In this document: positions 1 to 54,846 of the stretch, one piece after another
Layout of the letters: each line of letters opens with the position of its first letter
How positions within the stretch are numbered: position 1 is the first letter of the stretch
Source: Candidatus Cloacimonadota bacterium
GTDB lineage: Bacteria > Cloacimonadota > Cloacimonadia > Cloacimonadales > Cloacimonadaceae
NCBI GenBank assembly: GCA_020532085.1
Contig: JAJBAV010000017.1
Location: forward strand, 1 to 54,846
Direction of reading: 5' to 3'
Length of the DNA: 54,846 nt
Notes under the pieces: generated by a model
Databases searched by the model: none
Seen by the model: only the letters and a program-made list of their open reading frames with translations
Told to the model about the DNA's origin: nothing
Position numbers and translations under genes: made by a program

Positions 1-13
1 AAAGCGCAAAATG

Positions 14-73
14 TGTGGATAACTGAGCTTTTTCAGGGTTCATGTTGAGAATATTTGAAAAAATTGTGGATAA
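14..73. promoter_or_regulatory. Pair of perfect DnaA boxes
   Basis: TGTGGATAA occurs at 14-22 and again at 65-73, in the same orientation and 51 bp apart. Its complement TTATCCACA is the consensus DnaA box. The stretch between them is AT-rich, with T and A runs. Two perfect 9-mers this close are unlikely by chance, so a replication origin, a dnaA promoter or another DnaA-controlled site probably lies here or just outside the left edge. No dnaA, dnaN or gidA gene is visible in the window to settle it. Confidence 0.6.
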
Positions 74-148
74 CTACAAAGTAGATCCTGGAAAGCTGGA
101 CTCTTTGGTATTACGCAAAGGTCTTACCCGGTTTGTTCCAGGGATGGT

Positions 149-169
149 ATCCGGCGGGTGAACCCGGAT
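149..169 (-). terminator. Weak hairpin after the bat operon
   Basis: A 6-bp stem (ATCCGG/CCGGAT) with a 9-nt loop begins two bases after the stop codon of the hydroxyacid dehydrogenase gene. There is no T run after it, so it is at best a weak or Rho-assisted terminator. Confidence 0.25.
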
Positions 170-170
170 C

Positions 171-1127
171 TCAGTTGACCCGGGCAGGCGGTTCTGTTCC
201 CTGGATCACCGCGATGGCGTTCTCCGCGGCCATGAGGGCCATTTTGGTGCGAGTCTCCACCGACGCGGAACCGATATGGGGCAGCAATACGGCGTTATCC
301 TGCGCAAGAAGTTCAGCCGGGATTTCCGGCTCGTGTTCAAAGACGTCCAGTCCGGCGGCGAAGATCCCGTTGTCCCGCAATGCCTCTATCAGCGCGGCCT
401 CGTTGACGATCGGACCCCTGGCGGTGTTGACTAGAACGGTATGAGGCCGCATCAGGGCAAGCAGTTCAGCGTTGATCAGATGCCGGGTGGCAGGGGTCAG
501 AGGAGCGTGGATGCTGATGAAATCAGAACTGGCGCAAAGATGGCGGAGGTCGGTGCGTTCATACTTGGCAGAAACGGTTTGGGGATCGATGAGGGGATCG
601 AACCAGAGCACCTTCATGCCGAAACCTTCGGCACGTCGGGCCACGGCGCTGCCGATGCGGCCCATGCCGATGATCCCGAGGGTTTTGGCAAAAACATCCA
701 CACCCAGCATCAGCATTGGGCCCCAGCCCTCGAAGCGGCCCGCGCGCACAAAGCTGTCTCCCTCCACCACGCGTCTGGCACAAGCGAGCAGCAGCGCCCA
801 GGTGAGGTCGGCAGTGGATTCCGTGAGCACACCGGGGGTGTTGCAGACCACGATGTTCCTGCTGCTGGCATATTCAAGATCTATGTTGTTGTAGCCCACG
901 GCCAGGTTGGAAACGCATTTGAGCTTCGGAGCCGCGTCCAGCAGTTCCCTGTCGATCGTGTCGGTAAGCAGGCAGAGCAATGCCTCTGATTCTTTCACGG
1001 CCGCTAAGAGCTGTGCTCTGGTTATGGCCTGGTCGGATGCGTGGATGGAAAGGGAAAATACTTCCTCCAGACGGTCCAGTGCCGGCTGGGGAATGTTTCG
1101 GGTAACAAAGATTCCAGGTTTGGGCAT
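171..1127 (-). CDS. D-isomer-specific 2-hydroxyacid dehydrogenase (glyoxylate/hydroxypyruvate reductase type)
   Basis: 318 residues, the usual family length. It should reduce a 2-oxoacid to the D-2-hydroxyacid with NAD(P)H in the cytoplasm. The Rossmann motif GMGRIG follows TLGII near residue 155. The catalytic Arg lies in NTARGPIVNE, the Glu in FEHEPE and the His in LPHIGSAS, all in family order. The start ATG has GGAG six bases upstream. It lies 15 bp downstream of batE and so is probably the last gene of the MoxR/Bat operon, although no functional link is obvious. Overall similarity to GyaR-type glyoxylate reductases is strong, but phosphoglycerate, lactate or hydroxypyruvate substrates cannot be excluded from sequence alone. 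Confidence 0.88.
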   Translation of the reverse strand: MPKPGIFVTRNIPQPALDRLEEVFSLSIHASDQAITRAQLLAAVKESEALLCLLTDTIDRELLDAAPKLKCVSNLAVGYNNIDLEYASSRNIVVCNTPGVLTESTADLTWALLLACARRVVEGDSFVRAGRFEGWGPMLMLGVDVFAKTLGIIGMGRIGSAVARRAEGFGMKVLWFDPLIDPQTVSAKYERTDLRHLCASSDFISIHAPLTPATRHLINAELLALMRPHTVLVNTARGPIVNEAALIEALRDNGIFAAGLDVFEHEPEIPAELLAQDNAVLLPHIGSASVETRTKMALMAAENAIAVIQGTEPPARVN

Positions 1128-1142
1128 GTCAAACTCCTAAAA

Positions 1143-1910
1143 TTACTGGCCGGGTACCACAAGTTCAACGGCTTGGCGGTCGATCCAGCCGCTTAGCCCG
1201 TCCGGAAGCACAACCTGAAGCTGTGAACCTGTTTCCGTCTTGACAGTTACAGTGGTGGCCGGGACCAGTTCTTTCAACGTCCTGCCCGCGGCGGGCGCGG
1301 AACGCAGGGCAACTGAACTTAAAACCACCGCCCTGGGATTGTGCTGCCAGCGGTTGATTTTTACCAGCAGGGTGCCGCCAAACACCAGCAGCAGCAGGCC
1401 AAAGATCAGCACCAATAGCACCGGAAGGCCACGTTCCCGGTCCGGTGGATAGTGAAAGAGCAGATGCAGGCTGAGCGTGGTTAGCAGAGCTGTGATCAGG
1501 ACAATCAGAGCCAGCCGGTCCAGTGACAGGAAAGCGTAAACGCCAAGGAAAAGCTGCACCAGATAAGGCTGCTGTGGTTCCCGGGGCAGGGTGGGATCGA
1601 GCGCGTGGATGTAAACCAGGTTTTCCCGGGCCGGGGAGTGGCTGGAATCGATGTTCAGGGCGCGCAGGAACTGGAGCACGGCCTGGCCTTGGTTGCCCAG
1701 GTGGTGATGGCAGACGCCCAGATCGTAATACAGGTCTGCGTTTTGAATGCCTTGCTCCGCAAGCGGGGCCAGCCTGGCGAGGGTGGCCGCGTAACCGGGG
1801 TGAGAAACCTGAAGGGAATCGCTGGGCAGCGTTTGCAGCGAAGCGGGTTGGCTCTGCGCGCCCAGGAAGACAGCAAGCAACAGCAGAAGCATTGTGGGGA
1901 GCTTATTCAC
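1143..1910 (-). CDS. batE: BatE-like TPR and SH3-domain membrane protein
   Basis: 255 residues. An N-terminal signal peptide (MLLLLLAVFLGAQS) is followed by TPR-like helices around residues 40-105 (DLYYDLGVCHHHLG, AVLQFLRALNIDSS). Two hydrophobic segments follow around 118-140 and 160-185, then a C-terminal SH3-like domain ending in LPDGLSGWIDRQAVELV. This architecture matches BatE of Bacteroides-type aerotolerance operons. The start is GTG, supported by GAGGAG five bases upstream and a GTGA overlap with the batD stop, which indicates translational coupling. The TPRs probably mediate contacts with other Bat proteins; the exact role of BatE is not established. Confidence 0.8.
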   Translation of the reverse strand: MNKLPTMLLLLLAVFLGAQSQPASLQTLPSDSLQVSHPGYAATLARLAPLAEQGIQNADLYYDLGVCHHHLGNQGQAVLQFLRALNIDSSHSPARENLVYIHALDPTLPREPQQPYLVQLFLGVYAFLSLDRLALIVLITALLTTLSLHLLFHYPPDRERGLPVLLVLIFGLLLLVFGGTLLVKINRWQHNPRAVVLSSVALRSAPAAGRTLKELVPATTVTVKTETGSQLQVVLPDGLSGWIDRQAVELVVPGQ

Positions 1911-3733
1911 TGCGTCTCCTCATGTGCCTCAGTCCCCGTTGCCTCAAATTTGCGGGGCTTTCCGTTGCCAAAGCGGTGGCGGCTGAGGGCCTGAACCAAC
2001 AGGCGGAGTTTCATAAGAGCCCCGTCCAGGCCTGCCGCGTCAGCTCCGCCAGGCATGTAGCGCGCCTTTTGGCAGAGCAGTAGGAAATCCTCGATCCGGT
2101 CGATCAGCTGCGGCGGCAGGTCCTTTTGCCGCAGGGCGCTCACCAACTCCTCGGTGCCCAGGCTGCGGGATACCCCAAATTTTTTGGCCAGATATAGCGT
2201 AAGCCCGCTTTCGGCCAGGGGATAGAATTCCGGGGATAGCTTGCCGGCGGCGTCCGTGGCCTGGCGCAGATACCTGTTCAATACACGGTTGGCTGTTTTC
2301 TGCGCGAAGGCCGCTGGATCTTCCCTGCTCAGGCGCAGGTTGTAGGCCATGATGCCTGAGACGATCAGGGAAACAAGCATGGCCGCCAGGATCATCCAGA
2401 ACCAGGGCCGGAAGCTGAACGGCCGGAAATCCGGGTAAGCGGGACGGTTCAGCAGAGGGTTCATGGTTTTCGGGGCTTCTCCTTCCAGCAATCCGGAAAA
2501 GTATGAAAGCACGTTGCCCTGCCTCACTTTCACCGTTTGCGCCTGGCCCCGGAAAGTTTTAAAGCTGCCGCTGGCGGTGTCGAACCAGCTGAAAGTTACT
2601 CCGGGCAAGGTGTATTCCCCGGTCTCGCGTGGCAAAAGGGTATAATTTATCTGGCGGGTGCCTTCCAGGGGATTGCGCAGGTTGTCATCCACACTGGGTT
2701 CCGAGACCTGAAACTTGTCCACGGCAGGGAATGGCGGCGAGGTGAATTGTCTGAAATTTCCCTTGCCGGAGACCTTGACACTGCAGGTGATGGCCTCCCC
2801 CAAAGTTATTCTGGGGCTGGAATAGCCCTGGCTCACGCTGAAATTTCCCACGGCGCCGGTGAATCCTGCCGGCTTGCCTGCGGGCAGCGGTTTCACGTTT
2901 ACATAGGCCGGTGAGGAATCCACCTTGCGGTTCAAATAGCTGTAGTAGCCGGAAAACTGGATCCTGCCGGTGAGAGTGGGCATCTGCAGGCGTCCGGCGG
3001 TCTGGGGGAAAATCGCCGAACGCTTGATCAGGGCGCGCTGAAAGAGGCGGCCTTTATACTGGACGTCCTCGTAATCGAGGTTCTGAGGCTGATCGTAAAC
3101 TGACTTGCCGTAGCCGGGATAGTCAGTTTCGTTTTCCGAAAAGAAGGAATCCATCCGCTGATCGGTGTATATGTAATAGGAAACGATGGCCGGCTCGCCC
3201 AGCCAGACGCTCTGGCTTTCCGGCAGGCAGAGGAGCACCGTCTCACCCTGGCCGCGACTGCGGTCTGGATAGATGCCTCCAAAGGGGTCGTAGTAGGGAT
3301 CAAGACTGTGCTGCTGGGGCGGCGGAGTGGTGGTGGCGGCGTCTTCCACGGTAACAGAAAGGTCAGGGGTGGTGTATTCCCTTCCCCCGATCCGGAGCCT
3401 GAAGCCCGGGACCCTGAAGACGCCTGCCTTTTGCGGCAGATAGATGTAGGTGAAGGTTTTGGTGTGGGAGCTGGAAAACGCGCCATTGATCCAGGAACTC
3501 TGAACCCCTGAGCTGCTCAGCACATTGCGGTAACTGAAGCCCGGAACCTGTGGCGCGGCGGGGGCCGCCAGATCGAGTTTTCTATCGCTGCTGACCTTCA
3601 GTTCCAGCTGCAGCTGGTCGGAAAGCCCAATGGTGCCATCGCGCAGAGAAGACGAGACTTTCACGTTTTGGGCCGCCAGCGCCGTGCAGCAGAGCAGCGC
3701 GAGCAGAACGGCGAGATACTTTTTCACCACCAT
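1907..3733 (-). CDS. batD: BatD oxygen-tolerance family protein
   Basis: 608 residues. A signal peptide (YLAVLLALLCCTALAAQ) leads into a long periplasmic beta-rich region. The family hallmark of BatD appears early: VKVSSSLRDGTIGLSDQLQLEL, then a repeated pattern of extracellular-type beta domains. One transmembrane helix lies near residue 445 (WFWMILAAMLVSLIVSGIMA), followed by a cytoplasmic helical tail of about 140 residues. It is transcribed between the TPR gene and batE and overlaps the TPR gene by 10 bp. BatD proteins are thought to work with the von Willebrand proteins BatA and BatB at the inner membrane, but the biochemical role is unknown. The start ATG was preferred over two in-frame GTGs directly after it. 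Confidence 0.85.
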   Translation of the reverse strand: MVVKKYLAVLLALLCCTALAAQNVKVSSSLRDGTIGLSDQLQLELKVSSDRKLDLAAPAAPQVPGFSYRNVLSSSGVQSSWINGAFSSSHTKTFTYIYLPQKAGVFRVPGFRLRIGGREYTTPDLSVTVEDAATTTPPPQQHSLDPYYDPFGGIYPDRSRGQGETVLLCLPESQSVWLGEPAIVSYYIYTDQRMDSFFSENETDYPGYGKSVYDQPQNLDYEDVQYKGRLFQRALIKRSAIFPQTAGRLQMPTLTGRIQFSGYYSYLNRKVDSSPAYVNVKPLPAGKPAGFTGAVGNFSVSQGYSSPRITLGEAITCSVKVSGKGNFRQFTSPPFPAVDKFQVSEPSVDDNLRNPLEGTRQINYTLLPRETGEYTLPGVTFSWFDTASGSFKTFRGQAQTVKVRQGNVLSYFSGLLEGEAPKTMNPLLNRPAYPDFRPFSFRPWFWMILAAMLVSLIVSGIMAYNLRLSREDPAAFAQKTANRVLNRYLRQATDAAGKLSPEFYPLAESGLTLYLAKKFGVSRSLGTEELVSALRQKDLPPQLIDRIEDFLLLCQKARYMPGGADAAGLDGALMKLRLLVQALSRHRFGNGKPRKFEATGTEAHEETQ

Positions 3734-4356
3734 TTGCCTGATCCTTGGGGGCCTGCCTGGCCCGGCTGCTGCCGGTCGCGAGCTTCCTGCTGGTCCAGCG
3801 CGTCCAGCTGGTTGCGATACTGCTCCTGGTCTTCCTCTGATGGTGGGTTCGGAGGCGGTAGCTGATCCTGCTTCTTGTCAGACGTTGGTGCCGGAGGTGG
3901 CGGTTTATAGCCCTGGCGTTTCAGCACCAGTTCGTAGTTGGACTTGGCATCCTGATCATCCGGGTCCAGCAGCATGGCAGATCTGTAAGCCTCCAGGGCG
4001 CCATCCAGTTTTCCGCCGCGGTAGAGGGCGTTGCCCCGGTCATAATGGAATTGAGCCACCTTCCCTTTTTCCTTCAGCGCAGCGGCCTGGCTGTTCACGC
4101 TCTCGTCGTAGTTTCCGGTTTTGAATTGAGCTTGGCCCAGGCTGTTTTCCGGGATGGGGTCGCCGTCCGTGGGGTCACGCAAAGAAGACCAGGTTTTCTC
4201 TGCCTGCCTGTAGTTACCCCGCTTGTAAGCGGCTGAAGCCAGGGCATGGCGGACCACCCCGGGGCGAAAGAGGAGTTCGAACAGCAGAAACGCCAAGATC
4301 AGGAGGCTGACGATCAATATGATCTTCATGGACAGGGTGAGGCGCTGCGGTTTCAT
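3724..4356 (-). CDS. BatC-like TPR protein
   Basis: 210 residues. A single N-terminal membrane anchor (IILIVSLLILAFLLFELLF, about 10-30) is followed by three TPR-like units (residues about 40-145, e.g. NSLGQAQFKTGNYDESVN and DGALEAYRSAMLLDPDDQ). The tail is rich in Pro, Gln, Asp and Glu and ends in GSGKWW. The start ATG forms an ATGA overlap with the batB stop. Position and layout correspond to the TPR gene (batC) found between batB and batD in Bacteroides and Leptospira operons. It is probably a periplasmic scaffold for BatA/BatB. The acidic, proline-rich tail may be disordered. Confidence 0.75.
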   Translation of the reverse strand: MKPQRLTLSMKIILIVSLLILAFLLFELLFRPGVVRHALASAAYKRGNYRQAEKTWSSLRDPTDGDPIPENSLGQAQFKTGNYDESVNSQAAALKEKGKVAQFHYDRGNALYRGGKLDGALEAYRSAMLLDPDDQDAKSNYELVLKRQGYKPPPPAPTSDKKQDQLPPPNPPSEEDQEQYRNQLDALDQQEARDRQQPGQAGPQGSGKWW

Positions 4357-5327
4357 TTGCGTTTCCTGGTTCTGCGCAAAGGCAGGATGAAGCTTTCGGC
4401 CAGCAGCAACAGCAAGGCTGCCGCCGCGGGAATTGAATACTGGTCCTTTAGCGTGGTCAGATTGCGGCTGCGGTCCCAGCCTTTTTCCGCATTGTAGATG
4501 TCTTGGAGAATGCTGTCCAGTTCTCCCTGTCTCGGCGTGATGGTGAAGTACCCGCCTTTGCCGGTCGCGGCGATCTCACGCAGTTTGCGGGCATCCAGTT
4601 TGGAGAGGATCTGCTCGCCCGTGGTGGTATTGCGCACCAGCGTTCCTTCCTCTTTGCCCACACCCATGGTATAGATCTTCACACCCTGGGCGCTTAGCCG
4701 TTTGGCCCTTGTGAGGGCTTCCTGGCCCAGGTCCTCCCCGTCGGTGATCAGCAATAGCACGTTACTGCCTCCCGCACCCAGAAAACCTTTCTCCGCCAGG
4801 GCCAGCGCCTCGCCGATGTCCGTACCCGGCCGCGCCGCCGAGTTGGTGCTCAATCCGCCCAGCATCAGTAAAACGCTCTCGTAATCATCCGTGAGCGGGC
4901 ATTCCATGGTGGCAACCCCGGCGAAGGAGATCAGGCCCACCCGGTCGCCCTTGAGCCTGTCGATGAAAGCGCTGATCTGCAGTTTGGCCCTTTGCAGCCG
5001 CGAAGGAGTGATATCGGTGGCGTCCATGCTTTTGGAGATATCCAGGCAGATCATGATGTCCAGCCCGCTGCTGTCAAAATCCCTGGTCTCGTAGTCCCAT
5101 TGCGGGCGCAAAAGCGCGAGCACGATGAAGACCAGGGCCAGGATGGCCAGGGCGGCTTTCAGGGCTTGGAAAAAGGGTGAGTGGTTGCGCAGGTATTCCG
5201 TGTAGAATGAAGTTTCAGCGAAGCGGGCAAAGCGTTTGCGCCGCCTCCGCTCCAGCAGCACCACCAACAGCACCAGCGGGATCAGAACCAGCAGCAACCA
5301 GAGATGGCGGGGAAAGAATACGTTCAT
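4353..5327 (-). CDS. batB: BatB von Willebrand factor A membrane protein
   Basis: 324 residues. Two N-terminal transmembrane helices (LWLLLVLIPLVLLVVLL near 10-26; ALAILALVFIVLALL near 58-73), a VWA domain, and a C-terminal helix (AALLLLLAESFIL). The MIDAS metal site is intact: DISKS (DxSxS) near residue 95, a Thr-containing segment near GTDIGEAL, and ITDGEDLG. Start ATG has GGAG seven bases upstream; four bases separate it from the batA stop. VWA proteins of this type display a metal-dependent binding surface and are partners of MoxR AAA+ ATPases, which is consistent with the moxR gene at the head of this operon. Confidence 0.88.
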   Translation of the reverse strand: MNVFFPRHLWLLLVLIPLVLLVVLLERRRRKRFARFAETSFYTEYLRNHSPFFQALKAALAILALVFIVLALLRPQWDYETRDFDSSGLDIMICLDISKSMDATDITPSRLQRAKLQISAFIDRLKGDRVGLISFAGVATMECPLTDDYESVLLMLGGLSTNSAARPGTDIGEALALAEKGFLGAGGSNVLLLITDGEDLGQEALTRAKRLSAQGVKIYTMGVGKEEGTLVRNTTTGEQILSKLDARKLREIAATGKGGYFTITPRQGELDSILQDIYNAEKGWDRSRNLTTLKDQYSIPAAAALLLLLAESFILPLRRTRKRK

Positions 5328-5331
5328 CGGA

Positions 5332-6327
5332 TCACTCCGGCAGCACCGGCATCACCAACAGGCGCAGAACTAGCTCCAGCAACAGCAGCGCGAAAGCCGC
5401 CCACAGCAGCGGCATGAACTGCTCCATCCAGATATAGCGCACCTGCGCCTTGTATTCCGTGGTTTCCAAGGTGTCGATCTTGTCCATGATCCGCTTCAGC
5501 TGCTCGCTGTCGCTGGCCTGGGCCGCAGTTCCGGTGCCGGTGATCTGTGCCACCCGGTCCAGCGTTTCCATGTCCAGTTCCACAAAAGTCTTGCTGTAGA
5601 AGGTGCCAAAGCGGGGATCGGTGATGGGAAAATCCACATAGCCGTTGGTTCCCACGCCGATCGGATACACTTTGATCTTGAAAGAGCTGGCCATCAGCGC
5701 GGCGGTGGCGGGATCGATCTCGCCGGTGTTGCTCACCCCGTCTGTGATCAGGATCACCACCTTGCTTTTGGCGTTGCTGTCCTTCAGGCGGGCCACGGCC
5801 TTGGCCAGGCCCAATCCGATCGCAGTGGCGGAGGCAGACTGGTTCACCTCCAGGCGTCCCAGCTGTTCAAGCATTGAGATGTGGTCGTAGGTAAGCGGGC
5901 TCTGCGTGAGGGCGTATTCGGAAAATGCCACCAGGCCGAAACGGTCGTTGGGGCGTTTGGAAATGAAGTCCCGGGCCACTTTCACGGCTGCCGCCAGTCT
6001 GTTTTGCGGGGCAAAATCCAGCGCCAGCATCGAGCCGCTGATGTCCACGGCCAAAACTATGTCCACCCCTTTCTGGGTGATGTCACGCGTGCCGCGTCCC
6101 CAGCGGGGCTGGGCCAGCGCCAGGATCAGGCAGAGGAGGGTGAGGGCGCGCAGCGCGGGAAACAAGTGTCTCCAGAATTTGCTCTCGCCGGCAACCTCCC
6201 GCAGCAGGCTCAGCCGGGTGAAGGGCAGCCGCGGCTTACGAGCGCTCTGCCAACGGGTTTGCCACAGCCAGTAAAGCGGGATCAGCAGCAAGGCCAGCAG
6301 CCACCAGGGATGCGCGAACTTAAGCAT
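5332..6327 (-). CDS. batA: BatA von Willebrand factor A membrane protein
   Basis: 331 residues from the chosen ATG; a longer upstream frame exists but would run far into the preceding gene. The protein begins MLKFAHPWWLLALLLIPLYW, a typical BatA start with a membrane helix, and has a second helix around 60-75 (LRALTLLCLILALA) and a C-terminal helix (MPLLWAAFALLLLELVL). The MIDAS motif is DISGS in VLAVDISGSM, with ITDGVSNTGE as the later metal-site element. The ATG overlaps the stop of the preceding gene by 8 bp (ATGCTTAA). It is paralogous to batB next to it; the pair probably forms a hetero-assembly in the inner membrane. Confidence 0.88.
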   Translation of the reverse strand: MLKFAHPWWLLALLLIPLYWLWQTRWQSARKPRLPFTRLSLLREVAGESKFWRHLFPALRALTLLCLILALAQPRWGRGTRDITQKGVDIVLAVDISGSMLALDFAPQNRLAAAVKVARDFISKRPNDRFGLVAFSEYALTQSPLTYDHISMLEQLGRLEVNQSASATAIGLGLAKAVARLKDSNAKSKVVILITDGVSNTGEIDPATAALMASSFKIKVYPIGVGTNGYVDFPITDPRFGTFYSKTFVELDMETLDRVAQITGTGTAAQASDSEQLKRIMDKIDTLETTEYKAQVRYIWMEQFMPLLWAAFALLLLELVLRLLVMPVLPE

Positions 6328-7234
6328 CGCCGCCTCCCACCTGAGCCAGTTTCCGCCGCGCTTCCTCCACCTCAAAAGAACGCAGCCAACCGCGCAGCCA
6401 TTCTTCCGCTTCAGCGGCCTCTTCAAAGCCGGGCACATATTTGGCGAATTTCACCCGGTCACAAAGCCGCAGAAAGCCCAGAACCTCATCCGCTGAATCC
6501 ACCCGGATACGCTGAGTGACCCAGTTGATCTCGGAAGTGGACATCTCCAGCGCTGCAAAGCGGTATCTGCGCTCCAGGAACTGCCTCAGGATCTCTGACA
6601 GGCGGTAGTGCTGAAGCTTGTATTGGCCGTGAAGCATCAGTTGCTCATCACGGAGGGCGTCGAGGCTGCTGAGGGCAATTTTCCAGGCCGGATCCGGAAT
6701 GACGGGTTGGGATCCGGCGGCTTCCGGAGCGGTTGTTTTGGCCTCCCGGTGCTTGCGCAGCAGGCTAAAGAGGATGCCGGCCAAAGCTACGACCAACAGC
6801 AACGGATAGAGCCACCAGGGCAGCTGTAAAGGATACTTGCGCAGGGGTTTCAGGTCCACCAGCAGCGTGTCCGCCTCCGCCCGCACGGGGATGATGTTCA
6901 GCCGGAAACGATCGGTGAACAGCGGTTCCGCCGCGGGGTCAACCGTGCTCACCTTAAGGGCGGGAAAACTGTGGGAACCCGGATACAGCGGCACGATGGT
7001 CACTTTCAGCCAATCCTCACCGCGGGGGCTTTTCTGCAGTTGCCAGCTGGAAACATGGAATCTGGTAAGCGTGTCAGGCACCGCCACACTCTTCAGGTCG
7101 GTTGTGTGCCTGATCTCCAGTTCAAAGCGGTCCCCCACGCTCAGGTCATCCGCCCCAACCATTTTCTGGATTAGTCCCTCCGCGGCGGTGAGCGCCATCC
7201 AAAGCGTGATCAGCAGCGCCAGACTCCTGCTCAT
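6320..7234 (-). CDS. Bat-operon membrane protein of unknown function
   Basis: 304 residues. A signal peptide (SLALLITLWMALTAAEG) precedes a periplasmic beta-rich domain of about 110 residues that resembles the N-terminal domain of BatD (VGDRFELEIRHTT). One transmembrane helix lies around 140-160 (LPWWLYPLLLVVALAGILFSLL), then a cytoplasmic helical domain of about 140 residues with Trp- and Arg-rich helices. Genes of this layout sit between DUF58 and batA in many MoxR operons. It overlaps the DUF58 gene by four bases (ATGA). I can name no enzymatic activity; a membrane partner of the DUF58/VWA proteins is the likely role. Confidence 0.7.
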   Translation of the reverse strand: MSRSLALLITLWMALTAAEGLIQKMVGADDLSVGDRFELEIRHTTDLKSVAVPDTLTRFHVSSWQLQKSPRGEDWLKVTIVPLYPGSHSFPALKVSTVDPAAEPLFTDRFRLNIIPVRAEADTLLVDLKPLRKYPLQLPWWLYPLLLVVALAGILFSLLRKHREAKTTAPEAAGSQPVIPDPAWKIALSSLDALRDEQLMLHGQYKLQHYRLSEILRQFLERRYRFAALEMSTSEINWVTQRIRVDSADEVLGFLRLCDRVKFAKYVPGFEEAAEAEEWLRGWLRSFEVEEARRKLAQVGGGDA

Positions 7235-8127
7235 CCGCGCGGCCTCCGGCGCCGCTTCCGTTTTTCAAAGAAAGAGAGCAGCGCTTTCACCGCCGAATCG
7301 CGGTTGCGGATTAGGATATGGTCCACCTGCATCGATTTGAGTTCCCGGGCCAGCGCTTGTTGCTGTTTCGTCACGCCGGCTTCAAAGGCTTTGCGCACGC
7401 TGCCATGGGAGCTGTTCACATAAAGCGTGGCACCGGTTTCGGGATCGCGCAGGTTCAGGATCCCAGCGTCCGGCAAGCTAAGCTCGGCCTCGTCCAGCAC
7501 CTGCACGGCGATCACGTCGTGTTTTTGGGCCAGCAGGCGCAGGGCTTTCTGGTAGCCGGAATCCAGCAGGTCGGAAAGGATGAAGACCACCGAGCGTTTT
7601 TTAAGGATGCGGCTGGCGAAGGTGAAAGCTTCACCCAGAGCGGTACCCGTATGTTTCGGCTCCAGGTAGAGGACGTCCCGGAGGATCTCCAGCGCCTTGT
7701 TTCGGCCTTTGCGCGCTGGCAGATACTTCTCCAGTTGGTCGGAAAACATGATCAGCCCCACCTTGTCGTTGTTCGAAAGCGCGGAAAAGGAGAGCAGGGC
7801 AATGATCTCGGCCACGCGTTCCTGCTTGAGAGCGATTGCGGTGCCGAAACTTTGGGAGGCGGAAACGTCCACGATGAAAAACACGTTCAGTTCACGGGTT
7901 TCCTGGTATTTCTTGATGTAGGGGAAGCCCAGACGGGCGGAAACGTTCCAGTCGATGTCGCGGTAGTTGTCGCCGCTCTGGTATTCGCGCACCTCGGCAA
8001 ACTCCAGTCCCTGTCCCCGGAAGCTGGAGTGGTACTCGCCGCTGAAAGTTTCGCTAACGCTACCCCGGGCCAGGATCTCGATCCGTTCCACCCGGGCCAG
8101 GATTTCCGCCGGTGTGCGGGCTGGCAT
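7231..8127 (-). CDS. DUF58 domain protein (VWA-like partner of MoxR)
   Basis: 298 residues from ATG 8127. An upstream in-frame TTG at 8157 lacks a ribosome-binding site and would overlap moxR, so it was not used. The N-terminal half has the DUF58 signature GLEFAEVREYQSGDNYRDID followed by WNVSARLG. The C-terminal half has a VWA-like fold with a DxSxS element, VDVSASQSFG. No signal peptide or membrane helix is seen, so it is cytoplasmic. It lies directly downstream of moxR. In this family the DUF58 protein is regarded as an adaptor that brings the AAA+ ATPase to its clients. Confidence 0.88.
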   Translation of the reverse strand: MPARTPAEILARVERIEILARGSVSETFSGEYHSSFRGQGLEFAEVREYQSGDNYRDIDWNVSARLGFPYIKKYQETRELNVFFIVDVSASQSFGTAIALKQERVAEIIALLSFSALSNNDKVGLIMFSDQLEKYLPARKGRNKALEILRDVLYLEPKHTGTALGEAFTFASRILKKRSVVFILSDLLDSGYQKALRLLAQKHDVIAVQVLDEAELSLPDAGILNLRDPETGATLYVNSSHGSVRKAFEAGVTKQQQALARELKSMQVDHILIRNRDSAVKALLSFFEKRKRRRRPRG

Positions 8128-8134
8128 GGCTGGC

Positions 8135-9121
8135 TTAGGGTACCTCGATTTCCTCAAAAATGCGGGTGATGATCTCTTCCGTGCTCACGGCCTCTGCCTC
8201 AGCCTCGTAGGAGAGGATGATGCGGTGCCTCAAAACGTCTTTGCCCACGGCTTTGATGTCGTCCGGGATCACATAGCCCCGATGCTGAAGATAGGCGTGC
8301 GCCTTGGCCGCCCGAGCCAGATAGATCGTGGCGCGGGGGGAGGCGCCGTATTGGATGAGGCCGTTCAGCGCGGAAACCCGCGGATAGCGCTGCGGATGCC
8401 GCGTGGCCTGGATCAGGTGCAGGATGTAATCCTTCAGCTTTTCCTCCATGTGCAGCGCCGCGATCACGCCCCGCATGGCTTCCAGATCCTGCGGACGCAG
8501 AACCTGTCGCACTTTAAGCTCGCGCTCCACCACCATCCGGTCCAGGATCAGCCTTTCTTCCTCGAAGCTGGGGTACTTGATCTTCAGCTTCATCAGAAAG
8601 CGGTCGATCTGCGCTTCCGGCAAGGGATAGGTGCCTTCCTGCTCGATCGGGTTCTGGGTGGCCATCACGAAAAAGGGTTTGGGCAGAGGATAAGTGGTGT
8701 CGCCGATGGTCACCTGGCGTTCCTGCATCGCCTCCAGCAGTGCTGATTGCACTTTGGAGGGGGCGCGGTTGATCTCGTCCGCCAGGATGAAATTGGCAAA
8801 GACCGGGCCCTGCTTGGGCGTGAATTCCCCGGTTTTCTGGTTATAGACCAAAGTGCCGGTGATATCTGCCGGAAGTAGGTCAGGGGTGAATTGGATGCGT
8901 TTGTAGCTGGCGTCGAAAGCGCCAGCGAGGGTACTCAGAATGAGGGTTTTGGCCAGGCCGGGAACACCTTCGATCAGCACGTGCCCGTTGGCCAAAAGAC
9001 CGATCAGCAGACGGTCGATCACTGCTTGCTGCCCCACGATCACCTTGCCGATCTCGGCCCGGAGTGTGTCCAGAACCGCCGAACTCTGCTCCACCCGCAG
9101 GTTTATCTCATCGATGTTCAT
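8135..9121 (-). CDS. moxR: MoxR-family AAA+ ATPase
   Basis: 328 residues. The Walker A motif is GVPGLAKT, Walker B is FILADEINRAP, sensor 1 is MATQNPIEQEGTYPLPEAQ, and the C-terminal AAA lid follows. All are canonical for MoxR chaperone-like ATPases. Two adjacent ATG codons exist; the second (9121) was chosen because GGAG is five bases upstream, whereas it abuts the first. It heads the operon that runs through DUF58, BatA-E and the hydroxyacid dehydrogenase. MoxR proteins remodel or insert metal into client complexes together with VWA partners; the client here is not evident. Confidence 0.92.
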   Translation of the reverse strand: MNIDEINLRVEQSSAVLDTLRAEIGKVIVGQQAVIDRLLIGLLANGHVLIEGVPGLAKTLILSTLAGAFDASYKRIQFTPDLLPADITGTLVYNQKTGEFTPKQGPVFANFILADEINRAPSKVQSALLEAMQERQVTIGDTTYPLPKPFFVMATQNPIEQEGTYPLPEAQIDRFLMKLKIKYPSFEEERLILDRMVVERELKVRQVLRPQDLEAMRGVIAALHMEEKLKDYILHLIQATRHPQRYPRVSALNGLIQYGASPRATIYLARAAKAHAYLQHRGYVIPDDIKAVGKDVLRHRIILSYEAEAEAVSTEEIITRIFEEIEVP

Positions 9122-9228
9122 CATTTCTCCAGATTTCCCCTCCGAAAAAAAACCGGGAACAGGCAGATACCGTATTCCCGATCAGGTTAAATTGTCTATC
9201 GGCTCCACGAAGACATTGGCTGTGGCTG

Positions 9229-9420
9229 TTAAACCGCCTTGCGGACCTTGTTCGCCTTCAGGCAGGAAGAGCAGACTTTCACTTTCTTCACTCCGCTGCC
9301 GATGAAGGCGCGAACTTCATGCAAATTCGGATAAAAACGCCGCTTGGTGGCATTCAGCGCGTGGCTGCGGTGATTGCCGACCTGGGCTTGCTTTCCACAT
9401 ATATCGCATATTCTTGACAT
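9229..9420 (-). CDS. rpmB: 50S ribosomal protein bL28
   Basis: 63 residues, the normal length. It begins [10 protein letters not shown] and contains the characteristic [14 protein letters not shown] segment. It is the zinc-ribbon (C+) form: Cys5, Cys8, Cys50 and Cys53 (CSSC) form two CxxC pairs. It lies 107 bp upstream of moxR and has a promoter-like TTGTCA 60 bp upstream of its ATG. A GGTGAAAG ribosome-binding site precedes the ATG. Confidence 0.97.
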
Positions 9421-9452
9421 CTTTCACCGTCCAGATTGTTTTCTTTGAAGCC

Positions 9453-9480
9453 ATCTTTTTCGCCCACGCTTTTTTGACAA
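9453..9480 (-). promoter_or_regulatory. Predicted promoter of rpmB
   Basis: TTGTCA (9480-9475), a 16-base spacer, then AAAGAT (9458-9453), reading toward rpmB. The hexamer pair resembles those found before several other genes in this window. Confidence 0.4.
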
Positions 9481-9517
9481 GGATTATTTGCGCCGGCTGG
9501 CCTCGCTCGCCGGCATT

Positions 9518-10633
9518 TCAACTTTGCGGGCAAAGGCGCTGCTGCCGGTAGTCCGTGAATTCCCGGATCAGGTCGGCGACAAGTTCCTTGACGCTGATGA
9601 TCTTTTCCACCAGATAGGCATTGGCCCCGGCAAAGGCGAAACCTTCGGTCATCACACCGTTCCGCGCATTTTGCAGCGCCAGGGCGATGCAATAGGGGGC
9701 CTCGCGGTAATCGCAGGTCTTGAGGCATTTCCAGGGGCAAACGAAGGGCTTCTTGATCCCCAGGGCCACGTCTTTCAGAAACTGGTTGTTGATAGCCCGG
9801 CCGGGCATGCCCACGGGGCTTTTGATTATCACCACGTCATTTTCCCGGCAATCCACAAACAGCTGTTTGAAAACCTGATCGGCGTCGCATTCATCCGTGG
9901 CCACAAAACGGGTGCCCATCTGAACCCCATCCGCGCCGAGTTCCATGATCCGGTACATCTGTTCCCCGCTGAAAATACCGCCGGCCGCGATCACGGGAAT
10001 GCTTTTTCCGTGCTTAAGCTCCACCTCTTTCACCGCAGCTTTCACCTGCGGCAAAACGTTCTCGAGGCTGAAGTCCTCATCGAAGATCTGCTCCAGCTTG
10101 AAGCCCAGATGGCCGCCGGCTTTGGGGCCTTCCAACACCACCAGGTCCGGAACCCGGTGGAAATTGTCCGCCCAGTGGTTGAGCACGATCTTTACCGCCC
10201 GGCTGGAACTGACTATGATCCCGATCTTGGTCCTGGTGTTTTGCAGGTAGGCGAGGGTCATGGTGCTGGGTACCTTGAGGGGCAGGCCCGCGCCCAAAAA
10301 CACAATGTCCGCCTCAGCCTCAAAGGCGGCCTTGATCATTTCATCAAAATCCGAGATCGCCAGCATGATGTTCACCCCGATGATCCCGCTGGTTTCGCGG
10401 CGCGCGGCCTGTATTTCCTGTTTGAGGGCGGCCGCGTTGGCCTCTTTGTAAGATTTTCCCGCCTGGGAATGCAGGATGCCCAGGCCCACTGAAGAGATGG
10501 TGCCGATCCCGCCTTCATTGGCCACTGCCGCGGCCAGCTTGCTAAGCGATATTCCCACTCCCATTCCGCCCTGGATGACGGGCAAGCGGGCAATCAGATC
10601 GCCGATCTTTAACTGGGGCATTCCACTAAGCAT
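9518..10633 (-). CDS. Nitronate monooxygenase / FabK-like FMN oxidoreductase
   Basis: 371 residues from ATG 10633, chosen because GAGG lies six bases upstream; the open frame extends further but without support. A TIM-barrel flavoprotein: the N-terminal PVIQGGMGVGIS, LEGPKAGGHLG (family His175), VIAAGGIFSGEQM, and GADGVQMGTRFVAT (phosphate-binding end of FMN). The family includes nitronate monooxygenases and the enoyl-ACP reductase FabK; the sequence does not decide between them. Odd feature: four cysteines at residues 299, 303, 307 and 315 (CPWKCLKTCDYREAPYC) late in the protein could hold a metal or Fe-S cluster. It is transcribed as a single gene. Confidence 0.8.
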   Translation of the reverse strand: MLSGMPQLKIGDLIARLPVIQGGMGVGISLSKLAAAVANEGGIGTISSVGLGILHSQAGKSYKEANAAALKQEIQAARRETSGIIGVNIMLAISDFDEMIKAAFEAEADIVFLGAGLPLKVPSTMTLAYLQNTRTKIGIIVSSSRAVKIVLNHWADNFHRVPDLVVLEGPKAGGHLGFKLEQIFDEDFSLENVLPQVKAAVKEVELKHGKSIPVIAAGGIFSGEQMYRIMELGADGVQMGTRFVATDECDADQVFKQLFVDCRENDVVIIKSPVGMPGRAINNQFLKDVALGIKKPFVCPWKCLKTCDYREAPYCIALALQNARNGVMTEGFAFAGANAYLVEKIISVKELVADLIREFTDYRQQRLCPQS

Positions 10634-11201
10634 CTTGTACCTCGCTTTCAGGCAAACAATCCGGTATGGCGGACTGATGCGCTTGTTTGGTTTGTTCAGA
10701 GATCGAATGATTTTCAGGATTGCTATGCCGTCGTGGCGCCTGAGCGGGTCTGATAGTATAGTTTGGAAGATCATCCCAATGTTTAAGTTATTTCTCTGAA
10801 GACAATTTAATCCAGCACCCCATTGGCGTCAATGTTAATTTGCCCTTGCGCCTGACATCGCCGCCCAGCTTGCCTTTCATATTTTTTTACTTCTGCAGGG
10901 TCTTGTTTTCTCCGGTCTTCCTCAAGCGTTCATGGTTCATTGTTGTATTGCTGGCTTCCCGCGCCCGTCCGGATGCGGACATGGCCTGGACCTTGCCTGG
11001 ACCTTGCCTGGACAGGTGCGGGACACGAAGGGACGAGGGGAATGGAGTGGCAATCAAAAGAGTTATGCAGAACAGAAAAGTTGCCTGCATGAAGTCCATG
11101 GTTCTGCCCCATTTAGTACCTTGAGGCCGCAAAAACCGGTTCCGGTTCACTGGTTGGGCTACCTGGCCGGATCGATACCAATCTCCTTTATGCCCCCCTG
11201 T
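10634..11201. other. 568-bp gene-free stretch
   Basis: It holds the leader of the FMN oxidoreductase and the 3' flank of the histidine kinase gene. A short tandem repeat (10985-11013) and a self-complementary AACCGG/CCGGTT followed by T residues on the minus strand (11131-11147, possible weak terminator of the kinase gene) are the only structures seen. A short hydrophobic frame at about 10887-11094 on the minus strand was not accepted as a gene. Confidence 0.5.
10985..11013. repeat. 11-bp tandem repeat, 2.6 copies
   Basis: CCTGGACCTTG at 10985-10995 and 10996-11006, then CCTGGAC at 11007-11013, all exact. Intergenic; no function evident. Confidence 0.8.
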
Positions 11202-12332
11202 TCAGTGGGAGATTTCGAGGGGGATGTTTTGGGGCAGGCGGATGTCGAAGCGGGAGCCGTGTGGTTTCACCGGCGAATATTCCATGCGCCCGTTGTGTTC
11301 CTGCACCAGTTTTTGGCAGATGGGCAGGCCGAGGCCGGTGCCGTTGGGTTTGTTGTAGGTGAAGAAGGGCTTGAAGAGTTGGGTGGCCACGCTTTCGGGG
11401 ATGCCGGGGCCGTTGTCGATCACGCTGATCTGCAGCCAGTTTGAGGCAAGGGAGGCGATGATACTGATCTCGCCCGTGTCATCCATGGCTTCCGAGCTGT
11501 TGCGCAGCAGGTTCGTGATCACGCGGCGGATGCGCTCTTCGTCGAAATAGACGGGATCGAAGCAGTTGTTGTCAATCTTGAGGGAGATGTTGCGTCCGCG
11601 CAGCGAAGCCCCGTAGGTTTCCTTCAGTTCCATCAGGAAATTGTTCATGTCCACCTTGCGATGAATGATCGTGTTGGGGGTGCCTTTCACGTAATCCAGC
11701 ACCTCGCGCACCAATTCATCCACCAGTTTGGTTTGCTGCACAATGCTTTGGGTGAATTCCGAGGCATCCGGATAGAGGGATTCCAGCAGCTGGGCTGTGA
11801 GCGAGATCACAGTGAGGGGCGTTTTGATGTCGTGAATGATCTTGCTGGCGGTCATGCCGATGGCGGTGAGGCGGTTGCGCTGGATCATGTCACCCATGAG
11901 GTCGGAAAACTTGAGGTTGGTTTCGCGCAGCCTGGCGGAAAGGGCGCGGATCACGTTGAGCATCACGGCAGGCTGGGAAAAACTGAGCTGGCTGAACTTA
12001 TCGTGAGGAATTTCCAGCAGTTCGGAGGGCTCAAGCGCTGTGGCTGTGGCTGTCCCGGAAGTTTCGCTCAGCAGGGCCAGTTCGCCGCAGAATTCCCCCG
12101 CGCCCACGATCAGGGCTGGCTCGGCTTCGCCTCTTGTGGCATTCTTCAGCGCCACTTCGAGGCGGCCTTTTTCGATCAGGTACAGGGCCTGTTCCCCGTC
12201 ATAATCAAGGGCCAGGCTCTCTCCTTTCTTCAGTTTCAGCCGGTTCAGTTCCTGTGTGAAATTTTCCACCACGTCCTGGTCCAGTCCGTCAAACAAGCCT
12301 ATGCGCTGATTCTGGTCCTTTTTAGCATTCAT
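11202..12332 (-). CDS. Sensor histidine kinase with N-terminal cyclic-nucleotide-binding-like domain
   Basis: 376 residues. The start ATG has AGGGGAG five bases upstream. Residues about 10-125 form a CAP_ED/cNMP-binding-type beta-roll (GEFCGELALLSETSGTATA resembles its phosphate-binding cassette, with Glu but no clear Arg-x-Ala). Next comes a dimerisation helix with the phospho-acceptor H-box HDIKTPLT, then the ATPase domain with N-box (ITNLLRNSSEAMD), G1 (VIDNGPGIP) and G2 (GTGLGLPIC). No transmembrane helix and no receiver domain are present, and no response regulator is adjacent, so it is a cytosolic orphan kinase. The CRP-like domain may sense a nucleotide or act as a dimer module. Confidence 0.88.
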   Translation of the reverse strand: MNAKKDQNQRIGLFDGLDQDVVENFTQELNRLKLKKGESLALDYDGEQALYLIEKGRLEVALKNATRGEAEPALIVGAGEFCGELALLSETSGTATATALEPSELLEIPHDKFSQLSFSQPAVMLNVIRALSARLRETNLKFSDLMGDMIQRNRLTAIGMTASKIIHDIKTPLTVISLTAQLLESLYPDASEFTQSIVQQTKLVDELVREVLDYVKGTPNTIIHRKVDMNNFLMELKETYGASLRGRNISLKIDNNCFDPVYFDEERIRRVITNLLRNSSEAMDDTGEISIIASLASNWLQISVIDNGPGIPESVATQLFKPFFTYNKPNGTGLGLPICQKLVQEHNGRMEYSPVKPHGSRFDIRLPQNIPLEISH

Positions 12333-12429
12333 CGTTACTCCCCTGAAATTATTGATTGCATCCCTCTGTGCCATGTGGCTGTTTCGCGTCAATCATTTTT
12401 TCAGGCCGGCATATAGAGGAGGATATTGT

Positions 12430-13701
12430 TCATGTTTCCAGTTCCTTGAAGAGCTGCGAGGTCTGGCGCCGGTAAATGGCTCGTCCAGCCAAAGCGGCTC
12501 CCAGCAGAGTGGATAGCACTCCGGGGATGAGGCTGGCCAGGGCGTCTGCAAACCGAAGCTCGGTGTAGACTACGTCTTCGGTCATCAGGGTGGTGTTGCG
12601 CGCAAAGACGGTCGTATCAAGTCCGTGGAGGTTGAAATACCAGTTTCCGGCCACTCCCAGCAATATCCCGATCAGGGTGCCGATCACACCGATGATCAAC
12701 GCTTCAAGTAAGAGACTTCGGTACAGGTGGTGCTTGGATTCCCCCACCGCCAGGCGCACACCGAATTCGCCGTAGCGGCGGATGCCATTCATCAGGCCGG
12801 AATTCCAGAGCACGATGCCGAGAATGAAGATGAAGACAAAGCTCATTACGCCAAAGACGCTGCCCATCATCGCCAGTAAAAAACCCAGATCGTTCTGTTC
12901 GCCCATGGTGAGCATCCGCGGTGAAGCCTGATCGTTTGCCTGGCTGAAACGCAGGTTGAAGCTGTCGCGGAGGGCCTCCACCCGGGCTGGTTCATAGTTG
13001 TCGTCCTTGAGGAAAGCGAGGATCTCGGAGGCTCCCCCGGGCATGTTCAGCATGGCGCGAACGTCTGCCAGATCGGCGATCACAGCCCCCCGGTCGAGCG
13101 CTTCCACGCCGAAGCGGACAGTTCCGCTCACCGTGAAGGCGGCCCGGGTCAGGACGCCGTTGACGTCCGTTCCGATCAGGGTAACAGGATCACCCAGCTT
13201 GAGCTGCAGCCTCTTGAGGGCCTTGTCGCTGACCAGGATCTCGTTGGGCCGGGAAGGTATCCGGCCCTCCACCAGGCCCTTTTCCAAGCCCATCCTCCGG
13301 CGTTCGGCAGCGGAGCCGATCAGGTCGCTGGCAAAGCCGGCGATCTCGCCCTGTTCGCGGGTCCCACCCCCAGCGCCGGGCACCTCCAAAAGTGCTGTGA
13401 AATGGATCCGCTGCGCCCAGTCCAACTGCGGATGGGCTTCGCTCCAGGCCCGCATCTGGTCCTCAACGTTCACGAAACCCAGATCGTAAGGTTTTTGGCC
13501 GATGAGGTCCGCGTAGGCGCGGGTGACCACCTTGAGGTGGCCGGTCTCGAAACCGGAGGTCTGGCGGATGAAGCTACCCATGTAGCCGCGCAGAAAGGCC
13601 TGAAAGAACACGATGATAAAGACGCCGGTGCTCACGATCAGCAGGGGAAAAAGGTAGCGGTGGCGGTCTCGGAACACACCCTTGAGCAGAAACTTAAGCA
13701 T
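12430..13701 (-). CDS. ABC exporter permease, FtsX/MacB (LolC/E) type
   Basis: 423 residues. One N-terminal helix (YLFPLLIVSTGVFIIVFFQAF), a periplasmic MacB core domain of about 210 residues, and three C-terminal helices (GSVFGVMSFVFIFILGIVLW; ALIIGVIGTLIGILLGVAG; ALASLIPGVLSTLLGAALAG). This is the 1+3 FtsX topology of type VII ABC systems. ATG 13701 has AAGGTGG upstream and overlaps the stop of the partner permease by 8 bp. With the next two genes it forms an ATPase-permease-permease operon. LolCDE-like lipoprotein release or MacB-like export are both possible; no substrate can be read from sequence. Confidence 0.85.
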   Translation of the reverse strand: MLKFLLKGVFRDRHRYLFPLLIVSTGVFIIVFFQAFLRGYMGSFIRQTSGFETGHLKVVTRAYADLIGQKPYDLGFVNVEDQMRAWSEAHPQLDWAQRIHFTALLEVPGAGGGTREQGEIAGFASDLIGSAAERRRMGLEKGLVEGRIPSRPNEILVSDKALKRLQLKLGDPVTLIGTDVNGVLTRAAFTVSGTVRFGVEALDRGAVIADLADVRAMLNMPGGASEILAFLKDDNYEPARVEALRDSFNLRFSQANDQASPRMLTMGEQNDLGFLLAMMGSVFGVMSFVFIFILGIVLWNSGLMNGIRRYGEFGVRLAVGESKHHLYRSLLLEALIIGVIGTLIGILLGVAGNWYFNLHGLDTTVFARNTTLMTEDVVYTELRFADALASLIPGVLSTLLGAALAGRAIYRRQTSQLFKELET

Positions 13702-14869
13702 TACGTCCACCTTTCAGCGATTCCACCACGTTTAACGAAGCTATCCTGCGCACGGGCAGCCAACTCACAAAAGCGGTGAGAATGAACATCAGCACCAGCG
13801 TGAAGAGGATCAGGGGCAGGGGATAAACGAAAAGCAGAGGCCTGTCGAAGCCCACCATGCCAAAATTTGCGTCCCCCGGCAGGGAAAAACCTTTGACGGC
13901 AAAATACCAAAACAGCGGGAAGCCCATCACCAGGGTGACCACACACGCGAAAAGCATGTAAAGGGCGCCTTCCAGGGTGAACAGCCGGGTGATCTGGCCC
14001 TTGGTCATCCCCAGGGCTGAAAGCATCCCTATCTCTTTGCGGCGCTTGAATATCGCCAGGGCCTGGGTGTCGTAGATGGCCAGCATCGCCAGAAAGATCA
14101 TCAGCACGAACAGGAAAGCCTGGCCCACGGCCTTCGTCATCACCATTTCGTTTAGATCGGCAAAGAACTCTTTTTCGGTGATCAGTTCATATCGGGGCGC
14201 GGAGATCGATTGCAGGGATCTGTCCCTCAACACCAGCACGGTGGCCACATCCGGAAGCAGCCGGGCCTCCCGCAGGGCATTAAGGTCCACCCACACTGTG
14301 CCCGCGTCGAGCGAGGGAACAGGGCAGTCCATCACCTCGGAAACCCGCAGCTCCAAGGCCCGGAAGGCACCGGCGCTGTCCTTCAGCCTCAGCTGGAAAA
14401 CGTCGCCGGCTTTTAGTTTCGTGGTCTTGGCCATACCGGTACCGATCAGGGCGGGAACGGGGCCCCGCTCCCCGCCAGCCAAACTGGAGGAGGGAAGTTT
14501 GAGCACATTCTGCCCGGCGGGAATGCCTTTGACCATCGCGCTGAGCTGGCGTCCGCCGGGAAAGATCACACCGGGCGCGAAAAGGATGGGCACCACATCT
14601 CCGGAGGCCACGTGCGGAACTGCTTCCGCGGGAATGGGGGCGTAGCTTTTTTCCCAGGTGAAGCTGTCGTAAGGGTCGTAATTTTCAGAGCGCAGCAGGC
14701 CGGAGGCGAATTCCCACTGCTTCTGCTCTGTCCTGGCCAGCACCAGCCAACTGTACCACATCGCCTCCATCCAGATCAGGCTGATGAGCACGGCGGCGAT
14801 GATGAAGATGTTGATCAGGCTGCGCCAGCCGTTGCCAACTATGTTTCTAAGCGCCAGTTTGAAGATCAT
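13694..14869 (-). CDS. ABC exporter permease, FtsX/MacB (LolC/E) type, second subunit
   Basis: 391 residues from ATG 14869, which has GAGGTGG six bases upstream and overlaps the ATPase gene by 23 bp. N-terminal helix WRSLINIFIIAAVLISLIWM, periplasmic domain, then three helices (AFLFVLMIFLAMLAIYDTQA; LYMLFACVVTLVMGFPLFWY; LLFVYPLPLILFTLVLMFI). RRKEIGMLSALGMTKGQI matches the coupling-helix region of FtsX-family permeases. It ends RIASLNVVESLKGG, as is typical of LolE/MacB proteins. The two permeases are clearly different from each other, which points to a heterodimeric, LolC/LolE-like transporter. Confidence 0.85.
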   Translation of the reverse strand: MIFKLALRNIVGNGWRSLINIFIIAAVLISLIWMEAMWYSWLVLARTEQKQWEFASGLLRSENYDPYDSFTWEKSYAPIPAEAVPHVASGDVVPILFAPGVIFPGGRQLSAMVKGIPAGQNVLKLPSSSLAGGERGPVPALIGTGMAKTTKLKAGDVFQLRLKDSAGAFRALELRVSEVMDCPVPSLDAGTVWVDLNALREARLLPDVATVLVLRDRSLQSISAPRYELITEKEFFADLNEMVMTKAVGQAFLFVLMIFLAMLAIYDTQALAIFKRRKEIGMLSALGMTKGQITRLFTLEGALYMLFACVVTLVMGFPLFWYFAVKGFSLPGDANFGMVGFDRPLLFVYPLPLILFTLVLMFILTAFVSWLPVRRIASLNVVESLKGGRNA

Positions 14870-15542
14870 CGGAAACCACCTCGCCATCAACCAGCCGGAT
14901 CACCCGGCGGAGGTATTTGATCACCTTGTCGTCGTGCGTGGCAAAGATAAATGAAGTTCCCAAGCTGGAATTGATGCTTTTCATCGTTTCCAGGATGTGC
15001 AGCGAATTCTCCGTGTCCAGATTGGCAGTGGGCTCGTCAGCCAGTACCAGCGCGGGTTTTTTCACCATGGCCCGGGCGATCGCCACCCGCTGGCACTGTC
15101 CGCCGGAAAGCTGGGCAGGGCGGCTCTTGAGCTTGTCCGTGAGACCCACCCATTCCAGGGCGTCGCGCACCATTTTGTCACGCTCAGGACCGCTCAGCTT
15201 CAGCAGCAGCAGGGGAAACTCCACGTTTTCGTAAACGTTGTACACCGGCAGCAGGTTGTAGGTTTGAAAGATGAAGCCCAGATGGCGGCTGCGCAGTTCA
15301 CTGGACTGATTCTGGCTGAGTTGGCTCACCTTGTAGCCCAGCACATCAACTTCGCCGGAACTGGGGGTGTCCAGGGAACCGATCACATTGAGCAGGGTGG
15401 TTTTACCGCTGCCGCTGGGCCCAACGATCCCGGCAAACTCACCTTTGCCGAAAACCAGATCGATCTTGTTCAAAGCCAGAAAATCCCCTTCCCCGGAGGG
15501 AAAGGATTTGCTCATGTTGGTGATGGTCACAGTTTTTTCCAT
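14847..15542 (-). CDS. ABC transporter ATP-binding protein, LolD/MacB type
   Basis: 231 residues. Walker A GPSGSGKT, signature LSGGQCQRVAIARA, Walker B ALVLADEPTANLD, H-loop FATHDDKV. These are canonical, and the sequence is closest in style to LolD and the MacB ATPase domain. A ribosome-binding site (AAGGA) precedes the ATG. It is the first gene of the exporter operon and energises the two FtsX-type permeases downstream. Confidence 0.93.
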   Translation of the reverse strand: MEKTVTITNMSKSFPSGEGDFLALNKIDLVFGKGEFAGIVGPSGSGKTTLLNVIGSLDTPSSGEVDVLGYKVSQLSQNQSSELRSRHLGFIFQTYNLLPVYNVYENVEFPLLLLKLSGPERDKMVRDALEWVGLTDKLKSRPAQLSGGQCQRVAIARAMVKKPALVLADEPTANLDTENSLHILETMKSINSSLGTSFIFATHDDKVIKYLRRVIRLVDGEVVSDDLQTGA

Positions 15543-15580
15543 GCTTCCTTCATATACCTTAAACTGATTGTCACGTTTGT

Positions 15581-16510
15581 TTACGGTTGCGGAGGGGTGG
15601 ATGGTTCCACCGCGCCGTGGCCGCGTTTCATGAGGCGGGAGATCAGGCCCTGGTAGCGGTTCAGGACTTGGGCCATGAAGCTCGGTTCAGACATTCCGCC
15701 CAGGCTTTCTTTGGCGGCCCGGTAGCCGAAATCGTAGAAATCCTGCACATCGGCGAGGTCGAACATGTTTTTGCGGGGGTAGTGGGCGTCGATGAAGAGG
15801 TCGGGCGGGTTTTGCAGCATGGCCTGAATGGCCACGAAGCTCTGATTTTGCAGGATGGACTGGATCACCACCTCGTGGGCGCGGAGGTCATTATCGGCCA
15901 AAGGTGTGGCCACGCCGATCTTTTCGGCTTCCCGGGATACCGGTGGCAACACGTTGATGGCGATGGTGAAAGCCCCCGGAACCATGTCTTTGAAGGCCAT
16001 CGGCAGGGGATGTTCGATGCCGCCGTCCACAAAGAGATGGCCCTGCATTTCGTGGGGTGAAAACAGCAGGGGCAAAGACGATGAAGCGCGTAGCGCGCCG
16101 GTGAGGGGGCCTTTGTCGATGAGGATGGTTTTGCGAAGGTTGAGGTCGTAGGCCACAGCCACAAAGGGCAGTGGCAGTTCCTCGATTTTCACGGGCCCGA
16201 TCCATTTGGCGAAGAGGTCCATGATCTTTTTCTTGTTGTGCAGGCTCTTGATAAGGTCCAGAGAAAGTTTGAGCGGCTGGAAAGGCACCCAGCCTGGGTT
16301 GAAGACCAGCGCGGATTTGCTGTCCAAAGCCAGGGTCAGGATCTCCTGCGGGCTTTTGCCCATGGCGAGGAGACCGCCCACGATCGCCCCCATCGAGGTT
16401 CCCACTATCCCGGTGACTGTAAATTCCTCACGGATGGCCTCGATGGCGCCAATGTGCGCAAGGCCATAGGCGGCCCCGCCTCCCAGGATCAGTCTGGCTT
16501 CCCTTTTCAT
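15581..16510 (-). CDS. Patatin-like phospholipase
   Basis: 309 residues from ATG 16510. The N-terminal GGGAAYGLAHIGAIEAI is the patatin oxyanion motif, GTSMG holds the nucleophilic Ser of the Ser-Asp dyad, and FVDGGIEHPLP holds the Asp. The family (NTE/RssA type) hydrolyses lipid acyl esters. No signal peptide is seen, so it probably acts in the cytoplasm. A nearby ATG at 16519 was rejected because it falls inside the -10 position of a promoter whose TTGACA starts 34 bases before ATG 16510; neither ATG has a Shine-Dalgarno, so the gene is predicted to be leaderless. It lies 38 bp upstream of the ABC exporter operon on the same strand. Confidence 0.88.
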   Translation of the reverse strand: MKREARLILGGGAAYGLAHIGAIEAIREEFTVTGIVGTSMGAIVGGLLAMGKSPQEILTLALDSKSALVFNPGWVPFQPLKLSLDLIKSLHNKKKIMDLFAKWIGPVKIEELPLPFVAVAYDLNLRKTILIDKGPLTGALRASSSLPLLFSPHEMQGHLFVDGGIEHPLPMAFKDMVPGAFTIAINVLPPVSREAEKIGVATPLADNDLRAHEVVIQSILQNQSFVAIQAMLQNPPDLFIDAHYPRKNMFDLADVQDFYDFGYRAAKESLGGMSEPSFMAQVLNRYQGLISRLMKRGHGAVEPSTPPQP

Positions 16511-16516
16511 GAACGC

Positions 16517-16544
16517 CATTTTGGGGAAGGAAACAAATTGTCAA
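16517..16544 (-). promoter_or_regulatory. Predicted promoter of the patatin gene (leaderless)
   Basis: TTGACA (16544-16539), 16-base spacer, AAAATG (16522-16517; CAAAAT with a 15-base spacer). A start of transcription six bases after the -10 falls on the A of ATG 16510. Confidence 0.5.
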
Positions 16545-16571
16545 GCAAAACACGCCTGCCAGCCCAACAAA

Positions 16572-16606
16572 GAAAGCGCGGAAACCCGCTGAGGGGATTT
16601 CCGCGC
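16572..16606 (-). terminator. Intrinsic terminator after ferritin
   Basis: A perfect 9-bp stem (GCGCGGAAA, 16598-16606, with TTTCCGCGC, 16576-16584) encloses a 13-nt loop and is followed on the minus strand by TTTCTTTGTT. It ends the flavodiiron-ferritin operon. Confidence 0.8.
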
Positions 16607-16628
16607 CATTTTGGAGTTGGGATGATTA

Positions 16629-17141
16629 TTATTCCTCGGCAGCTGGATCGGTGAAGGTCCGGGTGCCCAATTCCCTGTCCAGCATAAAGATGCCGTGCAT
16701 GTTGTCGCCTATCATGTCCAACTGGCTCACGATGCGGTCGGCACTCGCCTCTTCCTCCACCTGCTCGTCCACGTACCATTGCAGAAATCCTTTGGTGGCG
16801 TGGTCGTTTTCGGTGATGGCGATGTCCATCAGTTCGTTGATGCTCTTGGTGATGAACTGCTCGTGTTCGTAGGCCGCTTTGAAGGCCTTCAGGGGGTTGC
16901 CAAAATCCACGGTGGGCTTGTCGATGGCCAGCAGTTCAACTTTGCCGCCCCGTTCCAGCAGATAATCGAATAACTTCATCGCGTGGAAATGTTCTTCCTG
17001 GGCCTGCACCTTCATCCAGTTGGCCATGCCGTCCAGGTTTTCATGGGCGAACCAAGCCTGCATCGCAACGTAAAGGTATTCGGAAAAGAGTTCTTTGTTG
17101 ATCTGTTCATTGATGGCTTTTTCCAGTGTCTTGCTGATCAT
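16629..17141 (-). CDS. ftnA: Non-heme bacterial ferritin
   Basis: 170 residues, usual family length. Ferroxidase-type ligands are visible: the Glu in INKELFSEYLY (helix A), EEHFHAMKL (ExxH, helix B), and later Glu and Gln residues in EHEQFI and QWYVDEQVEEE. It oxidises Fe(II) and stores it as a ferric mineral in a 24-mer cage. AGGAGATACCC precedes the ATG. The gene follows the flavodiiron gene by 9 bp and is co-transcribed, then ends at a strong terminator. Together the two remove oxygen and free iron, the ingredients of Fenton chemistry, which fits an anaerobe exposed to oxygen. Confidence 0.95.
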   Translation of the reverse strand: MISKTLEKAINEQINKELFSEYLYVAMQAWFAHENLDGMANWMKVQAQEEHFHAMKLFDYLLERGGKVELLAIDKPTVDFGNPLKAFKAAYEHEQFITKSINELMDIAITENDHATKGFLQWYVDEQVEEEASADRIVSQLDMIGDNMHGIFMLDRELGTRTFTDPAAEE

Positions 17142-17150
17142 GGGTATCTC

Positions 17151-18335
17151 CTATATGTGTTTACTTAGTTGTTGTTCAATGTTTTGCGTAATGCCTGCCA
17201 GGGTGGCGGCGTCCGGGATGTACTGCGTTTTCAGCGGCTCCAGCATCTCAAAACCACATTCCTTGGGATCGCCCAAAAGTTGCTGCAGGATGGGAACGCT
17301 TTGCCCGCCCCAGCCGTAGGAACCGAAGGCCAGGCCGATCCTCTGCTGGGGCGAAAGCCCCTTCAGATAATAGATGAAGGCCGCCACGGTGGGCAGAATG
17401 GAGTTGTTCAGGGTGGGCGAGCCCACGGCGATGAATCTGGCATCCATCACTTCGGTCATGATGTCTGAAATGTGGTTGGTCTGCAGATTCAGCATGCTCA
17501 CCTTGATGCCTTTGTTTTCAAAGGCCTGCGCGATGGCCTGGGCCATTTTCTTGGTGGAGCCCCACATCGTGTCGTAGATCACCAAAGCGCGCTTGGGATC
17601 GGCCACGTTGTTCGACCAGTCTGTGTAAGCCGCCAGGATCTGGGGGATGTGTTCGGTCCAGATGAGCCCATGGCTGGGGGCGATCATGTCGATGTCCAGT
17701 TGCGAAGCGGCTTCCAGGGCTTTCCGCACCTGCGAGGAATAAGGCAGCACGATGTTGGCGTAATACTTCTTGGCTTCCTCCATCACGATATTGAAGGGGT
17801 AATCCGCGGCCAGGCGTTCGCTGGAGGCGATGTGCTGGCCGAAGGCGTCGTTCGAGAAGAGGATCTTTTCCTGGGGGCAATAGGTCACCTGGTTGTCCGG
17901 CCAGTGCACCATCGGCGTGGTGAGAAAGCTCAGGTCGCGCTGGCCGATGTTGATGCTGTCACCGCTTTTGATCTGCTCAAAGTTCCAGTCCTGCCCGTAA
18001 TGCATCTTCAAGCCCTTGATGCCGTTGGCGTTGGTGTAGATCTTCGCGTTGGGGATCAGCTTCATCAGCATCGGCATGCCGCTGGAGTGGTCCATCTCCA
18101 CGTGGTTTTGCACGATCACGTCGATCCTGGCGGGATCGATCACATCGCTGATGCGGGCCAGCATCTCGTCGTAGAGGTAATATTTCACGTTGTCGATCAG
18201 CGTGACCTTCTCGTCTATGATCAGATAGGCATTGTAGGTGGAGCCCCGCTGGGTGAGGTAGCCGTGAAAATTACGCAGGTCCCAGTCGATGCCGCCAACC
18301 CACCAGATATTGTCTCTTAACTTATACGCTTTCAT
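17151..18335 (-). CDS. Flavodiiron protein (A-type flavoprotein, O2/NO reductase)
   Basis: 394 residues. The N-terminal metallo-beta-lactamase domain carries the diiron ligands in order: HVEMDH (HxExDH), the His in MVHWP, the Asp in FSNDAFG and the His in PSHGLIW. The C-terminal flavodoxin domain starts near residue 250 with VIYDTMWGSTKKMAQA, the FMN phosphate loop. The enzyme reduces O2 to water, or NO to N2O, with electrons from rubredoxin or a flavoprotein. No rubredoxin domain is fused and none is adjacent. GAGG lies seven bases before the ATG. It is the first gene of a two-gene operon with ferritin. Confidence 0.95.
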   Translation of the reverse strand: MKAYKLRDNIWWVGGIDWDLRNFHGYLTQRGSTYNAYLIIDEKVTLIDNVKYYLYDEMLARISDVIDPARIDVIVQNHVEMDHSSGMPMLMKLIPNAKIYTNANGIKGLKMHYGQDWNFEQIKSGDSINIGQRDLSFLTTPMVHWPDNQVTYCPQEKILFSNDAFGQHIASSERLAADYPFNIVMEEAKKYYANIVLPYSSQVRKALEAASQLDIDMIAPSHGLIWTEHIPQILAAYTDWSNNVADPKRALVIYDTMWGSTKKMAQAIAQAFENKGIKVSMLNLQTNHISDIMTEVMDARFIAVGSPTLNNSILPTVAAFIYYLKGLSPQQRIGLAFGSYGWGGQSVPILQQLLGDPKECGFEMLEPLKTQYIPDAATLAGITQNIEQQLSKHI

Positions 18336-18387
18336 GATTTTGCCTCATCATTCAAAAATTTGTGCCTCCCGTATATCCTACCTTTAT

Positions 18388-18417
18388 AGTATACCCTCTC
18401 CGAGTGGTCCGGGCAAA
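18388..18417 (-). promoter_or_regulatory. Predicted promoter of the flavodiiron-ferritin operon
   Basis: TTTGCC (18417-18412), 18-base spacer, TATACT (18393-18388), directed toward the flavodiiron gene; TATAAA overlaps one base further on. No operator was recognised. Confidence 0.35.
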
Positions 18418-18485
18418 AAAAACTTTGCTCCCCGGCCCTCACGGACAGGCTGAAGCAGCAGGAATGCCCTTTTCTGTGATGGGGA

Positions 18486-19835
18486 TCAGATCCTATTTGC
18501 CAGCACTGCTTTCACCGTGCGGCTTTCTTTTCCACAGGACAGCCGGATGAGATAGATCCCCGCGGCCAGGGACCTTCCCTCCCCGTCTTTGCCGTCCCAG
18601 ACGGTCTGATGTGTGCCGGCGCTTGTCCCGGCGTCCAGCAGGGTCCGCACTTTCTGGCCTTTGAGGTTGTAAACCGCGATCTCGGCGTGGCCAGCCTCTT
18701 CCAAACTGAAACTGATGCCGGCGCTGGGATTGAAGGGATTGGGAAACACGCTCAGCGCGACACCCACTCCCGGCAGCATGGGATCCTCGGCGGGAACGAT
18801 CTCCTGATATCCCAGGCAGAATCTGAACTGAGGCATAAAGTCCTCTTCCCCGATGTTTGGATAAAAGGTGGTTTCCACGATGGGATAGCCTTCCTGGAAA
18901 GTGTAGTCCTTGTATTGGCTCAGGGTCCACCGTTCCGGGTCGAGAGGATAGAGCCGGGTGTAGTATTCTATCGTGTTCAGAAGCCCCTCGCTGTTGTAGC
19001 TGTGAAACCTGCGGTATTGCTCGTACCAGGTGTCATCGACAACGAAGTCGTAGATCCTTTCCTCCAGCAGTTTGGAGGGCTGGACCCCGATGAAGAAGGT
19101 GCCGTAAACCGGCCAGACGGAAAACGCCAGCTGGCGCAGGTAGGATTCCTGGGTGGTCTGGTCATCATTGTGGTAAACATAGTTCCTGCGTTCCTCTACA
19201 TACCAATCTTCCCAATCGGCGCTGATCCCGGACACCACTATCTCGCTGGGCCGGCTGGCGGATTCCCAGCTGTAGTCGTATTTTTTCGCAGATGGCGCGG
19301 GAGAGTTACTCGAATAAGTGAATTCCACCACCCTTTTCAGGATGTTGGTATCGGGCCAATAGATGAACATGATCTGCTGATAATGCATCATCCCCCCGAA
19401 CATGTCCAGGTTGGAGTTGATCTCTTGCAGCAGGCCGTTCTCATACTCATACAGCATTTCCCCAAATTGATACCATTCCCCTTCAGAGTAATACTCAATG
19501 ATCACATGCTGGGGCCAGCCGTCGTCGCTGTACTCAAAGCTCATCCGGTCAGTCAATTCCAGCGGGGCGCCAACCTCCATGGCATAATAATCGTTGATGC
19601 ACTCGATCCTGCCCAGGCTGTCATAACTGGCTTCCCAGCGTTGATTGTCGATCCACCCGTCCTCGAAATCCTGATACAGCATGCTGTCCATGCCCCGCGC
19701 CCCGGGCAACGCTGCCAGGAACTGCCGGGGAGTGGGGTCAAAACCGGTTTCGGGAAGCCACGGCTTTGGTGGACAGCCCGCCCAAACCGCGCCCCCGCAG
19801 ACAAGCAACCCTGCCATCAAGATCATTTTTCGCAT
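18486..19835 (-). CDS. Secreted protein with C-terminal T9SS-type sorting domain
   Basis: 449 residues. An N-terminal signal peptide (MILMAGLLVCGGAVWA) precedes a Tyr- and Trp-rich central region with loosely repeated segments such as YEYENGLLQEI and SYNSEGLLNTIEYY, reminiscent of YD-type repeats. The last 80 residues form a sorting domain: VFPNPFNPSAGISFSLEE, IAVYNLKGQKVRTL, WDGKDGEGRSLAAGIYLI. Such FlgD-like C-terminal domains direct FCB-group proteins to the outer membrane or medium. GGGAG lies six bases before the ATG. The function of the central part is unknown. Confidence 0.75.
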   Translation of the reverse strand: MRKMILMAGLLVCGGAVWAGCPPKPWLPETGFDPTPRQFLAALPGARGMDSMLYQDFEDGWIDNQRWEASYDSLGRIECINDYYAMEVGAPLELTDRMSFEYSDDGWPQHVIIEYYSEGEWYQFGEMLYEYENGLLQEINSNLDMFGGMMHYQQIMFIYWPDTNILKRVVEFTYSSNSPAPSAKKYDYSWESASRPSEIVVSGISADWEDWYVEERRNYVYHNDDQTTQESYLRQLAFSVWPVYGTFFIGVQPSKLLEERIYDFVVDDTWYEQYRRFHSYNSEGLLNTIEYYTRLYPLDPERWTLSQYKDYTFQEGYPIVETTFYPNIGEEDFMPQFRFCLGYQEIVPAEDPMLPGVGVALSVFPNPFNPSAGISFSLEEAGHAEIAVYNLKGQKVRTLLDAGTSAGTHQTVWDGKDGEGRSLAAGIYLIRLSCGKESRTVKAVLANRI

Positions 19836-20149
19836 CTTAAACTCCCTGGAAGTTTTATCTCGCCGGATGATCGAGCCATTGCTTCCGGCAATGATGTGAT
19901 CTTACCGCCGCGTGTTATTTGTCAAGTGATTTTTTTGTTTATTTGGATAAATTTTGAGTCAAAACCACCTGTTCTGCTGATAACCGCCCCAAACCGAGTT
20001 TGGATGCTCAATAGGTCAGCTGTTCGATCAGCACCTGTCGCGGGCTGTAAATGTTTCCCTGTGGCAAAATATACCGCCGGGTGGAAACTATTTCATCCGC
20101 TTGAAAACAAAACCCTCGGGCCCGCCCTGACAATGCAGTTCCGCCCCTA
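19836..20149. other. 314-bp intergenic stretch
   Basis: It contains the promoter of the secreted-protein gene (19899-19925) and a small 6-bp hairpin (19877-19893) in its leader. The rest, up to the mutM stop codon, holds nothing I recognise. Confidence 0.5.
19899..19925 (-). promoter_or_regulatory. Predicted promoter of the secreted-protein gene
   Basis: TTGACA (19925-19920), 15-base spacer, TAAGAT (19904-19899), about 65 bp upstream of the ATG. Confidence 0.45.
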
Positions 20150-20953
20150 TCACTTCTGGCAGACGGGGCAGTAAAAGGTCCCGCGACCCCCCTGCTTGAT
20201 CTTGGCGATCTTGTGTCCCTTGGGGCAAAGCTCCTTTTGATAAACCCGCAGGAAATGCTGGAACTGGCCGGTTTTGTCATCCACCCTCCTGAAATCCGAG
20301 ATCGAGGTCCCGTTCATGGAGATGGCTTCCTGCAGCACGGATTTGGTTTCCGCCGCCAGCTTTCTCAGCTTGGCCAGGCTCAGTTGGCCGGCCGGGGTGC
20401 GGGGATCGAGCTTGGCCCGGAACAGGATCTCGCAGGCGTAGATGTTGCCCAGCCCGGCGATCAGCCTTTGGTCCAGCAGCGCGTTCTTGATGGGGGTTTT
20501 TCTTCCTTTGAGAACTTTCCCCAGATACGCCCCGCCAAACTCATCGGAGAGCGGTTCGACGCCCAGTTCGGGCATAAATTTGCCCAGGTTGTCCGTTTTG
20601 CAGAGCACGATCTTGCCGAAGGTGCGAATGTCGATGAAATGGAGTTTTTCCAGGCCCGAGAGCAGAAAACAGGCCCGCTCGTGGGTCGATGTGCCTGTCA
20701 TCGCCTCGTCCGTGACCAGCTTACCCGTCATCCGCAGGTGGATGATCACGCTGATCCCGCCCTCCAGCTCCAGGATCATGTATTTTCCGCGCCGCCGGTG
20801 GGACAGGAATTTCGCCGGGAACACCTGCCCAGGCAGCTCCGGGTCCCTGACCACCGTGCCCGGATAAAAACAGTCCAGACCGCGTATCTCTTTCCCTTTC
20901 AGCTCGTTCGCCACTCCATCCAACACCGTTTGCACTTCTGGTAATTCTGGCAT
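20150..20953 (-). CDS. mutM: Formamidopyrimidine-DNA glycosylase (Fpg/MutM)
   Basis: 267 residues. The start is fixed at the ATG giving MPELPEVQT, since Pro after the removed Met is the catalytic nucleophile and Glu follows it; an upstream extension exists but would bury these. The conserved Lys is in RRGKYMILEL, and NALLDQRLIAGLGNIYACE is the helix-two-turn-helix. The enzyme excises 8-oxoguanine and nicks the abasic site. The C-terminal finger is unusual: CPKGH replaces the first CxxC, while GRGTFYCPVC keeps the second pair and the Arg. Zinc would need Cys-His/Cys-Cys coordination, or the site is altered. Confidence 0.93.
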   Translation of the reverse strand: MPELPEVQTVLDGVANELKGKEIRGLDCFYPGTVVRDPELPGQVFPAKFLSHRRRGKYMILELEGGISVIIHLRMTGKLVTDEAMTGTSTHERACFLLSGLEKLHFIDIRTFGKIVLCKTDNLGKFMPELGVEPLSDEFGGAYLGKVLKGRKTPIKNALLDQRLIAGLGNIYACEILFRAKLDPRTPAGQLSLAKLRKLAAETKSVLQEAISMNGTSISDFRRVDDKTGQFQHFLRVYQKELCPKGHKIAKIKQGGRGTFYCPVCQK

Positions 20954-21047
20954 GTCAGTTATCTCTCCCGTGTGTTTTTTCACTTTGAAAACAAGCTAAT
21001 TCCCCCGGGCCTTTGAGCCAGAAAAATCGTTCATTGCCTGCGTGGCT

Positions 21048-21130
21048 CCCAATATCAATACGGTATCAATACGGAATCAATACGGATTTCATCCGTAATG
21101 ATTCCGTATTGATACCGTATTGATATTGGG
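21048..21130. repeat. Long near-perfect palindrome built of 11-bp repeats
   Basis: Two 40-nt arms (21048-21087 and 21091-21130) are reverse complements with a single mismatch and a 3-nt spacer. Each arm contains tandem 11-bp units: TATCAATACGG at 21053-21063 and 21064-21074, then AATCAATACGG at 21075-21085, mirrored in the other arm. It lies between the divergent mutM and HExxH-protein genes. The 11-bp period is about one helical turn. It could be an operator array, an extrudable cruciform or a mobile palindromic element; no T run follows, so a simple terminator is unlikely. Confidence 0.95.
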
Positions 21131-21160
21131 GAAGAAGGCGGTCCGGACAGGGAATATGTG

Positions 21161-21188
21161 TTGACAGGATTTCCTGAGCGAAACTTTT
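21161..21188 (+). promoter_or_regulatory. Predicted promoter of the HExxH protein gene
   Basis: TTGACA (21161-21166), 16-base spacer, ACTTTT (21183-21188). The -35 is perfect, the -10 poor. It begins 30 bp after the palindrome. Confidence 0.3.
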
Positions 21189-21226
21189 GTCACCGAACAA
21201 CACAAATTTAACAAACGAGGTGGAAA

Positions 21227-22177
21227 ATGCGGATCAGACTGGACCAACGGCTAGAATTGCTCTATGCGGTCATGTTGCTCTGCGGCCTTGACGCGAGTGG
21301 AATCTGCGTTGAGGCTGAAGACGAGTTCGCTCGCGCCGCGCGGGAGAAATTTGGCCGGCTGGCAACCCATCCTGCCGTGGCCAGCTTCAACCGGCTGTGG
21401 AAAACGGAGATCGATTGGGACACTCTGCCCAATCTGGCGCTGATCCTAACGCCAGACTTCAGGCTGGACGAGGTTTTCGACCCTGCCCGGGTGCAGGAAT
21501 GCCTGGCTTCCGGAAAGGACTTGGAAGAATTCACAGCCTGCCTGCGCGACTTCCACCGCACCGCGGATTTCGCCGTGCACTTCGAACAGCTTCAGTCGCG
21601 CCTGGAGCCCTGGCTGGGGCAACTGAACGAACTGATCTACCGAAGACCGGTGCAGCGCATCCTGGAAGCCTATCTGGGGGTGGACTTTCCGGCCACGGAG
21701 GTGTTGCTTAGCACCCTCACCAAGCCATTTCTGTCGATCACGGTTTCCGGTAAACAGGGCGAGACCGTGTTTTGCCTGTGCAGCCAGAGAGGCCTGGAGA
21801 TCGCTGAAAAGCACGGCAATCTGGAGAGGGTCCTGCTTTCGGCGATCTGGCACGAATTTTCCCACCATGTGATCAACCCGCTAACCTATGGGCTGTTTGA
21901 TGATATTGACTCCATAAATGACGCGCAGGCGGAGTGGTGCTGCGCCTTGAACGAGAGCATCATCTGGGCGATCAACATCAGGCTGCTGGCGCGGGAAAAG
22001 ATCATTTCCACGCAGGACATCAGCTGGATGCTCAAAAACGCCGAAGCCAACCGGGCCCCACAGACCCGGATGATGCATGACCTGCTGTGCGATTACGAAG
22101 AGAACAGGTCAAAACATGCCGGCATCTCCACCTTTCATCGGCTTTTGGCGGAGGCGGGCGGACCTCCACCCCTTTAG
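21227..22177 (+). CDS. DUF4932-like putative metalloprotease (HExxH)
   Basis: 316 residues, no signal peptide or membrane helix. The zinc-protease motif HEFSHH is at about residues 209-214 in AIWHEFSHHVINPL, and a later Glu-rich helix (AQAEWCCALNE) may give the third ligand. Overall style resembles DUF4932 proteins, a family of predicted zinc peptidases of unknown substrate. GAGGTGG lies just before the ATG. It is probably cytoplasmic. It is transcribed toward dnaE but separated from it by 252 bp in which I see only the dnaE promoter. Confidence 0.6.
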   Translation: MRIRLDQRLELLYAVMLLCGLDASGICVEAEDEFARAAREKFGRLATHPAVASFNRLWKTEIDWDTLPNLALILTPDFRLDEVFDPARVQECLASGKDLEEFTACLRDFHRTADFAVHFEQLQSRLEPWLGQLNELIYRRPVQRILEAYLGVDFPATEVLLSTLTKPFLSITVSGKQGETVFCLCSQRGLEIAEKHGNLERVLLSAIWHEFSHHVINPLTYGLFDDIDSINDAQAEWCCALNESIIWAINIRLLAREKIISTQDISWMLKNAEANRAPQTRMMHDLLCDYEENRSKHAGISTFHRLLAEAGGPPPL

Positions 22178-22373
22178 AATCCCCTCATAGAAAGGCATTG
22201 GAGCATCGCGGACCAGTTTGAGCCCTTTCACAATAAGCTGCAGAAACCCGGTCTGATCGCAGCCTGAAAACCGCGCTTGGTTTCTGGGATCAGGTTCCGT
22301 GGAGGTGACTTCAGGTCCCGGCGAAACGCGATCCCCTGTCCCGCAAAGGATTGCCCGCCCGGCAAATTATCCT

Positions 22374-22401
22374 TTGACAAAATACCGCCGGCGGCAAATC
22401 T
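22374..22401 (+). promoter_or_regulatory. Predicted promoter of dnaE
   Basis: TTGACA (22374-22379), 16-base spacer, AAATCT (22396-22401), 56 bases from the -35 to the ATG. Confidence 0.4.
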
Positions 22402-22429
22402 ATGTTTCCAGAGAAAGGGAGAGACCGAG

Positions 22430-25400
22430 ATGTCATTTGTACACTTGCACAACCACACCCAGTACAGTCTTTTGGACGGCGCCTGCCGGGTTGACAGAAT
22501 GGTGGCGCTGGCCAAGGAATACGGCATGCCAGCCGTGGCGATCACCGACCACGGCAACCTGTACGGAGTGATAGATTTTTACAAGCGGGCCACCAAAGCT
22601 GGCCTGAAACCGATCATAGGCATGGAAGCCTACATCATCAACGGCGAGCTGGACAGCGAACACAACAAAAGCGATACCCGCTACCACCTGGTGCTGCTGG
22701 CGCAGAATCACACCGGCTATAAAAACTTGATGATGCTCTCCTCCCTCTCTTTCATCGACGGTTTCTATTACAAGCCCCGGATCAGCAAATCGCTGCTGGA
22801 AAAACACAGCGAAGGCCTGATCTGCCTCAGCGCCTGCGTTAAGGGCGAGATCGCCTCCCTGCTGGCCAACGACCGGGAAGACGAGGCCCGGGAAGCCGTG
22901 ATCTGGCACCAGAAGGTGTTTGGCGACCGCTATTTCCTGGAGATCCAGGATCACGGGCTGGATCTGGAACGCGACGTGATGCCGGCCTTGATCAAACTGG
23001 CCAAAGAGCTCAACCAGCCGCTGGTGCTCACCAACGACTGCCACTATCTGCGCAAGGAAGACCACGAGGCCCACGACATCCTGCTCTGCATCCAGACTGG
23101 AAAAACCCTCAACGACCCCGGCCGCATGAAATACAACACGGACCAACTTTACTTCAAGAGCCCCGAAGAGATGAAAACCCTGTTCCCGGAAGAGACGGAG
23201 GCCTACGCCAACACGCTGAGGATCGCCGACATGATCGACCTGGAGCTGAAATACGACAAGTTTCTTCTGCCTGAGATTGAGACCCCTCAGGAGTTTGAGG
23301 ATATGGGCTGCTATCTGCGCGCGCTCTGCGACGAAGCGGCAAAGCTGAAGTACCCCGAAATGACGGAAGAAGTGCAGAACCGGATCGATTTTGAACTGGA
23401 CGTGATCCACCGCATGGGCTTCGATGGCTATTACCTGGTGGTGAAGGACCTGATCGACAACGCGCGCAAGCAGGGTGTTCCGGTGGGTCCTGGCCGCGGT
23501 TCCGGCGCCGGCAGCATCATCGCCTATCTGCTCAACATCACGCAGATCGATCCCATCCGTTATGGCCTGCTGTTCGAGCGTTTCCTCAATCCGGACCGCA
23601 TCAGCATGCCGGATTTCGACATCGATTTCTGCGCCCAGAAACGCGGCCTGGTGATCGACTACATCGTGCAGAAATATGGCCGCAACAGCGTTACGCAGAT
23701 CATCACCTTCAGCACCCTGGGCGCCAAATCCGTGATCAAGGATGTGGCCAGAGTTCTGATGGTGCCGGCCACCGAAGCCAACAACATCACCAAGACCATC
23801 CCCTTCAACAAGAATCTGGAGGAGGCCTACAAGGAATCTCCTGATTTCCGCCATCTGATCGACAATAACGAGCTCTACCAGAGCATCTACAAACACAGCA
23901 TCGTGCTGGAAGGCCTGATCCGCCAGACCGGCATCCACGCCGCCGGACTGGTGATCGCGCCCGGCGACCTGAAAGAATACATCCCGCTCACCTGCAGCAC
24001 CCAGAAGGATTCCGACACCAACATCCTGGTGCAGTATGAAGGCCGCTGGCTGGATGAACTGAAATTCCTCAAAATGGACATTCTGGGGCTGAAAACCCTC
24101 ACCCTGATCCAGAAAACGGTGGATCTGGTGCGCCAGTCCCACGGGGTGGAACTGGACATCGACCAGCTCGACCTCACCGACAAAAAGGTATATCAGCTGC
24201 TCAGCAAAGGCGACACGGACGGCGTGTTCCAGTTTGAAAGCGACGGCATGCGCAAATATCTGATCGACCTGAAGCCAAACCAGTTCGAAGACCTGATCGC
24301 GATGGTGGCGCTCTACCGGCCCGGGCCGATGAAGTTCATAGATACCTACATCGCCCGCAAACACAAGCGGGAAAAGGTGGTTTACGACCATCCCGTGATG
24401 GAAAAGACGCTGAAGGAAACCTACGGGGTAACCGTCTATCAGGAACAGGTGATGCGGATCTCCATCGAGATGGCGAAATTCACGCGGGGCCAGGCCGACA
24501 CGCTGCGCAAGGCGATGAGCAAAAAGAGCCTGGACATGCTGATGGAGTTCAAACAGCAGTTTGCCGACGGGGCCACATCCAACGGCGTGCGGGACAAGGT
24601 GGCGGACAAGATCTGGAACGACTGGCTGGATTTTGCGCAATACGCATTCAACAAGAGCCACGCCACCTGCTACGCCCTGGTGGCCTACCGCACAGCCTGG
24701 CTGAAGGCGCATTATCCGGTTGAATTCATGGCCGCGCTGCTCTCGCTGGAAGACGATCCGGCCAAGGTGCCGGTGAAGATCGAGGTCTGCAAGGCAATGG
24801 GGATCAAGATCCTGCCGCCCAACCTGAACCGCAGTGACAAGGAATTCAGCGTGCGGGGCAAAGAGGTGATGTTCGGCCTGAAAGCGATCAAAAACATCGG
24901 CGACGCCGCCATCGACGCGATCGTCGAAGACCGGCGGCAAAACGGTGCCTATGCCAGCATCTTCAATTTCTGCAGCCGGCTGGACAGCAGCGCGGTGAAC
25001 AAAACTGTGCTGGAAAGCCTGATCGCCAGTGGCTCGATGGATGAGCTGGAAGGCAGCCGGGCCCAAAAATGGGCCGTGATCGAACAGGCCCTGTCCTTCA
25101 ACACCGGCGCGCAAAGGGACAAGAGGATAGGCCAGACCTCGCTTTTTGACCTCATCACCACCGACAGCGGCGGCGAAGAATACTATCCCCCCCTGCCGGT
25201 GGAGGAACCCTGGAACTATGCCTATCAGCTGGAGAAAGAGAAGGAAGTGCTGGGTTTCTACCTGGGCGGGCATCCGCTCTACGAATACCGCAGCCTGGTG
25301 AAACACCTCACCAACACCAGCTCCCAGAACATCAAAAGCTCCAGCGGCAAAGATCTGGTGCTGGCCGGCATCGTTTCCGGCATTTCCCGCAAACGCGACA

Positions 25401-25870
25401 ACAAAGGCAATCCCTACGCCTTCATAGAATTTGAAGACCTCAGCGGCCGCTTTGAAGTGGCGCTCTTCAACCAGGACTACGAAAGGCATTTTTCCAAACT
25501 GGCCACAGGCAGCATCTTCTTCGTGTTCGGCAACCGCTCTGGCTACAACGGCAATGAAGACAGCATGCCGCGGATCAGCCCCACGGACCTGGTCCCGCTG
25601 GCTGAGCTGCCCCAGCACCTGCGCGGCGAGATCCGCCTGAACCTGACCCTGGCCAGGCTTTCGGAGGAATTTGTGGATGCCTATAAAACCCTCACCGAAA
25701 AAAACCGGGGCGGCTTCTCGATCAAGGCCGGCATCACAACGAATGAAGGCGACAGCTACCTGCTGGACGCGCAAAGGAAGATTTTTCCCAGCAACGAGTT
25801 TTTGCAATGGCTGGAGGAAAAGCAATACGAATTCAGCCTGAGGGTGGCCCTCAATGGTAAAAGCGGCTGA
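22430..25870 (+). CDS. dnaE: DNA polymerase III alpha subunit
   Basis: 1146 residues from ATG 22430, preceded by AGGGAGAG; the frame is open upstream but MSFVHLHNHTQYSLLDG is the standard start. The PHP domain (HLHNHTQYS, AITDHGNLYG) is followed by the palm with catalytic aspartates in MPDFDIDFC, the VGPGRGSGAGS fingers-region motif, and the tandem helix-hairpin-helix region. A C-terminal OB fold (VLAGIVSGISRKRD, FEDLSGRFEVALF) follows. It is the DnaE1 replicative type; no exonuclease is fused. Its last 17 bp overlap the next gene, tying GWxTD expression to the replicase. Confidence 0.97.
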   Translation: MSFVHLHNHTQYSLLDGACRVDRMVALAKEYGMPAVAITDHGNLYGVIDFYKRATKAGLKPIIGMEAYIINGELDSEHNKSDTRYHLVLLAQNHTGYKNLMMLSSLSFIDGFYYKPRISKSLLEKHSEGLICLSACVKGEIASLLANDREDEAREAVIWHQKVFGDRYFLEIQDHGLDLERDVMPALIKLAKELNQPLVLTNDCHYLRKEDHEAHDILLCIQTGKTLNDPGRMKYNTDQLYFKSPEEMKTLFPEETEAYANTLRIADMIDLELKYDKFLLPEIETPQEFEDMGCYLRALCDEAAKLKYPEMTEEVQNRIDFELDVIHRMGFDGYYLVVKDLIDNARKQGVPVGPGRGSGAGSIIAYLLNITQIDPIRYGLLFERFLNPDRISMPDFDIDFCAQKRGLVIDYIVQKYGRNSVTQIITFSTLGAKSVIKDVARVLMVPATEANNITKTIPFNKNLEEAYKESPDFRHLIDNNELYQSIYKHSIVLEGLIRQTGIHAAGLVIAPGDLKEYIPLTCSTQKDSDTNILVQYEGRWLDELKFLKMDILGLKTLTLIQKTVDLVRQSHGVELDIDQLDLTDKKVYQLLSKGDTDGVFQFESDGMRKYLIDLKPNQFEDLIAMVALYRPGPMKFIDTYIARKHKREKVVYDHPVMEKTLKETYGVTVYQEQVMRISIEMAKFTRGQADTLRKAMSKKSLDMLMEFKQQFADGATSNGVRDKVADKIWNDWLDFAQYAFNKSHATCYALVAYRTAWLKAHYPVEFMAALLSLEDDPAKVPVKIEVCKAMGIKILPPNLNRSDKEFSVRGKEVMFGLKAIKNIGDAAIDAIVEDRRQNGAYASIFNFCSRLDSSAVNKTVLESLIASGSMDELEGSRAQKWAVIEQALSFNTGAQRDKRIGQTSLFDLITTDSGGEEYYPPLPVEEPWNYAYQLEKEKEVLGFYLGGHPLYEYRSLVKHLTNTSSQNIKSSSGKDLVLAGIVSGISRKRDNKGNPYAFIEFEDLSGRFEVALFNQDYERHFSKLATGSIFFVFGNRSGYNGNEDSMPRISPTDLVPLAELPQHLRGEIRLNLTLARLSEEFVDAYKTLTEKNRGGFSIKAGITTNEGDSYLLDAQRKIFPSNEFLQWLEEKQYEFSLRVALNGKSG

Positions 25871-26969
25871 ACTTGCGCTGCTTTTGCTCCTGCTGGCCAC
25901 GCTGCTGCCGGCCCAGGAGATCATCTTCGAGCACTACGGCACGGGGGTGGACCTGTGGGTTCTGATCCCCTACAACGCCTTGGTATTCAAATCCGGCGTC
26001 ACCGAATCCAACTTCCAACTGGTGATGGAACTGAAAAACACCAAGACCAAAAAGACGCTGGGTTTCGACCGGGCCTTTGTGGTGCCGAAGCGTTACTGGC
26101 TACAGGATACGGCCATCCCGGTGACTTTCAGCGCGGAGATCGGGCCGGGAAATTACCAGGCTGACCTGCGCCTGCGCAACCTCACCCAAGGCGACAAGGT
26201 TGATCTGAGGCGGAATTTCACCGTGGGAGAAAACTACACGGAGATCGGCCAGCCCTATTTCCTGCTCCGTAAAGAGGGCGTCACTTTCCAACCCGCGATT
26301 CTGCACCCCCTGCCGGTCCCGCTGGAAAGCTGCGTGCTTACCCAGAAGTTCAGCCTGGCCGCGGACAGCGTCCACATCGCCGGAATTGCTGACCCCCGCG
26401 TGTTCACTTACCCGCAAGGTTCATACACGGCCGACCTGACCGCCCCAGCCAACGCGGATTCCCTGGCCGGTCTGCGCCTCAGCCTCTATGAAGGCAACAT
26501 CCGCTACGACATGGCCCCCTTCCTCTACAGCCAGTTGTTCTACTACAACGCCCGCTACAGCTACAAAGACCAGATCCAGCAGCTGCGCTACATCGCCACT
26601 CAGAACGAATGGAAAAGCCTGCGGGCTGTTCCGGCGGAAAACATGCCCGAAGTGATCGACAGATTTTGGCAGGTGCACGATCCCAGCCCGGGAACCCTGC
26701 GCAATGAGGCCCGCGAAGCATTTTACCAGCGCGTGATGACGGCCGACGAGCGCTTCACCATCCATAAAAAACTGCAGGGTTGGAAGAGCGACCGGGGAAG
26801 AATCTACATCAAGTACGGTGAGCCGGACGAGACGCACAGCGAAGTGCATCCGCTGGACCTGTATCCTTACATAATCTGGACCTATTACAGCCAGAAACTG
26901 GAGTTCATCTTCGCCGACACCGGTGGTTTCGGCCAATACAGACTGAGGAACAAAGATGAAGAATATTAG
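25854..26969 (+). CDS. GWxTD-domain exported protein, first of a pair
   Basis: 371 residues. A signal peptide (LALLLLLLATLLPAQ) leads into beta-rich domains, and the C-terminal 65 residues form a GWxTD domain: LQGWKSDRGRIYIKYGEPDE (GWKSD in place of GWxTD), ending IIWTYYSQKLEFIFAD. GWxTD proteins occur mainly in FCB and related phyla and are of unknown function. The ATG lies inside the end of dnaE (17-bp overlap) and the gene overlaps the next by 14 bp, so translation is probably coupled. Confidence 0.82.
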   Translation: MVKAAELALLLLLLATLLPAQEIIFEHYGTGVDLWVLIPYNALVFKSGVTESNFQLVMELKNTKTKKTLGFDRAFVVPKRYWLQDTAIPVTFSAEIGPGNYQADLRLRNLTQGDKVDLRRNFTVGENYTEIGQPYFLLRKEGVTFQPAILHPLPVPLESCVLTQKFSLAADSVHIAGIADPRVFTYPQGSYTADLTAPANADSLAGLRLSLYEGNIRYDMAPFLYSQLFYYNARYSYKDQIQQLRYIATQNEWKSLRAVPAENMPEVIDRFWQVHDPSPGTLRNEAREAFYQRVMTADERFTIHKKLQGWKSDRGRIYIKYGEPDETHSEVHPLDLYPYIIWTYYSQKLEFIFADTGGFGQYRLRNKDEEY

Positions 26970-28290
26970 AGCATTGCTGCTCTGCCTGGCCCTGACCGGC
27001 CTGGGAGCGGCCGCCGCGGCCGAAACCTTTACCATGCACGTGGCTCCGCAGCGCTTTTTGAACAAGGACAACAGCACCATCCTCAACGTGGATTACCAGA
27101 TACCTTACGGCAATCTCTGGTTTTTGGCCCAAAAAGGCGGCTACTTTGCCGAACTGGACCTGCAGGTGGAAGTGGTGGTTGGGGACAGCGTTGTTTACAG
27201 CCAAACCTATCGCGACAACATCGGCATTTCGGACAAAAACGATTCCCGCTCCAACAAAAGCTATCTCAACCGGCTTACTTTCAGCCTGAACAGCGAGCCT
27301 TGGTTGCTGCGCGTGAGCGCCAAAGACCTCAATTCACGCAAAACCGCCAACTGGACCTATCAGGCTGAACCGCTGGGCGCGCAGGACCTGCTCAGCGATC
27401 TGGAATTATGCAGCTTTGTACGGCCGGACAGCAGCAGTTATCTGCAGCGGTTTCACCGCGGAAATGTCCTCTATCAGACCCAGCCCTCCCTGATCTTTGA
27501 CAAAACCGAGAGCGAAGACCTCACCATCTATTTCGAGACCTACGCTCCCGCGGACCTGGCCGGCGATACGGGCCTGCTGGTGCTGACCGTGGAAAAGGAC
27601 AGCGTAATGGTGTTTGACCGTTTTCTGGACTATGCCCCGTTATCCCACAACGAAGGAATCTCCCTGCGCATACCTCTGGAAAAGCTGAGCCCCGGCAAGT
27701 ACACCGGATCGGTGGAGTTTCAACTGGGAGAACAAAGCCAGGAAAGGGAGTTCATTTTCTTCCTCACCGAACCCAAACAAGAGCAGTTCTTCGTCTTTCC
27801 CGATCCGGATGATGATTTCAAACTGCTCAAATACTTCACTGGGGCCACCTCAACCGCAGACTGGAAAACTTACGACCTGGAAACCAAACGCAGATACCTC
27901 AGCCAAAGCTGGAAAGCCCTGGCCGCGGCGGGAGCCATGAACACCCAGACCCTGCTGGACCAGATCCGCGAGAGGGTGGACTACGCCAACTCCTACTATA
28001 GCCATTTCGAGCAGGGCTGGACCTCGGACATGGGGCGCATCCACATCCGCCAGGGAAAACCGGATGAGATCGAAAAAGGCACGTCTTCCGACGAAGCCCG
28101 CTTTGTGCGCAAAGACTATCAGATCTGGAAGTACCAGGGCCGTCAAAAAGCCGTTTACCTCTTTCTGGACATGCAGATGAACGGCAACTCCCGCCTGATC
28201 TACGTTGAAGGGGATCAAAGGGAAAGTTCGAACCCGGATTACCTGTATTACCTGGGGGACGACTTCGACACCAGCAAACTCTATAACTGA
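26956..28290 (+). CDS. GWxTD-domain exported protein, second of a pair
   Basis: 444 residues. Signal peptide ALLLCLALTGLGAAAAA, two or three beta domains, and a C-terminal GWxTD domain containing EQGWTSDMGRIHIRQGKPDE, then YQIWKYQGRQKAVYLFLDMQ. It is a divergent paralog of the gene before it and overlaps it by 14 bp. The upstream beta-sandwich part resembles a surface or periplasmic binding module. It is the last gene of the dnaE-GWxTD unit; the following 166 bp before yraN contain no gene. Confidence 0.82.
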   Translation: MKNIRALLLCLALTGLGAAAAAETFTMHVAPQRFLNKDNSTILNVDYQIPYGNLWFLAQKGGYFAELDLQVEVVVGDSVVYSQTYRDNIGISDKNDSRSNKSYLNRLTFSLNSEPWLLRVSAKDLNSRKTANWTYQAEPLGAQDLLSDLELCSFVRPDSSSYLQRFHRGNVLYQTQPSLIFDKTESEDLTIYFETYAPADLAGDTGLLVLTVEKDSVMVFDRFLDYAPLSHNEGISLRIPLEKLSPGKYTGSVEFQLGEQSQEREFIFFLTEPKQEQFFVFPDPDDDFKLLKYFTGATSTADWKTYDLETKRRYLSQSWKALAAAGAMNTQTLLDQIRERVDYANSYYSHFEQGWTSDMGRIHIRQGKPDEIEKGTSSDEARFVRKDYQIWKYQGRQKAVYLFLDMQMNGNSRLIYVEGDQRESSNPDYLYYLGDDFDTSKLYN

Positions 28291-28456
28291 ATATTTACAA
28301 ACATGTTACGTGACCCTGAGCCTCTTATCAGCGGAATTAACTGGCGCTGGGGACCCACGATTGCCAATCAAACTGGACAGATTTCCATGAGATGGACAGC
28401 CAAATCGCGTAACATATGGCAGTTACGGCGTCTAAGCGATCAGATCCTGAAAAATA

Positions 28457-28837
28457 TCACAGTTCCGGCAGGAACGCATCTTCAAGGTGTTCAAGCTTAT
28501 AGCTGTCGGTGTGGCAAAAATACAACACAATCACCAAGTCAAACCGAATTCTTGACTTGACACATTCGGGATGTTGAATAACATATCGCTGAGCCGTGAG
28601 TGTGATGCGCTTTCGCTTTGTGAAAGACACATTCATCATGGCCTGCCTGATAGAGTGTTTGGAGCGTGTTTTGACCTCCACGAAGACCAGCGTGTCTTCC
28701 TGAATGGCGATGATGTCGATCTCGCCAGTGCTCGCCCGGAAATTCCTGGCCACGATGGCATAGCCCTTGTTGGCCAGAAATTTGGCGGCCAGGTCCTCTC
28801 CCACATGAAAGATTTCGTTTGCTTTTTGTCGCTGCAT
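28457..28837 (-). CDS. YraN family (UPF0102) endonuclease-like protein
   Basis: 126 residues. The nuclease-like core GEDLAAKFLANKGY, STGEIDIIA and FVEVKTRSK matches the UPF0102/YraN signature (E...GEID...EVK), a PD-(D/E)XK fold. The natural substrate is unknown; members are linked to recombination or Holliday-junction processing. No Shine-Dalgarno precedes the ATG; TTGACA starts exactly 34 bases upstream, so the mRNA is predicted to be leaderless. It is a lone minus-strand gene between two plus-strand operons. Confidence 0.9.
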   Translation of the reverse strand: MQRQKANEIFHVGEDLAAKFLANKGYAIVARNFRASTGEIDIIAIQEDTLVFVEVKTRSKHSIRQAMMNVSFTKRKRITLTAQRYVIQHPECVKSRIRFDLVIVLYFCHTDSYKLEHLEDAFLPEL

Positions 28838-28843
28838 ATGGCA

Positions 28844-28871
28844 AAAAAAAGCTTGACGGAAAATCTGTCAA
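28844..28871 (-). promoter_or_regulatory. Predicted promoter of yraN (leaderless)
   Basis: TTGACA (28871-28866), 16-base spacer, then TTTTTT (28849-28844) at the -10 position. The predicted first base is the A of the yraN ATG at 28837. It overlaps the opposing promoter of the motor cluster. Confidence 0.45.
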
Positions 28872-28880
28872 TGATATTAA
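28853..28880 (+). promoter_or_regulatory. Predicted promoter of the envelope motor cluster
   Basis: TTGACG (28853-28858), 16-base spacer, TATTAA (28875-28880). It points toward the outer-membrane protein gene at 28922 and is interleaved with the yraN promoter, so the two polymerases would compete for the same site. Confidence 0.55.
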
Positions 28881-28921
28881 TGACCCGAGACTAAGAAAAA
28901 CACCGAAAGGTGGAGGGAAGT

Positions 28922-30079
28922 ATGAAAAAAGTTATATTGAGCGTAATTGTTCTGGCAGCCGTGATCGGCATGATCGAAGCTGCGCCGTTCCAGACGATGG
29001 GATTGCTGCGCACGCCAGACGCGTATGTTATTCCTCACAAATCGGCGCAACTGGTTCTGGCTGGCTATTACAGAAACGTGGAAAGACCCTCTTACGTTGA
29101 CCCGGACAAAAATGGACTCAATTTCTACGGCATGCTGGGGGTAGGCCTGTTCGACCGCGTCCAGCTGGATTTCTTCGGCGGAGATTACGTCTATTTCCTA
29201 AACGCCAAAGTCAAGCTTCTGCAGGAAACGCCCAAGATCCCGCAGATCGCCGTCGGCATGGACAACATCCTCTCCCCGGTTAACCGGCGCCGGGCCCAAG
29301 ATTACAAGCCCTACTACTATTGGGACCCAGAGCAAGAGGCTGTAATTCACTCCAGCCTAAGGGATTCGTTGAATTTAGGCTGGATTGACCATCCAGACAA
29401 AACCGACTATGAGTATTTTTCCCCTTATCTCGTTGCCTCCAAGCAAGTGGTGATGGGCGGCATCGACTGGATGTTCAACCTCGGGATCGGAGCTAATCGT
29501 TATATTGGTCAAGTGGATCGTTCGCGCTGGTTTAGTGGTCTCTTTGCCTCAGTGGAGATATCGCCCTGGGACAATTTTGCCGTTCAGGGCGAATACGACG
29601 GCAAAGACTTCAATGCCGGCCTCAAGTACTCCATCAAGAATTTTGGCATCCGTTTGGGCGCGGAAGCGGTTGAAGACCTGGCCAAAGGTTCCGAAGGCAA
29701 CGGATATGAAAACAATCTCCGTATCGCCTTGGGGCTTTCCTACCTGTTCGACAGATTTTCGGACAAGAATGCCTCCATCCGTCCGGACCTCGGCCTCTAC
29801 GCCACCAACATCGGCACCGAACCCGTGATCGTTCCCACGGAGCCCGTGGCCGTGGCCACCACTGAAACCGGCCAGCCGGCTGAAGTGGCCATCGTTACTC
29901 CCGGCACCCAGCTTCCCACTCCCGGCATCGTCGAAGCCAGCGCCTACAAAGAACTTTCCCCGGAAGTGAAAGACCTGCTGGCGGAGTTGCGCCTCCTTCG
30001 CGAAGAACGCCAGAAAGCGCAAAAAGCGCTGGAAGATCTGCGCAAATGGCTGCAGGAGCTTAAGGAAGAAAACCAATAA
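28922..30079 (+). CDS. Predicted outer-membrane beta-barrel protein with C-terminal coiled coil
   Basis: 385 residues from the ATG after GGAGGGAAGT. Signal peptide VILSVIVLAAVIGMIEA, then FQTMGLLRTPDAYVIPHKSA, which resembles the start of YjbH-type outer-membrane proteins (a G-x-x-x-TPDA motif). Alternating hydrophobic, aromatic-rich strands (FYGMLGVGLFDRVQLDFFGG; YSIKNFGIRLGAEA) suggest a barrel to about residue 285. A Pro/Thr linker (305-345) and a charged coiled coil (350-385: LLAELRLLREERQKA) follow. It is the first gene of the motor cluster, 160 bp upstream of the giant TPR gene, and could provide the outer-membrane anchor. Confidence 0.6.
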   Translation: MKKVILSVIVLAAVIGMIEAAPFQTMGLLRTPDAYVIPHKSAQLVLAGYYRNVERPSYVDPDKNGLNFYGMLGVGLFDRVQLDFFGGDYVYFLNAKVKLLQETPKIPQIAVGMDNILSPVNRRRAQDYKPYYYWDPEQEAVIHSSLRDSLNLGWIDHPDKTDYEYFSPYLVASKQVVMGGIDWMFNLGIGANRYIGQVDRSRWFSGLFASVEISPWDNFAVQGEYDGKDFNAGLKYSIKNFGIRLGAEAVEDLAKGSEGNGYENNLRIALGLSYLFDRFSDKNASIRPDLGLYATNIGTEPVIVPTEPVAVATTETGQPAEVAIVTPGTQLPTPGIVEASAYKELSPEVKDLLAELRLLREERQKAQKALEDLRKWLQELKEENQ

Positions 30080-30152
30080 ATAGTTTTCGCACTGATCACC
30101 GTCTGGTGAATGTGCAGGTAAATACGTACATATTTCCCTTGGTCAAGGTTGA

Positions 30153-30187
30153 GATTCAGGATGCGACCCCCGGCTGCATCCTGAATC
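30153..30187. repeat. Hairpin between the barrel and TPR genes
   Basis: A perfect 12-bp stem (GATTCAGGATGC at 30153-30164 with GCATCCTGAATC at 30176-30187) and an 11-nt loop lie 51 bases before the TPR gene start. No T run follows. It may stabilise or attenuate the transcript between the two genes. Confidence 0.8.
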
Positions 30188-30238
30188 CTGCTTATAACTG
30201 GCAGGATTGATAACACAGGACGATAAGCGAGCGGGGTT

Positions 30239-33200
30239 ATGAAAAAACTCATCAAACTATATCTGTTGCTAACGCTGACAATGGTTCCCATTGCGCTGGC
30301 GCATGCTCAAGATGCGGTGGTCAGTCCGGATGTCCGGAGCGCGATTTACGCGGATCCCAAAGTCATAGAGGCAATAGATTTCCTGAAAGACAGGCTTCCC
30401 CAACTGGTGGAGGAGAACAAGTCCCAGGCCGTTGAAGAATACTTGCAGCATTACGAAAGTTTGAGCAAGCTGGACGAGGCTGACCTTCTTTATCTGGTGG
30501 GGCATTTTTACTCTGTTGTGGACGACCCCACGCAGGCCATCCCATATTTCGACGTTTTGATCAACGACCCCAAGCTCGGTGACGACGCCAGGATGATGCT
30601 CAATCTGCTGCTGTATTACAGGGCTGTGGATTACATCCAGAATCAGAATATCGAGACCGCGGCTCCCTTCCTGGAAGACGTGATGAACCGTTTTTCCACC
30701 GGCAAATATTACCCCACCTACATGTTCCTGTGGGCGGACCTCCTGGCAGAGGATGCCGAAGAGGCCAGGATCCAGGGCTACGTTGACGCCTATGAAAACA
30801 ACAAAGACTGGATCAAAAACACTTTCGTGAACCGCCGGCGGAGCGTGATCGGCCGCCTGGACGCTCTCGATCTGGATTCTTTTTATGCGGACCCAGACAC
30901 CAGCAAGGCCAATGTCCTGAAAGAGCAGGTTTCCTCCATCCAGCGGGACCTGCAAGACCTTTACAACGAGTTTAAATCCCTGCCCGGCTTGCAGTTCACC
31001 GAAGCTCTGAACAGGATCGCGGAAGAAGAAATGCGGCTGCTGGAAAATTTCAAGGCCCAGATCAGGCCGTTCGAATCGCTGCCCCCGATCGATCTCGCCC
31101 AACTGGCCTCGCCCGATTACACCGGACCCGAATCAGCCGCCTTCACCCGTTACCGCGAGGGCGCTATTCTGCTGAAGCAGCTTAAAGACACCTCCGTGTT
31201 TTACGGCAGGGTGCTGGATGTGATGGACCGCTTTTTCGAGCGGCGCTATGAACTTTTTGTGAACGAAGACGAGTCGGTGGTGGGCAAAGGCTTCAGTGAC
31301 ATGGAGCTGAAACGCCTTATGGACATCGAACGCAACATCAATATCTACACCGATGTCGTGGCGGGGATCGACAAGATCATGGCCGAGCCGAACTATGCCA
31401 GCCTGAACCTCGATCTGGGTCCCGAGCGGCAGGAATATGTGGAAAAGATCGCCGACCTGCAAAACCGCAAGGAACGCTACCTAGCTTTCCGCAAGCATCA
31501 GGACAGCGTTGAGGAAGCGATCTTTACGGAACTTTTAGACGAATACTACGCCACTTACCGCGATAAACGCTCCCTGGACGAACTGCTGCCGGAAGTGGAA
31601 GACGTGATGCTCACCATGATCCGGGAAAATTATCCCAAAGACCAGCAGGGCGTGATCGAAAAGCAGTACGCGCAAACCCACAAGGTTGGCCTGAAAGATT
31701 TTCCCATTAACGACACCTTCATCGCCAACCTGGATTTCCTGGGACTGATGGTGGACTATCGCAAGATCCGCTATCAGGAGCAGCAGCGTCTGGCCAAGGC
31801 TGATTCGCTGGGCGACGAGCAGCAGCGGGCGGAATATCAGAAGATCGTGCAGGACAAGGCTGAGCTGTTGGAAAGATATGAGGCCTTTGTTGCCGCCAAT
31901 CCATATTTTCAAGCCATGGAGCAGCCCAGCGGCGGATATTTGCTGAACAATGCCATCATCTATTACAACATGGCCGAACTGCAGTACGCGGTTGATCTGG
32001 ACAATCCCGAGAAAGCCCTCGCCCATTATAAAATGGCCTTGGAGATCGAGCCGGATTTCTACCTGCGGGACCGCGCCCTATACAACATCGGCTACTTAAG
32101 CAGCGAGGCCAAAAAAGTTGCCAAAAACGCCCAGATAGAGCAGTTCCGTGCCGCCAACCCCAATCAGGAGAGACCGGACCGGCTCAAATTCGCTGAGGCT
32201 GATTTCCGCGAAGCCCTGGATGCCTACACAGAGCTGGTGGATTCAGGCAAGTACGACGACTCGCCCTATTACGACGAGGCCGTGTACAGGCTGGGCATCC
32301 TCCATTTCCTGATCGGCTCGGACGCGAATGAGCCCGTCACCCACTATGCCGAAGCCAACCGCCGTTTCGACTCGCTGGTGAACGATCCCGACAGCGTCTA
32401 CCATCATGATGCCCTGTACCAGAGAGCTTGGGTGAACCTGAACCAAGGCGACGAACAATCCCTTAAATCGGCCCTGGCCGATTTTGTCACCCTCATCGGA
32501 GCGGCTGACAACAAAGAGATCACGGATGCCTATCTGGCTCAGGATTACCGGGATAACTCCATCGACAACATCGCCTATTCCCTCATCGCCCTCGACGGCA
32601 TCGATTTCAACCAGGAATCCAAGGGCGTGGGAGAAATCCGCAGAGCCCTGGCTGAATATTCCGATATCAAGGTGAAAACCCTCATCCTGGACAAGGCCGC
32701 GGGCATGAAAGTGGATATGGAAGCTCCGCTGCAGGCCATAGATTTCATGGAACTCCGGCTTCAGACCTCTCCTTATGAATTGCAGAACCCGGCTGTGGTG
32801 GATTCGATCATCAAGCTCTATTATACCCCCGGCCTGGAACTCCGTTCCGGCATGGACCTTACCCGGATTCGCGACGACAAGCTCGACTTCATCAAAGCCA
32901 CCTATGGCAAAGACACGCCGTGGTACCTGGAAAATGTTAAGGATGCGGACGCGGCAGCGCCGGAATTGAGGGCGCAACTGGAAATCATCCGCGATGCCTA
33001 TGAACAGATCCGCATCCGCCATTACAACAACCTGATCGATTCTGCCTCCAAAGCTGACCAACAGCTTTACGAGTTTCACATCGAAGCATATCAGCAGTAC
33101 ACCCAGCTGTTCCCCAACACCACTGTCCTGCAAGCTTTCATAGACGGGAACAGGCTAACGGAAATTCTGTTGGCCAGCCTTTTGGCTGAAAAGCGCAACG

Positions 33201-36073
33201 ATATCGAAAGCTATAACTTTGCGGCAACCAAGCTCACGGATTACAATCAGGATTTCCAGGGGAACCCAGATTACTTCAACAACGAAGGTCTCATCTACAA
33301 ATACAACCAGCGGATCTACTCGCTGTCCAAACCCGCCCCGGAAGATGACGCGACCTACTCACAGTATCGTGGTTCCGCGCTTAGATTTTACAATGTGCTG
33401 AAGGCATCCCAAAACCCGGAAGCCAGAAGCGGCGCGCCGGCGATCCTGATGGACCTGGCCGCGGTTGAACTGCACCACGGCCATCCCGACCAGGCCAAAG
33501 CTCACTACAACACCATCCTGGCAAGCGGGATGGAGATCGACAGGGCCACCAGCCGCAGCATTTATCTGAACCTGGCCAAAATCGAGGAAGACAACGGCAA
33601 CTTCAGCGAAGCTGAAAAAATGTACATCGCCGCCAAGGGCTTTTCCAACAACGCTACCGATGCCGGGGAGATCGAAAACCTGGTCCGGCTGCAGATCCAG
33701 AACAACTATGAAAAGGCGGAACAACAGGGTGACCAGCAGACCGTTGCCACAGAACTGATCCGTTTGGCGAATAAATTTAACGACGAACCTTCCCGCAGCC
33801 AGGGCTACCTGTTTATGGCCTCCGAGGCTTACGTCAAAGCCGGGCTGTACAATGAAGCCATCGCCCTGAAAACTGATCTGGCCGCGGTGAAGACCTCCAT
33901 GGACGAGAAATACGCGCTCTACGAACAGAGCTGGACCATAGCCCAGACCCAGATGAAAGACTCCGCCAAGGCGCGAGACCTGAAAAACGATTTCATCCAG
34001 CAGTTTCCTGCCAGCAACCTGGCCTTTCTCCTCAGGGTGGACCTCATCGAGGCAATGCGTCAAGATGCCGCGCAGCGCAGCAACGCAGCAGCGGCTTACA
34101 TCGACCTGCACAACGACGTGAAAGCAGATCGGATCGACAGCGGCGACATCAAGCCGGAAGAGATCTATCTTTGGGCTGTGGAGATCTACAGCAGCGAAGA
34201 CGATCAGGAAAAAGTGGTCGAGGCCCTCACCTACTTCACCCAAACCTATCCCAAACACAAAGAAACGCCCGGTTTCCTCACCATCCTGGCTGATTCCTAC
34301 CTTGCCCGCCAGGATCAGCAACGCTTTGAATACTACGCGCGGGAACTCTATCTGAGCGACAGCAGCAAATCTGAACGCTATCTCACAGTTGCCAACCGCA
34401 AGCTGGGAACCCTGGCCCAAGAGTTTGACACTGCCTACGCCGCCAGGAACTGGGACCTGGCTTTCCAGAAAAGGGACGAATTCAAGCGCCTGGAAGCCGA
34501 ATACCGCGGCGAAGGTTTGCCCGTGGAAAGCACAAAAGCCCATGAGGCCTTTGCCTTCGCAGAATCCGAGTACGCCATCCTGCAAGCCCGCCAGGCTTTT
34601 CTGGACGGCTTCGACCGCCAGCTGAACAGCATCGAACGCGGCAATTTCCTCACCGCGTCTGCCAACCAGCTGTTGCCAGTGGGCGCCGGAACCACCTGGC
34701 AGAAACATCTCTTTGGCGGCACGCCCAACCTGGTGCCTTCTTTCCAAACCAGATCCGAGCTCGAGGTGGCCAAGATCGTCAAGCTGCTGGACCAGACAGA
34801 GGCCGATAACCTGGATAACGAACGCCGCCTCAGGGCGCTGAGTTTGATCTGCCAGATAAACGACCGCGCCGCCCAAGTGGTGGAAACCCAGATCGATAAA
34901 TACATCCAGGTCTCCAATGAACTGGCCCCCTTCCGCGACCGCAAGAGGTTCAGCCAACAAGAATTTGACAATATGGTCAGCACCGAGATCAGGCCTTATT
35001 CCCAGCCCTATATTGACGTATATTACAACAATTCGAACCTGATCTACCAGGACATCTACAACAAATATTTCACGGCCGGCTACTTCGACCAGTACACCAC
35101 CAAGGCTGAGGACAAGCTCATCGAACGCAACTTGCTGCCGGAATACACCGAGGTCCGCCATGCGCTGGATAACGCCTGGAACGCCTGGCTGGCCAAACCT
35201 GCAGGCGGGTCTCAGAAGATCGACTCCACTTTTGGTTCCCTGATCCTGGATGACGGAAGGATGCTCTCCACTTACAGCGTTCCCTCCCAGCACGAGCTGA
35301 TTTTGGAACGCGAGTTCGAGTTTGAGGTCGTTCCCCGCTTTGCCTATGTCTATCTGGCTTACGAGCAGGATCCCCGGATCGTGGTAAACGGCAACGATAT
35401 CGATCCTGTTTTCATCCCCGTTTACAAAGAGGATTTCGGCACCGTCTTCGCGATCCGCGTCGACGGAGAGGCTTGGAAAAGCGGAGTGAACAGCTTCCGC
35501 GGAGTTTTCCCCAACGCCGTGATCTCAGAAGAACCGATCCATTTCAGTACGAGTTTCTTCTTCGACGCAGCGGAAATGTCCACCACAATCCCCACCGAAG
35601 TTATCACCCTGGTGTCCAATACTGACTGGACTGTGATCGGAACTGATCCTGATACTGGAGAAGAGATCAGGTCCTACGCCAGTTTGGCCCCGAACTTCGA
35701 ACTTCCCATGGACAGGTCCACCTTCCTGCAAAATGCCTCCGCGCAGCCCATCTGGGCATATGAGACGCAGGAAAGCCAGCAGACGGCGGTAGTATTTGAA
35801 AAGGAATTTGAGCTGTCCGCCGGTTTCGTGGATGGATATCTCGATTTTGTAGCCCCGGACAACGCCAGGCTGTTCCTTAACGACCAGCCCTTGGGCCCTG
35901 TTTACGAACTGAACTACGATACAGAGCCCTTCCTGGTGTATCCGGTGCGGGCCAGTTTGCCCGCTGAGCATCTGAAACCCGGCTTGAACAAGCTGCGCAT
36001 CGAAGTTCAGAACAATTCGCCCAACCGCGGCATGATCGCCGAACTGGGCTTCACAGTATCCGCCAAGGAGTGA
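30239..36073 (+). CDS. Giant exported TPR protein with duplicated C-terminal beta domain
   Basis: 1944 residues. Signal peptide LIKLYLLLTLTMVPIALAHA, so it is periplasmic or attached to the outer membrane. Residues about 30-1650 are almost entirely helical, with TPR-like units (e.g. LQYAVDLDNPEKALAHYKMA; EALDAYTELVDSG; HGHPDQAKAHYNTILA; YVKAGLYNEAIALKTDLA). The C-terminus holds two related beta-sandwich modules, starting near 1690 (EREFEFEVVPRFAYVYLAY) and 1854 (EKEFELSAGFVDGYLDFVA); each then has a short V/L-N-x-x element and a PVY/PVF turn, as in galactose-binding-like jelly rolls. It has a weak GCGGGG before the ATG. The ExbB/ExbD genes follow within 5 bp, so it is probably the load-bearing periplasmic part of the motor. 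Confidence 0.8.
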   Translation: MKKLIKLYLLLTLTMVPIALAHAQDAVVSPDVRSAIYADPKVIEAIDFLKDRLPQLVEENKSQAVEEYLQHYESLSKLDEADLLYLVGHFYSVVDDPTQAIPYFDVLINDPKLGDDARMMLNLLLYYRAVDYIQNQNIETAAPFLEDVMNRFSTGKYYPTYMFLWADLLAEDAEEARIQGYVDAYENNKDWIKNTFVNRRRSVIGRLDALDLDSFYADPDTSKANVLKEQVSSIQRDLQDLYNEFKSLPGLQFTEALNRIAEEEMRLLENFKAQIRPFESLPPIDLAQLASPDYTGPESAAFTRYREGAILLKQLKDTSVFYGRVLDVMDRFFERRYELFVNEDESVVGKGFSDMELKRLMDIERNINIYTDVVAGIDKIMAEPNYASLNLDLGPERQEYVEKIADLQNRKERYLAFRKHQDSVEEAIFTELLDEYYATYRDKRSLDELLPEVEDVMLTMIRENYPKDQQGVIEKQYAQTHKVGLKDFPINDTFIANLDFLGLMVDYRKIRYQEQQRLAKADSLGDEQQRAEYQKIVQDKAELLERYEAFVAANPYFQAMEQPSGGYLLNNAIIYYNMAELQYAVDLDNPEKALAHYKMALEIEPDFYLRDRALYNIGYLSSEAKKVAKNAQIEQFRAANPNQERPDRLKFAEADFREALDAYTELVDSGKYDDSPYYDEAVYRLGILHFLIGSDANEPVTHYAEANRRFDSLVNDPDSVYHHDALYQRAWVNLNQGDEQSLKSALADFVTLIGAADNKEITDAYLAQDYRDNSIDNIAYSLIALDGIDFNQESKGVGEIRRALAEYSDIKVKTLILDKAAGMKVDMEAPLQAIDFMELRLQTSPYELQNPAVVDSIIKLYYTPGLELRSGMDLTRIRDDKLDFIKATYGKDTPWYLENVKDADAAAPELRAQLEIIRDAYEQIRIRHYNNLIDSASKADQQLYEFHIEAYQQYTQLFPNTTVLQAFIDGNRLTEILLASLLAEKRNDIESYNFAATKLTDYNQDFQGNPDYFNNEGLIYKYNQRIYSLSKPAPEDDATYSQYRGSALRFYNVLKASQNPEARSGAPAILMDLAAVELHHGHPDQAKAHYNTILASGMEIDRATSRSIYLNLAKIEEDNGNFSEAEKMYIAAKGFSNNATDAGEIENLVRLQIQNNYEKAEQQGDQQTVATELIRLANKFNDEPSRSQGYLFMASEAYVKAGLYNEAIALKTDLAAVKTSMDEKYALYEQSWTIAQTQMKDSAKARDLKNDFIQQFPASNLAFLLRVDLIEAMRQDAAQRSNAAAAYIDLHNDVKADRIDSGDIKPEEIYLWAVEIYSSEDDQEKVVEALTYFTQTYPKHKETPGFLTILADSYLARQDQQRFEYYARELYLSDSSKSERYLTVANRKLGTLAQEFDTAYAARNWDLAFQKRDEFKRLEAEYRGEGLPVESTKAHEAFAFAESEYAILQARQAFLDGFDRQLNSIERGNFLTASANQLLPVGAGTTWQKHLFGGTPNLVPSFQTRSELEVAKIVKLLDQTEADNLDNERRLRALSLICQINDRAAQVVETQIDKYIQVSNELAPFRDRKRFSQQEFDNMVSTEIRPYSQPYIDVYYNNSNLIYQDIYNKYFTAGYFDQYTTKAEDKLIERNLLPEYTEVRHALDNAWNAWLAKPAGGSQKIDSTFGSLILDDGRMLSTYSVPSQHELILEREFEFEVVPRFAYVYLAYEQDPRIVVNGNDIDPVFIPVYKEDFGTVFAIRVDGEAWKSGVNSFRGVFPNAVISEEPIHFSTSFFFDAAEMSTTIPTEVITLVSNTDWTVIGTDPDTGEEIRSYASLAPNFELPMDRSTFLQNASAQPIWAYETQESQQTAVVFEKEFELSAGFVDGYLDFVAPDNARLFLNDQPLGPVYELNYDTEPFLVYPVRASLPAEHLKPGLNKLRIEVQNNSPNRGMIAELGFTVSAKE

Positions 36074-36077
36074 AGAG

Positions 36078-36386
36078 ATGAAAAAGACATTCCTGATCAG
36101 CCTTCTGATCCTGCTGGGAGCTTCTGTCTGCCTTGCCCAGGTGGACAGCGGTGAGACGGTCGTTACAGAGCCCGTGGAAACAGAAGTGATCGAAGGACGC
36201 GACCTGCAGATCCAGATCAAGACCATGATGCCTGACATCAGCGTGATCCAGATCAAAACAGATACCTACGCTCCGGCGGCAAAATACGATTTTACCATCA
36301 GCTTGGCCGCGATCCAGGCTGAGAGCAACAAACAACTTACAAATTGGAAACAAGAAATATTAACATGGCTAGAGGAGTCAAAATGA
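36078..36386 (+). CDS. Small exported protein of the motor cluster
   Basis: 102 residues with a signal peptide (TFLISLLILLGASVCLAQ). The mature part of about 80 residues has an acidic start (VDSGETVVTEPVETEVIEG), a predicted strand pair (DLQIQIKTMMPDISVIQIKT) and a helical end (NKQLTNWKQEILTWLEE). No family is recognised. It starts 4 bp after the giant TPR gene and overlaps the ExbB-like gene by ATGA, so it is tightly coupled to both and is probably a structural piece of the same complex. Confidence 0.65.
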   Translation: MKKTFLISLLILLGASVCLAQVDSGETVVTEPVETEVIEGRDLQIQIKTMMPDISVIQIKTDTYAPAAKYDFTISLAAIQAESNKQLTNWKQEILTWLEESK

Positions 36387-37153
36387 ATGCTAAGCACATC
36401 GTTCTCGTAATCCTAACCCTGGTGATCGGCCTTGGGGCCTTGGCGGCGCAGGAAGCGCAGGCAGCGGAAGTTAAAACAGACCCCGTGAACCTTGCCACCA
36501 TTTTCAGGGATAGCAATCAGCAAGGTTTCTTCGGATATCTGATCCTGCTGGTTTTCATCGTCGGCATCGTTTACGCGGTCATCCGCTACATCCAGCTGTT
36601 CCACAAAGAACGGATCAACGCCCAAAATCTATACAAAAGCCTGAAAGGCTATATCAAGAACGACCAGATCGAAGAAGCCATCAAGATCACGGAAAAAATG
36701 AAGGGCACCACCCTCGGCTTCATCTTCTTCAGCGGCCTGTCCGTATATAAGGACGTGCGCAGAACCGCCGCCAAGGAAGACATGAGCGCCCAGGTGCAGA
36801 ACGCCCTCGACGAAGCAGTGCTGCAGAAAGTTTACAAGATCGATGCCGGCCTCTTCTGGTTTGACACCCTGGCCCAGGTTTGCACCTACCTCGGTCTGCT
36901 GGGCACCATCTGGGGCCTGCTGGCCGCTTTCAACGCCCTCAGCCGTCCCGACGTGCTTGACAGCCAGAAAAACATCATGCTCTCAGCCGGCATCAAAACC
37001 GCCATCGGCACCACTGCCCTCGGTTTGATGGCCGCCATCCCGCTCACCCTGATCAAGGGCTGGCTGATAGGCAAAGCTCAGAAGCTTATCAACGAGATCG
37101 ACGAATACAGCGTAAAACTCATCAATCACATCAATATTTCAGCTAAAGGATAA
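36383..37153 (+). CDS. MotA/TolQ/ExbB-family proton channel protein
   Basis: 256 residues. An N-terminal signal-like segment (HIVLVILTLVIGLGALAAQ) precedes the three core helices: about 45-70 (FGYLILLVFIVGIVYAVIRY), about 160-180 (TYLGLLGTIWGLLAAF) and about 200-225 (IGTTALGLMAAIPLTLIKG). GLLGTIWGL and GTTALGLMAAIP are the conserved channel segments with the Thr residues that line the proton path. A basic, helical cytoplasmic loop lies between the first two. The extra N-terminal export signal is as in Bacteroidetes-type ExbB. It would form a pentamer around an ExbD dimer. ATGA overlap with the gene before. Confidence 0.92.
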   Translation: MNAKHIVLVILTLVIGLGALAAQEAQAAEVKTDPVNLATIFRDSNQQGFFGYLILLVFIVGIVYAVIRYIQLFHKERINAQNLYKSLKGYIKNDQIEEAIKITEKMKGTTLGFIFFSGLSVYKDVRRTAAKEDMSAQVQNALDEAVLQKVYKIDAGLFWFDTLAQVCTYLGLLGTIWGLLAAFNALSRPDVLDSQKNIMLSAGIKTAIGTTALGLMAAIPLTLIKGWLIGKAQKLINEIDEYSVKLINHINISAKG

Positions 37154-37157
37154 GATC

Positions 37158-37694
37158 ATGGCATACCGTCCTTCAGCCGGAAGGAACCAGCATCCAGTAT
37201 CAGTTCCGAAAGTTCCGGACCTGGTGCCGATCATGAACTTGTTTCTCACCGTCATCCCTTTTCTCTTGCTGATGCTGGTGATCACGCAGGTTGCGCTGGT
37301 GGCCTTCAACTTCTCTGCCGCGCCTCCCGGCCAGCCCGCGACGGTCGACGGCACTGAAGGCTTGAAAAAGGATGTTCCGGAAGTAACCGTCATCATCACG
37401 GCCTCGCAGGATTCCCTGAGCACCACCATCCCTGGTTTTGAGATCAGGGAACCAGGGCGCGACCCGGGTATCGTGGGACTTTCACTTGGCCAGTACAACT
37501 ATGTCATGCTCGATGCCGGCCTCAAGACCATCCGGGATAGGTTTCCGGATCTGCGGGACATCAGCGTGGCCCCTTATGATGACGTTCAATACGATGTCCT
37601 GATCAAAACCATCGATATCTGCCGGAGCAACGACTTTGCCAATGTTCACTACAAAGCCCCGCAGGTGCGCTATTACGTGATGGGGGGACAATGA
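37158..37694 (+). CDS. ExbD/TolR-like protein with Asn in place of the essential Asp
   Basis: 178 residues. A short cytoplasmic tail, one transmembrane helix (about 22-45: PIMNLFLTVIPFLLLMLVI), and a periplasmic domain of about 110 residues. In ExbD, TolR and MotB the helix begins P-x-x-D, and the Asp carries the proton. Here the position is Asn27 (PIMN). The periplasmic domain retains an ExbD-like layout (VPEVTVIITASQDSLSTTI; VAPYDDVQYDVLIKTIDI). It lies 4 bp after the ExbB gene and overlaps the second ExbD gene by ATGA. It is probably a non-conducting partner of that protein. Confidence 0.8.
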   Translation: MAYRPSAGRNQHPVSVPKVPDLVPIMNLFLTVIPFLLLMLVITQVALVAFNFSAAPPGQPATVDGTEGLKKDVPEVTVIITASQDSLSTTIPGFEIREPGRDPGIVGLSLGQYNYVMLDAGLKTIRDRFPDLRDISVAPYDDVQYDVLIKTIDICRSNDFANVHYKAPQVRYYVMGGQ

Positions 37695-38242
37695 GCAAAA
37701 ACCTGAATCCCCAAAATCTCAACCGCAGGGTGCGCCGCAAGTTCCCGGATGGAACTCCGCTGTCCATCATTTCCCTGGTGGACATCCTCACCATTCTGCT
37801 GGTGTTTCTGCTCAAAAACGTTTCCATGGAAGTGCAAAAACAGACCATGCCAAACAACATGACCTTCCCGGTAACCATGCAGAAGCGCGATCTGCTAGAA
37901 AACAAAGGCACCACCGTGGTCCAGATCTACCCGGACCGGATCCTCCTGGGCGAACAGGGCATCCATTTCGGCAGTCTGGAAGAATTTGCCTCTGACCCTG
38001 ACAAACGCACCGAGATCCTCTCGTATCTGCAAAGCACAGCCACGGAAATAGTTAAAACTTCGGACGCCAGCGGCAATCCCACCCCCACAGCCCTGCTCAT
38101 CCAGGCGGATAAAAGCATCCCCTGCTGGTACATTACGGAGTTTGTGAGCCTGGGAACCAGTTCCTTCTATGAATACATCTATTTTGCCACCCTCCTGGAA
38201 ACTGATTGGCTTGAAAAAAGTAAATCGAACACCAGTGGGTAA
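37691..38242 (+). CDS. ExbD/TolR-family protein with intact channel Asp
   Basis: 183 residues. Cytoplasmic basic tail (NRRVRRKFPDG), transmembrane helix about 25-42 (SIISLVDILTILLVFLLK) with Asp31 at the conserved proton-carrying position, and a periplasmic domain of about 135 residues. The latter shows the usual ExbD strand-helix order (GTTVVQIYPDRILLG; ALLIQADKSIPCWYI). The pair with the upstream Asn27 protein is the most unusual point of the cluster. GGGGGGA precedes the ATG; ATGA overlap with the gene before. Confidence 0.88.
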   Translation: MSKNLNPQNLNRRVRRKFPDGTPLSIISLVDILTILLVFLLKNVSMEVQKQTMPNNMTFPVTMQKRDLLENKGTTVVQIYPDRILLGEQGIHFGSLEEFASDPDKRTEILSYLQSTATEIVKTSDASGNPTPTALLIQADKSIPCWYITEFVSLGTSSFYEYIYFATLLETDWLEKSKSNTSG

Positions 38243-38251
38243 GGAGGTATG

Positions 38252-39766
38252 ATGGCAAAGACGATACTGAACCTAAGCCTCAACTACCGGGGAAAACATC
38301 TGGACACCATCCGCCAGGGAACCGATTTTGTCAACAAATGGCAGATCGGAACAGATAAGCATCTCTTCTGGCAGATCCTGGACGACACCCAAAAATTCCC
38401 CAGCAAACATAAGCTCCTGGTCAAGCGTGGAAATGACTTCCATCTGCAGCTGCCGGACGGCTCCCACCTCAGCTGCAGCAAGGACGGAAACCCGCTGGAC
38501 GCCAATTTCCTGAAACAGAACGGCATCCTCTCCGGCTCGTTGCTCAAGTTGCGCAACGACCTCAGCGGAACCGTGCAGATAAATCCGGATTACGAGATCC
38601 AGTTCGGCTACTCCGAACCGCGTAAAACGGTTCTGCGCCCGGAAGAACAGGCTGTGGTGAACAGCAGCTTGCAGCCGGCCACTCCCTCCGCGTCGGAACG
38701 CACGGAAACTGGACTGATCCTGCTCTTTCTCATTCTGGGCCTGGCCTTCGTGCTGATCTACGACCTCGTGATCAAACCCAGGATGGACAAGGAAAAAACC
38801 CTCACGGAAACCTTGGCGGAACTGGAAAGAGTGCGCAGGATAGAACCGCAGCTGGGTTTGACCGCGCCGCAAGCCACCACGCCGGATACACCTCCGGAAG
38901 AACCGAAAGCCGGCGATACCGCAGAGCCAAAGAAACCCGGCGGCAAACAACCTGCCAAACCCACCACCCGGACCACCGGCACAACCGGCGCCCGGCAGGA
39001 CCAGGGAGTTCCCGACAAAGGCCAGATCTTCGGCACCAACAGGCCCGGAGCCACCTCCGGCACCAGCAGGCCTCAAACAGCTTATGCCGTGACCGGCCTG
39101 CAGGATTTTGTCACCGCCCGTCCCGGCGCCAGAGGTTCCGCCACCGGCACCAGACCCGGCTCCGGAACATTCGATCCCAAAGCCTCATCAGGTTTTACCG
39201 GCTCCTTCGATCCCAAAGCCACTTCCGGCTTCAATGCTTCAGCCTCGGATGTGGGCCGGGTTGCCACAACCCAGCCCGGCGGCCCCGGATCGACCACCCG
39301 GCCGAACCTGCCCACCCAGACGTTCACCGGCGACGCTTCCAAGCTTCAGACCCCCTCCACCAGCCAGTGGCCCACCGTGCCATCGGCCCGGGAGGAAACT
39401 GAGAGGGTTACCCAGTCTGTGGTCAAAGCCCCGGATATCAGCAAGATACCCACTCCGGAAGTGAAGATCCCCAAACCCGCTTCCTCCGTTCCGGACGCCG
39501 ACGTCATCTACAACCAGATCGCCGCCCGCAAAGGCCAGATCGAGCAATCCTACAAAAAGAACGTTGCCATCAAGAAGCAAACCGGCTCCATCACAGTGCT
39601 GATGGACATAGCGGAGAACGGCAGCGTGTCGGCCCGCGTAACTTCGAACAGCGCCACCTTCACTCAAAGTTTCCTGAGTGATATCCAGCGGATCGTGGAA
39701 TCCTGGCGCTTCAACGTCTCCAAACCCACCAAATACCAGTTCAAAATGAACCTCACTCAAGCCTAA
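38252..39766 (+). CDS. FHA-like, one-TM protein with AgmX/PglI (TonB-like) C-terminus
   Basis: 504 residues from the second of two adjacent ATGs (AAGGAGG four bases upstream; the first ATG is one base from it). Residues 1-125 form a beta-rich cytoplasmic head resembling an FHA domain (FPSKHKLLVKRGNDFHLQL, PDGSHLSCS), without a complete phosphothreonine-binding signature. A transmembrane helix follows at about 154-171 (GLILLFLILGLAFVLIYD). Then comes a long Pro/Thr/Gly-rich periplasmic linker (about 200-400) with FDPKASSGF / FDPKATSGF repeats. The last 90 residues (IEQSYKKNVAIKKQTGSITV, then LMDIAENGSVSARV) match the AgmX/PglI C-terminal domain, related to TonB. It is the likely transmitter between the channel and outer parts. 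Confidence 0.8.
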   Translation: MAKTILNLSLNYRGKHLDTIRQGTDFVNKWQIGTDKHLFWQILDDTQKFPSKHKLLVKRGNDFHLQLPDGSHLSCSKDGNPLDANFLKQNGILSGSLLKLRNDLSGTVQINPDYEIQFGYSEPRKTVLRPEEQAVVNSSLQPATPSASERTETGLILLFLILGLAFVLIYDLVIKPRMDKEKTLTETLAELERVRRIEPQLGLTAPQATTPDTPPEEPKAGDTAEPKKPGGKQPAKPTTRTTGTTGARQDQGVPDKGQIFGTNRPGATSGTSRPQTAYAVTGLQDFVTARPGARGSATGTRPGSGTFDPKASSGFTGSFDPKATSGFNASASDVGRVATTQPGGPGSTTRPNLPTQTFTGDASKLQTPSTSQWPTVPSAREETERVTQSVVKAPDISKIPTPEVKIPKPASSVPDADVIYNQIAARKGQIEQSYKKNVAIKKQTGSITVLMDIAENGSVSARVTSNSATFTQSFLSDIQRIVESWRFNVSKPTKYQFKMNLTQA

Positions 39767-39788
39767 ACAACTACGAGAACATATCCAA

Positions 39789-39813
39789 CCCCGCTCCACC
39801 GGCGGGGTTTTTT
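39789..39813 (+). terminator. Intrinsic terminator after the motor cluster
   Basis: CCCCGC (39789-39794), 7-nt loop, GCGGGG (39802-39807), then TTTTTT. It closes the cluster 23 bp after the last stop codon. Confidence 0.9.
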
Positions 39814-39967
39814 ATTACCTCTGATCCGGATGCGCAAGTTTTCCCCTTGACCGTTCCCAGGGCTGTTACCCACTATGAATGGAGCTTGAGGGTGAACAGT
39901 ACCTTTTCAAACAAATGGCTTCCGGCAGGCTCCGCCCTTATCACACTTCCCGTACACATCCCATTCA

Positions 39968-40012
39968 CTTCCCGCTAACTTCCCGCCTGGCAGGGGGGAA
40001 GTCAGCGGGAGG
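39968..40012. repeat. Long imperfect hairpin upstream of priA
   Basis: Two 21-nt arms (39968-39988 and 39992-40012) with a 3-nt loop (GGC) pair with two mismatches and one G-T pair; the core is CCCGCT/AGCGGG and CTTCCC/GGGAAG. The 353-bp gap between the motor cluster and priA holds this, the terminator and the priA promoter, and nothing else I recognise. Confidence 0.75.
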
Positions 40013-40085
40013 CGGACAAGAGGCGGATAGGAAAGGGCTAAGGGCGGGATTTTCAGGAACACAGGCCGCACCGGGCAGATTTCCA

Positions 40086-40113
40086 TTGACACAAAAGCCC
40101 CTCCCTTCAGCCT
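40086..40113 (+). promoter_or_regulatory. Predicted promoter of priA (leaderless)
   Basis: TTGACA (40086-40091), 16-base spacer, CAGCCT (40108-40113, weak). Six bases further on is the A of the priA ATG at 40120; no Shine-Dalgarno is present. Confidence 0.45.
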
Positions 40114-40119
40114 TTGACC

Positions 40120-42492
<2,373 letters not shown>

Positions 42493-42513
42493 AGCCAGCC
42501 GCCAATTTTTCCC

Positions 42514-42541
42514 TTGCCAAAATACTCAAGCGACAAAAAAT
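42514..42541 (+). promoter_or_regulatory. Predicted promoter of the DUF1292 gene
   Basis: TTGCCA (42514-42519), 16-base spacer, AAAAAT (42536-42541), followed by AAAGGAG and the ATG at 42565. Confidence 0.4.
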
Positions 42542-42564
42542 GTGAAAAACAAAGGAGTTATCCC

Positions 42565-42906
42565 ATGACCGATAAAGAAAAGAACGGCTGCAAATGCGGC
42601 GAAGAATGCCACGACCACGACGAGCCCTGCGATTGCGAAGGCGAAGAGTGCGAAAGCAACACCATCACCATTGAGCTGGAAGACGGCAGCAGCAAGGACT
42701 TCATCGTTCTGGACGTGATCACCCACGAAGGCAAGCAGTACATGGCCCTGGCCGAAGTGGATTCCATGGAATACGACATCATGAGCTGGGAAGTGGACGG
42801 CGAAAACGTGGAACTGAGCGTGATCGAGGATGACGCTGAGTTCAACGCCGTGGCTGCCAAATTCGAAGAGCTGTTCCAAAACTACGAAGAGGAGCCCGAA
42901 GACTGA
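42565..42906 (+). CDS. DUF1292 (YrzB-like) acidic protein
   Basis: 113 residues; AAAGGAG nine bases before the ATG fixes the start. Residues 1-35 are rich in Cys, His, Asp and Glu (CKCGEECHDHDEPCDCEGEE), suggesting metal binding. The rest is a DUF1292 domain: ITIELEDGSSKDFIVLDVIT and EGKQYMALAEVDSMEYDI. DUF1292 proteins are small, mostly from Firmicutes, of unknown function. It is a short gene 66 bp upstream of hutI and may share its operon. Confidence 0.8.
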   Translation: MTDKEKNGCKCGEECHDHDEPCDCEGEECESNTITIELEDGSSKDFIVLDVITHEGKQYMALAEVDSMEYDIMSWEVDGENVELSVIEDDAEFNAVAAKFEELFQNYEEEPED

Positions 42907-42972
42907 CCCAAATCACGCAACGGGACCGACATACCACCAGGAGCCACAGGCGGATGGACAGGAGGATGAGAC

Positions 42973-44229
42973 GTGCGGGCTGACCTGATCTTGCGGGATT
43001 GCAGGCAACTGGTAACCCTGCAGGGCGGCGCGGAGCCGCGCACCGGAGCGGCCATGAACGATCCGGGCTGCATTGCCGGTGGCGCTCTGGCCATCAAAGA
43101 CGGGCGGATTCTGGCTGTGGGCACCACAGACGAGATCATGGCCGCCCATTCCGCCCCGGAAGTGGTTTCCGCGGCAGACCAGCTGGTTTTGCCGGGTTTT
43201 GTTGACTGCCACACCCACCCCGTTTTTGTGCACACCCGCGAGGACGAATTCGCCCAGCGCCTGGCCGGAAAGTCATACGTGGAGATTTCCCAAGCCGGAG
43301 GCGGCATCCGCGGCACGATCAAAACCACCCGCGACGCCTCTGAGGACCTGCTCTTTGAGCTTGCCGCGAAACGCGTTCGCAAAATGATCTCGCTGGGCAC
43401 CACCACGGTGGAGGCCAAGAGCGGCTACGGACTTGATACCGCCAGCGAACTGAAGCAACTGCGCGTGATCGCCCGGCTGAACTCGGAATTGCCTGTGACC
43501 GTGGTTCCCACCTTCATGGGCGCGCACGAATTTCCCGCGGAATACAAAGACAACCACGCCGGCTACATCAGGATCCTCTGCTCTGAGATGATCCCCGCTG
43601 TGGCTGAACAAGGCATCGCCCGCTTTTGCGACATCTTCACCGAGGCCCACGTTTACGGCATTGAAGACAGCAGAACGGTGCTCAACTGCGCCAGAGAACA
43701 CGGTTTGCCGCTCAAAATGCACGCGGATGAGATCGAACCCATCGGCGGGGCGGAACTCGCGGCAGAACTGGGCTGCGTATCCGCCGACCATCTGGGAGCC
43801 GCATCCGACGTGGGCATCCAGGCCCTCAAAGCGGCCGGCGTTATCCCCGTGCTGCTGCCCGCCACGCTCTATTCGCTGGCCAGCAAAAACTATGCCCGCG
43901 GCCGCCACATGATCGACAGCGGCCTGCCTGTGGCCATCGCCACGGATTTCAACCCCGGCAGCTGCAATTGCGATTCGCTGCCTTTCATCATGAGCCTGGC
44001 CTGCCTGCAGATGGGCCTTTCCCCCGTGGAAGCCCTCTGCGCCTGCACCCTCAACGCCGCCCACGCCCTTGGCCTGGGGACGGAACTGGGCTCGCTGGAA
44101 CCGGGAAAGCTGGCCAACTTCTGTATCTGGGACATCCCCTCCCTGAATTTCATTCCCTACCATCTGGGTTCTTCACATATCACGGCAGTTTACGCCAGTG
44201 GCAAGCTGGTCCACACTTCCTCAGCATGA
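42973..44229 (+). CDS. hutI: Imidazolonepropionase
   Basis: 418 residues. GTG start with GGAGGAT seven bases upstream. It hydrolyses 4-imidazolone-5-propanoate to formiminoglutamate in histidine degradation. Metal-binding His80 and His82 are in GFVDCHTHPVF, substrate residues in HTREDEFAQRLAG, the Lys-Met-His-Ala-Asp-Glu segment LKMHADEIEP, and ATDFNPGSCNC carries the catalytic Asp. No hutH, hutU or hutG is present in the window, so the rest of the pathway must lie elsewhere. It overlaps the pseudokinase gene by ATGA. Confidence 0.95.
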   Translation: MRADLILRDCRQLVTLQGGAEPRTGAAMNDPGCIAGGALAIKDGRILAVGTTDEIMAAHSAPEVVSAADQLVLPGFVDCHTHPVFVHTREDEFAQRLAGKSYVEISQAGGGIRGTIKTTRDASEDLLFELAAKRVRKMISLGTTTVEAKSGYGLDTASELKQLRVIARLNSELPVTVVPTFMGAHEFPAEYKDNHAGYIRILCSEMIPAVAEQGIARFCDIFTEAHVYGIEDSRTVLNCAREHGLPLKMHADEIEPIGGAELAAELGCVSADHLGAASDVGIQALKAAGVIPVLLPATLYSLASKNYARGRHMIDSGLPVAIATDFNPGSCNCDSLPFIMSLACLQMGLSPVEALCACTLNAAHALGLGTELGSLEPGKLANFCIWDIPSLNFIPYHLGSSHITAVYASGKLVHTSSA

Positions 44230-46181
44230 ACGGCAACAGCGGCGAAAACGCCTACACCATCATCGAGACCCTGCACAAATCGAGGCAGTTTTGCGTCTAT
44301 AAGGCCCGCAACTATTTCAGCGGCAGGATCGTGACCATCAAAACGAACGAGCAGCGCTTCCGCTCAGACGCTGACCAAGTGGCCCAGCTGCGCGGGGAAG
44401 CGGAGACCGGCCTCCGGCTGAAACACCCCAATATCCGTGAAACCATCGGTCTGTTCGAGAATGGCGGCACCGTTTACATGGTCAGCGAGTTCCTCGAAGG
44501 CGATCCGCTCAACGGCATTCTGCGCATCCCGCACGTGGACATCAGCTACAGCCAGGCCATCAAGTGGACCCTGCAACTGCTGACCGCTCTCGAACACGCG
44601 CACAAGCATCTGATCCTGCATTTGAACCTAAACCCCACCAACATCATCATCACTCCGGATTACGACCTCAAGGTGCTGGGCTTCGGCAAATCACCCCATG
44701 CCTGGAAAATCGCCGATCCGGAACAGCACGCCCACCATCCCGTGCTCTTCACCCCGCCGGAAGTTTTTCTGGAGGAAAACCCCGATGAACGTTCGGATCT
44801 CTGGTCCGCCGCCGTGATCGCCTGGCTGCTGCTGCGCGGCAGACTACCCTGGGAACTGGACCGCCGGGAAAGCCCTTCCGCCCAGAAACAGATAACTTTC
44901 GGCCAATATCCCCTCAACCCGGATCTGCCTGGCAAACATATCCCCGCCTGGCTGTTCAGCGTTCTCAACAAGGCTTTGCAAATCGATCCCGCCAGGCGTT
45001 TTGCCAGCGCCGCAGAAATGCGGGAAGCGCTGGTCACGCAACAGGAATTTACCCTGGAAAACGACGGCGCCGGATCCGTTTCTGAACCTCCAAAAGCTCA
45101 ACCTGCCCTATCTGCAGACAACCAGTTTTCCCCTCTCGGCGTTCCCACCGTGGAACCCAAACCTTCCCTGGCGGACACCCAGCCCGGAATCCCTTCCCGA
45201 GGCGTGAACACTCTGCTGGGCAAGCACCCCGGCGACACCACCGTGGACGGGCCGGTCCAGAAAATTCCCATCAAGAGAAAGGAAACCTCTCCGGAACTCA
45301 AGAAACTGCAGAAGACCTTCCGCGTCCTGGGCGTCATATCGGCCTGCATTCTTGTCTATATCATCCTGAAATACCACGTGATCAAGGACGGGGCCATCTT
45401 CGGCCAAGCTGACGACGGTGGCGCTCCCGCGCAGGTGACAGACGCGAAACCGAAGGTAACGAACGTGCCTCTGGAGATGATCTATGTTCTGGGCGAAACC
45501 GCGATCATCGGCAACAACGGCCCAGACGCCAAAAACGATGAATATCCGCTGCTGCAAATGCAGTTGTCCTCGTTCATGATCGCGCCCCGCGAGATCACAC
45601 GCGCGCAGTGGGCCATGGCCAATCCCGGCTTCGAGTTTTCTGAGGAGGAAAAGGACCTGCCCGTCACCGGCATCACCTTCGACGAAGTGGTGGCATTTTG
45701 CAACGAGAAAAGCCGCCTGGACAATCTGCAGCCCTGCTACGAGTATCTCGGCAACGGCGTGAGCTGCGATTTCAACGCCAGCGGATACCGCCTGCCCACC
45801 GAGGCGGAGTGGGAGTATGCCGCCAAAGCCAGACGCACAAACGCTTTCACCCCCTACAGCGGCTCCACGGTCGCGGACGTGGTGGCCTGGTATTCCGCCA
45901 ACAGCGGCGGCAGCCTCAAACCCGTGGGCCAAAAACAGCCCAACCAGATAGGACTTCACGACCTCAGCGGAAACGCCGCGGAGTGGGTCTGGAACTGGTA
46001 TTCATCCTATACAAGCATCATGGATACGCCTTTTGCCGGACTGGACCAAGGCACCGATAAAGTGATCCGTGGTGGCTCCTACAAGGATCCCGCCGAAAAC
46101 ATCCGCGTCACCTCCCGCGCCCACGGCAAACCCTATGCCAAAGCTGATCACATCGGCTTTCGCGTGGTGCGGAAAAAGTAG
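44226..46181 (+). CDS. Pseudokinase fused through a TM helix to a formylglycine-enzyme-like domain
   Basis: 651 residues; ATG at 44226 forms ATGA with the hutI stop. Residues 1-320 have a Ser/Thr protein-kinase fold with the Lys of VTIK39, APE-like TPPEV and DLWSAAVIAW, but the catalytic loop reads HLNLNPTN (no catalytic Asp), DFG is GFG (Gly152) and the glycine loop is lost, so it should not phosphorylate. A transmembrane helix (about 366-385, VLGVISACILVYIILKY) is followed by an SUMF1/FGE-type domain (about 415-651: SGYRLPTEAEWEYAA, GNAAEWVWNW, KVIRGGSYKDPAENIRV, GFRVVRKK). That domain lacks the paired Cys of active FGE. It may sense a ligand rather than modify sulfatases. Confidence 0.88.
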   Translation: MNGNSGENAYTIIETLHKSRQFCVYKARNYFSGRIVTIKTNEQRFRSDADQVAQLRGEAETGLRLKHPNIRETIGLFENGGTVYMVSEFLEGDPLNGILRIPHVDISYSQAIKWTLQLLTALEHAHKHLILHLNLNPTNIIITPDYDLKVLGFGKSPHAWKIADPEQHAHHPVLFTPPEVFLEENPDERSDLWSAAVIAWLLLRGRLPWELDRRESPSAQKQITFGQYPLNPDLPGKHIPAWLFSVLNKALQIDPARRFASAAEMREALVTQQEFTLENDGAGSVSEPPKAQPALSADNQFSPLGVPTVEPKPSLADTQPGIPSRGVNTLLGKHPGDTTVDGPVQKIPIKRKETSPELKKLQKTFRVLGVISACILVYIILKYHVIKDGAIFGQADDGGAPAQVTDAKPKVTNVPLEMIYVLGETAIIGNNGPDAKNDEYPLLQMQLSSFMIAPREITRAQWAMANPGFEFSEEEKDLPVTGITFDEVVAFCNEKSRLDNLQPCYEYLGNGVSCDFNASGYRLPTEAEWEYAAKARRTNAFTPYSGSTVADVVAWYSANSGGSLKPVGQKQPNQIGLHDLSGNAAEWVWNWYSSYTSIMDTPFAGLDQGTDKVIRGGSYKDPAENIRVTSRAHGKPYAKADHIGFRVVRKK

Positions 46182-46240
46182 CATCCAGCCATAATTTGAG
46201 GCTCAAGTTCATGTATGGTGGGTAAACTCTAGTATCCTAT

Positions 46241-46492
46241 CCGTCATTCCAGCGCAGGCTGGAATCCAGGTCTTTTGTCGGGTTCGTAGCGCAGCATGCC
46301 AATGCTGCGCTTTGGCTTTTTGCAGGATCGGAATCCTGCGCCACGGGGCTTCCGTCATTCCAGCGCAGGCTGGAATCCAAGTCTTTTGTCGGGTTCGTAG
46401 CGCAGCATGCCAATGCTGCGTTTTGGCTTTTCGCAGGATCGGAATCCTGCGCCACGGGGCTTTTCTGGATCCCAGCCTACGCTGGGATGACG
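46241..46492. repeat. 111-bp tandem duplication bounded by inverted copies
   Basis: Two near-identical 111-bp units (46241-46351 and 46352-46462) begin CCGTCATTCCAGCGCAGG. A third, inverted copy of that end lies at 46464-46492 with 3 mismatches in 29. The units contain short palindromes (GCAGCAT/ATGCTGC; CAGGAT/ATCCTG). Short open frames here translate to the WIPACAGMT type known from intergenic repeats and are not genes. A dispersed repetitive element, possibly a MITE or REP family, is likely. Confidence 0.85.
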
Positions 46493-46555
46493 GTACCGAT
46501 GTGCCATTCATACACATCCACTCTATTTGAACATGAGCCTAATTTGAGCGTAAAG

Positions 46556-46580
46556 AAGCCCGGCGGTTGAGGCCGGGCTT
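46556..46580 (-). terminator. Terminator-like hairpin between convergent genes
   Basis: A perfect 9-bp stem (AAGCCCGGC at 46556-46564 with GCCGGGCTT at 46572-46580), 7-nt loop. On the minus strand it is followed by CTTTA, a weak T run, so it probably ends the redox operon; it may also serve the plus-strand genes. Confidence 0.55.
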
Positions 46581-46605
46581 GATGTTTGGCTCTCTTTCAA
46601 ACCGA

Positions 46606-46616
46606 GGGGGGGGGGG
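46606..46616. repeat. 11-base G homopolymer
   Basis: Eleven G in a row lie 32 bp beyond the stop codon of the large redox protein gene, between convergent genes. It could be slippery in vivo or a sequencing problem. Confidence 0.9.
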
Positions 46617-46648
46617 CAGTGATCAACCAAAAAGCAGCCGGGAGGGCG

Positions 46649-49600
46649 TCAGAACCCTGTGGGCGATTTCCGCTTTTCGTAGAGCATGATCACGCGTTGC
46701 TGCAGCAGATTGTCCAGCGGCAACACCATGTCGCGCAAGTTGGCGATCTCGACCAGTGCGGGGTCATAAGCCTGGGGGGCGGCTGCAGAAACGGTTTTCA
46801 GCAGCTGATCCGCCGCGTCGTTCCAGTGATTGATCTCCGCGGTGGCGGGAGAGATCCAGCCCAGTTCGTAAAAAAGGCGGAGCAATTCTGCGCCAAGCTT
46901 GGAACGAGCCGGGTTTTTGAATCTGGTGATACCTCCGTTGTTGCCCAGCGCGGTTCCTTCGATCTCCAGATAGGAGGGCGCGGGCAACAGCAGGTCGGCA
47001 TCGGAATCCGGGTCCGCGAACTGCTGTATCTCCACCCTGAAGCCGGGGTTGGCGGTTTTCATGGTCCTGGTTCCCCAACTCAGCGCAAAGTCCACGTCGG
47101 CAGGCAGGCCAAAATCCGGCTGCATGAGCTGCAAGCCGCGGTAGTTCTGATAATCCGAGGTCTCCAGCACGTTACCAAGGGTCGGGTCGACCGTGCAGGC
47201 GGCGTTAAGCACTTTGGCGACGCTCTGTTCCCGGGTCTTGTTCAGGTTATAGATGAAGAGCTGGTGCGGCGAAAGGTTTAGCGAGGCTAGCGAGGAATGC
47301 ACGCTGTCCGCGAAACCGATGGGTTTGGAGCCGCAGCTGACCACGCTCAGGAGCTTTTTGCCGGAGCGCTGTTTGAGGCGCAGCATGGTGCGCAGGGTAT
47401 GGCTGATCTCTCCGACCACCACATATTCGTCGAAGCTGTCCAGCTTGTCGTAGGGATCAAGGTTTGGCTGCCAGGCCAGACAGGCGCTGCTGAACAGGCG
47501 GTAGCGGGGATTGGCATGCAAGGCCGCGCCACAGTTTTGGGCGGCTTTGTGCAGGATCAGCATCTCCTCCAGGCAGATGTGCGGCGAAAGCTCGAAACGC
47601 TTGCTGCCGGAGGATTCCGCTCTTTCCTGCATAACCTTCAGGGCTTCGCCCCACGTCAGTTCCTTCCAGCCGTCATTTTCCTTGAGCAGCGGTGTTTTTA
47701 GGCGGTCAGCGCCAAACAGGGCCTGCCAGCCGAAACGGCCTTTGAAACAGAGGTTGCGTCCGTTGAAGCCGGGCTTTTTGTCGTCGGTGCTGATGCGAAC
47801 GGGCAGACCGGACTGCGTTTCACAGAGGATCTGGCAACCGGTGCCGCAGATGCCGCAGCTCTGCAGAGTGGTTTCTTTCGGTAGGGGATTGAGCTTGTAG
47901 TTCAGATTCCGCTCCACCAGCGCGCCCACGGGACAAACGGCGATGCATTTGCCGCAGCTTTCGCAGGTGGTTTGGGTTAGCGATTCGCCAAATTCCGGGG
48001 CCACCACAGCCGCGAAACCGCGGTAAACGTAGCCCAGCACCGCGGCGCCCTGGATCTCGGCGCAGGTGCACACGCAGCGTCCGCAGTTAATGCATTTGTT
48101 GGTGTCGCGCACGATGAAGGGATGGCTGTAATCGATGGGATGTTTGTTGATGCTGCCCGGGAAACGGAGGGCGTCCACCCGGAAATCAGTGCAATATTCA
48201 CGCAGTTTGCAGGTTTCATTCACCTGGCAGCCGCATTCCAAGCAACGCGCGGCCTCGGCCTTGGCCTCAGCTGCATCGAAGCCAGTCTCCACCTCGTGGA
48301 AAGTGCTTCTGGCTTCCTCCAGCGGAATCTCCGGCATCACTTTCCGCGCGATCTTTTCATAGTGGGCGTATTCTTCCGGGGAAATTTCCTGCACCTGGTA
48401 GCCTTTTTTGGCGTCGAAGCGGAAATGGTCCGCTTTGATTTCCTCGCCGGCCAGATAGCGGTGGATGGCTTCCGCGGCCAAACGACCGTCGGCAATGGCC
48501 TCGATGGCGGTGGCGGCCCCGCGGCGGAAATCGCCGCCCGCGAAAACGTTGGCCAAACCTGTGTGCATAGTGCTTTCGTCCACCACAGCGGTTTGCCAGC
48601 GGCTGAGGGGAAGCTCCTTTCCTGCCACGCGGTTGGCTGACTCCGCGAAGATATCCACATCCGGAACCTGGGAGATGGCGGCTATGATGGAATCGTAGCT
48701 TTCGGTGAAAAACTCGCCGGTGGGCTCCGGACGCCTTCTGCCGCTGGAATCGGGTTCTCCCAGCTTCATCTTTTCTATCTTCACTTCCCGCAATTGGCCG
48801 TCTGTTCCGAAATATTCCACCGGATTGCAGAGGTAGTGGAAAACCACGCCTTCGTGTCCCGCGGCCTCGATCTCAAAGGGTTCGGCAGGCATCTCAGCCT
48901 TGGTGCGGCGATAGATCACGCTCACCTCGCAACCCAGGCGAATGGCGGTGCGGGCGCAGTCGATGGCGGTGTTGCCGCCACCCACGATGGCCACCTTTTT
49001 GCCCAGAACCGGGGTGTGGCCAAGGCTGTGGGCCTTCAGGAAATCCACGCCCAGATAACAGCCGGTGAGGTCGGAGCCTTTCACCGGCATGGGCACGGCT
49101 TTCTGGGCCCCGAGGGCCAGATAAACCGCGTCATAACCGGCGCGCAGTTTCTCCAGCTGGAGGTCACGGCCCAGTTGCACGTTGTATTCGATCTTCATGC
49201 CGTTGGCGCACATCAGCTCGATCTCACGCTCCAGCGTGGCCTTGGGCAGCCTGTATTCGGGAATGCCGTAGCGCAGCCAGCCCCCGGCCGCGGGCGCGGC
49301 TTCGAAGACCGTGACTTCATGGCCAAGGTTGGAAAGATAGTATCCGCAGGTAAGTCCGGAAGGCCCGGCGCCGATGATGGCGATCTGCTTGCCGGTGGCC
49401 GCCGCCTTTTCGGGAACGTAGTTCCAGACGTCGCCGAGGTCCTCATCCGCGGCAAAGCGTTTCAGCTGGCGGATGGCGACAGGATCATCAACGATCTGGC
49501 GCCGGCATTCCTTTTCGCAGAATGCCGGGCAGACACGCCCGATGGAAAGTGGCATCGGCAGGGTGTCCTTGATCACTTTCACGGCATCGTGGTACTGGCC

Positions 49601-49963
49601 GTTGGCGATCAGCGAAACATAGCTCTGGATGTCCACGTGGTCCGGACAGGCGATCTTGCAGGGGGCTTCGCAATCGGCATAGTGGTTGGAGATGAGCAGT
49701 TCCAGCGCCATTTTACGGGCGGCTCGGATGTCCTCGCTGTCCGTGACGATCTCCATTCCGGGGGTCACAGTGGTGCCGCAGGAGGTCACAAAACCGCGGC
49801 GGCCTTTCACTTCAACGGCACAGACCCAACACGAGCCGAAAGGTTTGAGTTCTTCATCGTGGCAAAGGGTGGGGATCTCGATCCCGTTGCGGCGGGCCAG
49901 TTCCAGGATGGTGATCCCGGCTTCGGTTTGCACCTGGGTTCCGTTCAGCGTTACTTCGATCAT
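46649..49963 (-). CDS. NuoG-like electron-transfer subunit with embedded GltD (NfnB-like) module
   Basis: 1104 residues. Order: [2Fe-2S] NuoG-type domain (Cys34, 45, 48, 62), GltD N-terminal Fe-S region (CEAPCKIACP at 98-107; GRVCPAFCEKECRR), FAD GAGPSG near 198, NAD(P)H GGGNTA near 328 with YRRTKAEMPA, Cys-rich CLECGCQVNETC (574-585), two ferredoxin clusters (CINCGRCVCTC at 624; CESCGKCIAVCP at 667), and a molybdopterin-oxidoreductase Fe4S4 site (CGICGTGCQILC at 703). A degenerate molybdopterin-fold region of about 400 residues has no recognisable Mo/W ligand. No H-cluster is present, so it is not HydA. With NuoE and NuoF it probably forms a soluble NADH:NADP:ferredoxin-type (bifurcating) complex. 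Confidence 0.85.
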   Translation of the reverse strand: MIEVTLNGTQVQTEAGITILELARRNGIEIPTLCHDEELKPFGSCWVCAVEVKGRRGFVTSCGTTVTPGMEIVTDSEDIRAARKMALELLISNHYADCEAPCKIACPDHVDIQSYVSLIANGQYHDAVKVIKDTLPMPLSIGRVCPAFCEKECRRQIVDDPVAIRQLKRFAADEDLGDVWNYVPEKAAATGKQIAIIGAGPSGLTCGYYLSNLGHEVTVFEAAPAAGGWLRYGIPEYRLPKATLEREIELMCANGMKIEYNVQLGRDLQLEKLRAGYDAVYLALGAQKAVPMPVKGSDLTGCYLGVDFLKAHSLGHTPVLGKKVAIVGGGNTAIDCARTAIRLGCEVSVIYRRTKAEMPAEPFEIEAAGHEGVVFHYLCNPVEYFGTDGQLREVKIEKMKLGEPDSSGRRRPEPTGEFFTESYDSIIAAISQVPDVDIFAESANRVAGKELPLSRWQTAVVDESTMHTGLANVFAGGDFRRGAATAIEAIADGRLAAEAIHRYLAGEEIKADHFRFDAKKGYQVQEISPEEYAHYEKIARKVMPEIPLEEARSTFHEVETGFDAAEAKAEAARCLECGCQVNETCKLREYCTDFRVDALRFPGSINKHPIDYSHPFIVRDTNKCINCGRCVCTCAEIQGAAVLGYVYRGFAAVVAPEFGESLTQTTCESCGKCIAVCPVGALVERNLNYKLNPLPKETTLQSCGICGTGCQILCETQSGLPVRISTDDKKPGFNGRNLCFKGRFGWQALFGADRLKTPLLKENDGWKELTWGEALKVMQERAESSGSKRFELSPHICLEEMLILHKAAQNCGAALHANPRYRLFSSACLAWQPNLDPYDKLDSFDEYVVVGEISHTLRTMLRLKQRSGKKLLSVVSCGSKPIGFADSVHSSLASLNLSPHQLFIYNLNKTREQSVAKVLNAACTVDPTLGNVLETSDYQNYRGLQLMQPDFGLPADVDFALSWGTRTMKTANPGFRVEIQQFADPDSDADLLLPAPSYLEIEGTALGNNGGITRFKNPARSKLGAELLRLFYELGWISPATAEINHWNDAADQLLKTVSAAAPQAYDPALVEIANLRDMVLPLDNLLQQRVIMLYEKRKSPTGF

Positions 49964-49972
49964 CTTCTTCTC

Positions 49973-51745
49973 CTATCCTTTGCTGATGGCGTCGAACTTG
50001 CAGGCCTTGTAACAAGCGCCGCATTTAACGCATTTGTCCTGATCGATCACATGCGGCTGCTTCACTTCCCCAAAGATGCACTGCACCGGGCATTTGCGCG
50101 CGCAGGCCGTGCAGCCGATGCACTTGTCCGGAATGATCTCAAAACGCAGTAAAGCTGTGCAAACCCCGGCGGGGCAACGCTTCTCCTCGATGTGCGCCAG
50201 ATATTCGTGCTTGAAATAGCGCAAGGTGGTCAGCACCGGATTGGGCGCTGTCTGACCCAGACCACAGAGCGAGCCTTTGATGATGTTCACGGCCAGTTCC
50301 TCCAGCCTGGCGATGTCTTCCAGCACCCCTTTGCCTTCTGTGATGCGGGTGAGGATCTCCAGCATGCGCCGGGTGCCAATGCGGCAGAAAGTGCATTTGC
50401 CGCAGGATTCGTTCTGGGTGAAATTGAGGAAATAGCGCGCCACATCGACCATGCAGGTGCCGCTGTCCATCACCACCATGCCGCCGGAGCCCATGATGGC
50501 GCCGGTGGCGGTGATGCTGTCGTAATCCACCACGGTGTCCAGCAGTTCCGCCGGGATGCAGCTTCCGGAGGGGCCGCCCATCTGCACGGCTTTGAAGGGT
50601 TTCTCCGTCTTCATGCCGCCGCCCACCTTGTAGATGATGTCGCGCAGAGGAATGCCCATCGGCACTTCGATCAAGCCGCTGCCGGCGATCTTTCCGGCCA
50701 GCGCGAAGACCTTGGTTCCTGGCGATTTTTCGGTGCCCACCGCGCGAAAGGCTTTGGCGCCGTTGAGGATGATCCAGGCGATATTGGCCCAGGTTTCCAC
50801 GTTGTTGATGTTGGTCGGCTTGCCCCAGAGGCCAGATTCAGCCGGGAATGGAGGCCGGATGGTGGGCATGCCGCGCTTGCCCTCGATCGATTGCATCAAG
50901 GCCGTTTCCTCGCCGCAGACAAAGGCCCCGGCGCCTTCCTTGATGTGCAGTTCAAAGTTGAAATCAGTGCCCAGGATGTTCCTGCCCAGAAACTTACGTT
51001 CCTCGGCCGCCGCGATGGCCACCTTCAGATGCGCGATGGCCAGCGGATATTCCGCCCGGCAATAGATATAGCCTTCATCCGCGCCCATGGCGAAGGCGCC
51101 GATGATCATCCCTTCCAATATCTTGTGCGGATCGCCTTCCAGCACGCTGCGGTCCATGAACGCGCCCGGATCGCCCTCGTCGGCGTTGCAGACCACATAT
51201 TTCTTGTTGCTTTTGGCTGCCGCGGCAAAAGTCCACTTCAGCCCGGTGGAAAATCCCGCCCCGCCGCGACCGCGCAGTCCGGAATCCTTCACTTCGGCGA
51301 TGATCTCTTCGGGTGTGAGGGCCAGAGCTTTATTCAAGGCCTGGTAGCCGCCGCGGGCTTCGTAGTCGGCAATGGAAAGGGGATCGATCACGCCGCAATT
51401 CCCCAGCACGATGCGCATCTGGTTGGCCAGAAGCTCGTTGCGGCTGGCCTCGTGTTTTCCGGCCAGGATCACGTTCGAGGAGGGGAATTTTCCACCCTGG
51501 TATTCCTCCACCAAAGGTAAAACGTTGTCCGGATCCACGCGGCCCAAAATGACGCTCCCGAGTTCGTTTCCGGAAAGCTCCACCAGCGGCTCTTCAAAGC
51601 ACATGCCGATGCAGGCGGTGCGCTGCAGTTTGAAGGCCCCGGGCTGGGCGGAAAGGTGTTCCTGCAGCTTGTGATACACGTCCTCAGCGCCGGCGGCCAA
51701 GCCGCAGCTGGCGAGTCCGACTTTAATGGTGACCGCTTCCATCAT
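49973..51745 (-). CDS. NuoF/HydB-like NADH-binding flavoprotein subunit
   Basis: 590 residues from ATG 51745; the frame is open further upstream inside nuoE but has no supporting start. N-terminal thioredoxin-like [2Fe-2S] domain (Cys14, Cys45, Cys49: CIGMC), FMN/NADH core (GLRGRGGAGFSTGLKW; CNADEGDPGAFMDR), the SLBB part, the N3-type cluster CGKCTFCRIGTRRML, and a C-terminal pair of [4Fe-4S] clusters (CIGCTACARKCP; CVKCGACYKACK). That layout is typical of HydB and of soluble NADH-linked bifurcating enzymes rather than of membrane complex I. Overlaps nuoE by ATGA. Confidence 0.92.
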   Translation of the reverse strand: MMEAVTIKVGLASCGLAAGAEDVYHKLQEHLSAQPGAFKLQRTACIGMCFEEPLVELSGNELGSVILGRVDPDNVLPLVEEYQGGKFPSSNVILAGKHEASRNELLANQMRIVLGNCGVIDPLSIADYEARGGYQALNKALALTPEEIIAEVKDSGLRGRGGAGFSTGLKWTFAAAAKSNKKYVVCNADEGDPGAFMDRSVLEGDPHKILEGMIIGAFAMGADEGYIYCRAEYPLAIAHLKVAIAAAEERKFLGRNILGTDFNFELHIKEGAGAFVCGEETALMQSIEGKRGMPTIRPPFPAESGLWGKPTNINNVETWANIAWIILNGAKAFRAVGTEKSPGTKVFALAGKIAGSGLIEVPMGIPLRDIIYKVGGGMKTEKPFKAVQMGGPSGSCIPAELLDTVVDYDSITATGAIMGSGGMVVMDSGTCMVDVARYFLNFTQNESCGKCTFCRIGTRRMLEILTRITEGKGVLEDIARLEELAVNIIKGSLCGLGQTAPNPVLTTLRYFKHEYLAHIEEKRCPAGVCTALLRFEIIPDKCIGCTACARKCPVQCIFGEVKQPHVIDQDKCVKCGACYKACKFDAISKG

Positions 51746-52215
51746 GCCCCCCCGTCGCGGAATTTGTCCAGAATGCCGGGAATCGCTTCCGGAGTGAGTT
51801 TGCCAAAGGTCTGGTCGTCGATCATGATCACCGGCGCCAGCGAGCAGCAGCCCAGGCAGGCCACTTCCATCAGCGTGAACTGCATGTCCTCGGTGGTCAC
51901 TTTGCCGCCTTCCAGCTTCAGGTTTTCGATCAGCGCGTCCTTGATCCCGTCGGCGTCTGAAACGTGGCAGGCCGTGCCTTTGCAAACTCTAACGATGTGT
52001 TTGCCCTGCGGCTCCAGGCGGAACATCGAGTAGAAGGTCACCACGCCGTAGATCTCGGCGGCTGGCACTTTCATGCGTTCAGAGATGTGTTTGAGAACGG
52101 GCCGGGAGAGATATCCCTCGAGGTTTTGCGCGGCTTGTAAAAGTGGTATGAGCGAGCCCTGCCTGCCCTCGTATGCTGGCAACAACGCGTCCAGCCGGCT
52201 GAAGTCCTGTTCCAT
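51742..52215 (-). CDS. NuoE/HydC-like [2Fe-2S] subunit
   Basis: 157 residues. Helical N-terminus, then a thioredoxin-like fold with the [2Fe-2S] ligands Cys78, Cys83 (CKGTAC), Cys120 and Cys124 (CLGCC). Motif PAAEIYGVVTFYSMFRLEP is standard for the family. AAGGAG lies five bases before the ATG. It is the first gene of the three-gene redox operon; seven G lie right at its end, where an extra or missing base would change the overlap with the NuoF gene. Confidence 0.95.
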   Translation of the reverse strand: MEQDFSRLDALLPAYEGRQGSLIPLLQAAQNLEGYLSRPVLKHISERMKVPAAEIYGVVTFYSMFRLEPQGKHIVRVCKGTACHVSDADGIKDALIENLKLEGGKVTTEDMQFTLMEVACLGCCSLAPVIMIDDQTFGKLTPEAIPGILDKFRDGGA

Positions 52216-52284
52216 CGCGACTCCTTGACTATGGATTCAGTGGTCACGCGCCGCGGGATTGAGACTTCCGCGAGCACGGAAAAC

Positions 52285-52312
52285 ACATTTACAGGGTGGC
52301 GGTCTTTGTCAA
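52285..52312 (-). promoter_or_regulatory. Predicted promoter of the redox operon
   Basis: TTGACA (52312-52307), 16-base spacer, AAATGT (52290-52285; TAAATG with a 15-base spacer). The resulting leader is about 63 nt. Confidence 0.45.
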
Positions 52313-52394
52313 ATAAAATGTGGAACCATTCCCGGATGATTTGGTCAACTTCTGGTCAGACAGACGGTCCCGGATCCGTTTCCCTTGGAGAGGC

Positions 52395-54647
52395 CTACTT
52401 CAGCAGCAGCAGCTTGCGGGCCTGGACATCCTTTCCCGCCGCCGCCCGAAGGAAATATACCCCGCTGGGCAAGGCTTCACCGCGGTCATCTTTGCCGTTC
52501 CAATCCAGCCCATGCCGCCCCGCCGCCAGTTTCAGCGCTTCAAAACAGCGCACCTGCTGTCCCCGGAGGTTAAAGATCCCGATGCTGACCTCCGCCGCCT
52601 CTTTCAGCTCCAGAGCGATCCTGGTCTGGTCCCTGAAGGGATTGGGCGCGATGGCGTCCAGGCTGAAAACCGCCGCCGGCAGCTGGGGATCGTTCACCGC
52701 TGTGCCCCAGTATTCGCAGGCCAACGCTCCGGATAGCAACACAGCGTTGCCGTGCCGGTGGGAATTATTCAGCAGGGCATACCAGTCCTGGCCCACGGGA
52801 ATGTCAAAAACCGCGGTGCCGGATGCCACCGGGCCCGTGTAAGCGTAGGCGCTGCAGAAGTTGTCCAGGTCCAGGAAGATGGCATTGTCAGCGTCCACCA
52901 CCAAAAAGGAAACGGTGGCCGGCTCATCAACTGCCTCGTAAAATCTGGCGGGGGCTCCCAGCACGTCGATGTCGTCCCAGAGCGTTTTGCCGGTGATGAA
53001 ATAGCCGGGGCTGGCAAACCCCGCCGTGAAGCGGAAATCCTGAACCGGGTCGGAGGGCGGGGCCAAAGCCTCGATCGTCGGCTGGGGCAGCGGCGCGGCG
53101 ATCTGGAACTGGTAATTGTAGATCTCGCCGTTCACCGAATTCGCGATAAGTTGCGCGTAGGTTCCCGGATTGGCGGGATAAAGCCCGAACATGGTTTCCG
53201 CCCGGGCGCGGTAATCGCGGTTTTCGCCCACGCTGAAACTCACCAGGCCGTTGTTGTCGGTATAGGCCTCGCAATCGAAGCGGGGCTGGCTTTCAAAAAT
53301 GGCCAGAACCACCCGCGCGGCGTCCACCGGCTGCAGGTTTTGGTCCACCACCTGGATGTTGATGGTGGCCAAGCCCTCCGAATAGCGCTCTGTGACCGGC
53401 GAGAACAGGCCGTCGCTGCGTTCTTCGAACACGCTGCCGAACACCTTGCCCCAGCCGTTTTCATAGACCAGCGGGTTGTTCAGATAGCCGTTCACCGGCT
53501 CCCAGGCCACCCAGCCGTCCTCCCAGAATTCGTTCCAGGTGTGGTCCGTTGAGACGGAACTGATGTTGGTGCAGGGGATCAGCGCGATGCGGGCCACGGC
53601 GGAGCTGAGGTCGGCGTATTCTCCGCAGCGTCCAAAGCGTTTGGCGAAGATGCGCACCGGCTGATGCGGGCGCTCGTTGTTCGAGGTGAAACTCATGTTC
53701 TGGTTGATCCACCAGGTGGCGGCGCGGATGGCGTCTCCGGGCGATCCGTCGCGGTTGAACACGCTCTGGCACTGGACCAGGGTGTCGCGCAGCACCGGAT
53801 GGCTGTCGTCATCGTAATCGTAAAGGTATGAGCGCCAGAACTTTCCCCCATCCCAGGGGGCCGCGATGTTGTTGGCGTGCGTGCTGTTGTTTTCCACGAT
53901 GGCGGGATCGATGTAGGCCTGGATCTCGTCTGTGAGCTTGGGATTCACCAGATACCAGTAATAGATCTCTTTGGGTACGGTTACCTGCATCATTTGCCCG
54001 CCGGCGTCCTTTTTCCAGTAGCGGGTGGTGGACCAATAGTCTCCTCCCGCGTCAGCGGAACCGGTGTCCACGATCTCCACGTAAGGCAGTTCCGCCGCCG
54101 CGGCATAGATCTTTTGGGCGTTCTCCGTGAACAGCTGGGGATGGGCGAAATCCGAATTGAGGTATTCCGGCGAGGCCGTCGCCACGCAGAAGGCGATCTC
54201 ATCCACGATGGGGTCAGGCGCTTGCACGATCAGCAGGGAATAGGTCTGCTGCTGCATTTCGCCAACCTGGGACAAGGTTTTGTACAGCTCGGCCCGGATC
54301 CAGTCCGGCGCCCTTTCCAGGGCCGCCAGGACATAACCAACGTTGTTCGATTCTGCGCCACCGGAAAACCAAGGATAGGCAAACTGCTCATTGTTGACAA
54401 AGATCAGGCCGAACTGCTCTCCGGCCGGCAGAATATAATCCAGCGGCATCTGCCACAGAAGCCACCAGTCATCCCGGATCTCAGCTCCCGGGGAGGTTTG
54501 CGCCGGATCGGGAATGCTCAAAACCGCTTCCGGCTGCACCACCGCAATCGCGTCTTCGATAACTATTTCCCGGCTGGTGAGCCCGCGCGGAGCGGCGCTC
54601 AGAACGGCCACCGTGAGGGCCATGAAGATCAGGGCAGGCTTTTTCAT
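52395..54647 (-). CDS. Secreted transglutaminase-like protein with T9SS-type sorting domain
   Basis: 750 residues; GAGGTGA five bases before the ATG. Signal peptide ALIFMALTVAVLSAAP. A transglutaminase-like core at about 320-400 shows the Cys of RFGRCGEYADLSSA and the His of DHTWNEFWEDGW; an Asp of the triad is plausible but not certain. Carboxypeptidase-regulatory-like beta domains follow (about 440-520). The last 85 residues are a sorting domain (APNPFRDQTRIALELKEA; FNLRGQQVRCFEALK; WNGKDDRGEALPSGVYFLR). It is likely exported to the surface and may act as a peptidase or a cross-linking enzyme. Confidence 0.8.
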   Translation of the reverse strand: MKKPALIFMALTVAVLSAAPRGLTSREIVIEDAIAVVQPEAVLSIPDPAQTSPGAEIRDDWWLLWQMPLDYILPAGEQFGLIFVNNEQFAYPWFSGGAESNNVGYVLAALERAPDWIRAELYKTLSQVGEMQQQTYSLLIVQAPDPIVDEIAFCVATASPEYLNSDFAHPQLFTENAQKIYAAAAELPYVEIVDTGSADAGGDYWSTTRYWKKDAGGQMMQVTVPKEIYYWYLVNPKLTDEIQAYIDPAIVENNSTHANNIAAPWDGGKFWRSYLYDYDDDSHPVLRDTLVQCQSVFNRDGSPGDAIRAATWWINQNMSFTSNNERPHQPVRIFAKRFGRCGEYADLSSAVARIALIPCTNISSVSTDHTWNEFWEDGWVAWEPVNGYLNNPLVYENGWGKVFGSVFEERSDGLFSPVTERYSEGLATINIQVVDQNLQPVDAARVVLAIFESQPRFDCEAYTDNNGLVSFSVGENRDYRARAETMFGLYPANPGTYAQLIANSVNGEIYNYQFQIAAPLPQPTIEALAPPSDPVQDFRFTAGFASPGYFITGKTLWDDIDVLGAPARFYEAVDEPATVSFLVVDADNAIFLDLDNFCSAYAYTGPVASGTAVFDIPVGQDWYALLNNSHRHGNAVLLSGALACEYWGTAVNDPQLPAAVFSLDAIAPNPFRDQTRIALELKEAAEVSIGIFNLRGQQVRCFEALKLAAGRHGLDWNGKDDRGEALPSGVYFLRAAAGKDVQARKLLLLK

Positions 54648-54679
54648 CGGATCACCTCGAACCAAATACTCTTTTGCTC

Positions 54680-54707
54680 ATTGTTTTCCCCCGCCCAATG
54701 CTGTCAA
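54680..54707 (-). promoter_or_regulatory. Predicted promoter of the transglutaminase-like protein gene
   Basis: TTGACA (54707-54702), 16-base spacer, AACAAT (54685-54680), followed by a leader of about 27 nt with GAGGTGA. To the right, up to the window end, I see no gene. Confidence 0.5.
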
Positions 54708-54846
54708 TGAAAAAGCGGACTGGCATTCCCCCATTTTTTTATACCAGCCTGATTTTCATTTGCCATGGTTCGATCAGATCGGCTCTATATGGTGACTTGT
54801 TGTAGTGGGTGACGCGTTGCAGGCAGATTCTGATCACTTGGCAGAG

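Follow-up and report, generated by a model that had tools for sequence, protein, structure and literature searches.

A seven-gene putative envelope motor cluster of Cloacimonadota, related to the Agl-Glt/Nfs core complexes and carrying an Asn/Asp ExbD pair

Gene content and conservation of the cluster

The window analysed here, a stretch of 54,846 nucleotides assigned to Cloacimonadota, contains seven ORFs between positions 28922 and 39766, all of them on the plus strand and recovered by ORF calling with the same boundaries that an earlier sequence-only reading had assigned to them. Gene 1 (28922..30079) encodes a predicted outer-membrane beta-barrel of 385 aa with a signal peptide, and it is followed by genes for an exported TPR protein of 1944 aa (gene 2, 30239..36073), a small exported protein of 102 aa (gene 3, 36078..36386), an ExbB/TolQ-type channel of 256 aa (gene 4, 36383..37153), the ExbD-type proteins ExbD1 (gene 5, 37158..37694, 178 aa) and ExbD2 (gene 6, 37691..38242, 183 aa), and a GltG-like protein of 505 aa (gene 7, 38249..39766). 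ATGA overlaps link the small gene to the ExbB gene, thus setting the ExbB start at 36383, and the two ExbD genes to each other at 37691. The cluster and its overlaps, the barrel, the long exported TPR protein, the channel and the two ExbD-type proteins had all been proposed in that reading, and each of these proposals held in the analyses described below.

Two hairpins on the plus strand accompany the genes. The first, at about 30155-30184, lies in the intercistronic region between the barrel and TPR genes (30080..30238), where it showed an RNA folding z of -3.8 and compensatory changes in 11 of 11 pairs over 23 species. The second is an intrinsic terminator-like hairpin (39787..39809) located 3' of gene 7. 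The previous description of a single terminator at the end of the cluster was accurate for the latter structure and left out the former, strongly covarying one.

The same gene order was found in all of the 20 Cloacimonadota loci fetched, 19 of them including the barrel gene, as well as in Fibrobacterota, Fermentibacterota and KSB1/Calditrichota; the arrangement is therefore not due to chance. Some near-complete Cloacimonadota genomes have no counterpart of the cluster. The sequence-only reading had made its proposal dependent on whether the TPR, barrel and AgmX-like genes adjoin the ExbB and ExbD genes in relatives, which they do, and, as judged from these sequence comparisons, several FCB phyla carry the machine as an inherited trait.

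The AlphaFold2 model of gene 1 (pLDDT 77) consists of 12 barrel strands and a C-terminal helix (residues 347-384), and Foldseek related its fold to outer-membrane barrels such as FapF, KdgM and NanC. A short match to YjbH was seen in 21 of 46 orthologues, pointing to a weak similarity in sequence. Profile searches (Pfam/NCBIfam) placed TPR matches on gene 2, whose counterpart in other families is split into two separate genes, and exported TPR proteins were present throughout the loci compared; their likeness to GltD, GltE and GltC is one of type, and orthology to Myxococcus Glt proteins is putative at most for them, as it is for the small and barrel genes. Gene 2 ends in a jelly-roll domain that resembles sugar-binding domains, which it matched in PDB profile searches; this ending was not found on the TPR proteins of Fermentibacterota and KSB1/Calditrichota. 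Jelly-roll folds need not bind sugar. In other phyla, a small gene occupies the same slot as gene 3, whose sequence similarity beyond Cloacimonadota is weak. A candidate assignment of gene 3 as GltF-like was discarded, as the match to a small Bacteriovoracaceae protein (3e-5) came from the signal peptide and disappeared once this was removed.

The AlphaFold2 model of gene 7 begins with a beta domain, continues through one TM helix and a disordered stretch, and closes with a TonB-like end; Foldseek matches to FHA and TonB domains were weak. Its C-terminus aligned with that of Bdellovibrionota GltG-type proteins (hhalign E 7e-7); the N-terminal alignment to the same proteins was not significant. 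The model of the AgmX/PglI C-terminus reached 7e-9, its 35.7 bits falling short of the 40 bits required, and the Pfam FHA model found zero matches among 57 gene 7 orthologues, so that reading the N-terminus as FHA depends on the predicted fold, whose comparison suggests this identity. The earlier description of an FHA-like/TM/AgmX-type protein thus stands for the predicted fold, the TM helix and the TonB-like end, and lacks a sequence-profile match for FHA and an above-threshold one for AgmX. Short AgmX-type matches seen elsewhere in this family, about 145 aa in length, proved to be a different, small protein.

The ExbB channel and the ExbD pair

Gene 4 matched the MotA_ExbB profile (1e-21), and its closest solved structures were TolQ and ExbB, with TolQ the nearest; it has an additional N-terminal hydrophobic segment. 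The ExbD profile matched ExbD1 at 5e-4, under the curated cut-off, and ExbD2 at 1e-5, slightly over it. To judge from these sequences the channel looks active, since the proton-path threonines of ExbB are retained and the membrane Asp of ExbD2 (Asp31 in the window) is invariant.

ExbD1 has Asn27 at the position that is taken by Asp in the PFID motif of solved ExbD. The protein keeps a nearly unchanged P-x-x-N membrane motif, an ExbD periplasmic match and a membrane constraint similar to that of ExbD2, and both proteins are always found together beside ExbB. Among the roughly 150 FCB homologues of ExbD1 examined, which stand in the slot of AglQ, all had Asn here. The Asn/Asp pair was present in 51/51 Cloacimonadota and in 76/77 members of the wider set, and equally in Fibrobacterota (27/27), KSB1/Calditrichota (27/27) and Fermentibacterota (18/18), and 27 of 29 Bdellovibrionota relatives carried Asp/Asp. 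The sequence-only reading had not mentioned this pair, which is the most unusual feature of the cluster. Our literature search found no publication on Asn-bearing ExbD pairs, which does not prove that no report exists.

On the ExbB tree, an AU test rejected the placing of all Asn-bearing rows in a single clade (p 0.0003). The Asn set used in this test took in one Bdellovibrionota row, implying at least one change outside the FCB set.

Relationship to known envelope motors

Statements on Myxococcus in what follows were taken from published papers. Luciano et al. (2011) described a conserved core, aglRQS plus gltD/E/G/C, linked to the Agl-Glt/Nfs machinery of Myxococcus and found, with unknown function, in many non-gliding bacteria, with Gammaproteobacteria, Fibrobacter and Geobacter among its carriers (PMC3169522). 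The cluster of the window shares with this core a single TolQ-type channel gene followed by two TolR-type genes, exported TPR proteins, and a GltG-type FHA-TM-TonB gene (by its predicted FHA fold and TonB end), all in one cluster. It differs in the presence of a conserved outer-membrane barrel and a small exported gene, and in the Asn of its first ExbD. It also extends the range of the core to Cloacimonadota, Fermentibacterota, KSB1 and Calditrichota. The cluster is thus not wholly undescribed, being a branch of the Agl-Glt/Nfs core-complex family that occurs in FCB bacteria, and the earlier suggestion of an undescribed machine is not supported, as the conserved core had already been reported in non-gliders, including Fibrobacter (PMC3169522).

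Within this family, the motor of the FCB branch departs from AglRQS proper. Asp is present in both AglQ and AglS (PMC9389320), and AglQ requires its Asp28, with the D28N change abolishing motor function in Myxococcus (PMC3858216). In the FCB branch, Asn in ExbD1 means that only one of the two TolR-type subunits carries the membrane Asp. The branch is a natural mutagenesis experiment: its first ExbD always has the change that, when introduced into AglQ, inactivates the motor of Myxococcus. The Agl-Nfs system combines, like the present set, an AglRQS motor with a Glt-like transducer, and moves exported spore-coat polysaccharide over the cell surface, acting after export (PMC3858216); unlike the present set, it has the Asp28 that is missing from the FCB counterpart of AglQ, and its nfs and agl genes are in separate loci.

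Proposed mechanism, alternatives and cargo

Beyond the direct results on gene content, synteny, distribution, Asn/Asp pattern and predicted folds, we infer the heterodimer, the force path and the cargo. ExbB would form a pentameric channel around a heterodimeric axle of ExbD1 and ExbD2, in which the proton-binding Asp would be only on ExbD2; a heterodimer is proposed because any ExbD1 homodimer would lack a proton carrier. Motion would be passed to the gene 7 protein, in Myxococcus the counterpart GltG being bound by AglR (PMC3169522), and its C-terminal domain would span the periplasm as far as the gene 3 protein, the TPR scaffold of gene 2 and the barrel of gene 1, with the effect that components of the outer membrane, or material lying on it, would be pulled or moved along. 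We regard such a proton-driven trans-envelope force machine, with a one-Asp heterodimer axle, acting through gene 7 on the TPR protein and barrel and moving surface material, as the probable explanation, albeit with reserve.

The invariable Asn of the first ExbD could mean either a heterodimeric axle with one working site or an ExbD placed off the proton path. The former, stated as an asymmetric proton motor with an ExbB pentamer, an obligate ExbD1/ExbD2 heterodimer and one proton-carrying subunit across several phyla, we hold tentatively, at somewhat under an even chance. The latter, in which ExbB would work with an ExbD2 homodimer and ExbD1 would have an accessory role, such as that of a plug or regulator or of a membrane anchor binding peptidoglycan or gene 7, is rather unlikely. 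The proton site of ExbD1 without an acidic residue, its score below the Pfam cut-off and the possibility that a non-conducting paralogue adopts another role speak for it, but the conserved motif and periplasmic match of ExbD1, its similar membrane constraint and its constant pairing with ExbD2 beside ExbB do not fit it well. For AglQ/AglS-type pairs, whether hetero- or homodimers form has been stated to be unknown (PMC9389320), and both outcomes bear on the workings of 5:2 motors. If the motor is asymmetric, it would use 5 instead of 10 protons per turn, in steps of 72 instead of 36 degrees, and two ion-binding sites would not be required in this motor class.

Other roles for the whole cluster appear less probable still. 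An ordinary TonB or Tol-Pal system of the phylum would explain the ExbB/TolQ and ExbD/TolR homologues, with TolQ as the structure nearest to ExbB, and the TonB-type C-terminal domain of gene 7, but such systems do not have two different ExbD genes, a long TPR scaffold and an FHA-fold cytoplasmic domain. No TonB-dependent receptor, TolB or Pal was matched within the cluster (Pfam/NCBIfam), OmpA-family proteins are located on other contigs, and the giant TPR protein and the barrel are conserved partners. Moreover, the genome has other ExbB/ExbD sets, among them an ExbB-ExbD-ExbD set located on a different contig, both ExbDs of which have Asp, and this argues against an ordinary TonB system, the second outcome under which the sequence-only reading would have failed; we consider it very improbable. 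A gliding machine of the Agl-Glt type is the least probable of all, even though TolQ, two TolR, FHA-TM-TonB GltG, exported TPR and outer-membrane barrel parts are shared. The present set differs from Agl-Glt in being a single locus with an Asn/Asp pair, in the window genome no Roadblock (MglB-type) protein was matched by PF03259 and a search for AgmX-type proteins returned one match only, with no second one (GltJ) within the limited reach of a single-sequence query, and many non-gliders carry core complexes. Hence, of the motility, export or outer-membrane functions formerly envisaged, the proton-driven envelope machine related to Agl-Glt is retained and motility is not.

A dedicated polysaccharide-secretion machine, in which the motor would drive the polymer across the outer membrane, is improbable, if less so than the previous two. 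It would account for the YjbH-like barrel, the sugar-binding-like TPR ending and the genes for OPX and Wzc (Pfam), which lie directly downstream of the cluster in 17 of 18 Fibrobacterota loci. However, such neighbours were not seen at the Cloacimonadota, KSB1 or Fermentibacterota loci, and Agl-Nfs acts after export. No Poly_export (OPX) protein was found in the window genome; a link to polysaccharide thus does not hold for all carriers, and a polysaccharide exporter in the window organism was rejected on the same grounds. The Fibrobacterota export genes, the sugar-binding-like TPR ending, the weak YjbH similarity of the barrel and the movement of spore-coat polysaccharide by Agl-Nfs also speak for the preferred force machine, and the lack of OPX in the window genome, of the jelly-roll ending in some phyla and of the cluster in some Cloacimonadota genomes speaks against it. 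Under this machine, the cargo in this organism would be another surface polymer or an outer-membrane component. In Fibrobacterota, where the set lies directly upstream of export genes, it is probably an exopolysaccharide, and their locus gives a concrete hypothesis for the cargo.

Layout and conservation of the seven-gene cluster

All seven genes of the trans-envelope motor cluster proposed in the sequence-only reading were found at positions 28922-39766 on the + strand, encoding a predicted barrel (gene 1), a TPR protein, a small exported protein, ExbB, ExbD1, ExbD2, and a GltG-like protein (gene 7). An ATGA overlap joins the small gene to ExbB, which starts at 36383 (+), and a second one marks the ExbD2 start at 37691 (+); a terminator-like hairpin lies at 39787, 3' of the cluster. 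The neighbouring genes, named from sequence, are a YraN-like gene upstream (- strand) and priA downstream. Further upstream, two GWxTD-domain proteins are encoded at 25854-28290; their position is conserved across most of the phylum, and the divergent YraN-like gene lies between them and the cluster.

The nearest records that bear a name belong to Candidatus Cloacimonadota. Among 125 Cloacimonadota genomes, the gene 7 query matched 85 and the ExbD2 profile 94, 80 of them strongly (E < 1e-15). In 20 fetched loci spanning the phylum, ExbB, ExbD1, ExbD2, and gene 7 were contiguous and the TPR gene lay upstream of the motor genes in all 20, and the barrel gene was present in 19. In the window's family the TPR gene is 1944 aa long; two genes replace it in most other families (about 670-840 aa and 1400-1500 aa), the second corresponding to the 1944-aa protein from residue ~510 onward. 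One genome carried two full cluster copies, the main one (L048) and a diverged one (L059, 1-12117), both with Asn in ExbD1 and Asp in ExbD2 at the membrane proton site (Asn/Asp).

The gap between the barrel and TPR genes (30080-30238, 159 nt) contains an RNA hairpin, identified by folding and covariation, with compensatory changes at 11/11 pairs over 23 Cloacimonadota species and a conserved box, GGATTCATACTTCCTAT, on its 5' side. It matched no Rfam family. The hairpin was seen with the long fused TPR gene and was absent where the gap is only ~11 nt.

An ExbB profile scan of GTDB genomes revealed, beyond Cloacimonadota, loci in Fibrobacterota, Fermentibacterota, KSB1, Calditrichota, and one in Bdellovibrionota. 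In wider sampling, all eight Fermentibacterota loci showed barrel, TPR, small gene, ExbB, ExbD1, ExbD2, and FHA/TonB gene in order. Most of the 16 KSB1/Calditrichota loci presented the same order, with an extra separate 460-500-aa gene ahead of the TPR gene and a barrel-like gene assigned, in all but one locus, from size and position only. Fibrobacterota loci have two TPR genes (about 1150 and 1000 aa) ahead of the motor, and in most copies a STAS-domain gene separates ExbD1 from ExbD2 (e.g., L128, 11167-11493). OPX and Wzc-like genes directly follow the cluster in 17 of the 18 Fibrobacterota loci that have sequence in that region.

An Asn/Asp pair of ExbD proteins

In solved ExbD proteins, the membrane helix begins with a P-x-x-D motif carrying the Asp; in the alignment, the ExbD1 profile has P-x-x-N in its place. 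Asn/Asp was found in 76 of the 77 loci from the scan, the sole exception being the Bdellovibrionota locus. Among distinct Cloacimonadota sequences, ExbD1 has Asn in 51/51 and ExbD2 Asp in 51/51, and the pair is equally constant in Fibrobacterota (27/27), KSB1/Calditrichota (27/27), and Fermentibacterota (18/18). Bdellovibrionota showed Asp/Asp in 27/29; the departures (L226, 1423-1950; L232, 1417-1983) are one Asn/Asp and one Ala/Asp. Overall, 184 distinct triplets comprised 152 Asn/Asp, 30 Asp/Asp, one Ser/Asp, and one Ala/Asp, and all 184 kept the threonine of the ExbB GTIxGL motif. The ExbDs of ordinary systems in the window genome carry Asp. On the ExbB tree, the main copies of each FCB phylum formed one group (support 94-100), and the residue state required three changes.

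The equivalent change in Myxococcus AglQ, D28N, abolished proton conductance, motility, and sporulation (PMC3858216). ExbD1 probably occupies the AglQ slot, as suggested by gene order (aglR, aglQ, aglS) and by the first Bdellovibrionota ExbD scoring with the ExbD1 profile, rather than by a tree including Myxococcus. Paralogous Fibrobacterota systems (L174, 970-1761; L168, 895-1707) also contain an Asn-type ExbD of ~265 aa; thus, Asn/Asp pairs are not confined to this cluster type.

Predicted envelope components and relation to known machines

Gene 1 is predicted to form a barrel of 12 strands plus a C-terminal helix; Foldseek matched it to outer-membrane barrels with low TM-scores, and therefore no family is claimed. 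Gene 7 is predicted to fold into a beta domain at the N-terminus, for which FHA domains were among the best matches, albeit weak, and a TonB-type end, which resembled Bdellovibrionota GltG-type proteins in profile comparison; the one such protein tested has a Pfam FHA domain. In Cloacimonadota and Fibrobacterota, a jelly-roll domain forms the C-terminal end of the TPR protein. Its profile hits sugar-binding domains of carbohydrate-active enzymes, rhamnosidases among them (8e-13 when the profile drew on both phyla, 1e-5 for Cloacimonadota alone).

The cluster has the same parts list as the core complex (aglRQS plus gltD/E/G/C), thought to be the origin of the Agl-Glt gliding and Nfs sporulation machines (PMC3169522), and is therefore placed within that broad family as a variant. 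The narrower label of Agl-Glt gliding machine was not adopted after testing of its defining features: neither an MglB-type protein nor, with a single-sequence query, a second AgmX-type protein was found in the window genome, and the gliding machinery has Asp in both TolR-type subunits, whereas ExbD1 has Asn. What the analysis shows are sequence facts; in the model that we infer beyond them for dimer make-up, force path, and cargo, ExbB would form a pentamer around an ExbD1/ExbD2 axle with a single proton site, and force would pass from the motor to gene 7, whose TonB-type domain would hand it on to the TPR/barrel assembly.

Elsewhere in the window genome (L057, 7753-9923), a MotA/ExbB-like 503-aa gene is followed by a MotB-like 220-aa gene and preceded by genes of 1088 and 216 aa, a set that looks like a candidate Zorya-type defence set.
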